This document shows positions 1 through 64,000 of a stretch of 64,000 nt of DNA, piece by piece (the stretch's first letter is position 1; each line of letters starts with the position of its first letter). The translations under genes and the position numbers were made by a program. This DNA is from Geothrix oryzae. Lineage in GTDB: Bacteria; Acidobacteriota; Holophagae; Holophagales; Holophagaceae. The stretch is from positions 186,001 through 250,000 of the forward strand of contig NZ_AP027079.1 in the NCBI RefSeq assembly GCF_030295385.1, in the 5' to 3' direction. Below the pieces are notes generated by a model. It was not told where the DNA came from and searched no databases. It saw only the letters and a program-made list of their open reading frames with translations.

Positions 1-380
1 TAGGGGGAGGAGATGCCGCCCCAGGTGTCGCCATCCGCCCAACCCGTGATGTTGCCGCTGTAGAGGGTGGTGCCGGGGAAAGCCGGGTCCACGGGGCGCA
101 CATCAGCCTGGAAGCGGCTCTCGATGCGGAAGATCACATTCCAGCCGTCCGTGATCTTGGAGGTGCTGCTGATGATGACGCGGGAGGTGTTGTCATCCAG
201 GCGCAGTTCCTTGCCCATGCCAGGGCGCGCCGTGTTGGTGACCTCGCTCTGCTTCACTCCGACGGCGAGCAGGCCCGAGAGCGTGATGTTGGTTCCGGCA
301 CCCACCTGGAGACCCTGGCCCCAGCTGGGCAAGGCCGCGAAGGCCGAAGCGGCTGCAACGACAGCGAAACGAATGTTCAT
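1..380 (-). CDS. Outer-membrane porin, N-terminal part (runs off the window)
   Basis: Only the first 126 codons lie inside the window; the gene continues beyond base 1. The start ATG at 380 follows the Shine-Dalgarno-like AAAGGACA. The protein opens with a typical signal peptide (MNIRFAVVAAASAFAALPSWGQG), after which comes sequence like the first strands of a Gram-negative general porin: LQVGAGTNITLSGLLAVGV, then a ...WNVIFRIESRF strand and a glycine-rich turn region. It would form a diffusion channel in the outer membrane. It lies 134 bases downstream of the SDR gene on the same strand but has its own strong RBS, so it may be a separate unit. Family assignment is by overall pattern because the barrel is incomplete. 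Confidence 0.7.
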   Translation of the reverse strand, partial: MNIRFAVVAAASAFAALPSWGQGLQVGAGTNITLSGLLAVGVKQSEVTNTARPGMGKELRLDDNTSRVIISSTSKITDGWNVIFRIESRFQADVRPVDPAFPGTTLYSGNITGWADGDTWGGISSP

Positions 381-514
381 GACCTGTCCTTTATGTGAGT
401 GATGGAAGGGGCGCTTGGCCCACGATCCAAGGGGTTAGGGAGGAAGAAAAGGGGAGAGTTGCGGGGTGACGGGTCTGGCTGAAGTCCGGCACCTGCTCGA
501 GGGCAGGGAGATGC

Positions 515-1309
515 TTACTTGGCGATCCCCTTCGGGTAGCAGAGGCCGCCGGTGATCTCGATGGTGGTGGCATTCAAGGCCTGGTTCTCGACGCAGTAGC
601 CGATGAGGGAGGCGATCTCCTCGGGGGCCACCAGGCGGCCGAGGTGCACATCCTCGAGGATCGCCTTCAGGGCATCCTGGTTCATGCCCGTGAGCATGGG
701 CGTGGCGGTGTAGCCGGGGGCGATGGCCACGCAGCGGATGTTGCGGATCCCGCGCATGAGGAACTCGCCCACGATGATCTTGGGCATCAGGGCATCCGCG
801 ACCTTGGCCGAGGAGTAGTTGAGCTGGCCGACCTGACCCGCCTTGTTCACGGAGGAGATCGGCACCAGCAGGCCCTCCCAGCCGCCGTTCACCATGGCCT
901 CGGCGGCGTCCCGCATGGTGAGGAAGGTGCCCGTGAGGTTGGTGTCGATGACGGCCTGCCACTTGGCGAGGTCCAGCTTCTTGGAGACCTGGCCCGTCTC
1001 CTTGTCCAGGCTGAGCATCGTCCCGTCCCGGATGATGCCGGCGCAGGAGACGGCGATGTTGAGCTTCCCGAAGGCCTCGATCGTGCCCTTGATGTACCGG
1101 GCGGTGTCGGCCTCGCTGGTCACGTTGGCCTGGATGCCGATGGCCTCGCCGCCCATCTCTTTGATGTCCTTGACCACGCGGTCGATGTTCTTCTGCGCCA
1201 TGTCGACCACGGCGACCTGGGCGCCCTGCTTGGCGAGGTGCTTCACCACCGCCTCGCCGATGCCGTTGCCGCCGCCCGTCACGAGGGCCACGCTGCCTTT
1301 GATGTCCAT
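515..1309 (-). CDS. Short-chain dehydrogenase/reductase (3-oxoacyl reductase type)
   Basis: This is a 264-residue classical SDR that probably reduces a 3-oxoacyl thioester or oxidises a 3-hydroxyacyl one, using NAD(P)H. Visible features are the cofactor loop TGGGNGIG (residues 11-18), SCAG at 88-91 in place of the usual NNAG, Asn124, Ser152/153 and the catalytic YSSAK (Tyr165, Lys169). The length is typical. The ATG at 1309 is chosen because the Rossmann strand begins at once (MDIKGSVALVTGG); upstream in-frame codons encode low-complexity sequence. It is the last gene of the KAS III-thiolase-small protein-SDR run, 37 bases after the 105-residue protein gene. The substrate cannot be told from sequence. 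Confidence 0.88.
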   Translation of the reverse strand: MDIKGSVALVTGGGNGIGEAVVKHLAKQGAQVAVVDMAQKNIDRVVKDIKEMGGEAIGIQANVTSEADTARYIKGTIEAFGKLNIAVSCAGIIRDGTMLSLDKETGQVSKKLDLAKWQAVIDTNLTGTFLTMRDAAEAMVNGGWEGLLVPISSVNKAGQVGQLNYSSAKVADALMPKIIVGEFLMRGIRNIRCVAIAPGYTATPMLTGMNQDALKAILEDVHLGRLVAPEEIASLIGYCVENQALNATTIEITGGLCYPKGIAK

Positions 1310-1346
1310 GTGAATCGTCCTTATGAATGGAGGGAATGGAGCCGGA

Positions 1347-1664
1347 TCAGAGCTGTTTGGGGCAGGACACGCTGTCCTTGTTCCAGTAGATGAAGTTCGG
1401 GTGCGTGACATCGGGGCCGACGATCTTCAGGTCCCCGATGGTGCTGGGGTGTGCCACATCGGGGCCCACCGACTTGATGCCGACGGGGAAGATGGTCTTG
1501 ACCAGGGTCAGGGCCCGGGCGGCCGCTTCGGCTTCGGCCAGGCCTGCGAAGAGGCCGGCTCCCACGATGGCGCTGGAACCATTGGGCAGGGCGTAGCTGA
1601 TATCCCAGCGATCGCCCCGGGGCTCGACCGTGAAGGTCATGTCGTTGTAGGTGAGGGTGGGCAT
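1347..1664 (-). CDS. Small protein of unknown function with a repeated VGPDV-HP motif
   Basis: This 105-residue protein has no signal peptide or membrane segment and I do not recognise it. Its N-terminal half looks like a small mixed alpha/beta domain (MPTLTYNDMTFTVEPRGDRW...). The C-terminal part carries the same motif twice, KSVGPDVAHPSTI and KIVGPDVTHPNFI, about 14 residues apart, then ends in a Cys-containing tail (SCPKQL). The start ATG is preceded by GGAGG at good spacing. It sits 15 bases after the thiolase stop and 37 before the SDR start, so it is almost certainly co-transcribed. Position suggests an accessory subunit of the thiolase/KAS III pair; that is inference only. Confidence 0.75.
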   Translation of the reverse strand: MPTLTYNDMTFTVEPRGDRWDISYALPNGSSAIVGAGLFAGLAEAEAAARALTLVKTIFPVGIKSVGPDVAHPSTIGDLKIVGPDVTHPNFIYWNKDSVSCPKQL

Positions 1665-1679
1665 GGTCGGCCTCCGTCC

Positions 1680-2921
1680 CTACAGCTTCTTCAGAACGGT
1701 GACGCAGTTGGTGACGGCGGAGCCTCCGACATTGAAGGCCACGCCGATGTCGGCCTTCTTGGCCTTGACGCCGATGGGCTCGCCGATGAGCTGCTTGTAG
1801 ATCAGGGCATGCATGGAGGCCCCGGTGGCGCCCACGGGATGGCCCTTGGATTTCAAGCCGCCGGAGAGGTTGATGGCCACCTGGTCATCCCGCGTGAAGC
1901 GGCCATCCAGGTAGTCGTAGCCGCCGCGGCCATCCATGGAGAGGCCGAGCGCCTCGGTGGAGAGGATCTGGTTGATGGTGAAGCAGTCATGCACCTCGGC
2001 CAGATCGATGTCGGCGGCGGTGATGTTGGCTTCCTTGAAGGCCTTGGCCACGGCATCCTTGCCGGCCATCAGCTCATGCATGTTGGGGCGCACATTCTCC
2101 GGCAGGCGCTCGGCAGAGTGGCCGATGCCGGCGATCTCCACGGCGCGGGCCTTGTTGGTGACATGGGCGGTCTGCGTGATGACCAGGGCGGCGGCGCCGT
2201 CGGTCACCAGGGAGCAGTCGTGCAGGCGGAGGGGCGCGGCGACCATCATGTTCTTGCACTTGCCCTTCGCATCCAGCTCATTGAGCTTCATGACGGCCTC
2301 CACCGTCGCGGGGCCGTTCTGGATATGGGCCAGCGGGTTCTCGGCGCCGTTCTTGTAGCAGAGCGCCCCGGCGGTCCAGAGCATCTTCTCCAGTTCCTCG
2401 TTCGGGATCTTGTAGTGCGCCTGGTAGCCCTTGGCATACTCGGCGAACAACATGGGGAAGGACATGCCCCGGGAGCCTTCGCTGGGCCAGTGCGAGCAGC
2501 AGGCCAGCACATGGGTCATCTGGGGCGTCGGCAGCAGGTTCATCTTCTCCACGCCGATCACCAGCACATGCTTGGCGCGACCGGCCTCGATGGCATAGAC
2601 CGCGTCGTAGAGCGCCACCGAACTCGAGGCGCAGGCGCACTCGCAGCGGGTCATGGGCTTGAAGCGCAGGGCCGGATCGATCTCGGCGGCCAGCGGCGCC
2701 ACATGCTCTTGATTGATGAAGGAACCCGGGGAGCAGGAGCCCACATAGATGGCGTCGATGTCCTTGGGATCCAGCCCCGCGTCGGCAATGGCGCCGCGAC
2801 CGGCCTCGACCAGCAGGTCGTAGTAGGACTTGGTGTCGGTGAGTAGACCCGTGGCCTTGTCCTTCTTCACGAAGGCGCCGAACTGGGTGTTGTAGGCACC
2901 GATGATGCTTGCTTTGCTCAT
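1680..2921 (-). CDS. Thiolase of the SCP-x / acetyl-CoA acetyltransferase type
   Basis: A 413-residue thiolase-fold enzyme that makes or cleaves a C-C bond in acyl-CoA or related thioesters. The nucleophile is probably Cys97 in TRCECACASSS; the second motif is AEVHDCFT and the C-terminal catalytic loop is GGLKSKGHPVGATG. This signature matches SCP-x-like and archaeal-type thiolases better than the classical FadA/AtoB type. ATG 2921 is preferred over the in-frame GTG at 2927 because AAAGGACA lies about 9 bases from the ATG and too close to the GTG. It is 54 bases after the KAS III gene and 15 before the 105-residue gene. The acyl substrate is unknown. Confidence 0.9.
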   Translation of the reverse strand: MSKASIIGAYNTQFGAFVKKDKATGLLTDTKSYYDLLVEAGRGAIADAGLDPKDIDAIYVGSCSPGSFINQEHVAPLAAEIDPALRFKPMTRCECACASSSVALYDAVYAIEAGRAKHVLVIGVEKMNLLPTPQMTHVLACCSHWPSEGSRGMSFPMLFAEYAKGYQAHYKIPNEELEKMLWTAGALCYKNGAENPLAHIQNGPATVEAVMKLNELDAKGKCKNMMVAAPLRLHDCSLVTDGAAALVITQTAHVTNKARAVEIAGIGHSAERLPENVRPNMHELMAGKDAVAKAFKEANITAADIDLAEVHDCFTINQILSTEALGLSMDGRGGYDYLDGRFTRDDQVAINLSGGLKSKGHPVGATGASMHALIYKQLIGEPIGVKAKKADIGVAFNVGGSAVTNCVTVLKKL

Positions 2922-2975
2922 GACCACTGTCCTTTCATGCTTGGAATGGTTGGCCCGACTTCCCCCTCTGGGGAA

Positions 2976-3968
2976 TCAGGGCATGGTGAAAGCCACGGCC
3001 GCCTGGTTGTAGCCCACCCCCGAGCCGACCAGCACGAGCCGGTCGCCGGAGCGGAGCTTTTTCTTGGCGAGGGCGTCGTCCAGGGCCATCGGAAGACAGG
3101 CTGAGCCGGTGTAGCCCCACCCTTCCATGATGGTGTGGGTCTTCTCCATGGGCAGTCCCAGGTCCGCCATGACCAGATCGATGGAGGGCTTGCGCACTTG
3201 GGTGAAGAGGATGAAATCAATGTCTGAGAGCGTGAACCCGCTATCGGCCGCCAGCTTGCGCACCAGGCGGGGCCAGCCTTCGTGGTTGATCTCGGGCGGG
3301 TAGCGCTCGAGCATCTTCACCGTCGTCCGCCCTGCGGCCACCGACGCCACGGAGGCGGGCTCGTAGGTGCCGCCGGAGAAAAGGCCCCAGTACTTGTGGT
3401 AGGCCCCGCCCGCCTGCGCCGCCGCGCCGATGAAGCCGGGACGATCCGAGGCCACCAGCACCACTGCGCCGGCGCCGTCTCCGTAGAAGAAGTTCATGGG
3501 ATCGTCGGGGGAGGCCAGCTTGTGCATCAGGTAGGCGCCCACCACCAGCACGACCTTGATGGCCGGGTTGGTGGCGATCCAGCCGGCTCCCGAGGCCAGG
3601 GCCGTGGGAAAGGAGGCGCAGGCGCAGCCGATATCGAAGGTCCCGGCGTTCACGGCGCCCAGCTTGTGCTGCAGGACGACCGAAGTGGCGGGGGTGATGT
3701 AGTCCGGCGAGTCCGTGCCGAGGATGATCAGGTCCACATCTTCGGGACGCAGGCCCGCCCGTTCCAGGGCCAGCTTCGCGGCCGGCAGGGCCAGATCCGA
3801 GGTCGCCCAGCCCTCGGGGACATGCCACCGGCTGCGAATGCCCGAGGAAGCCTCCATCTGGTCCACGAAGTCGGGGATGTGGGCGAAGCGCTGGCGAAGC
3901 TCGTCGTTGGTAACCTCAATCTCGGGCAGATAGCAGCTTGTGGATGCGATCGTCGCGAATCGGTTCAT
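2976..3968 (-). CDS. 3-oxoacyl-ACP synthase III (FabH/KAS III) family protein, divergent active site
   Basis: A 330-residue thiolase-superfamily protein of KAS III length. The acyl-binding Cys is retained (Cys117 in GCACASF). The two other FabH catalytic residues appear to be replaced: where FabH has PHQAN this protein has FTQVR (Thr256 for His), and where FabH has GNTSAAS it has GYTGSAC (Tyr286 for Asn). It may therefore transfer or carry an acyl group without decarboxylating malonyl-ACP, or act as a non-catalytic partner of the adjacent thiolase. It is the first gene of its operon, downstream of a TetR-type operator and promoter. It is unlikely to be the housekeeping fabH. Confidence 0.85.
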   Translation of the reverse strand: MNRFATIASTSCYLPEIEVTNDELRQRFAHIPDFVDQMEASSGIRSRWHVPEGWATSDLALPAAKLALERAGLRPEDVDLIILGTDSPDYITPATSVVLQHKLGAVNAGTFDIGCACASFPTALASGAGWIATNPAIKVVLVVGAYLMHKLASPDDPMNFFYGDGAGAVVLVASDRPGFIGAAAQAGGAYHKYWGLFSGGTYEPASVASVAAGRTTVKMLERYPPEINHEGWPRLVRKLAADSGFTLSDIDFILFTQVRKPSIDLVMADLGLPMEKTHTIMEGWGYTGSACLPMALDDALAKKKLRSGDRLVLVGSGVGYNQAAVAFTMP

Positions 3969-4028
3969 GGGTCCTCTCGGGGCCGTGCGGGCGAGTAGGG
4001 GCGGGCAGAGCGGTGCGGTTGAAATTAA

Positions 4029-4054
4029 AAAACGAACGGTCGGTCGGTTTTTTT
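4029..4054. promoter_or_regulatory. Candidate TetR operator upstream of the KAS III operon
   Basis: An AT-flanked block reads ACGAACGGTCGGTCGGT followed by a T run, with tandem 4-base steps (AACG, then GTCG twice). ACCGACCG/CGGTCGGT half-sites are common in operators of TetR regulators that control acyl metabolism. It lies about 60-85 bases upstream of the KAS III start, over the expected transcription start, and the next gene upstream is a TetR regulator. The symmetry is imperfect, so the exact operator edges are uncertain. Confidence 0.5.
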
Positions 4055-4057
4055 AGA

Positions 4058-4086
4058 AGATTCCTCTTCGGCCGTACCCGTGTCAA
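4058..4086 (-). promoter_or_regulatory. Candidate sigma-70 promoter of the KAS III operon
   Basis: On the minus strand TTGACA (4086-4081) is a perfect -35 box. About 17-18 bases downstream is a weak -10 (GAATCT/AATCTT). The predicted start of transcription falls on the candidate TetR operator, which would suit repression. Confidence 0.4.
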
Positions 4087-4223
4087 CGGGAAACATGAAA
4101 TGGTTTCCATCGTGTGACGCAGGTCTCATTTCTTGCCCCGCCCGTAGAGGCAAACCTAATAAATAGGCGACTTGAGTCAGGAGCTGACTGCCCCTTGAAC
4201 CCACGGTGCCGACGGATGGGTGG

Positions 4224-4859
4224 TTATTTCTCTGGATCCGGTGGTCTCAGGAAGCCCCGACGGAGAATTTTGGAGATCTCCTTCAGGGCTGCGGGGGTTC
4301 CCTGGCCCAGCTGATCGGGGACCCCGAACAGCACCTCCACGGCGAAGTACTGGAGGAAGACCCGGCTGGCCAACATGAGCGCGGTGGTGGGATCCAGTCC
4401 AGGTGCCAGCTGATCCTTCAGCTGATCGCCGGGGAAGCGCCGGTTCAGGAAGGTCTCGAACCGGCTCGACATGCCCGCGTAGAACTTCCGGATGTGGGTG
4501 CCGTCGAACTCGACCACATCCACATAGATCAGGGCCACATGCCGACGGTAGGTCGTGACGCTCTCCCGGGCGGCCTCGGCAAGGGCCTCGAGATCATCCG
4601 GGAAGGCCCCTGCGGCCAGCGCCTTGTTGAAGGGAAACTCCGGCGTGTCGATGGCTTCCCAGTATTGGTCGAGGAGCGTCCTGAACAGGGTCTCCTTGTC
4701 CGGGAAGTGGTAATAGACATTCCCCGTGGACACTCCCGCCGTCTCGGCAATCTCCCGGATGCTGGTGCCCCGATAGCCTTGCTTCGAGAAGAGCTGGAGG
4801 GCTGCCTCCAGGATCAAGCTGCGGCTTCGTTCGGACTTCTCCCCCTGGGTCAGTTTCAA
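4224..4859 (-). CDS. TetR/AcrR family transcriptional regulator
   Basis: A 211-residue repressor-type protein. Residues 10-57 form the TetR DNA-binding domain (ILEAALQLFSKQGYRGTSIREIAETAGVSTG with YYHFPDKETLF), followed by an alpha-helical ligand-binding domain. It probably senses an acyl thioester or a product of the downstream operon and represses it. The start codon is TTG at 4859, with AAAGGAG about 9 bases upstream; the sequence MKLTQGEKSERSRSLIL fits a normal TetR N-terminus. The gene is 255 bases upstream of the KAS III gene on the same strand. That gap holds the candidate promoter and operator, so it may regulate the operon from its own transcript. Confidence 0.9.
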   Translation of the reverse strand: MKLTQGEKSERSRSLILEAALQLFSKQGYRGTSIREIAETAGVSTGNVYYHFPDKETLFRTLLDQYWEAIDTPEFPFNKALAAGAFPDDLEALAEAARESVTTYRRHVALIYVDVVEFDGTHIRKFYAGMSSRFETFLNRRFPGDQLKDQLAPGLDPTTALMLASRVFLQYFAVEVLFGVPDQLGQGTPAALKEISKILRRGFLRPPDPEK

Positions 4860-5026
4860 CCGATCGCTCCTTTGGGGAGATTACGGGCAGGAGGGAGCCG
4901 GGGTCAAGGTTGGGGAAGACCACTTCTTCGCCCCCATGAGTGAAACTTATACGGTTCGTCCCTGCCGATGACGAAGGGGCAGCCAAAGTCCGAAGAGCAC
5001 TCTCCAACGGGAGGGGCCCTGCTGCC

Positions 5027-6484
5027 TCAGGCCTTCAAGGCGGTCAGCAGCTCGTCCAGGGGAACGCTGACGATGGTGGTGGCACGGTCGCTCATGGCGA
5101 AGGGGAGGATGAGCTCGCGGCCGTGCACCATGGATCCGCAGCTGTAGACGACATTGGGGACATAGCCCTCGCGGCCGACGCCCTCGGGCCCCAGGAGGGG
5201 CTCTCGTAGACGGCCGATGACCCTGGTCGGATCCTGCAGGTCGAGCAGGGCCGCACCGATGCAGTATTTGCGCATGGGACCGACGCCGTGGGTCAGGACC
5301 AGCCAGCCGGCCTCGGTTTCGATGGGCGACCCGCAGTTCCCGATTTTCACGGACTCCCACATTTCCGCAGGCCGGAGGAGCACCTTCGAGTCACTCCAGT
5401 AGTGGGGATTGTCCGAAAACATGATGAAAAGGTTTTCGTCGTCCTGCCGGGACAGCATGGCGTAGCTGCCGTCGATCTTCCGGGGGAACAGCGCCATGCC
5501 CTTGTTCTGCACGGCCGTGCCACTGAGGGTCAATACCTGGAAATGAAGGAAATCCTGCGTTTCGATGAGCTGGGGAAGGATGGCGTGTCCGTTGTAGGCC
5601 GTATAGGTGGCGTAATACATCACGGAGCCGTCGTCCTCCACCATGCGGACGAAGCGCGCATCCTCGATGCCGTTGCTCTCGTTCGTCGAGACAGGAAAAA
5701 TGACGCGCTCGCTCATGGCGAGCGTCGGCGCGAAGTTCATCTCGTAGTTGGAGTCGGCGAGCCACTGGATGCAGCGAAGGGCGTTCTTCAAATCCTGCGT
5801 CAGCGGCCGGGTCTCGCGGCGGATGGCGAGGAGGCTGCGGTTCAGGTCGCTCCGGGTGAAGCGGTCCGCCAGCGGCGCCATCACGGCTGTGGTGTGGCCG
5901 TTGTCGAATCCCATCTCGTGCAGCTTGACGATGAAGGCCGTCTTCTTGTAGCTGGGGTTGGGTGCGATCTCCGGCAGGGAGACGAAGCGCGAAACGGGGT
6001 CCAGCCGAATGCCGCCCTCGGCGGCGATGAGGCCGGTGCGGAACTCGATGGAGGACACATGCCCCTCGCCGGTGGCGCGCAGGCTCATGATAAAGCGCAG
6101 GGCGCCCGTGGGCACGCCGCTCTGGTCGGGGTGGGCCACGATGGAGGGGTTGAAGAGCGCCGCGGATTCCAGCGCGTATTCCCCGGAGAAGAGCGCGCCG
6201 ATGAGGAGCTTGCGGGCGTGGGAGAGCGGCCGCTGCGTGAAGATATGGGGCAGCACCCGATCGTAGTTCGCCAGCAGCGGGGTCTCGATGTCGAGGTGGC
6301 GGGAATCGAACTCCGCGAGGACGGTCTTGAGGTCCCGCTCGGTCTCCTCCTCGCTCAGGGCGAGGGCGCGGCCGATGATGGTGGTGACCCGGTGGGAGCT
6401 GGACGGGATGAAGGGCCGGATGATGACCCGGGCGCTTTCGGGAACGAGCATCGTCTCGTGGCGGCGGAGGGGAATAGGGGTCAT
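5027..6484 (-). CDS. Glycoside hydrolase family 130 enzyme (beta-mannoside phosphorylase/hydrolase type)
   Basis: This 485-residue protein matches GH130, a five-bladed propeller family that phosphorolyses or hydrolyses beta-mannosides. Recognisable stretches are TNESNGIEDARFVRM, YYATYTAYNG, KIDGSYAMLSRQDDENLF and GNCGSPIETEAGWLVLTHGVG. A roughly 130-residue N-terminal extension precedes the propeller, as in several beta-1,2-mannoside-active members. No signal peptide is seen, so it is cytoplasmic. Its start overlaps the stop of the glycosyltransferase gene by four bases (ATGA), indicating translational coupling. The pair could build and recycle a mannose-containing glycan; the sugar specificity is inferred from the family, not visible directly. 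Confidence 0.85.
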   Translation of the reverse strand: MTPIPLRRHETMLVPESARVIIRPFIPSSSHRVTTIIGRALALSEEETERDLKTVLAEFDSRHLDIETPLLANYDRVLPHIFTQRPLSHARKLLIGALFSGEYALESAALFNPSIVAHPDQSGVPTGALRFIMSLRATGEGHVSSIEFRTGLIAAEGGIRLDPVSRFVSLPEIAPNPSYKKTAFIVKLHEMGFDNGHTTAVMAPLADRFTRSDLNRSLLAIRRETRPLTQDLKNALRCIQWLADSNYEMNFAPTLAMSERVIFPVSTNESNGIEDARFVRMVEDDGSVMYYATYTAYNGHAILPQLIETQDFLHFQVLTLSGTAVQNKGMALFPRKIDGSYAMLSRQDDENLFIMFSDNPHYWSDSKVLLRPAEMWESVKIGNCGSPIETEAGWLVLTHGVGPMRKYCIGAALLDLQDPTRVIGRLREPLLGPEGVGREGYVPNVVYSCGSMVHGRELILPFAMSDRATTIVSVPLDELLTALKA

Positions 6485-8769
6485 GAGGCATTGTCCGGCA
6501 GGGCTTCGATCGAATGTTCGGCAAAGTTCATTTCGGCCAGCGAAAGGTGGAAGGCCAGCGTGGATTCGGCCCCCTGGTTCTCACTGACCCGGTCCTGGTG
6601 CAGCCCATCCCCGCAGCCTCCGCTGCTGGAGTCATAGAGGGGAAGGCCGAGATCATTGCGCCCGAGGAACCATTCGAAGGCGCGCTTGGCTTCGCGGAGC
6701 CACGATTCGTCGCGGGTGACCCGATGGGCCGCGAGGCAGGCGGAGACCATCGCCTGGGCCTCCACCGGCTGCTGGTCGAAATAGGCATGGGCGCCATCCC
6801 GCTCATAGAAGCCGTTGCAGCCGATGGGCCGGAAGTGGCCGGACTGCGTCTTCTGGATGGAAGCGAGCCAACGCAGGGATCTGAGCCCGATCTCCAGGGC
6901 CTCCGGGTGGGAAGTCGACGGGCCGCCGAGGATGAGGGCCTGGCAGAGGCGGGCATTATCGTAGGTGGCCTTCGACTCGAACCACGGCCAGTTCTCGGTC
7001 GCGCAACCCTTCCAGAGGCTCACGAGCCTGTGCACCAGGCCCTCGCGCAGCGCCTTCACCTCCGCGTGGTCCGGGAAGGCCTCCAGGTATTCCTGGATGC
7101 CGAGCAGGGCGAAGGCCCAGGCCCGGGGCGAGGAGAAGGCCTGGACTGCGGGGAACCCGTGCTCGAAGAGATGGGCGGATAGCCGCCGGTGGCCGGCGTT
7201 GCGGGAGCGGCCGGCCCCCGTGCCAACGGCCCACAGGCCCCGGGCGTGGCTGTCTTCGCTCCCCGCCTCTTCCAGCCAACTCCGGCCGTGGCTCATGAAA
7301 TTGCGGAACCGGCCGGTCCCGCGATTCATGGCGGCGGACAGGAAGGCCAGGTAGCTTGTGGCCAGGCGGTCGAGGTTTTCGGAGGGCGGCCGGTCTCCGA
7401 GCTCATCCAACAGGTTGCACAGGATGAAGGCCCGCGCGTTGTCGTCGGTACAGTAGCCCTCGTGGTAGTTCGGCACATTGAAGGACGCGTGCTGGATGAT
7501 GCCGGTGGCATCGCTCATGCGCACGACATGATCCAGCCGCAGCGGAGGCAGGTCATAGGGCCGGCTGGCGAGCGTCCAGTTGGCGAAGGCCGATCGCGGC
7601 GCGGCCCGCCGCTCCGTGCGGGCGCACTGGAAGGCCTCGAGGTACCGTTGCGCCACGGCGGACCAGATCATCTCGCGCCCGAGCCCGTAGGCCTTCTCCC
7701 GGGTCCGCCTCAGGCGGTCCGGGTCATCGAGGAAGGCGCACACGCCCTGGGCGATGGCCTGAGGGTCGCGGAAGGGGACCAGGATCCCTCGATCCTCCGC
7801 AAGCAGTTCCTGGGCGTGCCAGTAGGGCGTGGAAACCACGGCCTTGCCCGCGCCGAACACATAGGCGAGGGTGCCCGAGGTGATCTGCGCCTCGTTGAGG
7901 TAGGGGGTCAGGTAGATGTCCGTCGCGCCGATGAACTCCTTGAGGTCCTCCAGCGACACGAAGCGATTGTAGAAGATGACATGGTCCTTCACGCCGCGGT
8001 CCTCGGCCAAGCGCTCCAGGCCCAGGCGGTAGCTCTCTCCGTCGCGGGCGACCAGGTGGGGGTGGGTGGCACCCAGCACGAGATAGACCACATTCGGATG
8101 GCGCTTCACGATCTCCGGCAGGGCTTCGATGGCATATTCGATCCCCTTGCCGGGGCCGAGCAGGCCGAAGGTGAGCAGCACCGTGCGCCCTTCGACGCCG
8201 AACTGAGCCTTGTAGAAGCTCGAGTCGAGGTAGGGCATGTCCGGGATGCCATGGAGGATGATCTCCACCTTGGCGTCGGGCGCCCCGTAGGTTTCGCGCA
8301 GGATTTCCGCGCCCTTCCGGGCCATCACCACCAACCGGTCGCTGCGTCGGATCAGCTCTTCCATCACCTTTCGCTGGGCCGGATTCGGATCGCGCAGCAC
8401 GGTGTGGAGCGTGGTGACCACGGGCATCCGGACTTCCTTGAGGAGGGCCAGCAGGTGGCTGCCGGCGGGCCCCCCGTAGATGCCGAATTCATGCTGGACG
8501 CAGAGGACATCGGCGTTGTTGAAGTTCAGGAAGTCGGCGGCGCGCCGGTAGGAATCCAGATCCTTCTCGTCCAATTCGAAGCGCACGCGGGGAGGGTAGT
8601 CGTAAGCTTCGATGCGGTCGTTCATGGCCCCGGCGTAGCACTGCGAGGCGGGCGCGGCGGCGGCCACCGCCTCGCAGAGGTCATGCGTGAAGGTGGCGAT
8701 GCCGCAGAGCCTCGGGAGATAGCCGCCCAGGAAGGCGATGCGGGGCGGGCGGGGTGGGGTGGCATCCAT
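6481..8769 (-). CDS. GT4 glycosyltransferase fused to a C-terminal (alpha/alpha)-barrel-like domain
   Basis: A 762-residue two-domain protein. Residues 1-400 are a GT4/GT-B glycosyltransferase: IAFLGGYLPRLCGIATFTHD at the N-terminus, TFGLLGPGKGIEYAIEAL, and the donor-site region EAQITSGTLAYVFGAGKAVVST, where the second Glu of the usual E-x7-E motif is not evident. Residues 400-750 are helical and rich in aromatic and acidic residues (HEGYCTDDNARAF, ENWPWFESKATYDNARL, NGFYERDGAHAYFDQQPVEA), resembling (alpha/alpha)6-barrel carbohydrate-active domains. ATG 8769 was chosen for its strong AAGGAGGAA RBS; upstream in-frame sequence is low complexity. It is coupled by ATGA overlap to the GH130 gene. 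It may make or process an intracellular or cell-surface glycan. Confidence 0.85.
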   Translation of the reverse strand: MDATPPRPPRIAFLGGYLPRLCGIATFTHDLCEAVAAAAPASQCYAGAMNDRIEAYDYPPRVRFELDEKDLDSYRRAADFLNFNNADVLCVQHEFGIYGGPAGSHLLALLKEVRMPVVTTLHTVLRDPNPAQRKVMEELIRRSDRLVVMARKGAEILRETYGAPDAKVEIILHGIPDMPYLDSSFYKAQFGVEGRTVLLTFGLLGPGKGIEYAIEALPEIVKRHPNVVYLVLGATHPHLVARDGESYRLGLERLAEDRGVKDHVIFYNRFVSLEDLKEFIGATDIYLTPYLNEAQITSGTLAYVFGAGKAVVSTPYWHAQELLAEDRGILVPFRDPQAIAQGVCAFLDDPDRLRRTREKAYGLGREMIWSAVAQRYLEAFQCARTERRAAPRSAFANWTLASRPYDLPPLRLDHVVRMSDATGIIQHASFNVPNYHEGYCTDDNARAFILCNLLDELGDRPPSENLDRLATSYLAFLSAAMNRGTGRFRNFMSHGRSWLEEAGSEDSHARGLWAVGTGAGRSRNAGHRRLSAHLFEHGFPAVQAFSSPRAWAFALLGIQEYLEAFPDHAEVKALREGLVHRLVSLWKGCATENWPWFESKATYDNARLCQALILGGPSTSHPEALEIGLRSLRWLASIQKTQSGHFRPIGCNGFYERDGAHAYFDQQPVEAQAMVSACLAAHRVTRDESWLREAKRAFEWFLGRNDLGLPLYDSSSGGCGDGLHQDRVSENQGAESTLAFHLSLAEMNFAEHSIEALPDNAS

Positions 8770-9126
8770 CGAGCTTCCTCCTTCAGGCGGGCTGAAGCCG
8801 TTCGGGCGGTTGCCCATTCCGGGCCGCGCGGGGGGGCCCGCCAAGACTCCGTCGGGCCCCGCGTGGATGGCGCAGGCCATCCCCTGCTTGGTTCGTGGCC
8901 GGAACCAGCTTGGCGACAAGTTTCATGGAGCCCCCGGGGTGGTTCCCAGGCTGGAAAGGCCATGCCCTGGGCCGGAAGAATCCGCATGGCTGTCCAGGAC
9001 ACCCACCCTTCCATGGTGCGCGCGAAACCCTGTTCCGCCTAAGAAAATTGGCGGGGCCCATCCGGGTCCTTTCAAGGCGGCGCTCCGCAATCGGGACTAC
9101 ACTGCCGAAGCCAGGAGGGTTTTGCC
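8770..9126. other. Divergent intergenic region between the glycosyltransferase and aconitase genes
   Basis: This region of 357 bases contains no convincing gene. It must hold the promoters for the minus-strand GT4-GH130 pair and plus-strand aconitase. A TACACT -10-like hexamer at 9098-9103 lies 24 bases before the aconitase ATG, without a recognisable -35, followed by the RBS CAGGAGGG. Confidence 0.5.
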
Positions 9127-11385
9127 ATGGCCCAGATCGACTCCACTCCCTCTTTCGTCAAGGCCGCCTACGAGCAGATGGCCGCCCGCCTGAAGGTGGT
9201 GCGCCAGCGGCTGAACCGGCCACTCTCCCTGGCGGAGAAGATCGTCTACGGCCACCTGGATCACCCGGATCAGGCCGAGATCCTGCGGGGGAAGAGCTAC
9301 CTCGACCTGCGGCCCGATCGCGTGGCCATGCAGGATGCCACGGCCCAGATGGCGCTCCTCCAGTTCATGACTTCGGGACTGCCCGAGGTGGCCGTGCCCT
9401 CCACCGTCCATTGCGACCACCTCATCCAGGCCGAGGTGGGTTCCAGCCCGGATCTCGCCCGCGCCAACGCCGAGAACAAGGAGGTCTACGACTTCCTGTC
9501 GTCGGTGTGCGACAAGTACGGCCTGGGCTTCTGGAGGCCCGGCAGCGGCATCATCCACCAGGTGGTGCTGGAGACCTACGCCTTCCCCGGCGGGCTCATG
9601 ATCGGCACCGACTCACACACACCGAATGCCGGGGGCCTGGGCATGGTGGCCATCGGCGTGGGCGGGGCGGACGCGGTGGATGTCATGGCGGGGCTGTCCT
9701 GGGAGCTGAAGGCGCCGAAGCTCATCGGCGTGAAGCTCACCGGGGCGCTCAAGGGCTGGACCTCGCCCAAGGATGTGATCCTCAAGCTGGCCGGCATCCT
9801 CACGGTGAAGGGCGGCACCGGCGCCATCGTGGAGTATTTCGGCCCCGGCGTGGACTCCATCTCCTGCACGGGCATGGGGACCATCTGCAACATGGGCGCG
9901 GAGATCGGCGCCACCACCAGCCTGTTCCCCTTCAATGCCCGCATGGCGGAGTACCTGCGGGCCACCGCCCGGGGCGAGATCGCGGAGCTGGCCATGGGCT
10001 TCGCTGAACACCTGAAGGCCGACGAGGGCTGCCAGTACGATCAGGTCGTCGAGATCGACCTCAGCACCCTGGAACCCCACATCAACGGCCCCTTCACGCC
10101 GGACCTGGCCTGGCCCCTGTCCCGATTCGCAGCTGCCGTGCGGGAGAAGGGCTATCCCGAGGAACTGAAGGTGGGCCTCATCGGAAGCTGCACCAACTCC
10201 AGCTACGAGGACATGGAGCGGGCCGCCAGCGTGGCGAAGCAGGCCCTGGCGCACGGCGTGAAGGCCAAGTCCACCTTCACCATCACGCCGGGCAGCGAGC
10301 AGATCCGGGCCACCATCGAGCGCGACGGGCAGATGGCGGTCTTCACCGAGGTGGGCGGCATGGTGCTGGCCAACGCCTGCGGTCCCTGCATCGGGCAGTG
10401 GAAGCGCCACGACATCCAGAAGGGCGAGCGGAACTCCATCATCACGAGCTTCAACCGCAACTTCGCCGCGCGCAATGATGCCAACCCCGAGACCTGCGCC
10501 TTCGTGGCGTCGCCGGAGATCGTCACGGCCTTCGTCCTCGCGGGCCGGCTCACCTTCAACCCAGAGACCGACACCCTCCCCGGGGCGGACGGCAAACCCT
10601 TCAAGCTGGCGCCCCCCAGCGGCGACAGCCTGCCCAGGAAGGGCTACGACCCCGGAAAGGCCACCTACCAGGCCCCGCCGGAAGACCGGCACCGCATCGA
10701 GGTGAAGATCGATCCCGCCAGTCAGCGCCTCCAGAAGCTGGATCCCTTCAAGGCCTGGGAAGGCTCAGACCTCACGGACCTGACCATCCTCATCAAGGCC
10801 AAGGGCAAATGCACCACGGACCACATCTCCGCCGCGGGGCCCTGGCTGCGGTTCCGCGGCCACCTCGACAACATCAGCAACAACCTCCTCATCGGCGCCA
10901 CCAACGCCTTCAACGGAGCCGTCAACCGGGTGAAGAACCTGCTCACGGGAGGCTATGACGAGGTGCCCAAGGTGGCCCGGGCCTACAAGGCGGCGGGCAT
11001 CGGCTGGGTGGTCGTCGGCGACGAGAACTACGGCGAGGGCTCCAGCCGGGAGCACGCCGCCATGGAACCCCGGCACCTGGGCGGCCGCGCCATCATCGTG
11101 AAGAGCTTCGCCCGCATCCACGAGACCAACCTCAAGAAGCAGGGGATGCTGCCTCTGACCTTCGCGGACCCCATGGACTACGAGAAGCTCCTGGAGGACG
11201 ACCGCCTGTCCATCCTCGGCCTGGCCGGCTTTGCGCCTGGCGTGCCCCTCACGCTGGTGGCCCGGCATGCGGACGGCGGTGAGGACCGGATCTCGCTGAA
11301 CCACACCTTCAACCAGAGCCAGATCGCCTGGTTCAAGGCCGGGTCGGCCCTGAACCTCATGGGCGGCAAGGCGAAGCAGTCCTAG
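9127..11385 (+). CDS. acn: Aconitate hydratase (mitochondrial-type aconitase)
   Basis: This 752-residue enzyme interconverts citrate and isocitrate in the TCA cycle using a [4Fe-4S] cluster. Typical sequence includes [56 protein letters not shown] and the cluster region [10 protein letters not shown], with cluster Cys residues in the GSCTNS and CGPC motifs. The C-terminal swivel domain carries [19 protein letters not shown]. Length and motif spacing match the mitochondrial/bacterial 750-residue class rather than AcnA (~890) or AcnB. The ATG has an AGGAGGG RBS. It is monocistronic: the next gene converges on it 15 bases away with no clear terminator between them. Confidence 0.96.
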
Positions 11386-11400
11386 TCACCTCGGGCCGCC

Positions 11401-12036
11401 TCAGCTCTCCGGGCCCCCCTCGCGCCGGCCGAAGCGGGGCATGTTCCAGCTGAACCGGAGCGACAGGTAGCGCAGCCCGAAGCAGGCCAGGAGGCCGGGC
11501 CAGGTGGCCCAGGCCGCGCCCCAGTGGAAATGGTCCGCCAGCACCACCAGCAGGGTGCCCAGCAGGGCCGCGGAGGCGTAGATCTCCCGCTCCAGCACCA
11601 CCGCCACCCGGCCGAGTAGCATGTCCCGGAGGATGCCGCCGCCCACGGCGGTGAACATCCCCAGGAGGATGGCGGTCTCGGCGTTGCGGCCCATCCCCAG
11701 CGCCTTCTGGGTGCCCGCCACGGCGAACATGGCCATCCCCAGGGCGTCGAAGAGGAGCACCGGGTAGCGGAGGCGCCGCACCCAGCCATAGGCGCCGATG
11801 GTGGCCAGGGCGCCCAGGGTGGCGATGGCGAGGTAGCGCCAGTCCGCCAGGCCGATGGGCGGCAGGGCGCCGAGGCAGAGGTCGCGCACGATGCCCCCGC
11901 CGCAGGCCGTGACGAAGGCCAGGGCCACGATGCCGAACAGGTCCAGGTCCCGCTGCCGGGCGGCCGCGGCGCCGCTGATGGCGAAGACGAAGATGCCCGC
12001 CAGATCCAGGAGATTGAAGAGGGCGCGCTCAGGCAT
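11401..12036 (-). CDS. TRIC / UPF0126 family membrane channel protein
   Basis: A 211-residue protein with about seven hydrophobic segments and the duplicated signature of the bacterial TRIC (YicG/UPF0126) family: AISGAAAARQRDLDLFGIVALA with TACGGGIVRDL in the first half, and the parallel AVAGTQKALGMGRNAETAILLG with TAVGGGILRDML in the second. Family members form trimeric cation channels in the inner membrane; some relatives are annotated as glycine transporters. The start overlaps the last 8 bases of the upstream M20 peptidase gene, so the two are co-translated. The C-terminal tail is basic and cytoplasmic (RREGGPES). Confidence 0.9.
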   Translation of the reverse strand: MPERALFNLLDLAGIFVFAISGAAAARQRDLDLFGIVALAFVTACGGGIVRDLCLGALPPIGLADWRYLAIATLGALATIGAYGWVRRLRYPVLLFDALGMAMFAVAGTQKALGMGRNAETAILLGMFTAVGGGILRDMLLGRVAVVLEREIYASAALLGTLLVVLADHFHWGAAWATWPGLLACFGLRYLSLRFSWNMPRFGRREGGPES

Positions 12037-13303
12037 GGCCGGTGGACTCCGCCTCGCAGAGCCAGGCCCCGGCCGCGGTCAGCATGGCCTGGAGGCCGGT
12101 CTTCAGGGTGGGATGCAGCACAGGGGCGTACCTCGATGAATGGTTGCTGGGGAGGCGGTTGATCTGCCCTTCGGCTTTGGCCCTGGCGTAGACTTGCGGG
12201 CCCGTGCCTCCCACGATCCAGAACACATAGGGTGCCTTCCAGGCGCGGCCAAAGACACTGAAGTCTTCGCTGGCCGAGGCGGGCGCCGTCTCGTAGGCCC
12301 TCTCTCCGAACTGGGTCTGGAAGGCCTTCGCCACCCGCGCCGCGGCCGCTGCGTCGTTCACGGTCATGGGGTAGCTGTTCAGGGGCGTGAACAGAGGCTC
12401 CCGCGGCGCGTTCGAGGCCGCGCTCTCCGCGCAGCAGATCCGCTTGACGGCCGACAGGATGTGCTCCCGGACGCCCTCGTCGTAGGTGCGGATGTTCAGC
12501 TTGAGGGTGGCGTCCTCGGGGATGATGTTTTCCTTGGTCCCGGCCTGGAGGGAGCCGATGGTCAGCACCGCGCTGTCCAGGGGGCCGATCTCGCGGGAGA
12601 CGATGGTCTGGAGCCGCAGGACCGTCGAGGCGGCCATGACCACGGGATCGATGGCGGTCTGGGGTTGGGAGCCGTGGGAACCCCGTCCGAAGAGCTGGAC
12701 CTTCAGGCTGTCCCCGGCGGAGAGAATGGTGCCGCTGCGATGGCCCACCGTGCCCGCCGCCCCCACCATCACATGCTGGCCGAGGATGACATCGGGCCGG
12801 GGAAAGCGGTCCATCAGGCCGTCGTCGATCATGCCCTGGGCGCCGCGGGCGACCTCTTCGCCGGGCTGGAACACGGCCAGGAGGGTGCCCTTCCACAGGT
12901 CGCGGCGCTCGCTGAGCGCCTGGGCCGCGCCCATCAGCCAGGTCACATGCAGGTCGTGGCCGCAGGCATGCGACACGCCCACTTCCACGCCGTCGTCGTT
13001 GCGGGCCTTGGCGATGCTCGCGTAGGGCAGCCCCGTGGCCTCCAGCACGGGAAGGGCGTCCATGTCCGCCCGCAGCATCACGGTGGGCCCGGCTCCGTTG
13101 CGCAGGAGGCCCACCACGCCCGTCCCGCCCACGCCCGGGGTCACCTCGAATCCGTGCCGGGCCAGGTGCTCCGCCGCGAGCCGTGCCGTCCGCACCTCCT
13201 GCATGGACAGCTCCGGGTGGCTGTGGAGGTCTTTGTAGACCGCCTCCAGTTCCGGCAGGAGGGCGTCCAGGCGGGAGTCGAGTGCCTTGGCCAGCGGGTC
13301 CAT
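12029..13303 (-). CDS. M20 family amidohydrolase (aminoacylase/hippurate hydrolase type)
   Basis: A 424-residue cytoplasmic metal-dependent amidohydrolase. Family markers are YKDLHSHPELSMQE, MLRADMDALPV, VSHACGHDLHVTWLMGAA (metal ligands His and Asp) and FQPGEEVARGAQGMI (catalytic Glu), followed by the dimerisation domain (GRGSHGSQPQTAIDPV) and a C-terminal SASEDFSVFG metal-binding segment. It likely removes N-acyl groups from amino acids or small peptides. ATG 13303 has an excellent GGAGGAGG RBS and begins a normal N-terminus (MDPLAKALDSRLD). It is followed by the TRIC gene with an 8-base overlap and is divergent from the outer-membrane barrel gene. Confidence 0.92.
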   Translation of the reverse strand: MDPLAKALDSRLDALLPELEAVYKDLHSHPELSMQEVRTARLAAEHLARHGFEVTPGVGGTGVVGLLRNGAGPTVMLRADMDALPVLEATGLPYASIAKARNDDGVEVGVSHACGHDLHVTWLMGAAQALSERRDLWKGTLLAVFQPGEEVARGAQGMIDDGLMDRFPRPDVILGQHVMVGAAGTVGHRSGTILSAGDSLKVQLFGRGSHGSQPQTAIDPVVMAASTVLRLQTIVSREIGPLDSAVLTIGSLQAGTKENIIPEDATLKLNIRTYDEGVREHILSAVKRICCAESAASNAPREPLFTPLNSYPMTVNDAAAAARVAKAFQTQFGERAYETAPASASEDFSVFGRAWKAPYVFWIVGGTGPQVYARAKAEGQINRLPSNHSSRYAPVLHPTLKTGLQAMLTAAGAWLCEAESTGHA

Positions 13304-13492
13304 GGGGTCCTCCTCCAGGCTGAGTGGGGTTCGGGCCGGGGCTGCCGGGCGCTGGAAAACCGGCAGGGGGGCGGGCCGCTCGCGGGGCTCCGCGGACAGC
13401 ATCATGCACCGGTTTCGGCCCCGGGGGGGAGCTTCCCCCGAGGGAGGGGCCGCACCTGTCGTAACATCGTCCATAGTCGTCCAGGAGGAACC

Positions 13493-14449
13493 ATGAAGCG
13501 GATCCAAGCGGGATTGCTGTCGGTCCTCGGTCTGGTGACGGCCGCCACTCCGGCCCGAGCCTGCGGCGCCTGCGGCTGCACGCTGAACTCGGACTGGGCA
13601 AGCCAGGGCTACGCGGTGAGGCCCGGCTTCCGCTTCGACCTCCGCTACGACTACTTCAACCAGGACCAGCTGCGCAGGGGCACCCGCTCCGTAGACCGGG
13701 CCGCCTTCGAGATCCCCAATGAACAGGAAGTCCAGGAGAAGACGCTCAACCGCAACCTGACGGCGACTCTGGACTACAGCCCCAGCCCCGACTGGGGCGT
13801 GACGGTGCTGATCCCCGCCTTCAACCGCTATCACGCGACCCTGGCCGAAGGGGATGTGGATCCTTCCATGTCCCAGACCAGCGGCCTGGGCGATGTCCGG
13901 GTGCTGGGCCGCTACCAGGGCTTTTCGGAAGCGCGCTCCTTCGGCGTGCAGATGGGCCTGAAGCTGGCCACGGGCCGGTTTCACCAGCCGTTCCAGGCGG
14001 GGGCGCAGGCGGGCCAGCCGCTGGACCGGGGCCTCCAGCTGGGGACGGGCACGACGGATCTGCTTGTCGGGGCCTATGCCTTCGGCAGTCTGGCTCCGGA
14101 GTGGGGCTGCTTCGGCCAGGTGCTCTTCCAGAAGCCTCTGGGCGAGCGGGAGGGCTTCAAGCCCGGCGACGGCGTCAATGCCAACGCGGGCGTGCGCTAC
14201 ACGGGGTTTGCCGGCCTCACGCCGCACCTGCAGCTGAACCTGCGGGCCGAGGGACGGGAATCGGGTTCCCAGGCCGATGTGGAGAACAGTGGCGCCACCC
14301 TCCTCTACCTCAGCCCGGGCCTCACGGTGGCAGTCACCCGCACCCTGCAGGTCTACGCCTTCGCCCAGGTCCCGCTCCATCAGCGGGTGACCGGCCTGCA
14401 GATCGAGCCGCGCTCCAGCGTGTCGCTGGGCCTGCACTGGAGCTTCTAG
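13493..14449 (+). CDS. Outer-membrane beta-barrel protein with Cys-rich mature N-terminus
   Basis: A 318-residue exported protein. The signal peptide is clear (MKRIQAGLLSVLGLVTAATPARA), and the mature protein starts with CGACGC, an unusual three-cysteine cluster. The remainder alternates polar and aromatic residues in strand-like segments (FRFDLRYDYF, WGVTVLIPAFNRY, GVQMGLKLATGRF) and ends in ...GLHWSF, the terminal aromatic expected by the BAM machinery. It resembles the loosely defined phenol-degradation MetA-like/transporter barrel group. ATG 13493 follows CCAGGAGGAACC. Its stop codon overlaps the stop of the converging sensor gene. Function is unknown; metal binding through the Cys cluster is a guess. 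Confidence 0.75.
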   Translation: MKRIQAGLLSVLGLVTAATPARACGACGCTLNSDWASQGYAVRPGFRFDLRYDYFNQDQLRRGTRSVDRAAFEIPNEQEVQEKTLNRNLTATLDYSPSPDWGVTVLIPAFNRYHATLAEGDVDPSMSQTSGLGDVRVLGRYQGFSEARSFGVQMGLKLATGRFHQPFQAGAQAGQPLDRGLQLGTGTTDLLVGAYAFGSLAPEWGCFGQVLFQKPLGEREGFKPGDGVNANAGVRYTGFAGLTPHLQLNLRAEGRESGSQADVENSGATLLYLSPGLTVAVTRTLQVYAFAQVPLHQRVTGLQIEPRSSVSLGLHWSF

Positions 14450-16968
14450 CCCTGGGGAGGGGCCGTCAGGTGGAAGAACTCCCGGTCCGCCTTGAGCATG
14501 TGCAGGGCCACGACATCCTGGGCCAGGAACTGGAAGAGCCTGCCGCTGGAGAGCGTTCCAGCCTGGAAGGCCTGCTGCAGGTCGAGGGCCTTGCCGATGA
14601 GCTCGGCGTGCTTCTGCCTGTGTTCCTGTAGCCCGCTGAAGCCGAGGTCCGCCAGGATGGCCTCCTCGTCCTGGAAGTGCTGGGCCACTTCGGACAGGAG
14701 CTTCGTGACCAGCGCCGCGAGATCCCCGTCGTCCCGCCCTGACAGGACCGCATCAAGCAGGTCGTTGGAGAGGCGGAACAGCCGTTCGTGCTGGGCATCG
14801 ATCAAGGGGTTCCCGGAGCGGAAGGAGGCACTCCAGGCTAGTTTGAGGAAGGTGCCTTCCGGGTGTTCGCCGCGCGGCTCGATGCCGCTCTGCAGGGGAT
14901 CGGCCTCCACCCGGTTCCGCCCCGCCTGCTTGGCCCGGTACAGGGCATGGTCGACGCGTTCCAGCCAGGATTCGCGGGAAGCGTCGGGGAGGTACTCCGC
15001 CACGCCGAAGCTGGCCGTCACCGGCCCGATCCCTTCGATGGCGCACCCGGCGAGGCTCTCGCGGATGCGTTCGGCCAGGGCCTTCGCGTTCGCGAGTCCC
15101 GTATTGGGCATGAGGACGATGAACTCCTCGCCACCCCAGCGGGTGAGGGAGTCGGAAAGCCGGATCACCGCGCGCACCTGATCGGCGACCTCCATGAGGA
15201 CGCGGTCCCCCTCGGGGTGGCCGTAGGTGTCGTTGATCCGTTTGAAGTGATCGATGTCCAGCATCAGCATCGACAGGGGATGACCATACCGGAGGGAGCG
15301 GTGCATCTCTCCCTCGATGGCGGCGTCGAAGTGCCGGCGGTTCCAGGCATGGGTGAGGAGATCCGTGCTGGCCGCCTGTTCAAGGGTTTCGAGGTTGCGG
15401 CGCAGCTGTTCTTCCGCCCGCCGCCTCGCCGTGATGTTCCGGCTCACGCCGAGGACCCGGGTCGGGCGGCCCTCGGCGTCTCCGTGGAGCGTCGTCACGA
15501 CCTCCGTGGGAACCAGGTGCCCGTCCTTGTGGGGCTGGTCCACCTCCACCACCCGGGGAGGGAGGGTGGCTCCCGCGTGCCATTCAGCCAGGGACTCGAT
15601 CAGGATCTTCTGGACCCGGGCGGCCGATTCCGGGGTCAGGGCCTCGGCCACCGGCATGGCCAGGATCTCCTCGGGGGTGTAGCCCCGCAGCTGGACCACG
15701 GACGGGCTGACATAGGTGAACCTCCCGCTGGGGAGATCCATGGTCCAGATGACATCGGCGGAATGCTCCGCGATGAAACGGAACTGCCGCTCGCTCTCCC
15801 GGAGTCCGCCGCTCATCTGGGCCTGCGCCCGGATCGCCCGCGCGAGGCGCCGGTTCATCCAGAGGAAGACGAGGACCGCCGCGCCGAGGACCAGGCCGAT
15901 CGGGAGGGCGAGGGTCAGCATGAGCCTCAGGTTCCGTCGGGCCTGACGATCGCCGGCGCCGGGATCATAGAGGAAGCCCTCGAGGGGGAAGCCGGTGGGC
16001 AGGAGGTCCAGCTGCGCGTAGGCATCCGCCATGCGCTGCCAGCGGTCGGGATGCATGTAGCCCAGCTCGACCAGGTCCCGCTGCAACAGGGGAGCCATCT
16101 GGCTGGCCTCGTAGAGGAGGTGGTCCCGGCCGTGCCGCCCGCCGTAGCGGGCGAGGATCAGGTCCACCACCTCCTCCGGATGCTGCATGGCATAGGCCCA
16201 GCCCCGGAGGCTCGCCTCGCGGAAGGCCTTCACCCGGGCGGGATGGGCGCGGATTTCCTCCTCCGTGGTGAAGAGGTTGTCGCCGTAGAAGTCGAGGCCG
16301 ATGGCGCGGGGCGTGAAGGTCAGGTAGCTGAAGCCGGCCTGATCCAGGAAGTAGGGTTCATCCGTGCTGTAGGCGCTGATGGCATCGACTTCCCCGTTGA
16401 GCAGGGCCGACGGGTCGAAGCGATGCTCCTGGAGGCTGAGGGATGACACCGGCACGCCCTCTTTCCGCAGGAAGGCGAGGAGCTCATCGGAGTGGCGGTC
16501 GATCATGATGCGCCGGCCCGCCAGATCGTGGACCGAATGGATTCCGGCCCCCGAACGGGCGAGGAGGGCGAGGGGGGAATGCTGGTAGATGACGGCCAGG
16601 GCCACCACGGGCAGGCCCTGCTGCCGGGCGAGGAGGAGGGCACTGTTGCTGACGCCGTACTGGGCCCGCCCCGCCACGACCTCCCGGGCCGGGTCCGTCG
16701 AGGGATCGGCTTCGAGCATGGTGACCTCGAGCCCGGCCTCCCGGTAGAACCCCTTCTCCTGCGCCGCGTAGTACCCGGCGAATTGGAACTGGTGCCGCCA
16801 TTTGAGCTGAAGGGTGATCGATTCGGGAGGCGGAGCGGCCATCAAGATGCAGCCGAGCCCGGCGCCCAGGACGAGCCAGCGCAGCTTGGCGGCGATCCTC
16901 CCGAGACCGCTCGCCGCCTCGGGCTGGCGGGGGGCCGGGATGGGGGTCGCGGCGGGTGGTGAGGTCAT
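14446..16968 (-). CDS. NMT1/THI5-like sensor diguanylate cyclase with PAS and C-terminal hemerythrin domain
   Basis: An 840-residue membrane protein. In order: N-terminal hydrophobic segment (~29-44); periplasmic NMT1/THI5-like substrate-binding domain (~48-320, KWRHQFQFAGYYAAQEKGFY); second membrane segment (~340-362); PAS domain (~395-510); GGDEF domain with intact RWGGEEF and an RLSD inhibitory site five residues before it; and a hemerythrin domain (~705-835) with IDAQHERLFRL, HFQDEEAIL, HRQKHAEL and HMLKAD ligands. It likely makes c-di-GMP in response to a pyrimidine-like ligand, with oxygen or NO sensed at the di-iron site. ATG 16968 is preferred to an in-frame TTG at 16992; neither has a strong RBS. 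Confidence 0.88.
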   Translation of the reverse strand: MTSPPAATPIPAPRQPEAASGLGRIAAKLRWLVLGAGLGCILMAAPPPESITLQLKWRHQFQFAGYYAAQEKGFYREAGLEVTMLEADPSTDPAREVVAGRAQYGVSNSALLLARQQGLPVVALAVIYQHSPLALLARSGAGIHSVHDLAGRRIMIDRHSDELLAFLRKEGVPVSSLSLQEHRFDPSALLNGEVDAISAYSTDEPYFLDQAGFSYLTFTPRAIGLDFYGDNLFTTEEEIRAHPARVKAFREASLRGWAYAMQHPEEVVDLILARYGGRHGRDHLLYEASQMAPLLQRDLVELGYMHPDRWQRMADAYAQLDLLPTGFPLEGFLYDPGAGDRQARRNLRLMLTLALPIGLVLGAAVLVFLWMNRRLARAIRAQAQMSGGLRESERQFRFIAEHSADVIWTMDLPSGRFTYVSPSVVQLRGYTPEEILAMPVAEALTPESAARVQKILIESLAEWHAGATLPPRVVEVDQPHKDGHLVPTEVVTTLHGDAEGRPTRVLGVSRNITARRRAEEQLRRNLETLEQAASTDLLTHAWNRRHFDAAIEGEMHRSLRYGHPLSMLMLDIDHFKRINDTYGHPEGDRVLMEVADQVRAVIRLSDSLTRWGGEEFIVLMPNTGLANAKALAERIRESLAGCAIEGIGPVTASFGVAEYLPDASRESWLERVDHALYRAKQAGRNRVEADPLQSGIEPRGEHPEGTFLKLAWSASFRSGNPLIDAQHERLFRLSNDLLDAVLSGRDDGDLAALVTKLLSEVAQHFQDEEAILADLGFSGLQEHRQKHAELIGKALDLQQAFQAGTLSSGRLFQFLAQDVVALHMLKADREFFHLTAPPQG

Positions 16969-17130
16969 GGTGGATCCGCGATGGGGTGCCAAACCTTGGC
17001 AGAGAAGACACTGGAGGTGATCGATAGTAGAACACCCATAGATCGGTTATTCCCCGGCTTGCCTCAAGTTCCGGTGCCTTCCGGGGGGCGGAGCAGGGGA
17101 ACCCGGGGGTGGAGGGCTGCGGCTTTCCTT

Positions 17131-17149
17131 GTAGAATCAAGGGTTCTAC
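17131..17149 (+). promoter_or_regulatory. Inverted repeat containing a TAGAAT -10-like box before leuS
   Basis: GTAGAA and TTCTAC form 6-base arms around a 7-base centre, 13 bases before the leuS ATG. TAGAAT (17132-17137) could be the -10 hexamer, which would give a very short leader; the repeat could equally be an operator or small hairpin. No -35 box is obvious. Confidence 0.35.
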
Positions 17150-17161
17150 CGGAGTTCTCCC

Positions 17162-19588
17162 ATGCCGTTTCAGCCCCTGACCCAGGAACCCGAGATCCAG
17201 CGCCGCTGGCTCGAGTCGGGCGCCTTCCGCGCCAAGCGGTCCGGGGAGCTGCTGCCGGGCTCCAAGACCTTCTACATGCTGGTGATGCTGCCCTACCCGT
17301 CGGGTCGCATCCACATGGGCCATGTCCGCAACTACACGCTGGGCGATGTGACGGCCCGCTTCCGCCGCATGAAGGGCTACGAGGTCATGCATCCCCTCGG
17401 CTGGGACAGCTTCGGCCTGCCCGCCGAGAACGCCGCCATCAAGCACGGCATCCACCCCGCCATCTGGACCCGCAAGAACATCGAGGAGATGAAGGGGCAG
17501 ATCCAGAAGATGGGCATCAGCTACGACTGGGACCGCGAGATCGCCAGCTTCCAGGACGACTACTACCGCTGGAACCAGTGGCTCTTCCTCCAGATGTGGG
17601 AGCAGGGCGATGTGTTCCGCGCCATGCGCACCGTGAACTGGTGCGAGGCCCTGGGCACCGTGCTGGCCAACGAGCAGGTGGTGGACGGCAAGGATGAGCG
17701 CACGGGGCACCCTGTCACCCAGAAGCCCCTGGAGCAGTACTTCTTCAAGACGACGAAGTACGCGGACGAGCTGCTCGACTGTCTGGACGGGCTGGACTGG
17801 CCTGACAATGTGAAGACGATGCAGCGCCACTGGATCGGAAAATCCGAGGGCGCGCGCCTCGCCTTCGACCTCCAGACCGGTGGCCAGGTCGAGGTCTTCA
17901 CGACCCGGCTCGACACGCTCTTCGGCGTGACCTTCATGGCCCTGAGCACCGAGCACCCCGTCATCGAGCAGGCCGCCGAGGCGGACGCAGCGCTGAAGGC
18001 CTTCTGCGACCAGGTGGCCGCCGTGAGCCGAGAGGAGCGCCTCACCAGCGATGTGAAGCTGGGCCACCGCACCGCCCTGTCCGTGATCCATCCCTTCACG
18101 GGCGAGAAGGTGCCCGTCTTCGCTGCCAACTATGTGCTCATGGACTACGGCACCGGCGCGGTCATGGGGGTGCCCGCCCACGATGAGCGGGACCACGAGT
18201 TCGCCGAAAAATACGGCCTGCCCTTCCCCAAGGTCATCGAATCGGAAAGCGAGTGGGATCTGGGCACGCTGGTGAACAGCGGCGAGTTCACCGGGATGAA
18301 GAGCGAAGAGGCCGTCGCGGCCATGATCGCCAAGCTCGGCACCCGGGCCGAAAAGACGACGACCTACAAGCTCAAGGACTGGGGCCTTTCCCGCCAGCGC
18401 TACTGGGGCACGCCCATCCCGACGGTGCATTGCCCGGATTGCGGCGTGGTGCCCGAGAAGGCCGAGAACCTGCCCGTGCGCCTGCCTGAGGATGTGGCCT
18501 TCACGGGCCATGGCCCCTCCCCCCTCACCACCTCTTCCTCCTTCTTGAACACGAAGTGTCCAAGCTGCGGCCAGCCCGCCAAGCGCGAAACCGACACCAT
18601 GGACACCTTCGTGGACAGCAGCTGGTACTGGCTGCGCTACCTGGATCCCAAGAACACCGAGCTGCCCTTCGCCAAGGCCGAGAGCGACGCCTGGATGCCC
18701 GTGGATCTCTATGTGGGAGGCATCGAGCACGCCACCATGCACCTCATCTACGCCCGCTTCTTCTACAAGGTGCTGCGCGACCTGGGCCTGGCCAGCGGCC
18801 CGGAACCTTTCCAGAAGCTCATCTGCCAGGGCATGGTGCTGAAGGACGGCTCGAAGATGAGCAAGTCCAAGGGCAACATCGTGGATCCCGACGAGGTGAT
18901 CTCCCGGTACGGGGCGGACGCCCTGCGCCTCTTCATGATCTTCGCCGCGCCCATCGAGAAGGAGATCGACTGGACCGGCTTCGAGGGCATCGAGGGCGCC
19001 AGCCGCTTCCTCAAGCGCGTCACGCGCATGGTGGAGGATCATGCCGTCACGGCCGATCCACTGCCCGCCAAGGACGCCCTCAGCGCCGAGGAGAAGGCCC
19101 TCCTCCTCAAGCTCAACCAGACCATCGCCCGCCTCACGGACGACCTGGAGCGCCGCTACCAGTTCAACACCGTGGTCTCGGGCCTGATGGAGCTGTCCAA
19201 TGCCCTGGGCGACCTGCCCGCGGCTGTGCCCCACCGCGGCGCCGTGATGCAGCACGCCCTGGATGCCTTCGTGCGCCTGATGTCGCCGGTGGCCCCCCAC
19301 CTGGCCGAGCAGCTCTGGAGCCAGCTCGGGAAGGCGGGCCTCTGCATGCAGGCCGCCTGGCCCGAGGCCGACGCCCAGTACCTGGAGGCCGACGAGGTGC
19401 TGGTGGTGGTGCAGGTGAACGGCAAGGTGCGGGGCCGCATCACCGTGTCCGCCGGTGCCACCGAGGAGCAGCGCCGGGCGGCGGCCCTGGTCTGCGCCGA
19501 GGCCCAGCCCCACCTGGCGGGCAAGGAGATCGTGAAAGTGGTGCTGCCCCCGGGCGGCAAACTCGTGAGCATCGTGGTGAAAGGCTGA
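17162..19588 (+). CDS. leuS: Leucyl-tRNA synthetase
   Basis: An 808-residue class I synthetase that charges tRNA-Leu. The HIGH-type motif is HMGH in YPSGRIHMGHVRNYTLGD and the KMSKS motif is intact in DGSKMSKSKGN. The editing domain has the T-rich stretch FTTRLDTLFGVTFM and the MGVPAHDERD motif. A zinc-binding insert is visible (CPDCGVVPEKAENLPV and CPSCGQPAKRE). The length is slightly below the E. coli enzyme (860) but normal for this type. The ATG fits the N-terminus expected for LeuRS (MPFQPLTQEPEIQRRW). It starts a tightly packed plus-strand run with cysK (4-base gap) and pyrE. Confidence 0.97.
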   Translation: MPFQPLTQEPEIQRRWLESGAFRAKRSGELLPGSKTFYMLVMLPYPSGRIHMGHVRNYTLGDVTARFRRMKGYEVMHPLGWDSFGLPAENAAIKHGIHPAIWTRKNIEEMKGQIQKMGISYDWDREIASFQDDYYRWNQWLFLQMWEQGDVFRAMRTVNWCEALGTVLANEQVVDGKDERTGHPVTQKPLEQYFFKTTKYADELLDCLDGLDWPDNVKTMQRHWIGKSEGARLAFDLQTGGQVEVFTTRLDTLFGVTFMALSTEHPVIEQAAEADAALKAFCDQVAAVSREERLTSDVKLGHRTALSVIHPFTGEKVPVFAANYVLMDYGTGAVMGVPAHDERDHEFAEKYGLPFPKVIESESEWDLGTLVNSGEFTGMKSEEAVAAMIAKLGTRAEKTTTYKLKDWGLSRQRYWGTPIPTVHCPDCGVVPEKAENLPVRLPEDVAFTGHGPSPLTTSSSFLNTKCPSCGQPAKRETDTMDTFVDSSWYWLRYLDPKNTELPFAKAESDAWMPVDLYVGGIEHATMHLIYARFFYKVLRDLGLASGPEPFQKLICQGMVLKDGSKMSKSKGNIVDPDEVISRYGADALRLFMIFAAPIEKEIDWTGFEGIEGASRFLKRVTRMVEDHAVTADPLPAKDALSAEEKALLLKLNQTIARLTDDLERRYQFNTVVSGLMELSNALGDLPAAVPHRGAVMQHALDAFVRLMSPVAPHLAEQLWSQLGKAGLCMQAAWPEADAQYLEADEVLVVVQVNGKVRGRITVSAGATEEQRRAAALVCAEAQPHLAGKEIVKVVLPPGGKLVSIVVKG

Positions 19589-19592
19589 TCCC

Positions 19593-20531
19593 GTGACCCA
19601 ATCCCTTCCTTCCGTCGTCGATTCCGTCCTGGAGCTGGTGGGCAACACCCCGCTGCTGCGCCTCACGCGCTTTGCGCCGGGCCTCCAGATCTTCTCCAAG
19701 CTCGAGTACCTCAATCCCGGCGGCAGCGTGAAGGATCGCGTCGGCGTGGGCATGATCAAGGCCGCCGAGGCCCTGGGTCAGATCAAGCCGGGCGTCAGCA
19801 CCATCATCGAACCCACGGCGGGCAACACGGGCGTGGGGCTCGCCATCGCCGCGAAGGCCCTGGGCTACCGCTGCATCCTCTGCGTACCCACGAAGTACAG
19901 CCGCGAGAAGATGATGCTCATGAAGGCACTGGGCGCGGAGCTGGTGCTGATCCCCAAGGAAAAGGGCATGGTGGGTGCCATCGAGAAGTGCAAGGAGCTG
20001 GCGGCGAGCATTCCCCACGCGTTCGTGCCTCAGCAGTTCGACAATCCCAGCAACCCCGACAGCCACTACGCCACCACGGGGCCCGAGATCTGGACGCAGA
20101 TGGAAGGCCGCGTGGACGCCGTGGTGCTTGGCGCCGGCAGCGGTGGCACCTTCACGGGCATCGCCCGCTACCTGAAGGAGAAGAACCCGAAGGTCCAGGC
20201 CGTGGTGGTGCAGCCCGTGGGTTCGGTCTACTGCGGCGCGCCCCTCAAGGAGTGGGTGGTGGAAGGCGTGGGCAATGGCTTCATCCCCGGCAGCCTCGAC
20301 CTGGCCATCGCGGACCGGATCATGGATGTGGCCGATGCGGACAGCCTGGCCACCGCCCGGGAGCTCATCGCCACCGAGGGCTGCCTGGTGGGTGCCTCCA
20401 GCGGCGCCAACGCCTGGGCCGCCCGGGAGCTGGCCCGGACCCTGCCCGCGGGTTCCCGCGTGGTGACCCTCTTCCCCGATGGCGCCGAGCGCTACATGTC
20501 CAAGCAGCCCGTGGCGGACCTGGAGCTGTGA
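19593..20531 (+). CDS. cysK: Cysteine synthase family PLP enzyme
   Basis: A 312-residue fold-type II PLP enzyme that forms cysteine from O-acetylserine and sulfide, or a close relative such as cystathionine beta-synthase. Lys47 in NPGGSVKDR binds PLP; PTAGNTGVGLA and GAGSGGTFTGIARYL bind the cofactor phosphate and substrate. The C-terminal tail (GAERYMSKQPVADLEL) matches CysK/CysM types. The start is GTG, 4 bases after the leuS stop, with AAAGG overlapping the end of leuS, so it is probably translationally linked. Its stop overlaps the pyrE start by one base (TGATG). Specificity between CysK and CBS is unresolved. Confidence 0.88.
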   Translation: MTQSLPSVVDSVLELVGNTPLLRLTRFAPGLQIFSKLEYLNPGGSVKDRVGVGMIKAAEALGQIKPGVSTIIEPTAGNTGVGLAIAAKALGYRCILCVPTKYSREKMMLMKALGAELVLIPKEKGMVGAIEKCKELAASIPHAFVPQQFDNPSNPDSHYATTGPEIWTQMEGRVDAVVLGAGSGGTFTGIARYLKEKNPKVQAVVVQPVGSVYCGAPLKEWVVEGVGNGFIPGSLDLAIADRIMDVADADSLATARELIATEGCLVGASSGANAWAARELARTLPAGSRVVTLFPDGAERYMSKQPVADLEL

Positions 20532-21172
20532 TGCCGCTGTCTCCTAGCGATCTCGCCGGTTGCCTCCTCCAGGTGGGGGCGGTGCGCCTGCAGCCGCTGG
20601 AGCCCTTCACTTGGGCCAGCGGATTGAAGTCGCCGATCTACTGCGACAACCGCCAGCTCCTGGGCTATCCCGAAGTGCGGGACCAGATCGTCGAGGCCCT
20701 GGTGGCTGGATCCGCGGCCCTGCGACCCTCGTTGATCGCCGGGGCGGCCACCGCTGGCGTGCCCTGGGCCGCCATGGTGGCGGACCGCCTGAAGCTCCCC
20801 ATGGCCTATGTGCGCCCCACGCCCAAGAACCACGGCATGGGCCGCCAGGTGGAGGGGCCGCTGGCCCGGGGCCACCGCGCGGTGCTCATCGAGGACCTGA
20901 TCTCGACGGGCATGTCCAGCCTGAAGTGCGCCGAGGCCCTGCGTGCCGAAGGGGCCGAGGTGCCGTCGGTGCTGGCCCTCTTCAGCTACGGGCTGCCCCA
21001 GGCGGGGCGGGCCTTCACCGAGGCGGGCATCGGCCTGGAGGTGCTCAGCTCCTTCGAGGTGCTGTCGAAGGAGGCCGAGGTCCGGGGAATTCTGGACGCC
21101 GCCGGATCGGAGGCCCTAGCGGCCTGGCGTTCCGATACCGTGGCCTGGAGCCGCGCTCGCGGCGGGGCGTAG
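20531..21172 (+). CDS. pyrE: Orotate phosphoribosyltransferase
   Basis: A 213-residue type I phosphoribosyltransferase that makes OMP from orotate and PRPP in pyrimidine synthesis. The PRPP-binding motif is VLIEDLISTGMSSL; other typical sequence is FTWASGLKSPIYCDNRQL near the N-terminus and YVRPTPKNHGMGRQVEG, the flexible catalytic loop with KNHG. The start ATG shares one base with the cysK stop (TGATG), showing reinitiation coupling. It is 39 bases before the adenosyltransferase gene. The grouping of leuS, cysK and pyrE has no obvious pathway logic and probably reflects housekeeping clustering. Confidence 0.94.
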   Translation: MPLSPSDLAGCLLQVGAVRLQPLEPFTWASGLKSPIYCDNRQLLGYPEVRDQIVEALVAGSAALRPSLIAGAATAGVPWAAMVADRLKLPMAYVRPTPKNHGMGRQVEGPLARGHRAVLIEDLISTGMSSLKCAEALRAEGAEVPSVLALFSYGLPQAGRAFTEAGIGLEVLSSFEVLSKEAEVRGILDAAGSEALAAWRSDTVAWSRARGGA

Positions 21173-21211
21173 GCGCCGACCCATCCTGTCCCTGCTTTTC
21201 GAGGTCTGATC

Positions 21212-21769
21212 ATGAAGCTCTACACCCGCACGGGCGACGATGGTTCCTCGGGGCTCTTCGGGGGCGACCGGGTGAGCAAGTCCCACCTGCGGCTGGTGGC
21301 CTACGGGACGCTGGATGAGCTGAACAGTGTCATGGGCGTGGTCAGCCTTCACGCCAGGTCGGCCTGCGCTGGCCCAGAAGCCTTGCAGCGCGTCCAGCAC
21401 GACCTCTTCGTGCTGGGTGCCATCCTCGCCACGCCGGCGGCGCGCCTGGACCTGCTGGGGGCCCGCATGAGCAAGCCCACCTGGGATCTGGCGGACATGG
21501 AGGCCGACATCGATCGCCTGACGGCCCTGGCGCCGCCCATGACGGCCTTCGTGCTGCCCGGCGGCACTCCGGCCTCCGCCTACGCGCACCTGGCCCGCAC
21601 GGTCTGCCGCCGTGCCGAGCGCGAGGTGGTGGCCCTCACCCACGAGGAACCCGTGAACCCGGCCGTGCTGACCTACCTGAACCGCCTCAGCGACTGGCTC
21701 TTCGCCCTCGCCCGCGCCGAGAACGCCGTGGCCGGAGTGGCCGACATCCAGTGGGTGCCCAGGGATTGA
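21212..21769 (+). CDS. Cob(I)alamin adenosyltransferase, PduO type
   Basis: A 185-residue enzyme that transfers the adenosyl group of ATP to cob(I)alamin, making coenzyme B12. The N-terminal motif TRTGDDGSSGLFGGDRVSK is the ATP-binding signature, YGTLDELNSVMG follows, and the C-terminal helix carries the family's ARTVCRRAERE and YLNRLSDWLFALAR. Length is normal for PduO-type proteins. It is the last gene before a strong hairpin at 21781. The cell therefore makes adenosylcobalamin, the expected ligand of the MerR-B12 regulator encoded at 55628. No B12 riboswitch is visible nearby. Confidence 0.93.
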   Translation: MKLYTRTGDDGSSGLFGGDRVSKSHLRLVAYGTLDELNSVMGVVSLHARSACAGPEALQRVQHDLFVLGAILATPAARLDLLGARMSKPTWDLADMEADIDRLTALAPPMTAFVLPGGTPASAYAHLARTVCRRAEREVVALTHEEPVNPAVLTYLNRLSDWLFALARAENAVAGVADIQWVPRD

Positions 21770-21780
21770 GGATTTCCAAC

Positions 21781-21815
21781 CGACGGAAAGGGGCCCGAAG
21801 GCCCCTTTTCCGTCG
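21781..21815. terminator. Bidirectional hairpin terminator
   Basis: CGACGGAAAGGGGCC pairs with the arm at 21800-21815 (one bulged base) around a CGAA loop. An A-run and T-run inside the arms give U-tracts in both directions. It separates the converging adenosyltransferase and first TonB receptor genes. Confidence 0.85.
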
Positions 21816-21825
21816 ATCTGCCGGC

Positions 21826-24800
21826 CTAGAACTTCAGGCGGAAGCCCAGCTGGTAGCGCCGGGGGGCCTGGAAGGCGTAGGGCGTGTGCGCCACGGCGGC
21901 GTTGTAGAGGGTCGTGGTTCCGGAGCGGACATTGAGCCCTTCCGAAAGACCCGTGGCCTCCTGGCGGTTGGTGAAGTTGATGATGTCGAGGTAGAGCTCG
22001 GAGCGGAGCTGCTTGTTCCACTTCCAGCCGTACTGGACGCGGAGGTCGCCCTGCCAGAAGTTGTCGGTCCGGAACTTTCCGGCCTGCTCGGTGAACACCT
22101 GGTTGATGTCGGTGGGTGCGGAGTTCAGGACGCGGGTGCCGACCTTCTCGCTGGCGCTGTAGTGGTAGCCGGAGTTGGCGTTGAAGTTCATGCCGACCTG
22201 CAGGCCCATGTCCCAGTGGTAGAAGAGGTTGAACTTGGCGAGCCAGTCGACAGAGCCGTCCAGCTTGCCGTTCATGTAGGGCAGGCGGGGATCGAACTGC
22301 GCCACATCGCCCTGATAGTCGGCGTTGCCGAGGCTGAAGCTGTTGCCCTGGGCATCCACCAGGCTGACGGAGGCGAAGCCGCCCCAGTTGTTCGCCTCGC
22401 GGCGGGTCAGGGAGAAGTCGAGGGTCTTGTACTTGCGGACGCCGCCGGGCAAGTTGGCGAGGGCGAAGTTGAGCTGGCCCGCATTGGCCCGCGCCAGGTT
22501 CTGGGCGCCGGTATAGCCGCCGCCGGCGAAGTATTCCACGGGCATGGCGAGCCCCCGGAAGTAGTCGACCACGCGCTTCTGGGGGGCGCTCAGGCTGGCG
22601 TAGGGCGTGGTGCCCATGCCGTAGAGGCCGCGGGCCTCGCCCTCGAGGTTGTCGGCGCTGGTGTAGAGGCCGATGTCCCAGTCCTCGACGATGTCGAAGT
22701 CGCGGCGCAGGGTGCCCACCACTTCGAAGGAGTAGATGCTGGCGAAGTCGGTGGCGTAGCCGATGCGGAACTCATCGGTCTTGGGGAGCTTGAACTTGTC
22801 TACGAAGACCGCGTCCACCGTGCCCTTGGCACCACGGCTGATGGCGGTGATCCAGGTGTTGAACATCCGCACATCCTCGGTGGTGGACGAAGCCTGGAGG
22901 CTGCCGGTGAAGCGGACCATGTCCAGGCGGATGGGGTCGATGTAGCGGCCCCAGTAGGCGTAGATCTTGGAGTGGCCATCGCCCTTCACATCGTAGGTGG
23001 CGCCGACGCGGGGGGCGAAGTTGTAGTCGGTCTTGAAGAGGGACTGCCCGTTGTCCGCCTCGTACTCGTACTTGTCGAAGCGGAAGCCCGGGCTCAGGGT
23101 GAACCGGCCGACCTGCCACTGATCCTGGACATAGAAGCCCTGGGTCTTCTGCTTGGGCGTGGAGCTGGCCTCGGACACGAAGTTGTTCCGGTAGCCGTAG
23201 TAGCCGCCCGCGGGATTGACCTCGCTGAAGACATAGGCGTTGAAGTCGGAGGACTGGAACGCGCCGCCGGTGCCGGTCGGGGTATAGCCCGCGGCGATGG
23301 CGGTGGACTTGAGCGAGGGGGTGTTGTTGATGACGCCCAGGACGCGGGTGCGCTGGGACTTCACATTGCCGCCGGGCAGGGCGCCCCAGCTGTAGGTGTT
23401 GGCGTCGAAGCTCTCGTAGGCCACATTCTGGTTGATGCCGGAGGTGCGGGTGAGGGTGTCCTCGCCGCTCTGGGCGCCGAACTTCATGGTGTGCTTGCCC
23501 GCGAGGTCGAAGAGCCAGGTCAGGTCGGCCCGGAGCAGGTCCTTCTTGTAGACGCGCAGATCCTTCGTGGAGCTGTTGCCGAGGCTGGCCTGGTCGGGCG
23601 TGAGGGGCGACAGGGAGACGATGTTGTTCTGGGGACCGGCGTTGGTGTAGAGGCCCGTGACCTTGTTGTCTTCCTGGTGGTGGGAGTAGCGCACATCCAC
23701 GAACAGGTCGCTGAACTGATGCGAATAGGCGGCGATCCAGCGGTTGCCGCCCTGTTCGGTCTTGGCGGCACGGCGCGTCACCACCGAGGGCGTGGAGAGG
23801 TTGTTGAAATCGAAGGGATTCGTGTTGTAGGTGAAGCTGAGCAGGTCGTTGGGGCTGATCTGCCAGGTGAGCTTGCCGAAGAAGCGCTTGCTGTCTTCGT
23901 TGAGGCCCGTGCGGGATTCGCCGCTGGGCAGCTTGACGGTCAGCTCGTCCTTCACGGTCTGGATGCTACCGACGAACCAGAGCCGGTCCTTGATGATGGG
24001 GCCCATGAAGTAGGCGCTGTAGTCGCGGACGCTGCGTTCGCCCACATCGTATTTGCCGTAGCCCACCTTGTCCTGGAGCGAGGCGCTCTGGTAGTCGATG
24101 GTGACGCCGCCGGAGAACTCGTTGCCGCCGGCCTTGGTGGTGACGCTGGAGAACAGGCCCGCGCGGGCCGTGTATTCCGCCGTGATGGCGCCGGTCTTCA
24201 CATCCTGGACCTGAATCAGCTCGGGCGCGATGGTGGTGCGCAGCGTGCCGGCCTCGGGGCTGGTCACATCGACGCCATCCACCAGGTAGGTGTTGTTGCG
24301 GCCGCCGCCGGAACCGAAGTTGTCGCGGTTGAGGCCGGTGGCGAGGGTGGGGTTGCCGTTGGTGTTGCCGAAGGTGGCCACCACGCCGGGGGCCAGGCTC
24401 AGCGTCGAGAGCTGGGTGCGGCCGACGGGCAGGGTCTCCAGCTCGGCGGAGGTGATCTGGGTGCCGGCGGTGACGGTGGTGGTGTCCACGGTGGTCACCG
24501 TGGAGAAGACCTCGACGGTGGCGGACCCCACGGGCTGCAGCTTGAGGTTGGCGGAGGAGGACTGGTCCACCTTCACTTCGACCGCAGGCAGCGAGGCGGT
24601 CTGGAAGCCTTCCTTCGACACCTGGACCTTGAACTCACCGGGGCTGAGCCGGATGAAGCGGGCCCGCCCTTCCCGGTCCGTGACCACGGTGCGCGCGCCG
24701 CCGATCTGGGTGGGGCTGCTGACGATCACGGTGGCCCCGGTGACCACCTGGCCCTTGGCGTCGAGCACGGTGACATAGAGGCTGCCGTCACCGGCGGCGT

Positions 24801-24867
24801 AGGCCGCAGCGCCCATGGCGACGAGGATGGCGGCGGTGCGAGCCATCCGGAAGGAGGAGAGGTGCAT
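21826..24867 (-). CDS. TonB-dependent receptor, Oar-like, with carboxypeptidase-regulatory-like N-terminus (copy 1)
   Basis: A 1013-residue outer-membrane receptor. A signal peptide (RTAAILVAMGAAAYAAG) is followed by a carboxypeptidase-regulatory-like Ig domain (~26-110, LYVTVLDAKGQVVTGATVIV), a plug domain (~130-240, with LPVGRTQLSTLSLAPGV and NTYLVDGVDVTSPEAG) and a long beta-barrel ending in ...LGFRLKF. It should import a large substrate with energy from TonB; the substrate is unknown. ATG 24867 is chosen because it begins the signal peptide and is preceded by GGAG. It is the most distal of four tandem receptors, and differs in sequence from the other three. Confidence 0.92.
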   Translation of the reverse strand: MHLSSFRMARTAAILVAMGAAAYAAGDGSLYVTVLDAKGQVVTGATVIVSSPTQIGGARTVVTDREGRARFIRLSPGEFKVQVSKEGFQTASLPAVEVKVDQSSSANLKLQPVGSATVEVFSTVTTVDTTTVTAGTQITSAELETLPVGRTQLSTLSLAPGVVATFGNTNGNPTLATGLNRDNFGSGGGRNNTYLVDGVDVTSPEAGTLRTTIAPELIQVQDVKTGAITAEYTARAGLFSSVTTKAGGNEFSGGVTIDYQSASLQDKVGYGKYDVGERSVRDYSAYFMGPIIKDRLWFVGSIQTVKDELTVKLPSGESRTGLNEDSKRFFGKLTWQISPNDLLSFTYNTNPFDFNNLSTPSVVTRRAAKTEQGGNRWIAAYSHQFSDLFVDVRYSHHQEDNKVTGLYTNAGPQNNIVSLSPLTPDQASLGNSSTKDLRVYKKDLLRADLTWLFDLAGKHTMKFGAQSGEDTLTRTSGINQNVAYESFDANTYSWGALPGGNVKSQRTRVLGVINNTPSLKSTAIAAGYTPTGTGGAFQSSDFNAYVFSEVNPAGGYYGYRNNFVSEASSTPKQKTQGFYVQDQWQVGRFTLSPGFRFDKYEYEADNGQSLFKTDYNFAPRVGATYDVKGDGHSKIYAYWGRYIDPIRLDMVRFTGSLQASSTTEDVRMFNTWITAISRGAKGTVDAVFVDKFKLPKTDEFRIGYATDFASIYSFEVVGTLRRDFDIVEDWDIGLYTSADNLEGEARGLYGMGTTPYASLSAPQKRVVDYFRGLAMPVEYFAGGGYTGAQNLARANAGQLNFALANLPGGVRKYKTLDFSLTRREANNWGGFASVSLVDAQGNSFSLGNADYQGDVAQFDPRLPYMNGKLDGSVDWLAKFNLFYHWDMGLQVGMNFNANSGYHYSASEKVGTRVLNSAPTDINQVFTEQAGKFRTDNFWQGDLRVQYGWKWNKQLRSELYLDIINFTNRQEATGLSEGLNVRSGTTTLYNAAVAHTPYAFQAPRRYQLGFRLKF

Positions 24868-25405
24868 GAAGCACTCCGGAGAAGAGGAGGCGGGAGCCGC
24901 CTGGGAGGGGAATGGGTCCAGGTTCCCATCGCGGACCGGGTCCATCGCGTGCGCGTCGAACCGAGTCTGAAAGGGCGCCCTGGGATCAAAAGAGTGGGGA
25001 AGATCATGAAGGATATGTCAGGTTCCCGACCTTCGTGTTCCTTTTCTTCTCTAATTCATCGACTACATCACCTCGCGATATAAATACGCGAATCAACCAG
25101 ATCCATAAGAAGCACAAGGAAATTGAGAGACACTAAGTAAAAAAATTGATGATTGATAGATCGTGTATGAACAGACGCTAGGATCACCTTTTGTCCCCCC
25201 ACCAGGGCGATCTATCCCTACTACCCTGGGCCTCACGGCACTCGGAGGATCGGGCCTCCCGATACGGGCCAGGCTCTGGGATGAGCCCTGTTCATTATTT
25301 TTTCGAGCGCCGTTAACGGATCTTCCCGATTCACAAGGCTCGCTCGACTCCAGGCAAAAGAAACGGGCCCTTGCGGGCCCGTTTCTTTCGCAACCTGCGT
25401 TCCGG
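24868..25405. other. Long, partly AT-rich intergenic region between TonB receptors 1 and 2
   Basis: No gene is seen in these 538 bases. The part near 25030-25170 is conspicuously AT-rich compared with its surroundings and probably contains the promoter of receptor 1, but no convincing -35/-10 pair was found on the minus strand. The right end holds the terminator hairpin of receptor 2. Confidence 0.6.
25357..25388 (-). terminator. Terminator hairpin after TonB receptor 2
   Basis: A perfect 14-base stem (AAAGAAACGGGCCC and its complement) encloses a 4-base loop, 17 bases past the receptor stop. The A-rich left arm becomes a U-tract on the minus-strand transcript. Confidence 0.88.
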
Positions 25406-28405
25406 TTAGAACTGGAACTTCAGGCCGAACCGGTAGCGACGGCCGATCTGCCAGTTGTTGGCCTGGCCGTAGTTGACCGCGGCGGTTCCGCTCTGGTCGG
25501 TGGCCTGCTCGAACACCCCGGTGGCGTAGCGGGTGTTGAACGCGTTGAACATGTCCACGCTGGGGATCAGCTTGTACTTCTTGCCGATCTTGTAGGTCCA
25601 GTCGAGGTGCAGATCCACATTGTTGAGGGCGGGCGTGCGGCCATACTGGCCCAGCTGGCCGTGGGCGGGCACCGCGTTGCCGTAGCCGCCGATGTCCAGG
25701 GAGCTGCCGCTGCCGGGAGCGTTGCCTTCGCTCGTGGAGCCGTCATCGAAGAGGCTGACGGGGGTGCCGCTCTGGTAGGTCCAGTTGGCGCCCACATTCA
25801 GATCGCCGCCGAAGAAGTCGAAGCGGTGGCTGGCGAAGAGCTTGACCACATGGGTGCGGTCGTTGGGCAGCAGGCCGTAGCCCACATAGGGGTAGTAGTC
25901 GAAGGAGGCGGTGATGTTGCCGTCCGCCTGACCGTTGGAGCTGGACACCACGCCCTCGTAGTTGCCTTCCAGACGGCTCCAGGTGTAGCTGAAGCTGAAG
26001 ACATCGCGATCGGTCTTCTTGTCCAGGGTGAAGTCCACGCTGGCGTACTTGTTGCCGGCCTTGGTGAAGCCGGTGTTCTGCACGGTGAAGAGCCCGGTGG
26101 CGGGGTTGTAGTACTGCAGCATGTTGATGCCGTAGTTGTTGATGCCGTAGCCATTGGGGTTGGCGGCACCCAGACCCAGGAGGTAGAGGGTCATGCTGGC
26201 CGGGTTGGGGCGCCACTGCTGGAAGGCACCGGGGTTGCCGATGACCGCCGCGCCGGCGCCGCCGGTGGGCACGCCACCGGAGTAGGAGAGGGTCGGGCCC
26301 TCATCGTAGGGATTGCCCGCGTTGTCGGTGAACACCATGTCTTCCATGGGGTTCTTCAGCTCGCGGTACTTGGCGTGGACGCCTGCGGTCCAGCCGCTGG
26401 CGAAGGTGTGGTCGAGGCCCAGGGTGTACTCGTTGCGCTGGGGCAGCTTGATGTTCTCCGCGATGGGATCGAAGCTGAAGGGCGTGGCGAAGTCCGTGAT
26501 GCTGCTGGGCGTCGGATTGGTGATCGCGTAGGCGCCGGTGGCCGGGTTGTAGGTGGACCGGGCGGTGCTGTAGCGGTAGCGGAGGTAGACCTCGTTCGCA
26601 TAGACGCGGATGGCCATGCGCTGGGGGATGGATTCGAAGTACCGGGCGTAGCTGCCGGAGACCTTCGTCTTGCCGTCCTGGTTCACATCGTAGGTGAAGC
26701 CCAGGCGGGGCTGGAGCTGGTCATTGAAGTTGCTGAACTTCATGAAGCTCTTGTCGTGCAGGTCGCGCTGGTCCTGGATCTCGTAGCGGGCGCCATACAT
26801 CAGCTTGAGGCCGTTGCCCACATCCCAGGTGTCCTGGGCGTAGAAGGCGGTGAAGATGGCCTTCACGGTGGCGTTGGTGCTGAGGAACTGGCGGTCCACG
26901 CCGTTGAAGGCCCCAGCCGCGGTGGCGCGGATGGTGACGCGCTCGCCGCCGGAGGTGGAGGCGACCTCGGTGTACTTGGATTCCACCTGCGACACGCCGA
27001 ACTTCATGTTGTGGGTGCCCAGGAACCAGCTCAGGTCGGCCCGGAACTGGGTGGTGGCCACCTTGTCGAGGGTGGGGTTGTAGCCCCCGCCGCCGGAGCG
27101 GAAGGCCTGGCCTGCGAGGTCGGGGCGCGTGGCGCCGCCGGGGCCGCCGGGCTGGAAGTACATGTTGTCCGTCACCGCGATGTGGGTCGAGTCCGCGGGG
27201 GCGTAGTCGTCCTTGAACTCGGTGGAACCGAGCTTGGCGCTGAAGAACAGGGCCGGGGAGATGGTCCAGTCATAGTTGATGACGAAGTTCTGGACGGTGT
27301 TCTTGTCGGTGTAGCCCGTGTTTCCGTCGCCGTTGACGGGCCGCCGCACGGGGTAGTCGTCCTTGGTGTCGTTGATGTTGGCCGCGAAGGTCAGCTGGTG
27401 GTCCTGGGTGATGTACCAGTTGATCTTGGCCAGGGCCTGGAGGGCGTTGATCTTCCGGTCGCCGTCCCGCTGTCCGGTGTTGTTCGGATCGCCACTGGGG
27501 GACTCGGTGATATTGGCGTCCACACCGGCGAAGAAGAACAGCTTGTCCTTGAGGATGGGGCCGCCGATTTCGGCGCCGACATCGTAGCGGCTGTTCACAT
27601 TCTGGGTGACGGGCTTGGCGTACTGGCTCTTCTTGGCGACGGCCTGGATGCCGATGGCGTCCCAGGTCAGCCAGGTGGAGCCCTTGATTTCGTTGGTGCC
27701 GGACTTGGTCACGGCGTTGAACACGCCGCCCAGGGCGCTGAACTCGGGCTTGAAGCCACCGGTCTGGATTTCCACCTGGTCGATGAAGTCCGTGACGAGC
27801 TGGGTGCCCTGGAAACCGCGGCTGGAGTTCGTGGTGGACAGACCATCCACGATGTAGGCGTTCTCCGCGCCGGAACCGCCACCGATGGACGGGTCATTGC
27901 GGCCGGCGAACCCGCCCGCCACCACGCCGGGGGCCAGGAAGGCGATGGAGCTCATGTCGCGGCCCTTGGGGATCGCGGACAGGGTGTCCATGGAGGTGGT
28001 GAGGCCGGTCTGGGTGGTGGTGGTGTCCACGGTCGTCGTGGTGCCGAGCACCTCGACCACGGTGGCCGCCTCGCCCGCCATCTTGAAGGTCACGGGCTGG
28101 GTCTGGTTCACCAGGACGGAGATGTTCTGGGTGATCTTCTGGAAGCCGCCCTTGGTGACTTCGACAGTCCAGGCGCCGGGGTTCAGGAGGCCCATGCGGA
28201 AGCTGCCGTCCGTGCCGGTGATGTAGGTGCGGGAGGTCTGAGAGGAGCTCAGGCGTACCGTGGCGCCGGACAGAGGTGCGCCGCCCTTGTCGGTGACAAT
28301 GCCTGACACCGCGCCGGTGGTGGCCGTCTGCGCATGCGCGACGATGCCGCCTCCCGCGACGATGGCGGCGGCGGTAAAGCCGAGCCGACTGAGGACTCGA
28401 TTCAT
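25406..28405 (-). CDS. TonB-dependent receptor, Oar-like (copy 2)
   Basis: A 999-residue receptor with signal peptide (MNRVLSRLGFTAAAIVAGGGIVAHA), carboxypeptidase-regulatory-like domain (~30-110, GAVSGIVTDKGGAPLSGATV), plug (LSAIPKGRDMSSIAFLAPGV, NAYIVDGLSTTNSSRG) and a barrel ending ...RYRFGLKFQF. The start ATG has the strong RBS AAAGGAG. It is not a close copy of receptors 3 and 4 but has the same domain plan. It has its own terminator (25357-25388) and a 12-base-arm inverted repeat 66 bases upstream of the start. Substrate unknown; receptors of this family in acidobacteria are often linked to complex glycans or peptides, which is not shown here. Confidence 0.92.
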   Translation of the reverse strand: MNRVLSRLGFTAAAIVAGGGIVAHAQTATTGAVSGIVTDKGGAPLSGATVRLSSSQTSRTYITGTDGSFRMGLLNPGAWTVEVTKGGFQKITQNISVLVNQTQPVTFKMAGEAATVVEVLGTTTTVDTTTTQTGLTTSMDTLSAIPKGRDMSSIAFLAPGVVAGGFAGRNDPSIGGGSGAENAYIVDGLSTTNSSRGFQGTQLVTDFIDQVEIQTGGFKPEFSALGGVFNAVTKSGTNEIKGSTWLTWDAIGIQAVAKKSQYAKPVTQNVNSRYDVGAEIGGPILKDKLFFFAGVDANITESPSGDPNNTGQRDGDRKINALQALAKINWYITQDHQLTFAANINDTKDDYPVRRPVNGDGNTGYTDKNTVQNFVINYDWTISPALFFSAKLGSTEFKDDYAPADSTHIAVTDNMYFQPGGPGGATRPDLAGQAFRSGGGGYNPTLDKVATTQFRADLSWFLGTHNMKFGVSQVESKYTEVASTSGGERVTIRATAAGAFNGVDRQFLSTNATVKAIFTAFYAQDTWDVGNGLKLMYGARYEIQDQRDLHDKSFMKFSNFNDQLQPRLGFTYDVNQDGKTKVSGSYARYFESIPQRMAIRVYANEVYLRYRYSTARSTYNPATGAYAITNPTPSSITDFATPFSFDPIAENIKLPQRNEYTLGLDHTFASGWTAGVHAKYRELKNPMEDMVFTDNAGNPYDEGPTLSYSGGVPTGGAGAAVIGNPGAFQQWRPNPASMTLYLLGLGAANPNGYGINNYGINMLQYYNPATGLFTVQNTGFTKAGNKYASVDFTLDKKTDRDVFSFSYTWSRLEGNYEGVVSSSNGQADGNITASFDYYPYVGYGLLPNDRTHVVKLFASHRFDFFGGDLNVGANWTYQSGTPVSLFDDGSTSEGNAPGSGSSLDIGGYGNAVPAHGQLGQYGRTPALNNVDLHLDWTYKIGKKYKLIPSVDMFNAFNTRYATGVFEQATDQSGTAAVNYGQANNWQIGRRYRFGLKFQF

Positions 28406-28470
28406 AGAGACTCCTTTGGAAATAAGGCGGCAAGGCCGCGCAGAACGGGATGGAAGACCGAAATACAAAT

Positions 28471-28498
28471 GTCGCCACAGCAAACCTGCTGTAGCGAC
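28471..28498. repeat. Inverted repeat upstream of TonB receptor 2
   Basis: GTCGCCACAGCA and TGCTGTAGCGAC form 12-base arms with one mismatch around AACC. It lies 66 bases upstream of the receptor start, so it is either an operator or a leader hairpin. Confidence 0.6.
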
Positions 28499-28638
28499 GC
28501 GTCGGGAAATGAGATGGCCAGGCAAAGAACGGGGAAGTGTCGAAAGAATAGGGCAGGTTCCCCGGAGTTTACAAACAATTTCATCCTAGTCATGAACAAG
28601 ATGCCTCGAAAGTTGAGGCTTCATGGGATGGGCGTACA

Positions 28639-28672
28639 TAAGAAAAGAGGCCCTTTCGGGCCTCTTTTCTTA
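28639..28672 (-). terminator. Terminator hairpin after TonB receptor 3
   Basis: A perfect 15-base stem (TAAGAAAAGAGGCCC and complement) with a TTTC loop ends 13 bases from the receptor 3 stop. The A-rich left arm gives a U-tract on the minus-strand transcript. Confidence 0.88.
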
Positions 28673-28684
28673 GTACCGGGGCGC

Positions 28685-31570
28685 TTAGAAGCGGAAACCG
28701 GCGGAGGCAGTGATGGTGCGGGCCGTGCCATAGGTGGAGGCCGACTTCAGGTCCGTACCGAAGGTGCTGGAACGCACCCAGGGGGAGTTCACGCCACCGG
28801 TGGGGGTGCCGTAGGTGCCCGTGGCGGCCGCGTAGGCGGTGCCGAAGAGAACCTGCTGCTGGTGGTTGAACACATTGCCGATGACGATCTTCCCGAAGGC
28901 GGTCACATCCTTGCCGGCCACCTTGAAGAGCGGGAAGTCGTGGGTGACGGCCAGATCCAGGTAGGCCTGGGCGTTGTAGACGCCCGCGCCGCGGGTCTGA
29001 TCCATGTACTGGGTGCCCGTGGTGCCGAACTGCGAGGAGATGGTGGGGCCGCCCAGGCGCGCGCGGGTGATGCTGCGCGTGTTGCTGTAGTGGGCGCCGG
29101 AATCGAAGCGGTAGACGAGACCCACGGAGGTCTTGCCCCACTGGTTGTTGCTGGTGCGGTTGCCGGTCAGGCGCATGCGGAGGGGGTTGTGGCCCGTCAG
29201 GTAGCCGTAGGGGGCCGTGTCCTGGTTGTTGTAGAGGGTCACATTGTCCTGCACATTGAAGCGGTTGATGCCTTCACCGCGAGCGGGGGTGCTGGTGCCT
29301 TCACCCTCGTAGTTGCCCTTCAGCTCGCTCCAGGTGACATTGCCACCGAAGTTCCACTGGTTGCGGTTGAAGTTGCCTTCGATTTCCAGGCCCTTGTACT
29401 TGCGCTCGGCATCCGGGTTGTTGTCCCAGACATTAATGTAGACGGGCGTGCCCGTGGGATCGTTCACGGTGCCCTGGTTGCCGATGCTGTAGTCGATGAG
29501 GTTCTTCCACTTCTTGGAGACCGCGGTGACCTTCACATAGCCGTCGCCGATGCCGGCGAAGTTGAAGCTGTAGGCGTAGTTCAGCTGGATCTCATCGACC
29601 GTGGGGGCCTTGAGCTTGTCGCTGAGACGGACATTCAGCTTGGGATCGTTGTAGTAGACGATGCCGGACGCGGTCATGTCGTAGTTGGCGAGGTTCTGGA
29701 GGCTCGCGAAGCTCTGCGCGCCGGCGGGGCCAATGTAGGCGTAGTCGATCTCAGTCGGGTTGCCCTGGCTGGTCACGGAGTTGGTGATGCCCTCGAGCAC
29801 CTTGGCGTTGTAGCGGGCGAAGCTGGCGCCCACGATGTGCTTGCTGTCGCCGAAGATGTCGTACTTGGTGCCCAGGCGGGGCGAGAGGCCATTGGCGCCG
29901 GCGGTCTTGGAGCCGCCCTCGTTCTTGGCTTCGTACTTGTCGAAGCGCAGGCCCAGCTGGAAGTTCCAGTGCTGGTCGAGGCTCCACTTGTCGTTCACAT
30001 AGAGGCCGTAGGAGTCGTTCTTGGCCGAGCCGGAGCCGCTCTGGTAGGCCCAGATGGCGGAGCCCCAGGCGGTGCGGTTGACGAGGTTCATGCCGATGAC
30101 TTCGATGATGTAGCCCGTGGGGGTCTGCTCATTCTTGGCCGTGCGGGTGCCCTCGTAGTAGTCGACGCCGAAGTCGGTCTGGTGGCTGCCGGCGGCATTC
30201 CAGAACAGGCTGGCCTTGAAGTTCAGCGTCTTGTTGTCGCGCTGATCGCCGCCGTCTGTGTTGTTGAAGATGCCGTTGTTGTAGAAGAAGCCGTTGTCCA
30301 CGAGGTAGAAGGGGCTCTGGCCATTGGCGGAGCCGCCGGCGGAGAGATTCTGCTTCTTGCGGCCGATGCGGGTATCGGTGGTGAAGTTGCTGCTCCAGGC
30401 CGCGCGCCAGGCGACATTCGCGAACTCGGAGGTGCTGACCTGCGGCACCAGGGAGAGCAGCTCACCAGCGGAGTAGTTCCGGTTGGTGTCGTCGATGCGG
30501 GCGTTCATGAAGGAGGCGATGACCGTGTGGTCCTGGTTCACGGACCAGGTCAGCTTGGCCTGGCGGCGGATTTCCTTGGTCTGGGTGACATAGCCCGCGC
30601 CGAGGCCAACGGCCGGGTTGTTGGCGGTGCCGCCGACGCCGAAGGCGTCCGTGATGTTCGCGGAAATGGTTCCGGCCGTCGAACGGTCGGTCTTGAAGAA
30701 GGAGGCCGCGAACCAGAGCTTGTCCTTGAGGATGGGGCCGCTCAGGAAGATGGTCTTCTCTTCATTGAGAACATTGTTCAGGGCGGAACGGTTCTGGTAG
30801 GGCTGGGTGGCATTCCAGGAGGGGTTGCCGAGTTCCCAGCGCAGGGAGCCGCTGAACTCGTTGCTGCCGGAGCGGGTGATCGAGTTGATGACGCCGCCTT
30901 CCACATCGCCGTACTCGGCGGACATGGCGCCGGTGACGACCTGGGTCTCCTCGATGGCGTCATCGATGGTGCGGACGCCGCGGTTGTTGTAGGCGTTGTC
31001 GGCCACATTCTGGCCGTCCAGCAGGTAGAGGTTGCCAGAGGTCATGGCGCCGCGGATCTGCACGCGACCGCCCACGCCGGAGGTGACGCCGGGGGTGAGG
31101 AGGGCGACGCCTTCCATCGTGCGGGCGTTGGGGAGCAGATCGACGGTGTCGTTGCGGAAGTTGGTGGCGGTCTTGACATCGGTCTTGTCGACGGCAGGAG
31201 CGGCCGCGATCACTTCAACCACGGCGCCACCGCTCTTGGCGAGGGTGATCTTGGGGCTGAAGGTCTGGTCGATGCCGAGCTGCTGGGTGATCTTGCGGGC
31301 GTCCATGCCCTCCTTGGTCACATCGATGGTGTAGAAACCGGGAGGCAGCAGGCGGGCGATGAACTTGCCCGAGGCATCCGTGCTGTAGGTGCGGACGCCC
31401 TGCAGGGCAGGGGAGGTCAGGCGGACGGTGGCGCCGGCAATGGGGGCGCCAGCGGCGTCCTGCACCGAGCCCGTGACATTGGCGGTCTGGGTGCCCTGCG
31501 AATACAGCGCTGCCCCGCCCAGGGCGATGAGGGCCGTCAGACGGCCCAGGCGGTTGTTCAAGAGATGCAT
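28685..31570 (-). CDS. TonB-dependent receptor, Oar-like (copy 3, close paralogue of copy 4)
   Basis: A 961-residue receptor: signal peptide (MHLLNNRLGRLTALIALGGAALYSQ), carboxypeptidase-regulatory-like domain (TANVTGSVQDAAGAPIAGATV), plug (TMEGVALLTPGVTSGVGGRV, GNLYLLDGQNVADNAYNNRG) and a barrel ending ...TITASAGFRF. It is closely similar to receptor 4 over its whole length, with near-identical signal peptide, plug and C-terminus; divergence is concentrated in the surface loops of the barrel. The ATG is preceded by TGGAGGATGC, and the same RBS context is found before receptor 4. Tandem duplication followed by loop divergence suggests related but different substrates. Confidence 0.93.
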   Translation of the reverse strand: MHLLNNRLGRLTALIALGGAALYSQGTQTANVTGSVQDAAGAPIAGATVRLTSPALQGVRTYSTDASGKFIARLLPPGFYTIDVTKEGMDARKITQQLGIDQTFSPKITLAKSGGAVVEVIAAAPAVDKTDVKTATNFRNDTVDLLPNARTMEGVALLTPGVTSGVGGRVQIRGAMTSGNLYLLDGQNVADNAYNNRGVRTIDDAIEETQVVTGAMSAEYGDVEGGVINSITRSGSNEFSGSLRWELGNPSWNATQPYQNRSALNNVLNEEKTIFLSGPILKDKLWFAASFFKTDRSTAGTISANITDAFGVGGTANNPAVGLGAGYVTQTKEIRRQAKLTWSVNQDHTVIASFMNARIDDTNRNYSAGELLSLVPQVSTSEFANVAWRAAWSSNFTTDTRIGRKKQNLSAGGSANGQSPFYLVDNGFFYNNGIFNNTDGGDQRDNKTLNFKASLFWNAAGSHQTDFGVDYYEGTRTAKNEQTPTGYIIEVIGMNLVNRTAWGSAIWAYQSGSGSAKNDSYGLYVNDKWSLDQHWNFQLGLRFDKYEAKNEGGSKTAGANGLSPRLGTKYDIFGDSKHIVGASFARYNAKVLEGITNSVTSQGNPTEIDYAYIGPAGAQSFASLQNLANYDMTASGIVYYNDPKLNVRLSDKLKAPTVDEIQLNYAYSFNFAGIGDGYVKVTAVSKKWKNLIDYSIGNQGTVNDPTGTPVYINVWDNNPDAERKYKGLEIEGNFNRNQWNFGGNVTWSELKGNYEGEGTSTPARGEGINRFNVQDNVTLYNNQDTAPYGYLTGHNPLRMRLTGNRTSNNQWGKTSVGLVYRFDSGAHYSNTRSITRARLGGPTISSQFGTTGTQYMDQTRGAGVYNAQAYLDLAVTHDFPLFKVAGKDVTAFGKIVIGNVFNHQQQVLFGTAYAAATGTYGTPTGGVNSPWVRSSTFGTDLKSASTYGTARTITASAGFRF

Positions 31571-31704
31571 AGCATCCTCCAGAAAGTCGGGGGCCCGAAT
31601 GCGGGAGGCCCCGAGGTAAAAAAAGCGGTGCCTATATCAAAGGATGTAGGCGAAGCCACGACCAGGGGTGGGAGTGGGTGGCAGTTTTTGGATTCAAGCT
31701 GGAA

Positions 31705-31792
31705 AAGATCGAATGGGACAGTCGCGTAACATTAGCAGAACAGGCGGGGAAATTCTCGGGTGGCCGAAAATTCCGGGAACTATCCCCTCAGA
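31705..31792 (-). promoter_or_regulatory. Conserved upstream block of TonB receptor 3
   Basis: About 88 bases here align with 34993-35083 upstream of receptor 4. The shared core on the plus strand runs from AAGATCGAA to GTAACMTTASCAGAAC, then GGGGNNANTTCYCG and GAAAA...GGGAACYATCC. It lies 135-220 bases before the start codon. TAATGT on the minus strand could be a -10 box. Retention after duplication implies promoter or operator function. Confidence 0.5.
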
Positions 31793-31930
31793 TGTAGCAT
31801 TCGCGGATGGTTGTTTTGGGCAACATCGGCTTGCGAGGGTTGCGGGAAAGCCAGTCTACGCCAGGACCGGCGGGAATGGATCGCATCGGAGGGGGTGGCG
31901 AAGCCCGACCGGGCCGCCTGGCCACAAACG

Positions 31931-31960
31931 CAAGACGAGGCCCTTGCGGGCCTCGTCTTG
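31931..31960 (-). terminator. Terminator hairpin after TonB receptor 4
   Basis: A perfect 13-base stem (CAAGACGAGGCCC and complement) with a TTGC loop lies 18 bases past the receptor 4 stop. The T-rich tail is weaker than for receptors 2 and 3. Confidence 0.8.
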
Positions 31961-31978
31961 GCGTGGGTACCGGGTCGC

Positions 31979-34867
31979 TTAGAAGCGGAAGCCGGCAGAG
32001 GCAGTGATGGTGCGGGGGGTGCCGTAGTAGGTGTAGGCGGGAGAGGTCCCGAAGGCGGCGTTCCGGACCCAGGGGGAGTTCAGACCCCCGGTCGGGGTGT
32101 TGAAGGTGCCCGTGGCCGCGTTCCAGCTCGTGTTCCAGCTGGCGAGCTGCTGGTGGTTGAACACATTGCCGATGACGACCTTTCCGAAGGCGGTCACAGC
32201 CTTGCCTCCCACCTTGAAGAGGGGGAAGTCGTGGGTGATGGCCAGATCCAGGTAGGTCTGGGTGGGGAAGACGCCGGCGCCGCGCGTCTGGTCCATGTAC
32301 TGGGTAGCCGAGGTGCCGAACTGGCTCGAGATGGTCGGGCCGGCGAGGCGGGCGGGGGTGATGGAGCGGGTGTTGCTGTAGTGGGCGCCGGAATCGAAGC
32401 GGTAGACCAGGCCGACCGAGGTCTTGCCGAAGTCGTTGTTGAAGACGCGGCTGGCGGTCCAGCGCATGCGGATGGGCACATGGGTGGAGAGGTAGCCTTC
32501 AGGGGTCGTCCACTTGTTGTCGTAGAGCGCGACGCCGTTCTGGACATTGAAGGAGTTCAGGCCCGCTCCGGCGCCGGGGCTGCTGGTGCCTTCACCCTCG
32601 TAGTTGCCCTTGAGGGAGCTCCAGGTGGTGCTGCCCACGATGCTCCACTGGTTGATGTTGTAGTTGCCCTCGATTTCCAGGCCCTTGTACTTGCGGACCG
32701 TGTCGGAGTGGTTGTCCCAGGTGCGGACATAGATCACCGCGCCGAGGGGATTCGTCACGGTGCCGTTGTTGCCGACGCTGTAGTCGATGAGGTTCTTCCA
32801 GTTCTTGGTGACGCCGGTGATCCGCACATAGCCGTCGCCGTTGGAGCCGTAGTTGAAGGAGTAGGCGTAGCTGACCTGGGCCTCGTCCACCGTGGGCGCC
32901 TTCATGTTGGCGCCCAGCCGGACATTCAGCTTGGGGTCGTTGTAGTAGGTGATGCCCGCGGCGGTGAAGTCGTAGTGGGAGAGGTCCTGCAGGTAGGTCA
33001 GGGACTGGGGGCCGGGCGCACCGATGTAGGCATGGTCGATCTCGGTGGGGTTGCCCTGGCTGGTCACCCGCGTGGTGATGCCTTCCAGCACCTTGGCGTT
33101 GTAGCGGGCGAAGCTGGCGCCGAAGATGTGCTTGCTGTCGCCGTTGAGGTCGTATTTCACGCCCAGGCGGGGCGAGAAGCCGCTGGCGCCGGCGGTGGAG
33201 CTGCCGCTCTCATCCTTGGCGTTGTAGCGGTCCCAGCGCACGCCCAGCTGGAAGTTCCAGTGCTGGTCGAGGCTCCACCGGTCGTTGACATAGATGCCGT
33301 CGGATTCGTTCTTGGCCGAGCCGCTGCCGCTCCGCCATTCCCAGATGTCGGTGCCGAAGGCCTGGCGGGTGTTCAGGTTGAGGCCCCGGACGCCGACGGT
33401 GTAGCCGGTGGGGGACTGCTCGTTCTTGGCTTGGCGCTTGCCCTGGTAGTAGTCGATGCCGAAGTCGGTCTGGTGGCTGCCGGCGGCATTCCAGAACAGG
33501 CTGGCCTTGATGTTCAGGGTCTGGTTGTCGCGCTGGTCGCCGCCATCCGTGTTGTTGAAGATGCCGTTGTTGCTATAGCCGCCTATGCCGTAGGTGTAGA
33601 AGGGGCTCTGGCCGTTGGCGGAGCCGCCGGCGGAGAGGTTCTGCTTCTTGTTGCCCATGCGCACTTCAGAGGTGAAGTTCCCGGTCCAGGCCGAGCGCCA
33701 GGACACATTCAGGAACTCGGAGGTGCTGAGCTGGGGCACCAGGGCGCGGAGCTCCGCGGCGGAGTAGTTGCGGTTGATGTCGTTGATGGCCGCGTTCATG
33801 AAGGAGGCGATGACCGTGTGATCCTGATTCACGGCCCAGGTCAGCTTGGCCTGGCGACGGATTTCCTTGGTGTTGGCGGTGTAGCCGGCGTTCAGGCCTT
33901 CGGGGCCGTTCAGGTTGGTGCCCACGGGCCAGAGGTTGTTGACATCCGTCTGGTTGTAGGAGATGGCGCCCGAAGTGGAGGAGTCGGTCTTGAAGAAGGA
34001 GGCCGCGAACCAGAGCTTGTCCTTGAGGATGGGACCGCTCACGAACAGGGTCTTCGTCTCGTTCAGCACATTGTTGATGGCCGTGCGGCTCTGCAGGGGG
34101 GCCGTGGCGTTCCAGGAGGCGTTGCTCAGCTCCCAGCGGAGGGAGCCGGAGAACTCGTTGCTGCCCGAGCGGGTGATGGAGTTGATGACGCCGCCATCCA
34201 CATCGCCGTACTCGGCGGACATGGCACCGGTGACGACCTGGGTCTCCTCGATGGAGTCGTCGATGGTGCGGACGCCGCGGTTGTTGTAGACATTGTCCTC
34301 GATGTTCTGGCCGTCCAGCAGGTAGAGGTTGCCGGAGGTCATGGCGCCGCGGATCTGCACGCGGCCGCCCACGCCGACGGTGACGCCGGGGGTGAGGAGG
34401 GCCACGCCTTCCATCGTGCGGCCGTTGGGCAGCAGGTCGATGGCGTCAGCACGGTAGTTGCTGGCGGTCTTGATGTCGGTCTTGTCGACGGCGGGAGCGG
34501 CCGCGACCACTTCCACCACGGCGCCGCCCGCCTTGCTGAGGGTGACCTTGGGGCTGAAGGTCTGGTCGATGCCCAGCTGTTCGGTGATCTTGCGGGTCTC
34601 CAGGCCTTCCTTGGTGTACTGGATGGTGTAGAAGCCCGGAGGCAGGAGGCGGGCGATGAACTTGCCCGAGGCATCCGTCGTGTAGCTGCGCACGCCCTGC
34701 AGGGCGGGGGAGGTGAGGCGCACGACGACGCCGGCGAGGGGGGCGCCCGCGGCATCCACCACCGTGCCGGTGATGTTGGCGGTCTGGGTGCCCTGTGAGT
34801 ACAAGGCCGCGCCACCCAAGGCGATGAGGGCCGTCATGCGGCCCAGGCGGTTGTTGAGCAGATGCAT
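31979..34867 (-). CDS. TonB-dependent receptor, Oar-like (copy 4, close paralogue of copy 3)
   Basis: A 962-residue receptor with signal peptide MHLLNNRLGRMTALIALGG, a carboxypeptidase-regulatory-like domain (TANITGTVVDAAGAPLAGVV), plug (TMEGVALLTPGVTVGVGGRV, GNLYLLDGQNIEDNVYNNRG) and a barrel ending ...TITASAGFRF. ATG 34867 aligns exactly with the start of receptor 3 and has the same GGAGGATGC RBS context; a possible upstream ATG at 34879 would add four residues and lacks a better RBS. It is the first receptor of the array in transcription order. Each receptor has its own terminator and upstream gap, so the four are likely separate units rather than one operon. Confidence 0.93.
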   Translation of the reverse strand: MHLLNNRLGRMTALIALGGAALYSQGTQTANITGTVVDAAGAPLAGVVVRLTSPALQGVRSYTTDASGKFIARLLPPGFYTIQYTKEGLETRKITEQLGIDQTFSPKVTLSKAGGAVVEVVAAAPAVDKTDIKTASNYRADAIDLLPNGRTMEGVALLTPGVTVGVGGRVQIRGAMTSGNLYLLDGQNIEDNVYNNRGVRTIDDSIEETQVVTGAMSAEYGDVDGGVINSITRSGSNEFSGSLRWELSNASWNATAPLQSRTAINNVLNETKTLFVSGPILKDKLWFAASFFKTDSSTSGAISYNQTDVNNLWPVGTNLNGPEGLNAGYTANTKEIRRQAKLTWAVNQDHTVIASFMNAAINDINRNYSAAELRALVPQLSTSEFLNVSWRSAWTGNFTSEVRMGNKKQNLSAGGSANGQSPFYTYGIGGYSNNGIFNNTDGGDQRDNQTLNIKASLFWNAAGSHQTDFGIDYYQGKRQAKNEQSPTGYTVGVRGLNLNTRQAFGTDIWEWRSGSGSAKNESDGIYVNDRWSLDQHWNFQLGVRWDRYNAKDESGSSTAGASGFSPRLGVKYDLNGDSKHIFGASFARYNAKVLEGITTRVTSQGNPTEIDHAYIGAPGPQSLTYLQDLSHYDFTAAGITYYNDPKLNVRLGANMKAPTVDEAQVSYAYSFNYGSNGDGYVRITGVTKNWKNLIDYSVGNNGTVTNPLGAVIYVRTWDNHSDTVRKYKGLEIEGNYNINQWSIVGSTTWSSLKGNYEGEGTSSPGAGAGLNSFNVQNGVALYDNKWTTPEGYLSTHVPIRMRWTASRVFNNDFGKTSVGLVYRFDSGAHYSNTRSITPARLAGPTISSQFGTSATQYMDQTRGAGVFPTQTYLDLAITHDFPLFKVGGKAVTAFGKVVIGNVFNHQQLASWNTSWNAATGTFNTPTGGLNSPWVRNAAFGTSPAYTYYGTPRTITASAGFRF

Positions 34868-34992
34868 CGCATCCTCCAAAAGGTCGGGATTGAAGGGGAG
34901 ATCCCGAAAAAAACAAATTTCCAGCCTGGTGTTGGGCTAATGCAGCCCTCCAGATGCGCTTGGCATCTGAGGCTGGGCTGAATTCATGGATC

Positions 34993-35083
34993 AAGATCGA
35001 AGGGAACTGGAAGGTAACCTTACCAGAACCGGGGTGCCAATTCCCGATTCCCTGAAAAAGTTGGGAACCATCCGTCCGGGCGG
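34993..35083 (-). promoter_or_regulatory. Conserved upstream block of TonB receptor 4
   Basis: This is the counterpart of 31705-31792: AAGATCGAAGGGAACTGG..., then GTAACCTTACCAGAAC and GGGAACCATCC on the plus strand. It is 126-216 bases upstream of the receptor 4 start. The block contains an imperfect palindrome GGTAACCTTACC. The exact promoter boxes are not clear. Confidence 0.5.
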
Positions 35084-35114
35084 CGCATAAGCCCCTGCCC
35101 TGATGCAGGCGGGC

Positions 35115-36419
35115 TCAGCAGCCGATGGTGTCCAGGAGCCAGGGGGAGGAAGCGGGTGCATCCTGCGCCCATACAAGGGTGGACAGGTATAATTCCGGCT
35201 TTATGGACTGATTTGCTTTGGCGAGGACCTGGAACAGGGGATCGCCCTTGGCTACCTTCTGTCCAACGGCGACCTGGACCCGGATGCCGACCCCGAGGTC
35301 GAGGACATCGTGGCGGTCCTTCCGGCCGGCGCCGAGATCCATGGCGAGGAGCCCGAGGGCCCGTCCGTCGATGGCCGAGATGTACCCGTCCCGGTCGGCC
35401 CGGACCTCAACGGTCTGGCCGGGCTGGGGCAGGCGGCTGAAGTCGTCCAGGGCCGTCGCGTCGCCCCCGTTGAGGGCCACGAACCGCCGCAGGGTCTCCA
35501 GGGCGGAACCATCCTGGAGGCTGGCCTGGACCTTGGCCTGGGCCTCGGGCAGGGTCCGGGCGGCGCCGCCCATGATCAGCATCTCGGCGGCCAGGCGGAA
35601 GCTCATCTGGGCCAGCTCGGACTCGGCGTGCCCGCCGCGGAGGATCTCCACGGACTCCATGACTTCGAGGGCGTTGCCGATGGCCCAGCCCAGGGGCGCG
35701 TCCATGCGGGTGATGAGGGCGCGGATCTGCATGCCGTGGGCCGTGCCGACATCCACCATGCTCTGGGCCAGGGTGCGGGCATCGTCGAGCGTCTTCATGA
35801 AGGCGGTGGCCCCGCACTTCACATCGAGCACCAGCGCATCGGCGCCACCCGCCAGCTTCTTGGACATGATGCTGGCGGTGATGAGGGGGATGCTCTCGAC
35901 CGTGGCCGTCACATCCCGCAGTGCGTAGAGCTTCTTGTCCGCGGGGGCGATGTCGCCGGTGGGCGCCGAGTTGGCGAAGCGGGTCTCCCGCAGGCTCCGG
36001 ATGAACTCCGCATCGGTGAGCTCGACCTTGAGGCCGGGAATGGCGGCGAACTTGTCGATGGTGCCGCCGGTGTGGCCCAGTCCGCGCCCGCTGAACATGG
36101 GGCAGGGCACGCCGCAGGCGGCCACGATGGGGCCGAGGATCAGGGTGGTCTTGTCGCCGACGCCACCGGTGCTGTGCTTATCCACCTTGATGCCCGGCAC
36201 GGCGGACAGGTCCATCCGGATGCCGGAATCGCGCATGGCCAGGGTGAGGGCCAGGGTCTCCTCGGTGGTCATTCCGCGCCAGCAGATGGCCATGAGGAGG
36301 GAGGCGCTCTGTTCGTCGGCGATGCTGCCGTCGGCCGCGCCCTTCACCCAGAAGGCGATCTGCTCCTGCGACAGGGCTCCGCCCAGCTTCTTGGTGTAGA
36401 TCAGGTCGTACATCCGCAT
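35115..36419 (-). CDS. deoA: Pyrimidine-nucleoside / thymidine phosphorylase
   Basis: A 434-residue nucleoside phosphorylase II family enzyme that cleaves thymidine or uridine with phosphate, for salvage. The family signature is KVDKHSTGGVGDKTTLI, preceded by MRDSGIRMDLS and followed by the SGRGLGHTGGTIDK phosphate loop. The C-terminal domain (RADRDGYISAIDGRALG, VGQKVAKGDPLFQV) is the usual biotinyl-like domain of this family. ATG 36419 has GAGGGGGC about 8 bases upstream; a second ATG lies two codons downstream. It is 25 bases downstream of the membrane-anchored protein gene and probably shares its transcript. The gene symbol is assigned on family level; Pdp-type specificity is possible. Confidence 0.93.
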   Translation of the reverse strand: MRMYDLIYTKKLGGALSQEQIAFWVKGAADGSIADEQSASLLMAICWRGMTTEETLALTLAMRDSGIRMDLSAVPGIKVDKHSTGGVGDKTTLILGPIVAACGVPCPMFSGRGLGHTGGTIDKFAAIPGLKVELTDAEFIRSLRETRFANSAPTGDIAPADKKLYALRDVTATVESIPLITASIMSKKLAGGADALVLDVKCGATAFMKTLDDARTLAQSMVDVGTAHGMQIRALITRMDAPLGWAIGNALEVMESVEILRGGHAESELAQMSFRLAAEMLIMGGAARTLPEAQAKVQASLQDGSALETLRRFVALNGGDATALDDFSRLPQPGQTVEVRADRDGYISAIDGRALGLLAMDLGAGRKDRHDVLDLGVGIRVQVAVGQKVAKGDPLFQVLAKANQSIKPELYLSTLVWAQDAPASSPWLLDTIGC

Positions 36420-36444
36420 GGGATGCCCCCTCTGGTGATTCGCG

Positions 36445-37125
36445 TCAGATGCTCTGGACCAGGCGCTCCATGGCGTCCGCATCCCCGCGGCCCTTGAAGC
36501 GGGCCTTGTATTCCGTCAGGTCCTTCAGGGCCTGGGCGCGGTCCCCGGCGAGACGATCCGTTTCCAGCTGGCTGGACCAGAACGCCTCGGCCCAGGGCTC
36601 GCCGGGCTGGGCTTTGGCGCGCAGGGGGTCGAGCTGGAGGCGGGCGGCGGGAGCCTGGCCCAGGGCGATGGCCCGCTGGGCCAGGCGGATGTGCGTCCAG
36701 GCATCGTCGGCGGCGACCGGCGCCGGTGCCTTGCCGTCCAGGGCCAGGCGCCAGGTGGCCAGCAGGCCCGCCGAAGCGGCCTTGCGGGAGGAGGGGGCTT
36801 CCGCCACCAGGGTCTCCAGGCGGCCGAGGCGCTCGCGCATGCGCTTCTCCACCTCGGCAGGGGGCAGGGGCGTGATGCCATCCCCCTCGACTTCCATCTG
36901 GAGCGCGGACAAGGCGGCCTCGTGCTTCTCGGCGGCCTGGGTCCGGTAGGCGCTCCAGGCGCCGTAGACCAGGCCGAGGGCGATCACCGAAACGACGCCG
37001 ATGAGGATGGGCTTGAGCAGGCCGCCGTCTTCCTTTTCGCCCTGGCCCAGCTTGGTCTGGAAGTGGGCCAGGCTCTGCGCAGGCTTCTGGACCTGGATCT
37101 CGCGGTCTTTGGTGACACGGGCCAT
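36445..37125 (-). CDS. Single-pass membrane-anchored protein of unknown function
   Basis: A 226-residue protein. About 35 polar N-terminal residues (MARVTKDREIQVQKPAQSLAHFQTKL...) are followed by one membrane segment (~39-58, PILIGVVSVIALGLVYGAWS) and a helical periplasmic domain rich in Ala, Leu, Glu and Arg that resembles TPR-like scaffolds such as YfgM. ATG 37125 is chosen for its AAGAAGAGG RBS; upstream in-frame sequence runs into the tRNA gene. It is the first gene before deoA and is divergent from tRNA-Phe. A role as a periplasmic helical adaptor is plausible, but no family could be assigned. Confidence 0.75.
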   Translation of the reverse strand: MARVTKDREIQVQKPAQSLAHFQTKLGQGEKEDGGLLKPILIGVVSVIALGLVYGAWSAYRTQAAEKHEAALSALQMEVEGDGITPLPPAEVEKRMRERLGRLETLVAEAPSSRKAASAGLLATWRLALDGKAPAPVAADDAWTHIRLAQRAIALGQAPAARLQLDPLRAKAQPGEPWAEAFWSSQLETDRLAGDRAQALKDLTEYKARFKGRGDADAMERLVQSI

Positions 37126-37192
37126 GGTGAACCTCTTCTTCCGAGCAGTACTCGAACCATAGAGGATGCACCAATCCCCTCCCTCCCCGCAC

Positions 37193-37220
37193 TTGAAAAT
37201 GCGCGCCTGGCTGGTATCCT
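37193..37220 (+). promoter_or_regulatory. Promoter of tRNA-Phe
   Basis: TTGAAA (37193-37198) and TATCCT (37215-37220) are separated by 16 bases and end 10 bases before the tRNA, which matches a sigma-70 promoter for a short 5' leader. Confidence 0.6.
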
Positions 37221-37230
37221 GGACCTTCCT

Positions 37231-37306
37231 GCCTGGGTAGCTCAGTTGGTAGAGCAATGGATTGAAAATCCATGTGTCGGCGGTTCGATTCCGTCTCCAG
37301 GCACCA
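37231..37306 (+). tRNA. tRNA-Phe (anticodon GAA)
   Basis: A complete 76-base cloverleaf. The acceptor stem GCCTGGG pairs with TCCAGGC (one G-T pair), the D stem is GCTC/GAGC, the anticodon stem is ATGGA/TCCAT with loop TTGAAAA and anticodon GAA, and the T arm is GGCGG-TTCGATT-CCGTC. The 3' CCA is encoded. The following region has a hairpin, so it is transcribed alone. Confidence 0.98.
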
Positions 37307-37311
37307 CACAA

Positions 37312-37339
37312 CGCCCTGATCCTTCAACGGTTCAGGGCG
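37312..37339 (+). terminator. Possible terminator after tRNA-Phe
   Basis: CGCCCTGA and TCAGGGCG form an 8-base stem with a 12-base loop starting five bases after the tRNA CCA. There is only a weak T tract (CTTCC). Confidence 0.5.
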
Positions 37340-37462
37340 CTTCCATGTTCGGCCAAGCCGGGAGGACCGGAGCGGTTCCCACCTGATCCCGCTTTCCGTC
37401 ATGGTTTCAGGGTTCGCCGCGTCGAAGAACTGCTGGCCCTGAGCCTGCGGCGCTCGGGAAAG

Positions 37463-37489
37463 CGCAGAGCCGGCTTAGCCGGCTCTGCG
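37463..37489 (-). terminator. Hairpin terminator after the subtilase gene
   Basis: CGCAGAGCCGGC pairs perfectly with GCCGGCTCTGCG over 12 bases around a 3-base loop, about 25 bases past the subtilase stop. On the minus strand it is followed by CTTTCC. Confidence 0.7.
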
Positions 37490-37513
37490 ATGAGGGTGGG
37501 TCCTCGCTCCGAT

Positions 37514-38815
37514 TCAACGCACGGCGGCCAGGGCGTTCACGCGACCTCGTCTCGAATAGGGATCGGCACCCGGCGCGAGGATATCCTCGGCGCTCTGCTC
37601 GATTCTGCGCTTCAGCTCGGCCGGTGATAGCTTTCCGTATTTGCCGACGATCAGGGCCGCCACACCGGAGACATGCGGGGCAGCCATGGAGGTTCCGGCG
37701 GCGAAAAAGTAGCCGGTGGCGCTTCCCGGGCTGATCACCATGTCGAGGGGATAGCTCGAGGCGTTGACATAGTCGCCCCCGGGGGCGGCCACGCTCACCA
37801 CGGATTGGCCGAAGTTCGTGTAGGAGGCTGGCCGGTCGAAGTCGGCCAATCCGTTCGGCCCGGTGGCGGCGATCGCCATGCCGTGGCCCGACTGCGCCGG
37901 AATGGACCAAAGGCGGCTGTTGAGATCGACCCCGTCATTGCCCGCGGCGCTGACGCACAGGGTGCCTGCGGCGGTGGCGTGGTTGATGGCCCGGTTGAGG
38001 GCGGCGATCAGCGGGCCGGCCCCACCGCCGCCGGCGTTGATGCGATCGAAGGCGGTACCCAGGCTCATGTTGATGACATCGGCCTGAACGAGGGGACCCG
38101 AGGCGTACATGAGCCCTTGGATCAACCACGAGAACGATCCGCTTCCGGATTCCCCAAGCACCTTCACGGCCACGATCTCGGCCTCCGGTGCTACGCCCTG
38201 GATGCCGCGGTTGTTGATGGGGGCGGCGATGATGCCGGCCACATGGGTGCCGTGGTTGAAGCCCGCCAGCTTCGGCACCACGCCCTCACCGGGAACGAAG
38301 GAGGCACTGAGGCTCCAGTTCAGATTGGGGCTGATGTCTGGATGATCCTTCCAGATCCCGGAATCGAGCACCGCCACCCGAGCCCGCTTGACCCCATGAC
38401 CCCGGTCTCCGTTGAGCGCCGCCTCGTCGGCCTTGATCTGCCGAATGTTCCATTGGTACCCCCCATAGGGCTCGGAGTTGACGCCAAGCGCCTGGAGGTC
38501 GGATGCGGAGGCTTCGATGGCCTTCTCGTTGTTGATCCACTGCACCTCGATGTCCTCGGCGGCCTGCTGCACCCGATGATCGGCGCTGACGATGGCCAGG
38601 AAGTCCGGGTTATCGGAGGCTGCCAGCACCACGCCGATGTCGTGGATCCGCCCGGTGACCGTGGCGCCCGCACGGGCCATCAGGTCGTCCAGGTCGGCGC
38701 TCCCGGGCCCCCGGCCCTTGGCCAGGATCAGATAGTTGTGCAGCGGACCCGCCGCGAAGGCAGCGTCGCCCGACAGGGCAAGGACGCCGAGCAGCGCCAT
38801 CGAGAACTTGTTCAT
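37514..38815 (-). CDS. Secreted subtilisin-like serine protease (S8 family)
   Basis: A 433-residue secreted protease. The signal peptide is [21 protein letters not shown]. Residues ~25-110 resemble an inhibitor I9-type propeptide, and the catalytic domain runs from ~120 to the end. The triad is Asp151 (VAVLDSGIW), His191 ([10 protein letters not shown]) and Ser376 ([12 protein letters not shown]), with the oxyanion Asn293 in AAGNDG. There is no C-terminal secretion domain, so it is probably released to the periplasm or outside. ATG 38815 is chosen over the GTG one codon upstream because GGAG is 8 bases from the ATG. A strong promoter (38904-38932) and own terminator make it monocistronic. Confidence 0.95.
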
Positions 38816-39145
38816 CACCGATCTCCTTCATCGAGCCGTCGGCGAGCCGACCGCGTGGTTGGGTGGATGGAAACAAGAACTTGCAAAAGTAAAAGGCGGA
38901 CCAATCGTAATGATTGTTTTTTCTGATGTCAATTCATGACTTTTAAGTTGCCTATATGGTGTGGATTTGGCCTCAATGGGCTTCGGTCTCTCACCCGATG
39001 CCGGCGCCGCGCTGCCTCCGGGATTCCGATCACGGGCCGTGCCGGTCATCCGGGCGAAGCGAGTCCACGGTCCATCCGCGCGGGCCCGTGCCCCACGGGG
39101 ATTCTTGGGGCGATTAAGCTGGGGGTTCCCGTTTCGGAGTCCTCG
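38816..39145. other. Divergent intergenic region with an AT-rich promoter island
   Basis: No gene is seen in these 330 bases. The segment 38870-38960 is AT-rich and holds the subtilase promoter. Plus-strand sequence before 39146 is GC-rich and could be read in frame with the exported protein, but has no signal peptide or RBS to support an earlier start. Confidence 0.6.
38904..38932 (-). promoter_or_regulatory. Strong sigma-70-type promoter of the subtilase gene
   Basis: On the minus strand TTGACA (38932-38927) and TACGAT (38909-38904) are separated by exactly 17 bases in an AT-rich segment. This is the best consensus promoter noticed in the window and predicts an untranslated leader of about 80 bases. 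Confidence 0.75.
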
Positions 39146-39739
39146 ATGCCCTTGCTGTTGATCGCCCCGCCCGCCTTGATGGCCCAGGCCCTGCCCCCTG
39201 TCGCCCCGCAGGCTCTGGAGCATGTGCAGGATCTGCTGGAAGCCATTCCGGAGGCCCTGATCGACGGCAAGCCGGGCACCATGCGCGGGCTGGTGGCCAA
39301 GGCGAAGGCCGGATGGGACAAGGCCCGGCCCGAACTGCGCAAGGCGATGCCCGAGCCCGAGCTCATCTTCATCGACCGGCAGCTGAAGGCCATGCAGACG
39401 ATGAAGCCCCGGGAGCAGGCGGTGGGCGCTCTGGGCATCTCGTCCACGCTGAGCCGCTTCCAGGGGAAGTCGCGCCAGCAGGACCTGCTGACGGCGGATC
39501 GGGCGACCATGCTGGCGTGGTGCGGCGTGGATGCGGGGCAGTGGAACCAGCTGCCCCGGGTGGCCGAGGCCTTCAAGCCCCTGATCGACCAGGACAAGGG
39601 CCAGCATCCCCTGGTCGTGGCGGGCATTCAGGAGGCGCTGAAGCGGTTCCAGGCCAACCAGCAGAAGCACCAGGCGGCCGGGGCCAAGAAGGCCCTGAAG
39701 GACCTCCTGGGTTTCGTGGACATGCTCGAGAAGCCCTGA
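39146..39739 (+). CDS. Exported protein of unknown function
   Basis: A 197-residue protein. The N-terminus MPLLLIAPPALMAQALPPV looks like a short signal peptide although it lacks basic residues. The rest is mostly helical and charged, with conserved-looking segments ELIFIDRQLKAMQTMKPREQA, RFQGKSRQQDLLTADRATML and WCGVDAGQWNQLPRVAEAF. I do not recognise the family. ATG 39146 is preferred over in-frame sequence upstream because of TCGGAG at 7 bases and because the upstream stretch is arginine-rich low-complexity translation. It stands between the divergent subtilase and the convergent SurA-like lipoprotein, with a very strong hairpin after it. Confidence 0.7.
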   Translation: MPLLLIAPPALMAQALPPVAPQALEHVQDLLEAIPEALIDGKPGTMRGLVAKAKAGWDKARPELRKAMPEPELIFIDRQLKAMQTMKPREQAVGALGISSTLSRFQGKSRQQDLLTADRATMLAWCGVDAGQWNQLPRVAEAFKPLIDQDKGQHPLVVAGIQEALKRFQANQQKHQAAGAKKALKDLLGFVDMLEKP

Positions 39740-39749
39740 ACCGGTCGCT

Positions 39750-39793
39750 CCCCACGCAACGAGGCCCCCGACTGGGGGCCTCGTTGCGTGGGG
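39750..39793. terminator. Very stable hairpin between convergent genes
   Basis: A perfect 20-base stem (arms 39750-39769 and 39774-39793) encloses GACT. It lies 11 bases past the stop of the exported protein and 9 bases past that of the foldase gene, so it can serve both. No T tract is present. Confidence 0.8.
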
Positions 39794-39802
39794 AGGAGAT
39801 TC

Positions 39803-40414
39803 CTACTCCCCCGCGGGCCGGTATTCATCGGCCAGGGTGACGGGCACCTTGGCCTTGATCTCCTTCTGGACTTCCTGGCTCATGGACTGGGCGCGCTGCT
39901 GCTTCCAGAGCTCCGGCAGCTGGGCCTTCACGGTCTCGAAGGGGGGGACGCCCTGGGCGCGGCCCGAGGCCTGGAGGAGGGCCACCCGCTCCTTGTAGAA
40001 GGCCAGGAGCTGATCGTCGGTGGGCTCGACCTTGGTCATGCGCTTCTGCATCAGGGCCTGGAAGTAGATGTTGGCCTGCTGCTGCTCCATCTGGCGCTTC
40101 ACGGCAGGATCCTGGTCCAGGCCGGTCTGCTTGGCGTAGACGGCGATGGCCCTGGACATGGCGATGCGGCTGGCCAGCTGGGCGCGCTCGTCCCGGGCGG
40201 CGGGATCGGTCAGGAAGGTCTGGGCATCCTTGGCATCGGGCGACAAGGTCTTCACCACATCCTGGAATTCCGCCTCGGTGATCTTCTCGCCGCCGACATT
40301 GGCGATGACGCGGCTGGTGTCGGCCTTGCCCTTGCCGCAACCCACGGACAAGGCCAGCGACAAGGCGAAAGCCGACCCGGCGAAGAGGGCGGCATGATGG
40401 GTCAGCTTGGACAT
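39803..40414 (-). CDS. SurA/PrsA-type N-terminal foldase lipoprotein without PPIase domain
   Basis: A 203-residue exported protein. The signal sequence ends in LSLALSVGCGKGKAD; the Cys is likely lipidated although the lipobox is weak. The mature part begins VIANVGGEKITEAEFQDVVK, the typical opening of SurA/PrsA/PpiD N-terminal domains, and continues as helices (SRAIAVYAKQTGLDQDPAVKRQM, PTDDQLLAFYKERVALLQASG). No parvulin domain follows, so it would be a chaperone-like holdase rather than an isomerase. ATG 40414 follows GGGGAGATT and begins a good signal peptide. It is divergent from the glutaredoxin gene with only 55 bases between starts. Confidence 0.82.
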   Translation of the reverse strand: MSKLTHHAALFAGSAFALSLALSVGCGKGKADTSRVIANVGGEKITEAEFQDVVKTLSPDAKDAQTFLTDPAARDERAQLASRIAMSRAIAVYAKQTGLDQDPAVKRQMEQQQANIYFQALMQKRMTKVEPTDDQLLAFYKERVALLQASGRAQGVPPFETVKAQLPELWKQQRAQSMSQEVQKEIKAKVPVTLADEYRPAGE

Positions 40415-40469
40415 GGAATCTCCCCGAAGAGCATCAAAGGATCCAGAATGACAGGTCCGGGAGGATCCC

Positions 40470-40763
40470 ATGAGCCGAATCGAAGACCTGGAAGCCCTGG
40501 ATCTGGCCGTCTACGGGGCAACCTGGTGCCCGGATTGCCGCCGCCTGGAGGCCTGGCTGGCCGAGCACGGGGTGGCCCATCACAAGGTGGACATCGAGAC
40601 CGAGCCCGGGGCGGCCGAGAAGCTGGAGGCCGAGACGGGCAAGCGGGCCATCCCGTTCGTGCTGGTGGACGGGAAGCGCTGGGTCCGGGGCTACCACAAG
40701 GAGCTGCCCCAGCGGCTGGACGGGGACCTGCTTGTGGAGGAGTTGCTGGCGGCCCGGAGCTGA
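40470..40763 (+). CDS. Glutaredoxin-like protein (CPDC active site)
   Basis: A 97-residue thioredoxin-fold protein. The active site is Cys20-Pro-Asp-Cys23 in VYGATWCPDCRRLEAWL, with the cis-Pro in KRAIPFVLVDGKRWVRGY. It resembles NrdH/mycoredoxin and glutaredoxin 3-size proteins and would reduce disulfides or mixed disulfides in the cytoplasm. The start ATG has an AGGATCCC-like RBS. The last 24 codons are duplicated downstream at 40858-40928, with a 51-base palindromic element between. Between the stop and that element there is nothing else. Whether the gene itself was restored or replaced by recombination is discussed in the findings. Confidence 0.88.
   Translation: MSRIEDLEALDLAVYGATWCPDCRRLEAWLAEHGVAHHKVDIETEPGAAEKLEAETGKRAIPFVLVDGKRWVRGYHKELPQRLDGDLLVEELLAARS
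40681..40751 (+). repeat. Direct repeat, copy 1: 3' end of the glutaredoxin gene
   Basis: This 71-base segment inside the glutaredoxin coding sequence matches 40858-40928 with four substitutions and no gap. Confidence 0.95.
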
Positions 40764-40796
40764 CGCCGCCCTGGACACGCGCTTGATGCTCACCGG

Positions 40797-40847
40797 TGCG
40801 GGGCCCCGCTCGGGCCAGCCCACTGGGCCGTCCGCTCGCGACCCGCA
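40797..40847. repeat. 51-base palindromic element A
   Basis: It starts TGCGGGGCCCCGCTC and ends CGCGACCCGCA, so its tips (TGCGGG/CCCGCA) are inverted repeats. The middle holds a weaker inverted repeat (CCAG-CCCA-CTGG). It matches element B at 58532-58581 at both ends and in length, and lies between the two copies of the glutaredoxin 3' end. Confidence 0.7.
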
Positions 40848-40857
40848 TCCGGTTCGC

Positions 40858-40928
40858 GGGTCCGGGGCTACCACAAAGAGCTGCCCCAGCGGCTGGACGG
40901 GGACCTGCTCGTGGCGGAGCTGCTGGCG
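40858..40928 (+). pseudogene. Remnant: second copy of the glutaredoxin gene 3' end
   Basis: Reading in the original frame gives VRGYHKELPQRLDGDLLVAELLA, the C-terminus of the glutaredoxin with one Glu-to-Ala change. Three of the four base differences from the intact gene are synonymous. No upstream part of the gene is present and no in-frame stop follows at the homologous place, so it is a gene fragment. Confidence 0.85.
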
Positions 40929-41028
40929 CCCGGCATTGACGCTGGATGGGTTAGGGTCTGGCCGGCTCCCTGCGGGTGGCCGGGGGGGCCGGTTCATGGC
41001 ACCCTAGGAGGTTCTCCGGGAGCCGCCA

Positions 41029-42072
41029 GTGGCCAGCATTTTCTCCAGCCAGTTCTGGTCCAACATCTTCAATTCGGACCTTGCCATCGACCTCGGCACG
41101 GCCTCGACCCTGATCCATACCAAGCAGGCTGGCCGCATCGTCATCTATGAGCCCTCCATCGTGGCGGTGAACACCCTCACCCACGAAGTGGAGGCCGTCG
41201 GGGACGAAGCCAAGCAGCTGCTGGGCCGGGCCCCCCAGGGCGTCCGCACCATCCGGCCCATGAAGGACGGCATGATCTTCGAGGTGGACGCCGCCGAGAA
41301 GATGCTGGCCCAGTTCATCGCCAAGGCCCGGCCCAACCGCGGCATCGCCCGCACCCGCATCGTGGTGAGCGTGCCGCCGCGAGCCCACCAGGTGGCCCGC
41401 CGGGCCGTGAAGCAGGTCTGCTACGACGCCAAGGCCGGCGAGGTCTTCATCGTGGACCAGACCATGGTGGCCGCCATCGGCGCCGGCCTGGCCATCAACG
41501 AGAAGCGCGGCTGCATGATCGTCGACATCGGCGGCGGCACCACGGATGTGGCGGTCATCAGTTACAACGGCAAGGTCTTTTCGGATTCCATCCTCATTGC
41601 CGGCGACGAGATGGACGAGGCCATCATCAAGTACATCCGCGAGAAGTACAATGTGCTCATCTCCGAGGCCTCGGCCGAGGAGGTGAAGTGGACGCTGGGC
41701 TCGGCCTTCCCCTCGGAGCTGACGCGCACCATGGAGGTGAGCGGCCGGGACCAGTTCGAGGGCCTGCCGAAGACGCTCACCCTCAACGATGCCGAGATCC
41801 GCGAGGCCCTGGCCGAGCCCATCAACGCCATCATCGACCTGGTCCGCAAGGCCCTGAACGAGACGCCGCCCCAGCTGGCGGCGGATCTCATCGACCGCGG
41901 CATCTGCCTCACGGGTGGCGGATCGCTGATCCAGGGCCTGGACGAGCGGCTGCGCAAGGAAACCCACCTTCCGGTCTTCCGGGCCGAGGATCCTCAGACC
42001 GCCGTGGTGCGGGGCACCGCGCTGCTGCTGGAGAACATCCCGCTCCTGCGCCGCATCCAGATCCTCGACTAG
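41029..42072 (+). CDS. mreB: Rod shape-determining protein MreB
   Basis: A 347-residue bacterial actin homologue that polymerises on the inner membrane and directs elongation of the cell wall. Nucleotide-binding motifs are DLAIDLGTASTLI (phosphate 1), IVDIGGGTTDVAVIS (phosphate 2) and ICLTGGGSLIQGLDERL (adenosine). The N-terminus FSSQFWSNIF is hydrophobic and amphipathic, suiting membrane attachment. The start is GTG at 41029, with GGGAG about 8 bases upstream, giving the expected N-terminus. It heads the mre operon, 15 bases before mreC. Confidence 0.97.
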   Translation: MASIFSSQFWSNIFNSDLAIDLGTASTLIHTKQAGRIVIYEPSIVAVNTLTHEVEAVGDEAKQLLGRAPQGVRTIRPMKDGMIFEVDAAEKMLAQFIAKARPNRGIARTRIVVSVPPRAHQVARRAVKQVCYDAKAGEVFIVDQTMVAAIGAGLAINEKRGCMIVDIGGGTTDVAVISYNGKVFSDSILIAGDEMDEAIIKYIREKYNVLISEASAEEVKWTLGSAFPSELTRTMEVSGRDQFEGLPKTLTLNDAEIREALAEPINAIIDLVRKALNETPPQLAADLIDRGICLTGGGSLIQGLDERLRKETHLPVFRAEDPQTAVVRGTALLLENIPLLRRIQILD

Positions 42073-42087
42073 CCGGAGGGCCCTGAC

Positions 42088-42975
42088 ATGCCCGTCCGCG
42101 CAGCCAAGTGGGGATGGAGCCGCACGGGGTGGCAGCGTCTCCTCATCGCCCTCCTCTGGCTGGGGCACGGGGCGTGGGCCCTGCTGGGCCCCAATCCGGG
42201 GCGCCACTGGAAGACGGCGGCTGATGTGGTATCGCGGCCCTCCCAGGGGCTGGCCTCCCGCTGGCATGCCTGGCGGGTCGCGCGGTGGGAGTCGGCCCGC
42301 AACTTGGCGGAGACCCGCGCGGAGAATGCCCGGCTGACGGCCGAGCTGGCGCAGCTCAAGACCCTCGCGGCCCAGGAGGCCCCGCGCCAGGTGGAGGCCG
42401 AGGAGGCCGTGCGCCTGATGGGCCTGAAGCGCCAGATCCCCCTCGACCTGAAGGCCGCGCGCGTCATCTTCAGCACCCGGCCCGCAGCCTTCGGCGGCCT
42501 GATCCTGGATCGGGGCCAGGACCTGGGGCTCGTGCCGGACCAGGGGGTGCTGGTGCCCGAGGGCATCGTGGGCCGGCTCTGGTCCGTGGGCCCGACGCAG
42601 TCCAAGATCCTGCCCGCGGACGCCCCCAATGCCTCGGTGGCCGTCATGCTCATGCGGAGCCGCGCCACGGGCGTGCTCCAGGGCCTGGGCTCGGGCCGCG
42701 CCACGATCCGCTACATCAGCAACCAGGAGGTGGTGCAGGTGGGCGAGGCCGTGCTCACCTCGGGGCTGGACCGGGTGTTCCCCCGGGGCCTGCTGGTGGG
42801 CTATGTGGCCGAGGTGACCCAGGGCGACCTGGAGCTGCGGGTGGTGGTGAACCTCTCGGCGCCCCTGGATCGGGCCTCCCTGGTGCTGCTCCTGCCCTCC
42901 CAGCCGCCGCTGGAGGTGCAGCCGCCCTTCGTCGCACCGGAACAGAAGCCGCAGCGCAAGCGGGGGACGCCATGA
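42088..42975 (+). CDS. mreC: Rod shape-determining protein MreC
   Basis: A 295-residue bitopic inner-membrane protein of the elongasome. A short basic N-terminus is followed by a membrane segment (RLLIALLWLGHGAWALLG), a coiled coil (~65-110, RNLAETRAENARLTAELAQLKTL) and the periplasmic beta-rich domain with AFGGLILDRGQDLGLVPDQGVL and ILPADAPNASVAVMLMRSRATGVLQG, which match the MreC beta-barrel core. MreC binds PBP2 and MreD and transmits signals between MreB and wall synthesis. The C-terminus is Pro/Arg-rich. The stop TGA overlaps the mreD ATG (ATGA). Confidence 0.92.
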   Translation: MPVRAAKWGWSRTGWQRLLIALLWLGHGAWALLGPNPGRHWKTAADVVSRPSQGLASRWHAWRVARWESARNLAETRAENARLTAELAQLKTLAAQEAPRQVEAEEAVRLMGLKRQIPLDLKAARVIFSTRPAAFGGLILDRGQDLGLVPDQGVLVPEGIVGRLWSVGPTQSKILPADAPNASVAVMLMRSRATGVLQGLGSGRATIRYISNQEVVQVGEAVLTSGLDRVFPRGLLVGYVAEVTQGDLELRVVVNLSAPLDRASLVLLLPSQPPLEVQPPFVAPEQKPQRKRGTP

Positions 42976-43459
42976 GGCCATCGGAGCCGTCCGTCACCCG
43001 CCAGAACCTGCTCTGCGCCGCCGCCCTGGGGCTGGTGGTGCTGTGCGCGCCCTTCCCGCCGCTGCAGGCCGTGGCCCACGCCATGCTGGTGCTGGCCCTG
43101 GCCCCCCGGGCCGGTTCGCCCCTCACGGGCGCGCTCTGGGCCGTCGCCGCGGGGTGGGCTCTGGAAGGCTCCCTGCGGCTGTATCCGCACCTGGGGGGAA
43201 CGGCCTGGGCGGACCTGAGCCTGACCCTCCTGGCTGGCTGGATGGCCGGCCGCTGGCCGCTGGAGGGGCTGAAGGGCTGGCTGGCCCGACTGGCCTCCCT
43301 GCTGGTCCTGCAGACCTTCCTGGTCCATGGGGCCGTGCGCCTGGCCGCGGGCCCCCATCCCTGGGGTTACGGTTGGCTCTGGGCGGCCCTGAGCCTGCCC
43401 CTGTGGGGCTCGGCGACCTGGCGGCTCCTGCACGCCGGACCCTCGCCGCGGCTGCGCTG

Positions 43460-43460
<1 letters not shown>
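42972..43460 (+). CDS. mreD: Rod shape-determining protein MreD
   Basis: A 162-residue integral membrane protein with four to five hydrophobic segments (LLCAAALGLVVLCAPFP, AVAHAMLVLALAP, LTGALWAVAAGWAL, SLLVLQTFLVHGAV, WLWAALSLPLWGSA). MreD proteins are poorly conserved; the assignment rests on size, topology and position between mreC and mrdA. The ATG lies within the mreC stop (ATGA) and its stop overlaps the mrdA start (TGATG), so translation is coupled on both sides. It is unusually rich in Leu, Ala, Trp and Gly. Confidence 0.82.
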
Positions 43461-48455
<4,995 letters not shown>

Positions 48456-48517
48456 AATCCCTGGACGGAATCCGCACCTCCGTCCGATGATCGGGAATCC
48501 ATCGTCCTGGAACCCCC

Positions 48518-49819
48518 GTGTTGACGCGCCTTGGGAAGTTCGAAATCGTCCGGTTGCTCGCCCAGGGAAGCATGGGTGAGGTGTATGTGGGCCGGGATCC
48601 GATCATCGGCCGCGAGGTGGCCATCAAGGTCATCCATCCCTCGGCCGGCATGGGGCCGGAGGCCCGCGAGCGCTTCGCCATGGAGGCCCGCGCCGCCGGG
48701 GTGCTGAACCACCCGAACATCGTCACGATCCACGAAATGGGGGAAGAGCAGGGCGTGCTCTACCTCGCCATGGAGCTGGTGAAGGGGGAGGACCTGGGCA
48801 CGCTCATCCGGGCGGGCACCATCACGCCCCAGGATGCGCTCGAGGTGCTGGCCCAGGTCTGCGATGGCCTCGCCGTGGCCCATCGCCAGAAGGTGCTCCA
48901 TCGGGACATCAAGCCCTCAAACATCCGCGTGGTCTGGGATGGGAAGAACCTCCAGGCCAAGGTGCTGGACTTCGGCGTGGCCAAGGTCTTCAACTCGGAC
49001 GCCACGGACGAGGGCACGGTGTTCGGGACCGTGAACTACATGGCGCCGGAGTACCTCCAGAGCGGCCGCTCGGATCCCCGCAGCGACCTCTTTGCCGTGG
49101 GCGTGATCCTGTTCGAGGCCCTGGCCGGCGTGCCGCCCTTTGACGGTCCCAGCCCCGGCGCGGTGATCTACCGCCTGCTCCACGAGACGCCCCCCCTGCT
49201 GTCCCAGCAGGCCTGCCGGGGCATCAGCCGGGATGTGCAGGGCATCCTGAACCGCGCCTTGGGGAAGGACCCGGCGAACCGTTTCCAGACGGCGGAGGAG
49301 CTGGCGGCCGTGCTGCGCTCGGCCAAGGATCCCGCCTGGCGCTGGGATCAGGAGCGCCCCACCCAGGCCCACCAGGTCCGGCGCCCCGCGCCCGGGCGGG
49401 TACCGGCTCCGCCGACGCCTCCCCGGGGCCTGCCGATTCTCCGGCCCCCGGCATCGCGGTTGGAGGCTCCTCCCGCCGCCCGCGAAAGCGGCCGCGAGAC
49501 TCCCCGGAGCACGGACGGCTCCCAGGGCCGCGCCGAGGTCCGCCGGGATGTCCTCGAGACCACCCGGCGCCAGTTGACCCAGGCCCTTGAGATCGATCCC
49601 GGCAATGCGGGCGCTCATGCCCTGCTCCTGGTCACCCTCTACCGGCTCGGGCAGCTGGACGCGATGATGCAGTGCCTGCGCCGGGCCCGGGACCGGGGCC
49701 TCCCGGCCTCGACCTTGCGGGGTGTTCCCCGGTGCGCCCAGCTGGTGATCGACGAGGAGCGCGCCTACCGCCTGCCCCTGGAGCTGCACCAGGAGTTCAT
49801 GAGCTACCTGGGCGCCTGA
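48518..49819 (+). CDS. Soluble Ser/Thr protein kinase with C-terminal helical tail
   Basis: A 433-residue protein: Hanks-type kinase domain (~8-270), a Pro/Arg-rich linker (~275-345) and a short TPR-like helical region (~350-430). The catalytic set is present: Lys37 (VAIKV), HRDIKPSN with Asp130, and DFG with Asp151. The glycine-rich loop is AQGSMGEV, lacking the first Gly. Unlike many bacterial kinases it has no membrane segment or PASTA repeats, so it is cytoplasmic. The start is GTG 48518 with a poor RBS, 62 bases after ligA, which suggests low or coupled translation. Targets are unknown; position beside the elongasome makes shape or wall proteins possible substrates. Confidence 0.9.
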   Translation: MLTRLGKFEIVRLLAQGSMGEVYVGRDPIIGREVAIKVIHPSAGMGPEARERFAMEARAAGVLNHPNIVTIHEMGEEQGVLYLAMELVKGEDLGTLIRAGTITPQDALEVLAQVCDGLAVAHRQKVLHRDIKPSNIRVVWDGKNLQAKVLDFGVAKVFNSDATDEGTVFGTVNYMAPEYLQSGRSDPRSDLFAVGVILFEALAGVPPFDGPSPGAVIYRLLHETPPLLSQQACRGISRDVQGILNRALGKDPANRFQTAEELAAVLRSAKDPAWRWDQERPTQAHQVRRPAPGRVPAPPTPPRGLPILRPPASRLEAPPAARESGRETPRSTDGSQGRAEVRRDVLETTRRQLTQALEIDPGNAGAHALLLVTLYRLGQLDAMMQCLRRARDRGLPASTLRGVPRCAQLVIDEERAYRLPLELHQEFMSYLGA

Positions 49820-49822
49820 GGT

Positions 49823-50236
49823 TCAGCGTTCCTGGATCCCGAGCAACCGCCAGTCTCCTCCCGCCTTCCGCCAATGCAGCCGGAAGCTGCGGCGGGAGGC
49901 GTCCTGGGGCAGCAGGCCGCCACTGCGTCCGGTGAGGACCAGATCCACCTCCTGGAAGGCGTCGTTCCCCTCCACGGCGACCTGGTTCTGCATCACGGTG
50001 ACGCCGATCCGCTCCTGGCGGAAGGTGCCCAGGAGGAAGGCCCGGGCCATGGCCTTGTCCATGCCCTCGGGGCCCCGGAAGGCGGCATCCAGGGGCGCGG
50101 TCGCGGCGGCGGCATCTCCGGCCTCCACGGCGGCGCGGCAGCCCTCGAAGGCCTTCCGGACCTGCGCTTCGGGCTTGTCGGAGTGACAAGCCAGGAGGGT
50201 CAGCGCCAGCGAAACCGAAGCGATGCTTTTCCTCAT
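49823..50236 (-). CDS. Small lipoprotein of unknown function
   Basis: A 137-residue protein with a clear lipoprotein signal (MRKSIASVSLALTLLAC; lipobox LLAC, Cys17). The mature part is a small alpha+beta domain (AFEGCRAAVEAGDAAAATAPLDAAF ... FRLHWRKAGGDWRLLGIQER) that resembles a cystatin/NTF2-like fold, such as seen in DUF4878-type lipoproteins. The RBS is weak. It converges on the kinase gene (4-base gap) and is divergent from the trans-sulfuration gene, with only 43 bases between the two starts, so the two share a compact promoter region. Confidence 0.75.
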   Translation of the reverse strand: MRKSIASVSLALTLLACHSDKPEAQVRKAFEGCRAAVEAGDAAAATAPLDAAFRGPEGMDKAMARAFLLGTFRQERIGVTVMQNQVAVEGNDAFQEVDLVLTGRSGGLLPQDASRRSFRLHWRKAGGDWRLLGIQER

Positions 50237-50279
50237 GGCGGCACCCCATCACACTGAAGGATCACGGAAGGATGGTCCC

Positions 50280-51434
50280 ATGAACCCCGAAGGCCGTTTC
50301 GATACCCGCTGCATCCATGCAGGCCAGGCGCCGGATCCCACCAACGGCGCCATCATGACGCCGGTCTACTTCACCAGCACCTACATCCAGGAAGGGCTGG
50401 GCATCAACAAGGGCTTCGACTACGCCCGCGTGCGCAACCCCACCCGCGACGCCCTGGAGGGCAACCTGGCGGCGCTGGAGGGCGGCGCCCACGGCATGGC
50501 CTTCGGCTCGGGCATGGCGGCGGTGCAGGCCATCTTCGAGCAGCTCTCCAGCGGCGACCATGTGGTGCTGGGCGACAATGTCTACGGCGGCACCTTCCGT
50601 CTGCTGGACAAGGTGATGACCCGCTTCGGCCTCTCGTACACCCAGGTGGATACCGGCGATCTGGCGGCCTTCCAGGCGGCGCTGCGTCCGAACACCAAGC
50701 TGGTGATGCTGGAGACGCCCACCAATCCCATGCTGGGGATCACGGATATTCCCGGGGTGCGGCGCGTGATGACGCAGGCGGGCTGCACGGCCGTGCTGGC
50801 GGTGGACAACACCTTCGCCACGCCCTACAACCAGCGGCCCCTGGAGTTGGGCGCGGACCTGGTCTTCCATTCCACGACCAAGTACCTGAACGGCCACAGC
50901 GACTCCATCGGCGGCATCGCCATCACCAACCGAGAGGACATCGCCGAGGGCCTGCGCTTCCACCAGAAGGCCGCCGGCGGCATCCTCTCGCCCATGGAGT
51001 CCTGGCTCATCCTGCGGGGCACCAAGACGCTGCACCTCCGCATGGAGCGCCACAACCGGAGCGCCCTCCAGATCGCCCGCTGGCTGGAGGCCCGCAAGGA
51101 CCTGAAGGCCGTCTACTACCCCGGCCTGGAATCCCACCCCCAGCACGCCCTCGCCAAGCAGCAGATGAAGGGCTTCTCGGGCATCGTCAGCTTCGATACG
51201 GGCGACGCCGAGCGCACCCGGCGCATGGCCTCGTCGTTCAAGGTGTTCTCCCTGGCCGAAAGCCTCGGCGGTGTGGAGAGCCTCGTCTGCCACCCCGCCA
51301 GCATGACCCATGGCAGCGTGCCCGAGGCCGACCGCCAGCGCCTCGGCATCAACGACAACCTCCTGCGCCTCAGCGTGGGCGTGGAGGATGTCCAGGACCT
51401 CATCGAGGACCTGGAGCGGGTCCTGAAGGTCTAA
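50280..51434 (+). CDS. Cystathionine gamma-synthase/lyase family PLP enzyme
   Basis: A 384-residue Cys/Met metabolism PLP enzyme that makes or cleaves cystathionine. The PLP Lys is in FHSTTKYLNGHSD, the cofactor loop in AFGSGMAAVQAIFEQL, and typical sequence is VLGDNVYGGTFRLLDKV, LETPTNPMLGITDI and CHPASMTHGSVPEADR near the end. MetB, MetC and CGL types cannot be separated reliably by eye. ATG 50280 was chosen for its GGAAGGATGG RBS; upstream in-frame sequence is not family-like. With the cysK-like gene at 19593 it provides trans-sulfuration capacity. An imperfect palindromic repeat follows the stop. Confidence 0.92.
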   Translation: MNPEGRFDTRCIHAGQAPDPTNGAIMTPVYFTSTYIQEGLGINKGFDYARVRNPTRDALEGNLAALEGGAHGMAFGSGMAAVQAIFEQLSSGDHVVLGDNVYGGTFRLLDKVMTRFGLSYTQVDTGDLAAFQAALRPNTKLVMLETPTNPMLGITDIPGVRRVMTQAGCTAVLAVDNTFATPYNQRPLELGADLVFHSTTKYLNGHSDSIGGIAITNREDIAEGLRFHQKAAGGILSPMESWLILRGTKTLHLRMERHNRSALQIARWLEARKDLKAVYYPGLESHPQHALAKQQMKGFSGIVSFDTGDAERTRRMASSFKVFSLAESLGGVESLVCHPASMTHGSVPEADRQRLGINDNLLRLSVGVEDVQDLIEDLERVLKV

Positions 51435-51444
51435 AAGCAACCGC

Positions 51445-51540
51445 GGAACTCAGAGGGCGCAGCGCTTGCGCAGAGAACGCAGAGAAGAACCCAGAACCAT
51501 TCTCTGTGTCTTCTGCGTGCCTTTGCGCCCTCTGCGTTCC
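51445..51540. repeat. Imperfect palindromic intergenic repeat (CAGAGGGCGCA type)
   Basis: GGAACTCAGAGGGCGCA at the left end is mirrored by TGCGCCCTCTGCGTTCC at the right; about 33 of 41 positions pair across the whole. GCAGAG-like hexamers recur inside each arm. Sequences of this style are dispersed repeats in many bacterial genomes. It lies between convergent genes and may also act as a terminator. Confidence 0.7.
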
Positions 51541-51553
51541 AGCTCCCTGATGC

Positions 51554-52078
51554 TCAACCCAGGCCGTGCGCCTGGTACAGCTCGGGGTAGCTGCGGGGCT
51601 CGGCGCGGTCGGGGGCAAGGCCCAGGCCCTCCATGGCGGCGCGGATGGCCTGGGGCTCACCCTCCAATTCGAGGTAGCAACCGAAGGGCGTCTCGTCGAG
51701 GCAGGCTTCCAGTTCCGCCCGCTCCCACACGGCCCGCACCTTCTCCATGCGCAGGATGGGCTCGAAGCCGAGGGCGCGGAGGATGGCCTCCAGGGAGGGT
51801 CCATCCTCGATGCCGGTCTCGTGCTCGGGGCGGATCTTCAGGATCGGATCGGGCACCTTGGGGCCCTTCCAGGTCAGGCGGGACTGACCGGCGAAGGCGC
51901 GGGTGCGGAGGGCGGAACCCGCCGTTCGCAGCTCCCCGTTGCGATCCCAGAGCACGCTGGTTTCCGCCTGGGCGGGGACGGTCTCTCGGAACCCCAGGGC
52001 CTCCAGCAGGGGGCGGTACGGGCCGGTGGCCGGGATGCGCAGTTTCAGCTCGGTCTCCAGGGCGGGTTTGTGCTTCAT
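51554..52078 (-). CDS. CYTH domain protein (class IV adenylate cyclase / triphosphatase-like)
   Basis: A 174-residue protein consisting of one CYTH domain, the triphosphate tunnel fold. The opening ETELKLRI is the ExExK-type metal/triphosphate motif. Strand motifs follow: LRTAGSALRTRAF, SRLTWKGPK, RMEKVRAVWE and CYLELEGE, the Glu/Arg/Lys alternation expected in the tunnel. Likely activities are inorganic or thiamine triphosphatase; a cyclase is less likely. ATG 52078 is the start of the conserved domain, with GGAAGG about 13 bases upstream. It is divergent from the anchored protein at 52136, with only 57 bases between. Confidence 0.87.
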   Translation of the reverse strand: MKHKPALETELKLRIPATGPYRPLLEALGFRETVPAQAETSVLWDRNGELRTAGSALRTRAFAGQSRLTWKGPKVPDPILKIRPEHETGIEDGPSLEAILRALGFEPILRMEKVRAVWERAELEACLDETPFGCYLELEGEPQAIRAAMEGLGLAPDRAEPRSYPELYQAHGLG

Positions 52079-52135
52079 CTCGGACCGGCCTTCCGTGGGG
52101 ATGGGGCATGATGGTGCAAAGGCACCGGACCCCTT

Positions 52136-53440
52136 GTGATCCCCCAACGGTACATCATCGCCAGCCTCTTCATCGCCGCCATGCTGCTGCTCTTCGCGGT
52201 GGTGCAGGCGCCGCGCCCCGTGAGCGCGGGCGGGGTCACGGCGGTGGAGACACCCGCGCTCATGAACCTGGGGGGCTTCGAGGTCCTGGCGGAGTGGCGC
52301 CTGGAGGATGGCTGGTCCCCCCGCTTCCAGGGCGCGCAGGATCCCGACCAGTCCGAGCCCTGGCCCTTCGAGGGGGGCTTCGGCACGCCCTGGGAGCCGG
52401 CCTCGCCCTACCTCGCGGATCAGGGCCTCGCACTGAACGGCCCTGGAGGGCGCAGCGAAGTGGTGCTCTGGCGCGGCTTGGAATGGCGCCGCTACCGGTT
52501 CGATGCACCACTCTGCTCGGCGCGGCTCGATCCCGCCAAGGGCAGCCGCCTGCTGGTGACCCTGCAGATGGGTCCCGCGCGCTTCGAGACCCGGCTGCTG
52601 GAGATACCGGAAGGCCGGGTGATCTGGTCCACCCAGTCCGGTCCCTGGAGTCGCTTCAGCTGGGATGGGCGGGCGGCCCTCCTGGGGCTTCCCGAGCCCG
52701 CCGAGCCCCGGGGGGAGCCGACCCTGCTGCTCACGACCCTTCCTCTGGAGGCGGAGGCCACCGAACCCACGCTCGCGGCCTGGGATGAACCTGGCCTGCC
52801 GGCCCCGCCGCGGGGCCTGGCCACCAAGGTGGAGGCCCTGTCCGAGGACGGCCGGGACCTCCCCGGCGCCCGCCTCGACCTCCCCTGGCACGCCGGCGAC
52901 CGGCTCTGGTTCCCCCGGGGGGATCGGCTGTGGCACGGCAGCGTCCAGGGCTGGACGGCCTGGTGGCTGGAAGGCGGACGCTGGCGCCGCCAGGCCACCG
53001 GACTGGGTCAGCTCACCGCCCATCCGCCGCAGCGCATGGCCCTGGTGGCGCCCCTGCCCGAGGAGGGCATGGCCCGCCGCACAAGCCCGTTGGCCAAGGT
53101 GGAATGGAGTCCCGTGCCGGAAGGAGCGCTGCCCTGGCCCGCCTGGGATCCGGCCTGGGCCTGGCGGGAGAATGGCGCCTTCGACGCCTGGGACCAGCGG
53201 TGGAATGAGAGCGCCCTGCCACCCGAACGCCAGCGCCAGGCCCTTTTCGAGGCGCATCGCCCTGATTGGCGTGCCGCGGTGAGTCTGCGGGCATCCGTGA
53301 AGGGGTGGCTTCCGCGGGGGCCCGAGGTGGCGCTGAGGGAACCCCTGGGGACGGCCTGGGTCTGGGTGGGCGACCGCGTGCTACTGGTGCGTTTGGTGGA
53401 GGTGGAACGGCTGCGCGTGCTCAAGAAGCTGCTGCGCTGA
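52136..53440 (+). CDS. Membrane-anchored periplasmic protein of unknown function
   Basis: A 434-residue protein with an N-terminal anchor or signal (MIPQRYIIASLFIAAMLLLFAVVQA). The rest is rich in Trp, Arg, Glu, Pro and Gly, with repeated W-x-R and L-W motifs (VLWRGLEWRRYRF, GDRLWFPRGDRLWHGSVQGW), suggesting beta-sandwich or propeller-like structure. A C-terminal segment (LREPLGTAWVWVGDRVLLVRLVEVERLRVLKKLLR) is basic. I do not recognise the family. The likely start is GTG 52136; its RBS is weak. Codon use agrees with its neighbours, so it is not obviously foreign. Confidence 0.72.
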   Translation: MIPQRYIIASLFIAAMLLLFAVVQAPRPVSAGGVTAVETPALMNLGGFEVLAEWRLEDGWSPRFQGAQDPDQSEPWPFEGGFGTPWEPASPYLADQGLALNGPGGRSEVVLWRGLEWRRYRFDAPLCSARLDPAKGSRLLVTLQMGPARFETRLLEIPEGRVIWSTQSGPWSRFSWDGRAALLGLPEPAEPRGEPTLLLTTLPLEAEATEPTLAAWDEPGLPAPPRGLATKVEALSEDGRDLPGARLDLPWHAGDRLWFPRGDRLWHGSVQGWTAWWLEGGRWRRQATGLGQLTAHPPQRMALVAPLPEEGMARRTSPLAKVEWSPVPEGALPWPAWDPAWAWRENGAFDAWDQRWNESALPPERQRQALFEAHRPDWRAAVSLRASVKGWLPRGPEVALREPLGTAWVWVGDRVLLVRLVEVERLRVLKKLLR

Positions 53441-53542
53441 ATCCTCGGGTTGCCGCGTCGATCGTTTGCGTTGGAAGTGCACATTTCTGGTAGCGTTGTG
53501 CCCAGCCACCTCTTTCTTCCTCCCGGCTTCCCGAGGTAACCG

Positions 53543-54865
53543 ATGCCACGCCTCCTCCTCGTGGACGACAATCCGAGCATCCACCGCATTGCCGAATCCC
53601 TTCTGGCCCACACGGATGTGGAACTGGTCTGCGTCGATTCCGCGGCGGAGGCCCTGGATCGCATCGCACGCGGTGAGCGGTTCGATGTGGCCCTGGTGGA
53701 CACCGCCATGCCCGGCATGGACGGCTGGACCCTCCTGGGCCGCCTGCGGGCCATGCCGGAGACCGCCCATCTGCCCATCGCCCTCATGGCCGGCGTCCTC
53801 GATCCCGTGGACCCTTCCAAGCTGGCGAAGGCCCCGGTGCAGGGCTTCCTGAAGAAGCCCATCGAACTGCGGGAGCTGGGCGACCGCGTGAAGGCCCTCC
53901 TGCTCACGCCGGTGGTGAGCACGCCCGAGCCTTCCGCCTTCACCACGGTCCCCGCCACCTCCGCCAAGGACCTGGTGCGGATGGCGGAAGCCTCCCTGCC
54001 CGAGTTCCGCCCGGAACCGGCGCCCGCGGAATCCCACCCGGCCCAGGATCTGGAGCTGCCCGTCACCGAGGACGACCTCCTGGTGCTCACCGCTGAGGAC
54101 CTCTGGCCGGAGGAGGCCCCCGCCGCTCCCGGGGCCGATAAGGCCGAGGCCGCGGCGCCCGAGATCCATCTGGAACTCGAGGAGCTGGACCTGGAAAGCC
54201 TCCAGGACCTCGCCGCCGAGCCTGCGACGCTGGCGTCGGGGATGCCGGCTCCCGAGGTGGTCGAACCCCTGGCGGCGCACTCGGAAGCCCCGGCGACGCC
54301 CGATGCGGCGGTCCCTGCGGCGGTTCTGGCCGAGCTTCCCATCGATGAGGACGCCGTCACCCTCTCGGGGCTCGAGGCGCTGGATGTCTTTCCGACCGAC
54401 ATGGACCTGCCCCCCCTGCCCGAAGTGGAGCCCCCCGCGAAGGCGGCGGGATTCTCCGGGGGCATGGCGGCGGTGGGGGCCGCAGGTCTCGCCGCCGCAG
54501 CCGCGGCGCTGCTGGGGGAGACGCACGAGCCGGCCTTCGCCCAGGCCGTGACGCCGGTTCCGGCGGTCCCAGAATTGGCACCGGCACCGGAGCCGGTCGC
54601 CGAGCCCGCTCCCGAGCCCGCGTTTGAGCCCGCGACCGCGGCGGCCCCTGCCGCAGCCGGGCAGGCCCCTGCCGTTCCCGGTCAGGGCGCCGGCCAGCCC
54701 ACCGTGCCCGCGGAGCAGGCCCAGGCCCTCGTCCAGGCCCTCCTGGCGGATCCCGTCCTGGTGGACGCCCTGGTCAAGGCAGTGGTCGCGCGCATGGGCG
54801 ATCAGGTGGTCCGCGAGATCGCCTGGGAAGTCATGCCGGATCTGGCGGGAAGATTGCAGAGGTAG
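53543..54865 (+). CDS. Response-regulator-like receiver protein with long Ala/Pro/Glu-rich region
   Basis: A 440-residue protein. Residues 1-120 are a receiver domain: acidic pair Asp8/Asp9 (LLLVDDN), phospho-acceptor Asp53 (LVDTAMPGMDGW) and the Lys of FLKKP at 104-105. The usual switch Thr/Ser is replaced by Ala83 (ALMAG), so signalling may be altered. Residues 125-380 are Ala/Pro/Glu-rich and probably disordered, with an Ala-rich stretch (AAVGAAGLAAAAAALLG). The C-terminus (~385-440) is a conserved-looking helix, DQVVREIAWEVMPDLAGRL, a motif seen in other acidobacterial and deltaproteobacterial receiver proteins. It lies 42 bases before the next unknown gene. Output is unknown. Confidence 0.83.
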   Translation: MPRLLLVDDNPSIHRIAESLLAHTDVELVCVDSAAEALDRIARGERFDVALVDTAMPGMDGWTLLGRLRAMPETAHLPIALMAGVLDPVDPSKLAKAPVQGFLKKPIELRELGDRVKALLLTPVVSTPEPSAFTTVPATSAKDLVRMAEASLPEFRPEPAPAESHPAQDLELPVTEDDLLVLTAEDLWPEEAPAAPGADKAEAAAPEIHLELEELDLESLQDLAAEPATLASGMPAPEVVEPLAAHSEAPATPDAAVPAAVLAELPIDEDAVTLSGLEALDVFPTDMDLPPLPEVEPPAKAAGFSGGMAAVGAAGLAAAAAALLGETHEPAFAQAVTPVPAVPELAPAPEPVAEPAPEPAFEPATAAAPAAAGQAPAVPGQGAGQPTVPAEQAQALVQALLADPVLVDALVKAVVARMGDQVVREIAWEVMPDLAGRLQR

Positions 54866-54907
54866 GCCCATGATGCGCCCGACCTCTCCGTCCCCCAGGC
54901 CCCTCCC

Positions 54908-55552
54908 ATGATCACCGGCTACAACACGGATGTACGCCACGGGAACCGGGTCTACCATGTGCAGACGGAGGACAAGGGGCTGTCCAACCCGCGGATCGAG
55001 ACCCTGATCTATGTGGGGGGCGAGATCCTCGACAGCTACCGCTCCTCGTACGAGGACCTGCTGAACAACCCTCCGATGGCGGAATCCGCCATCCAGAGCC
55101 GAATGGACGAGCAGCACCGGGCCATCATCCGCGACATCAAGAACGGCAAGTACGACCAGACCCCGCCGGACCTCCTGGAGCAGCAGGCTTTCAGCGAGCG
55201 GCCCCTGGACCAGGCCATCCTCGAGTTCCTGCAGCAGGAGGGGGATGTGGACACGCTGGAGCTGGTGCTGGATCAGCCCTTGAAACCGGCCTTCGGGGAG
55301 CTGTTCCGGGTGCAGGTGGCTGCCCGGTTGTGCCAGAGCCAGAGCCCCGTGACCGGGGCGGAAGTGACCGTCAAGCTGGTGTCCAGCCTCAAAAAGGCCA
55401 CTGCCCTGATCTCCGGGCGGACCGACGAGGCGGGCCGTTTCGCCGGTCAGGTCCAACTGCCCTCCAGCCAGCCCGGCCACTGCGCGGTGGTGGTGAGCTG
55501 CGCCAGCGACCAGGGCTTCGATGAGGTCAAGGCGACCGTGGTGGCGGTCTAA
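54908..55552 (+). CDS. Conserved-looking cytoplasmic protein of unknown function
   Basis: A 214-residue protein without signal peptide or membrane segment. The N-terminal half opens GYNTDVRHGNRVYHVQTEDK, a compact beta motif, and continues with SYRSSYEDLLNN and helical stretches. The C-terminal half (~110-214) resembles an Ig-like or carboxypeptidase-regulatory-like fold (VQVAARLCQSQSPVTGAEVTV, ISGRTDEAGRFAGQVQLPS). The start ATG follows CCCCTCCC without a good RBS, so coupling with the upstream receiver gene (42 bases away) is likely. The pair may work together. I do not know its function. Confidence 0.75.
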   Translation: MITGYNTDVRHGNRVYHVQTEDKGLSNPRIETLIYVGGEILDSYRSSYEDLLNNPPMAESAIQSRMDEQHRAIIRDIKNGKYDQTPPDLLEQQAFSERPLDQAILEFLQQEGDVDTLELVLDQPLKPAFGELFRVQVAARLCQSQSPVTGAEVTVKLVSSLKKATALISGRTDEAGRFAGQVQLPSSQPGHCAVVVSCASDQGFDEVKATVVAV

Positions 55553-55627
55553 TTGGCGAAGAACTGATCTAGACATTTTCCCCTTGCGGCCTGATCTTCA
55601 TTGCCTGGGCAGGGCCCGGGAGGGGCG

Positions 55628-56476
55628 ATGGGCAAAGTGGAACCGGACCTGCTGAGCATCGGGGACATCTGCTCGGAGACGGGCCTCTCGGCCGATGTGG
55701 TGCGGGTGTGGGAGCGCCGCTACGGCTTCCCCATGCCCCTCCGGCTGCCTTCCGGCCACCGCCGCTACCGGCGGGAGGACCTCCACCGCCTGAGGCTCAT
55801 GGCCGAGGCGGTGGCCCAGGGGCACCGGCCGGCCGTGGTGGCCCGGTCCTCGGAAGCGGACCTGAAGCGTCTGTTGGTCCCCGAAGGCCACCCCGTGGTG
55901 GAGGCGCTGTTCCTGGCGGTGGTGGCCATGGATACGGAGGGCATCCGGCGCCTGCTGCGGGAGGCCCTGGTCCGGCTGCCCTGGAAGCCCTTCCTCCAGC
56001 AGGTGGTGTCGCCGCTGCTGGACCGGGTGGGCATGGCCTGGGCCGACGGGAGCCTCGGCGTCCATCAGGAGCACCTGCTCACGGAGATCCTCGAAGACTT
56101 CCTCCGGGAGCTGAGGCAGGGCTGTCAGCCCCGGCCCGGCCAGGGGATCGTGCTGCTGGCCACCCTGCCCGGCGAACGCCACCGGCTGGGGCTGCTCATG
56201 GCGGCCCTGGCCTATGCCGCCGCGGGCCTGCGCACGGAGCTGCTGGGGGTGGACCTACCCGTGGCCAGCATCGCCCACGCGGCCCGCACCCTGAAGGTGG
56301 ACCGCGTGGCGGTGAGCCTGTCCATCCAGAGTTCCGGGGAGACCGCCCGGCGTCTCCTCATGGACCTGAAGGACCGACTGCCCCGGGAGTGCCGGCTGCT
56401 CATCGGCGGGCAGGGCGCGGCGCGGACCCGGAAGATCGAAGGGGTGGAGCGCCGGTCGGGGCTCGAGGTGAGCTAG
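55628..56476 (+). CDS. MerR-type regulator with B12-binding domain (CarH-like photoreceptor)
   Basis: A 282-residue regulator: MerR HTH (~8-75, LSIGDICSETGLSADVVRVWERRYG, PSGHRRYRREDLHRL), a helical B12-cap domain (~85-165) and a cobalamin-binding Rossmann domain (~170-282). Trp138 and Glu148-His149 (AWADGSLGVHQEHL) form the W-x9-EH motif of CarH, which cradles adenosylcobalamin. His185 in GERHRLG is the E-x-H-x-x-G cobalt ligand. It likely represses DNA in the dark with AdoCbl and releases it in light. ATG 55628 follows GGGAGGGG; a TTG at 55601 is possible. No carotenoid genes are adjacent. Confidence 0.88.
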   Translation: MGKVEPDLLSIGDICSETGLSADVVRVWERRYGFPMPLRLPSGHRRYRREDLHRLRLMAEAVAQGHRPAVVARSSEADLKRLLVPEGHPVVEALFLAVVAMDTEGIRRLLREALVRLPWKPFLQQVVSPLLDRVGMAWADGSLGVHQEHLLTEILEDFLRELRQGCQPRPGQGIVLLATLPGERHRLGLLMAALAYAAAGLRTELLGVDLPVASIAHAARTLKVDRVAVSLSIQSSGETARRLLMDLKDRLPRECRLLIGGQGAARTRKIEGVERRSGLEVS

Positions 56477-56485
56477 AAATCGGCT

Positions 56486-57397
56486 TCAGTCAGAAAAGCC
56501 GGAGTCGTCGGGCGACCACTGGCGGCGGAGGCGGTGCAGGAGCAGGCGCAGCTCCAGCAGCAGGGGCCGGGCCGCCAGGAAGCAGACGAAGCCCGCCAGG
56601 GGCACCGTCACCTTGAAGCCGATGTGCCGGAAGCCCAGGGCCCCCACCACGCCGCCCGCCAGGAAGGAGACCAGGATGAGCAGGAGCAGGCGCAGCTTCT
56701 GCCGGTTGGCGACGATGCGCTCGCGGCCGTGGCGATGGTGGACATTCACATAGGTGAGCCGGCTCAGCTCGATGCCGATGTCCGTCACCGTGCCCGTCAG
56801 GTGCGTGGTGCGCACGGCGGCGCCGGAGATGATCGAGGTCACGGCGTTGTGCAGGCCCATGATGAAGCAGAGCAGCATCACGGTGCTGGGCAGGGTGAAG
56901 CGGATCTCCTGCTGCAGCTGGTTCCCCATGAACCCGAACACCAGCATCAGCACGGCCTCCAGCACCAGGGTCAAGGCGTAGCGGCTGCGCATGCGGCGTC
57001 GCTGGCCGAAGCTGATGAGCGTGGTGCAGACGAAGGCTCCCGCGAAGAAGCTCAGCATCATGGCGAGGGCGGCCAGGGCGGTGGTGAGGTCGCCATCGGC
57101 CAGTTCGTCCGCCATGGAGGAGACCACCCCGGTCATGTGGGAGGTGTAGTGGCTGACGGCCAGGAAGCCGCCGGCGTTCACCGCCCCGGCCACGAAGGCC
57201 ATGGCCCAGGCCAGCTGGCGATTGAGGGCCTCGGATCGGAGCGCCCCCTCCCGCACCAGCAGCTTCTCCTGGATGGGCAGGGTGGCCAGCGCGGTTTCCA
57301 CCGCCGCCTGCAGCTGATGTCCGGCCAGGCGCTTCCCCAGCAGCCGCCGGATGTAGCGGGCTGCGATCATCTGGATGTAGCGGGGGATGCGGCGCAT
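56486..57397 (-). CDS. YoaK/DUF1275 family membrane protein
   Basis: A 303-residue integral membrane protein. An N-terminal amphipathic and basic region (~1-55) precedes six to seven hydrophobic segments with the YoaK signature: AWAMAFVAGAVNAGGFLAV, SHYTSHMTGVVSSMADELAD, FIMGLHNAVTSIISGAAVRTTHLTGTVTDIG. The family is widespread and its function is not established; a transporter role is suspected. It is convergent with the MerR-B12 gene (9 bases between ends) and divergent from asparaginase. The N-terminal basic extension is longer than in most YoaK proteins. Confidence 0.88.
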   Translation of the reverse strand: MRRIPRYIQMIAARYIRRLLGKRLAGHQLQAAVETALATLPIQEKLLVREGALRSEALNRQLAWAMAFVAGAVNAGGFLAVSHYTSHMTGVVSSMADELADGDLTTALAALAMMLSFFAGAFVCTTLISFGQRRRMRSRYALTLVLEAVLMLVFGFMGNQLQQEIRFTLPSTVMLLCFIMGLHNAVTSIISGAAVRTTHLTGTVTDIGIELSRLTYVNVHHRHGRERIVANRQKLRLLLLILVSFLAGGVVGALGFRHIGFKVTVPLAGFVCFLAARPLLLELRLLLHRLRRQWSPDDSGFSD

Positions 57398-57503
57398 GAC
57401 GGAAGGAGGTCCCCCTCCAGTAAATCATCCGGACGGGCCTCTGACGAATTCCGCCGGGTCGCCCCGGCTGGAGCGGCCCGTCCGGTTTGGATAGGGTGGA
57501 GGC

Positions 57504-58511
57504 ATGCGTACGATCCTGCTCCTCCATACCGGCGGCACCCTGGGCATGGCACCCAGCGGGGACCCGGCCTCTCTCGCGCCGGGGCGGTTCCTGGACCACC
57601 TGCTGGAACAGGTGCCGGAGCTGGGCCAGATGGCGAAGCTCTCGGTGGAGGTGCCCTTCAACCAGGACTCGGCCTGCCTGGAGCCTTCGGACATCCTGAC
57701 CCTGGCGGCCCGCATCCGCGCCGCCGCGCGGGACTTCAGCGGCTTCGTCATCATCCACGGCACGGACACGATGGCGTTCACGGCCTCCTGCCTGGGCTTC
57801 CTGCTGGCGGACCTGGGCAAGCCCGTGGTACTGACGGGCAGCCAGCGGCCCCTGGCCTTCGTCCGGAGCGACGCCCGCAGCAACCTGGTGAACGCCGTCG
57901 ACCTGGCCTGCCGCGGCATCCCCGAAGTGGGCATCTGCTTCGGCACCCACTGGATCCGCGGCGTGGCGGCCGACAAGCTCAGCGTCCACCAGTTCGAGGC
58001 CTTCCAGAGCCCGAACTTGCCGCCCCTGGCCGAAATCGGGGCGGAGATCCGCCTGCATCCGGAAGTGGGCCAGTTCCTCCGTCAGGTCCCCGCGGGGCTG
58101 GGGGGTGCGTTCGACCTGAACATCCACACGGTCACGCCCCACCCGGGCATGGCCTGGAGCCCCGCGCCGGCGGGCGCCAAGGCGGTGCTGATCCAGGCCT
58201 TCGGCGCCGGCAACCTGCCCACGGGCCGCGCCGACCTGGAAGCCCTCTTCCGCGACGGCGAACGGCGGAAGCTGCCGGTGGTGGTGATCTCCCAGTGCCC
58301 CTATGGCGGCGTGGACCTCTCCGCCTATGAGCTGGGGCAGAAGATCCAGGCGTGGGGCGCCATCTCCGGCGGCCTGCATACCCGCTGGGCCGCCCTGGCC
58401 AAGCTCGGGCTGGTGCTGGGCGCCGGGGGGGGAATCGCCGAAGCGCGGGAGGCCTTCGGGATGGCGTGGGCCGGAGAGCCCATGCCCGGAGGATCGTGGC
58501 CGCAGGTCTGA
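57504..58511 (+). CDS. ansA: Type I L-asparaginase
   Basis: A 335-residue asparaginase that hydrolyses Asn to Asp. Thr motifs are LLHTGGTLGMAPSG (first catalytic Thr) and IIHGTDTMAFTASCL (second Thr-Asp pair), followed by VLTGSQRPLAFVRSDARSN. No signal peptide is present, so it is the cytoplasmic type. Its last 14 codons (AGEPMPGGSWPQV and stop) lie in a segment repeated downstream at 58591-58667, so the C-terminus may be partly repeat-derived. The start ATG has GGTGGAGG about 4-5 bases upstream. It is divergent from the YoaK gene. Confidence 0.92.
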   Translation: MRTILLLHTGGTLGMAPSGDPASLAPGRFLDHLLEQVPELGQMAKLSVEVPFNQDSACLEPSDILTLAARIRAAARDFSGFVIIHGTDTMAFTASCLGFLLADLGKPVVLTGSQRPLAFVRSDARSNLVNAVDLACRGIPEVGICFGTHWIRGVAADKLSVHQFEAFQSPNLPPLAEIGAEIRLHPEVGQFLRQVPAGLGGAFDLNIHTVTPHPGMAWSPAPAGAKAVLIQAFGAGNLPTGRADLEALFRDGERRKLPVVVISQCPYGGVDLSAYELGQKIQAWGAISGGLHTRWAALAKLGLVLGAGGGIAEAREAFGMAWAGEPMPGGSWPQV

Positions 58512-58545
58512 TCGGCGTGTGATTCCCTCCCTGTGGGGCCCCGCT
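58468..58545 (+). repeat. Direct repeat, copy 1: asparaginase 3' end and following sequence
   Basis: This 78-base segment covers the last codons of asparaginase, its stop and the left end of element B. It matches 58591-58667 at about 90% (eight mismatches and one gap). Confidence 0.93.
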
Positions 58546-58581
58546 CCACAGGCTGCCCCGCAGCCTGTTCCGCGACCCACA
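58532..58581. repeat. 50-base palindromic element B
   Basis: It starts TGTGGGGCCCCGCTC and ends CGCGACCCACA, so the tips TGTGGG/CCCACA are inverted repeats. The middle is a perfect stem ACAGGCTGC-CCC-GCAGCCTGT. It matches element A (40797-40847) at both ends. A truncated third start (TGCGGAGCCCGCT) follows at 58655-58667. Confidence 0.72.
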
Positions 58582-58590
58582 AGGTCGGGA

Positions 58591-58667
58591 GGGCCGGAGA
58601 GCCGATGCCCGAGGGATCGTGGTCGCAGGTCTGATCGGCGCGTGATGCCCTCCCTGCGGAGCCCGCT
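58591..58667 (+). repeat. Direct repeat, copy 2: diverged asparaginase 3' end
   Basis: This is the second copy of 58468-58545, non-coding here. It runs into the -10-like TAGAAT of serS, so the duplication has been placed directly against the serS promoter. Confidence 0.9.
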
Positions 58668-58696
58668 AGAATGAAGGTTTCCGGGATACCCACCAC

Positions 58697-59962
58697 ATGC
58701 TCGACGCCAACCTCCTGCGCAACGATCTCGACGCCGTGGCGGCCCGATTGGCCGAGCGCGGCTACACGCTGGACCGGGTCCGCTACCAGGAGCTGGACCA
58801 GCGCCGCCGCGCCGCCCTGCAGGAGGCGGAGGCGCTGAAGGCCGAGCGGAACCGCGTGAGCGAGGAGGTGGGCCGTCTCAAGCGGGCCAAGGAGAACGCG
58901 GACCACCTCATCGCCCAGCAGCGCGAGGTGGGGGACCAGCTCAAGGCGCTGGAAGCCGCCGAGCGCGAGATCGAGGCGGCCTTCAAGGACTTCCTCGCGG
59001 GCATCCCCAACCCGCCCCACGCCAGCGTACCCAGCGGCCGCGACGAGCACGCCAATGTCGAGATCAAGCGCTGGGGCCAGATCCCCAGCATCGATGCGGC
59101 CAAAGACCATGTGGAGCTGGGCACGACCCTGGGCATCCTCGACCTGGACCGCGCGGCCAAGATCAGCGGCGCGCGCTTCTCGGTCCTGAAGGGCCAGGGC
59201 GCCAAGTTGGAGCGGGCCCTCATCTCGTTCATGCTCGATCGCCAGACCGGTGCGGGCTACACCGAGGTCATCCCGCCCTACCTGGTGAACGCGGAGAGCA
59301 TGTACGGCACGGGCCAGCTGCCGAAGTTCGAGCAGGACCTGTTCAAGACCCCCCATGGCGACGGGGCGCTGTATCTGATCCCCACGGCGGAAGTGCCCGT
59401 CACGAACCTGTACCGTGACGAGATCCTGGCGGCGGAATCGCTGCCCCTGCGCCACTGCGCCTTCACCCCCTGCTTCCGCAGCGAGGCGGGCAGCTACGGC
59501 AAGGACACCAAGGGCATCATCCGCCAGCACCAGTTCCACAAGGTCGAGCTGGTGACCTTCGCCGCCGCGGAGCAGGCGGAGGCGGAGCTGGAACGCCTCA
59601 CCGCGGACGCGGAGGCCATCCTAGAGGCCCTCGGCCTGCCCTACCGCCGGATGCTGCTCTGCACGGGCGACATGGGCTTCAGCAGCCAGAAGACCTACGA
59701 CCTGGAGGTGTGGCTGCCCTCGCAGAACACCTACCGGGAGATCAGCTCCTGCAGCTGGTTCGGCGACTTCCAGGCCCGGCGCGCCAACATCCGCGCCCGC
59801 GGCAAGGAGGGCAAGCCGGCCTTCGTGAACACCCTGAACGGCAGCGGCCTGGCCGTGGGCCGCACCTGGGTGGCCATCCTCGAGAACTACCAGCAGCCCG
59901 ACGGCAGCATCCGGGTGCCCGAGGTGCTGCAGCCCTATGTGGGCGCGGCGGTGATCCGCTGA
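58697..59962 (+). CDS. serS: Seryl-tRNA synthetase
   Basis: A 421-residue class II synthetase that charges tRNA-Ser. Residues ~1-110 form the long antiparallel coiled-coil arm (DQRRRAALQEAEALKAERNRV...KRAKENADHLIAQQ) that grips the long variable arm. The catalytic domain shows motif 1 (GYTEVIPPYLVN), motif 2 (FRSEAGSYGKDTKGIIRQHQFHKVEL) and motif 3 (NGSGLAVGRTWVAILENYQ). The ATG follows a possible -10 box TAGAAT (58666-58671). Its TGA stop overlaps an in-frame CTG that appears to start the ABC ATPase. Confidence 0.97.
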   Translation: MLDANLLRNDLDAVAARLAERGYTLDRVRYQELDQRRRAALQEAEALKAERNRVSEEVGRLKRAKENADHLIAQQREVGDQLKALEAAEREIEAAFKDFLAGIPNPPHASVPSGRDEHANVEIKRWGQIPSIDAAKDHVELGTTLGILDLDRAAKISGARFSVLKGQGAKLERALISFMLDRQTGAGYTEVIPPYLVNAESMYGTGQLPKFEQDLFKTPHGDGALYLIPTAEVPVTNLYRDEILAAESLPLRHCAFTPCFRSEAGSYGKDTKGIIRQHQFHKVELVTFAAAEQAEAELERLTADAEAILEALGLPYRRMLLCTGDMGFSSQKTYDLEVWLPSQNTYREISSCSWFGDFQARRANIRARGKEGKPAFVNTLNGSGLAVGRTWVAILENYQQPDGSIRVPEVLQPYVGAAVIR

Positions 59963-60729
59963 ACCCGGCGCCCCTCCTCTGCGCGGAAGGCCTGGGCCTT
60001 CAGCGGGATGGGCGCTGGGATCTGAGGGAAGTCTCCCTGGCCATCGCGCCGGGCCAGGCCTGGGGCGTCGTGGGGGAGAGCGGGGCCGGCAAGAGCACCC
60101 TGGTGAACCTGGTGCTGGGTCTGCTCGATCCCACCGAGGGCCGGATCACGCTCGAGGGCCGGCCCTGGTCGCCCCTGGCGGAGTCGGAGCGCCGGCCCCG
60201 CCGCCCGCGCGTCCAGGCCGTATTTCAGGATCCGCTGGCCAGCCTGCCGCCCCACCGCACGGGCTGGGAGATCCTCCAGGAGCCATTGGAGGTCTGGCGT
60301 CGCGGAACCGCGGTGGAACGAAGGGAGGCGGCGGCCCGCATGGCGGCCCGGGTGAAGTTTCCCGAAGCGGCCCTGGCCCAGCGCCCCGCGGCCTGGTCGG
60401 GCGGATTGGGCCAGCGGCTCTGCCTGGGGCGGGCCCTCATGCTGGAGCCGGCCCTGCTGGTGCTGGATGAGCCCTTCTCAGCCCTGGATCCCACCCTGGC
60501 CGGGCACCTGCTGGCCCTGCTGCTGGAGCTGAAGGCGGAGGGCACGGCCCTCCTGCTCGTGAGCCACGACCTGCCTTCGGTCCAGGTCCTCTGCGACCGG
60601 CTGCTCGTGCTCCAGGACGGCCGGCCGGCGGGGGAGGGGACTGTCGGGCAGCTGCGGTCCGGCCCCGCGGATCCGGAGGTACAAGCTCCGGGGACTGCCG
60701 GCTTCCAGCCTGCAGCCCCCGGGGTCTGA
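59959..60729 (+). CDS. ABC transporter ATP-binding protein, oligopeptide/nickel type, apparent CTG start
   Basis: About 256 residues with all ABC motifs: Walker A GESGAGKST, Q-loop VFQDPLASL, signature WSGGLGQR, Walker B LLVLDEPFSALD and H-loop LLVSHDLPSV. The pattern QDP-ASL and EPLEVW resembles DppF/OppF-type ATPases. No ATG, GTG or TTG lies in frame between the nearest upstream stop and Walker A at a useful place; CTG 59959, overlapping the serS stop (CTGA), is the best start. No permease is adjacent. The C-terminus GTAGFQPAAPGV is encoded by an imperfect palindrome (60688-60722). Confidence 0.8.
   Translation: MNPAPLLCAEGLGLQRDGRWDLREVSLAIAPGQAWGVVGESGAGKSTLVNLVLGLLDPTEGRITLEGRPWSPLAESERRPRRPRVQAVFQDPLASLPPHRTGWEILQEPLEVWRRGTAVERREAAARMAARVKFPEAALAQRPAAWSGGLGQRLCLGRALMLEPALLVLDEPFSALDPTLAGHLLALLLELKAEGTALLLVSHDLPSVQVLCDRLLVLQDGRPAGEGTVGQLRSGPADPEVQAPGTAGFQPAAPGV
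60688..60722. repeat. Imperfect palindrome (GGCTTCCAGCC type) inside the ABC ATPase 3' end
   Basis: CCGGGGACTGCCGGCT and AGCCTGCAGCCCCCGG pair at 14 of 16 positions around TCC. GGCTTCCAGCCTGC sequences are dispersed repeats in many genomes. It supplies the last codons of the gene. Confidence 0.65.
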
Positions 60730-60739
60730 CGGCTGTGGC

Positions 60740-62644
60740 CTACTCTTCCACGGGCACCTGGACGGCGCTGGCGTTCACATAGATGCCGCTGAAGTGGCCC
60801 CAGAAGCTGCTGAAGCCGGGGCGCTGGCGACCCTGCTGGTCGAGGGCCTGCAGTTCCGCCGACAGGAGCTTCTGGGCTTCGGTGGTCTGGACTTCCTGGA
60901 TCAGGCCCCGGCGGCTTTCGAAGGTGAGGGCGGGGGCGGGCTCGCGGGAGGTGATGCGGGCCACCCATAGCTTGCCGTCCTGGGTCCAGAGCAGGGGTGT
61001 GGTCTGACCCACGGGGGTCTCCAGCAGGGCCTTGCGGATGCTCGGGTGGGCCACCAGGTCGCGCAGCCCGTTGAGGGGCGCGGCCGCCTGGTCGCTGATG
61101 GGGCCCACGGCCTGCAGGCCGCCGGACTGGAGGGCCTGCTGGGCCTTGGCGAGGGTCTGCTTCCGGGCCTCTTCGAGGCGGTAGGCCGCCAGGACCTTGG
61201 CGCGGACTTCCTTGAAGGGGGGCACGGCCTCGGGCAGCTCCTCCTGCACTCGGAAGATCAGGTGGCGGTCGCCGATGCGCTGGGGCTTGGACACCTCGCC
61301 CACCTTCAGGCGGAAGGCCTCGCCAGCGAGCTGGGGCAGCTCGGGCAGGCCCTCGGACTGGGCGCCGGGCTCGTTGGCAAAGGGCTGGCTGAGCTGGGCC
61401 TGGCTGCCCAGGCTCTTGGCGGCCGCGGCCAGGTCGCCGCCGTTGGCGCGCTTGCGGATCTGCTCGAGGCGCTCCTGGGCGCGGGTGTTGAAGCGGCCGT
61501 CGGAGACTTCCTGGGCCAGCTGGGCCTTCACATCGTCGAAGCGCTTCTCGCGGCGGCCTTCGAGCTTGATGAGGTGGACGCCGTACTGGGTGCGCACGGG
61601 CTGGCTGATCTCGCCGGGCTTCAGGGCGGCAGCAGCGTCCGAGAACGGCTTGACCATCCGGGCGGCATTGAACCAGCCGAGATCGCCGCCATTGCCCTTG
61701 GCGCTGGGATCCTCACTGAGCTCCTCGGCGGCCTTGCCGAAGTCCTGGCCCTTGACCAGCCGCTCGCGCAGCAGCTGGGCCTTGGCGGTGGCCTCCTGCA
61801 TCTGGGCGTCGCCCTCGGCCTTGAAGAGGATGTGCCGGGCCTTGAACTCGATGTAGTCGCTCTTGCGGGCCTCGAAGGCGGCCTTGAGGGCGGCTTCGTC
61901 GGTCTCGGCGGCCTTGCCCAGGGCGGCGCGGTCCACAGTCACGAACTGGATGACGCGCCGGGGGGGCTGGAGGAAGCGCTGGCTGCCGGCCTTGTAGATG
62001 GCCTCGAGGGCGGCGTCGCCGGGATCGGCCACCACGGCGGCGTCCACGGCCAGGGTGGCCTGCTGGAAGCCCACCTTCTCGTTGCGCAGGCGATGTTCCA
62101 CCGCCAGCCAGGGCTCATCCACGGGCACCTGGAGGGCCGCCTGCTGAATCAGCTTGGTCCGCAGCAGTTCGTTGCGGAGGTTCCGCTCCTGCAGGGCGGG
62201 GTTGAAGCCGGTTTCCTGGAAGATCTGCTTGAGCTCCGCCGTGGACTTCAGGTTGCCCTGGGGATCCAGCAGGACGGGGTACTGGCGCAGGAAGGCCCGG
62301 AGGCGGGCGCCGACTTCCTCGTCGGTGACCACCACCCCGTGCCGGTCCGCCAGCTCCTCCATGAGCTTCTGGTTCATCAGGTCGCGCAGGGCCTGGGACT
62401 GGATGAAGGGTTTGAGGGCTTCGGGATTGCCCTGCTTGCCGAAGCGCTGGTAGAGCTCCTGCATGTGCTCGGACATGTCCCGCAGCAGCACCTCGCGGCC
62501 GTAGACCCGCGCCACGACGGTATCTGGGGTGTCCACCCGGCCGGAAGGGGCCAGGTAGGCCACCAGGCCCAGGAGGACCACGATCATCACCGCCGCCATG
62601 GGCGTGCGGTTGGATTTGAAGACCTGACGGAAGGAACGCAGCAT
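60740..62644 (-). CDS. ppiD: PpiD/SurA-like membrane-anchored peptidyl-prolyl isomerase
   Basis: A 634-residue periplasmic foldase. The short N-terminus and membrane anchor (~14-33, TPMAAVMIVVLLGLVAYLAPS) are followed by a SurA-type N-terminal domain (VVARVYGREVLLRDMSEHM), a parvulin domain (~270-370, KARHILFKAEGDAQMQEATAKA ... EDPSAKGNGGDLGWFNAARMVKPF ... QPVRTQYGVHLIKLEGRR) and a long C-terminal helical region. It helps outer-membrane protein folding, in keeping with the many barrel proteins encoded here. ATG 62644 follows CCGGAG. It converges with the ABC gene (10-base gap) and is divergent from def. Confidence 0.9.
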   Translation of the reverse strand: MLRSFRQVFKSNRTPMAAVMIVVLLGLVAYLAPSGRVDTPDTVVARVYGREVLLRDMSEHMQELYQRFGKQGNPEALKPFIQSQALRDLMNQKLMEELADRHGVVVTDEEVGARLRAFLRQYPVLLDPQGNLKSTAELKQIFQETGFNPALQERNLRNELLRTKLIQQAALQVPVDEPWLAVEHRLRNEKVGFQQATLAVDAAVVADPGDAALEAIYKAGSQRFLQPPRRVIQFVTVDRAALGKAAETDEAALKAAFEARKSDYIEFKARHILFKAEGDAQMQEATAKAQLLRERLVKGQDFGKAAEELSEDPSAKGNGGDLGWFNAARMVKPFSDAAAALKPGEISQPVRTQYGVHLIKLEGRREKRFDDVKAQLAQEVSDGRFNTRAQERLEQIRKRANGGDLAAAAKSLGSQAQLSQPFANEPGAQSEGLPELPQLAGEAFRLKVGEVSKPQRIGDRHLIFRVQEELPEAVPPFKEVRAKVLAAYRLEEARKQTLAKAQQALQSGGLQAVGPISDQAAAPLNGLRDLVAHPSIRKALLETPVGQTTPLLWTQDGKLWVARITSREPAPALTFESRRGLIQEVQTTEAQKLLSAELQALDQQGRQRPGFSSFWGHFSGIYVNASAVQVPVEE

Positions 62645-62721
62645 GCGGGGCTCCGGGACGCGGACCTCCCAGATTACCCCGGGAATGGGGATGCATTACA
62701 CTGGAATGCTGGAGCGTTTGC

Positions 62722-63225
62722 ATGGCCGTCTTGCCCGTCATCACCTGGGGGGATCCCCGCCTCAAGAAGAACAGCGAGGATGTGGGCGAATGGACCCCCG
62801 AGCTGGAGCAGCTCTCGGAGGACATGTTCGAGACCACCCTCTTTGAAGAGGGCGTGGGGCTCGCGGCCCCCCAGATCGGCCGGAACCTGAACCTGGCGGT
62901 GATCGACTGCTCCTGCGGCGAGGATCCGGCCCAGAGGATCATCCTCATCAATCCCGAGATCATCCTGGAGGAAGGGGTCCAGGTGGGCCCCGAGGGCTGC
63001 CTGTCCATCCCGGGCGTCCGCGAGGTGCTGGAGCGCCCCCAGAAGGTGACGATCCGGAACCGCGCCAAGGACGGCAGCTGGCATGAGCTGGTGGGGGAAG
63101 ACCTGCTGGCCCGGGCCTTCTGCCACGAGATCGACCACCTGCGCGGCCGGCTCTTCGTGGAATACTTCGGCCCGGTGAAGCGTCAGGTCATCCAGCGCAG
63201 ATACCAGAAACAGGCCCGGTCATGA
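62722..63225 (+). CDS. def: Peptide deformylase
   Basis: A 167-residue metalloenzyme that removes the formyl group from new proteins. All three motifs are present: GVGLAAPQ (45-52), EGCLS with metal Cys93, and HEIDH with His135, Glu136 and His139. The sequence and length are typical. A TACACT -10-like box is at 62696-62701. Its stop overlaps the fmt start by four bases (ATGA), the classic def-fmt pair. Confidence 0.97.
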   Translation: MAVLPVITWGDPRLKKNSEDVGEWTPELEQLSEDMFETTLFEEGVGLAAPQIGRNLNLAVIDCSCGEDPAQRIILINPEIILEEGVQVGPEGCLSIPGVREVLERPQKVTIRNRAKDGSWHELVGEDLLARAFCHEIDHLRGRLFVEYFGPVKRQVIQRRYQKQARS

Positions 63226-64000
63226 CCCGAATCGCCTTCCTCGGCACCCCCCGCGCGGCTGTTCCGTCGCTGCGGGCCCTCGCCGAGGAAGGCATCGAAG
63301 CCGTGTTCTGCAATCCCGACCGGCCTTCGGGGCGGGGACGCCATGTCGAGGCCCCGCCCGTGAAGGCGGCCGCCCTGGAGCTGGGCCTGCCCGTCCACCA
63401 GCCCCTGAGCTGGCGGGCACCGGAGGTCCGGGAACTCTGGGAATCCTTGCGGATCGACCTGGCCATCGTGGTCGCCTACGGCCACCTCCTCCCGCGCTGG
63501 ATGCTGGACTCCTGCCCCCGGGGCGTATGGAACCTGCACTTCTCCCTGTTGCCCCGCTGGCGCGGTGCGGCCCCTGTGAACCACGCCCTGATGGCCGGCG
63601 ACGAGGAGACCGGCGTCAGCCTCATGCGCCTGACCGAAGGGCTGGACGAGGGGCCCGTGCTGGCCCAGTCCCACCGACCCATCGGCCAGGAGGACACCGC
63701 CGAGAGCCTGCTGGCCGCCCTCTCCAAGGATGCCGCCGACCTGCTCATGGATCAGCTGCCCCTTCTGCTCTGCGGTTGCGGCGAACCTGTGGAGCAGCGG
63801 CACGAGCTGGCCACCTACGCCTCGAAGCTCCGCAGGGACATGAGCCCCCTCGACTGGCGCCGCCCCGCAGCGGACCTGCACCGCCAGGTGCGGGCCCTCT
63901 GGCCCTGGCCCGGCTCCGAGCTGCAGATGGAGGGCCAGGCCCTCAAGGTCTGCGCCGTGGGGGCGCTGCGCGCCTGCTATCGCGATCCCGGCCAGCTGCT
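63222..64000 (+). CDS. fmt: Methionyl-tRNA formyltransferase (3' end beyond the window)
   Basis: The first 259 codons are present. The enzyme formylates Met-tRNA(fMet) with 10-formyl-THF. The N-terminal Rossmann start is MTRIAFLGTPRAAVPSL; the formyltransferase signature is NLHFSLLPRWRGAAPVNHAL, with MRLTEGLDEGPVLAQ after it. The catalytic region (Asn-His-Asp equivalents) is complete; the C-terminal OB domain is cut by the window edge. The ATG lies inside the def stop (ATGA). Confidence 0.95.
   Translation, partial: MTRIAFLGTPRAAVPSLRALAEEGIEAVFCNPDRPSGRGRHVEAPPVKAAALELGLPVHQPLSWRAPEVRELWESLRIDLAIVVAYGHLLPRWMLDSCPRGVWNLHFSLLPRWRGAAPVNHALMAGDEETGVSLMRLTEGLDEGPVLAQSHRPIGQEDTAESLLAALSKDAADLLMDQLPLLLCGCGEPVEQRHELATYASKLRRDMSPLDWRRPAADLHRQVRALWPWPGSELQMEGQALKVCAVGALRACYRDPGQL

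Follow-up and report, generated by a model that had tools for sequence, protein, structure and literature searches.

The thiolase superfamily considered here is known for its small partner subunits, and in many of its enzymes DUF35 subunits govern assembly, CoA binding and intermediate transfer. The benzoylsuccinyl-CoA thiolase BbsAB, together with BbsCD, combines a thiolase, a small subunit and an SDR in anaerobic degradation, BbsA being a DUF35 protein. A small partner subunit is also known from the thiolase/HMG-CoA synthase/DUF35 complex, whilst the Ato and 3-hydroxybutyrate operons bring together a CoA transferase, a thiolase (and an SDR) and an importer. In the PhlACB system of Pseudomonas (PMC6392133), a thiolase is likewise joined by two partners, one a member of the thiolase superfamily that is considered inactive and the other a small protein, PhlB, which is a zinc-ribbon/OB protein of the DUF35 family.

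We compared these systems with a locus of Geothrix oryzae contained in a window of 64,000 nucleotides (the whole stretch of DNA analysed), the genome of which is a single contig of 3.27 Mb. An open reading frame check revealed a tightly packed minus-strand series encoding a TetR-family regulator, a KAS III-like protein, a thiolase, a small protein of 105 amino acids and an SDR (Table 1), with intergenic gaps of 48 bp (KAS III-like/thiolase), 15 bp (thiolase/small protein) and 40 bp (small protein/SDR). Searches of Pfam and NCBIfam confirmed the ACP_syn_III, Thiolase_N/C_1 (SCP-x-like, PRK07516/PRK06064), SDR and TetR assignments. The consecutive KAS III, SCP-x-type thiolase and small-protein genes described in an earlier sequence-only reading of this DNA were thus upheld, as was the repeated motif of the small protein, which consists of VGPDVAHP at residues 66-73 and VGPDVTHP at residues 82-89, both kept in relatives. 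The same genes are found in relatives named Geothrix or Holophagaceae, with identities of up to 98%. The start of the thiolase gene was listed as GTG; its relatives favour an ATG at position 2921.

Table 1. Features of the thiolase locus and its flanks, numbered by position in the window
Feature	Position	Strand	Remarks
Porin-like gene, start only	1..380	-	minus-strand run continues outside the window
SDR dehydrogenase, FabG/HSD17B8/HSD10-like	515..1306	-	third core gene of the cassette
Small protein, 105 aa	1347..1664	-	N-terminal beta4-alpha domain (1-60) and conserved tail (61-105) with two GPDVxHP motifs
SCP-x-like thiolase, 415 aa	1680..2927	-	Cys99, HDCF (His313, Cys315) and His363 all kept
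KAS III-like protein, 330 aa	2976..3968	-	Cys117 kept; Holophagaceae-only, upstream of thiolase
Probable operator AAAACCGACCGACCGTTCGTTTT	4029..4051	-	motif resemblance among relatives
TTGACA, probable -35 box	4081..4086	-	kept in most KAS-bearing relatives
TetR-family regulator, probable operon regulator	4224..4859	-	Pfam/NCBIfam

Relatives of the small protein were sought in a single scan covering 84,980 species genomes of bacteria and archaea, from which 43 loci encoding proteins of 56-89% identity were retrieved. The carriers are bacteria from soils and sediments, span at least two phyla and include Holophagaceae, other Acidobacteriota, Rhodocyclaceae, Accumulibacter, Gallionellaceae, Rhodospirillaceae, Micavibrio and others; no relatives were found in viral contigs or in plasmids. 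One MAG record labelled Bacillota (L066) is probably mislabelled, because its KAS III coincides in contig coordinates and score with that of the Holophagaceae genome G316 (L066/L185).

The gene order was found to be constant, with a thiolase (79-95% identical) directly upstream of the small-protein gene in all 43 loci (median gap 26 bp) and an SDR (76-98% identical) directly downstream in all 42 testable loci (median gap 60 bp), the contig ending in the 43rd. Homologues of the small protein lying mostly away from thiolases, the outcome named earlier as speaking against an adaptor, were thus not encountered. Co-occurrence of the genes was equally strict. Of 396 Acidobacteriota genomes, 14 encode the small protein, and precisely this set encodes an orthologous thiolase (score of about 880 bits or above). 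A single genome among 250 of the Propionivibrio order encodes the small protein, this being the same one that encodes the thiolase. SDR orthologues (at least 85% identity) occurred among 100 relatives only in 21 genomes, all of them known cassette carriers; one of these carriers, G698, matches locus L035. The core unit is hence thiolase, small protein and SDR, and the SDR, which the sequence-only reading had left outside its span and treated as an add-on, is as constant as the thiolase. No description of such a cassette was found in literature searches.

We regard the unit as a transferable catabolic cassette in which the small protein would act as a helper of the thiolase and which would degrade a short 3-oxo or 3-hydroxy acid, and assign this reading a probability of about 0.5. 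The small protein could instead be a partner of the SDR, or a bridge between SDR and thiolase for channelling, since every locus has its gene between those of the other two, and co-inheritance is no less strict for the SDR than for the thiolase. This we think improbable, given that SDRs of this fold are normally homotetramers without accessory proteins, in contrast to a thiolase superfamily with small partners; the closer spacing of the small-protein gene to the thiolase than to the SDR also points away from it, though as weak evidence.

The small open reading frame was accepted as a true gene because its dN/dS relative to four relatives is 0.10-0.27, denoting purifying selection, and because the length of its product is steady across phyla at approximately 100-106 amino acids. 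Its product gave no sequence match in Pfam, NCBIfam or the PDB, nor any significant match among PDB folds; the best hit (E 0.38) was not meaningful, and a PDB fold relative was rejected on this basis. A place in a defence system was likewise rejected, there being no PADLOC match. Two AlphaFold2 models built from different starting sequences agreed in confidently folding residues 1-60 into a beta4-alpha domain (pLDDT about 90), followed by a tail of residues 61-105 with pLDDT of about 42-77. The tail is nonetheless the more conserved portion, with a mean majority fraction of 0.87 in columns 61-98 versus 0.65 in the N-terminal domain (1-60). Docking elements are typically conserved segments that do not fold alone, and we infer from the models that the conserved, low-confidence tail may be such an element, the alignment being shallow; the low pLDDT of the tail may also simply reflect this shallowness.

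Among the 33 members of the small-protein family, Tyr6, Asn7 and Asp8 are fully invariant and the GPD and PNFIYW residues strongly conserved, a pattern that would also suit a separate pathway enzyme, for example a hydrolase, isomerase or tautomerase operating between SDR and thiolase without a binding partner, as would the constant co-inheritance of the small protein with both of these enzymes. Such an enzyme is unlikely, in that searches linked the protein neither to an enzyme family nor, with any significance, to a known fold, Arg takes the place of the motif histidines in two loci (L070 and L072), and the most conserved region is the one that lacks a confident fold.

The thiolase of the thiolase/HMG-CoA synthase/DUF35 complex is the best PDB match of the cassette thiolase (profile E 7e-60) and has the same active-site layout (Cys, HDCF, GH, NVGG). 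Furthermore, in at least nine of 12 loci from other Acidobacteriota that encode thiolases of 35-39% identity, the small-protein position is occupied by a DUF35 gene; this place, directly downstream of the thiolase, is held by the small protein in all 43 cassette loci. A DUF35 identity for the small protein was nevertheless rejected, in agreement with the original observation that the third member is not DUF35-like: none of the 33 members gave a meaningful Pfam match, and profile-profile comparison (hhalign) with nine DUF35 proteins returned a probability of 0.1%. Zinc-ribbon cysteines are absent from the family alignment and, unlike PhlB, the small protein has neither a zinc ribbon nor an OB fold. 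DUF35 was not detectable in the cassette genomes either, as PF01796 had no match in any of 24 (14 at least 90% complete, two about 84% and eight unrated), whilst the positive control was detected. The cassette shares the thiolase, small subunit and SDR plan of BbsAB/BbsCD, but differs in having no DUF35 protein such as BbsA; the BbsB model scores 89 bits, and no benzylsuccinate genes were seen at the locus.

It is conceivable, though we put it forward tentatively, that a beta4-alpha protein with a repeated GPDVxHP docking tail, unrelated to DUF35, assumed the structural role of DUF35 alongside an SCP-x-type thiolase and spread with the SDR across phyla as a catabolic cassette. A non-homologous protein at the DUF35 gene position would show that the role had been invented twice and would offer a natural comparison.

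With respect to the thiolase itself, the nucleophilic Cys, HDCF and GH(P) elements of SCP-x/SCP2-type thiolases are all present, and Cys99, H313-D-C315-F and G-H363-P are invariant in the cassette thiolases covered by the alignment, such that the active site is complete. These Cys, HDCF and His residues separate thiolases from their aldolase relatives and are the residues of working SCP2 thiolases (PMC12329534). In the tree, thiolases accompanied by the small protein form one group (SH-aLRT 100) beside sister thiolases of 44-66% identity, alongside which neither the small protein nor DUF35 is encoded; AtoDA-like CoA transferase genes are found in front of such sister thiolases, as in two Holophagaceae loci (L118 and L120) where a sister thiolase of 59-66% identity lies directly behind them, again with neither partner alongside. 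A thiolase of this clade may therefore not need an adaptor, and a strict DUF35-replacement account is weakened. DUF35 may have been lost first and the small protein gained later, an order that would lower the replacement claim but not the partner claim. Two extra conserved cysteines (RCECACAS, Cys95 and Cys97) lie near Cys99 in the cassette thiolases, where most relatives have V/L and N/S. An N-terminal thiolase insertion was considered as a marker of the small protein and discarded, since two sister thiolases without the small protein also have it.

The sequence-only reading had suggested checking whether homologues of the small protein always adjoin a thiolase and KAS III pair, which held for the thiolase (see above) and failed for KAS III. 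Among the 39 loci with enough upstream sequence, KAS III adjoins the thiolase in 11, all of them Holophagaceae, and does not in the other 28. KAS III orthologues, which score 650-755 bits, were not found in 20 non-Holophagaceae carrier genomes, proteobacterial carriers included; where these genomes had any match at the cut-off, it mostly scored 142-170 bits and in two cases 227 and 254. Conversely, KAS III of this type (E < 1e-60) is encoded in 58 of the 396 Acidobacteriota genomes, 45 of which lack the cassette and instead have an AMP-dependent ligase, alpha/beta hydrolases, another SDR and often a TonB receptor or TetR nearby. KAS III was accordingly rejected as a core or obligatory partner. 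Within the family Holophagaceae, however, it is present in all 12 cassette carriers versus one of 21 other genomes, and KAS III and the cassette therefore share a pathway there. Proteins of this Cys/Thr/Tyr KAS III-like family (FTQVR, GYTGS; L166-L180) mostly lie in an operon with an AMP-ligase, alpha/beta hydrolases, an SDR and a TonB receptor, which makes up a separate gene cluster.

Of the Cys-His-Asn triad of KAS III enzymes, Cys117 is kept, whilst His is replaced by Thr (FTQV) and Asn by Tyr (GYxGS), and this Thr/Tyr state is nearly constant in relatives of at least 46% identity. An ordinary fatty-acid FabH function was rejected on account of this active site and because further KAS III genes are present in the same genome, at least one of them retaining an intact triad (L015). 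The loss of the catalytic His and Asn is reminiscent of the inactive partner PhlA and, along with co-inheritance in Holophagaceae, would accord with the original proposal of a biosynthetic condensing complex of KAS III, thiolase and small protein (like PhlACB or thiolase/HMG-CoA synthase/DUF35) and an SDR that reduces its product. We hold this to be very improbable. A constant KAS III subunit beside the thiolase and small subunit, as in both of those systems, was not found, KAS III being missing from most cassette loci and from the non-Holophagaceae carriers. Nor is it an HMG-CoA synthase; it is optional, whereas the SDR belongs to the core, and in the genome G416 KAS III lies far from the cassette, beside a porin, an importer and a CoA transferase. 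The context of the cassette, moreover, is catabolic, and its SDR looks NAD-linked.

The SDR is closest to HSD17B8, FabG and HSD10, and the Asp at the end of its beta2 strand (VVD) suggests that it uses NAD. Outside the window, the minus-strand run continues through the porin, a LivK-like binding protein, LivG, LivF, LivH and LivM to further genes encoding a CoA transferase (PF13336), a second KAS III-like protein and an alpha/beta hydrolase. This second KAS III-like protein (PRK06840 equivalog; L085:18868-19998, approximately 176.9-178.0 kb of C1) has the Cys, lacks the normal His and Asn, and adjoins the alpha/beta hydrolase; a PRK06840 protein neighbours the first KAS III in L180, which suggests a possible pair. 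The best PDB match of the operon's binding protein, a strong one, is 3n0x/3nnd of R. palustris, and inference of the substrate from this likeness was dropped, as our literature search found no paper naming the ligand.

In 13 of 44 loci a CoA transferase gene lies close to the cassette. The neighbours of the cassette in Propionivibrio and Accumulibacter are a FadX-like CoA transferase, an unclassified multi-spanning protein resembling transporters and a sigma-54 activator-like protein, and in L067 an acetoacetate decarboxylase and a 3-hydroxybutyrate dehydrogenase are close by. The porin, Liv-type ABC importer, CoA transferase, NAD-type SDR and active-site-complete thiolase point to catabolism over biosynthesis, so that the condensing direction assumed at first is probably wrong. 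All elements of a short-chain 3-oxo/3-hydroxy acid operon are present, namely an importer, a CoA transferase, an NAD-linked dehydrogenase and a thiolase in one regulon, the NAD preference being read from sequence. In these respects the cassette context resembles the Ato and 3-hydroxybutyrate operons, but its thiolase is of the SCP-x rather than the AtoB type, and the small protein and, in Holophagaceae, the KAS III-like proteins are additional.

This context favours a route in which a short 3-hydroxy or 3-oxo acid is taken up, acquires CoA by transfer, is oxidised and undergoes thiolysis. Under the preferred reading of a catabolic cassette, the acid would be imported and then activated by the CoA transferase, the NAD-dependent SDR would oxidise the substrate, either as the free acid or as the CoA ester, and the thiolase would cleave the product to acetyl-CoA and a shorter acyl-CoA. 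The small protein would be a non-catalytic thiolase subunit, with its beta4-alpha domain serving as a scaffold and its tail docking on the thiolase and perhaps, like the DUF35 subunits of related thiolases, shaping the entrance for CoA or the acyl group. In Holophagaceae, the two KAS III-like proteins and the hydrolase may have joined the same regulon for an upstream step. The cassette gives a testable function to a conserved family that has no Pfam or NCBIfam name, and also to the operon in relatives of Geothrix, Propionivibrio and Accumulibacter.

Between the TetR and KAS III genes lies a 23-bp imperfect palindrome, AAAACCGACCGACCGTTCGTTTT, which by motif resemblance is a probable TetR operator. 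The TTGACA further upstream was not called by a strict promoter scan. Eight KAS-bearing relatives have similar motifs at the corresponding position, and in L036, which has no KAS III, such a motif is found directly upstream of the thiolase gene, from which it appears that a single type of regulator governs an operon that has either gained KAS III or lost it.
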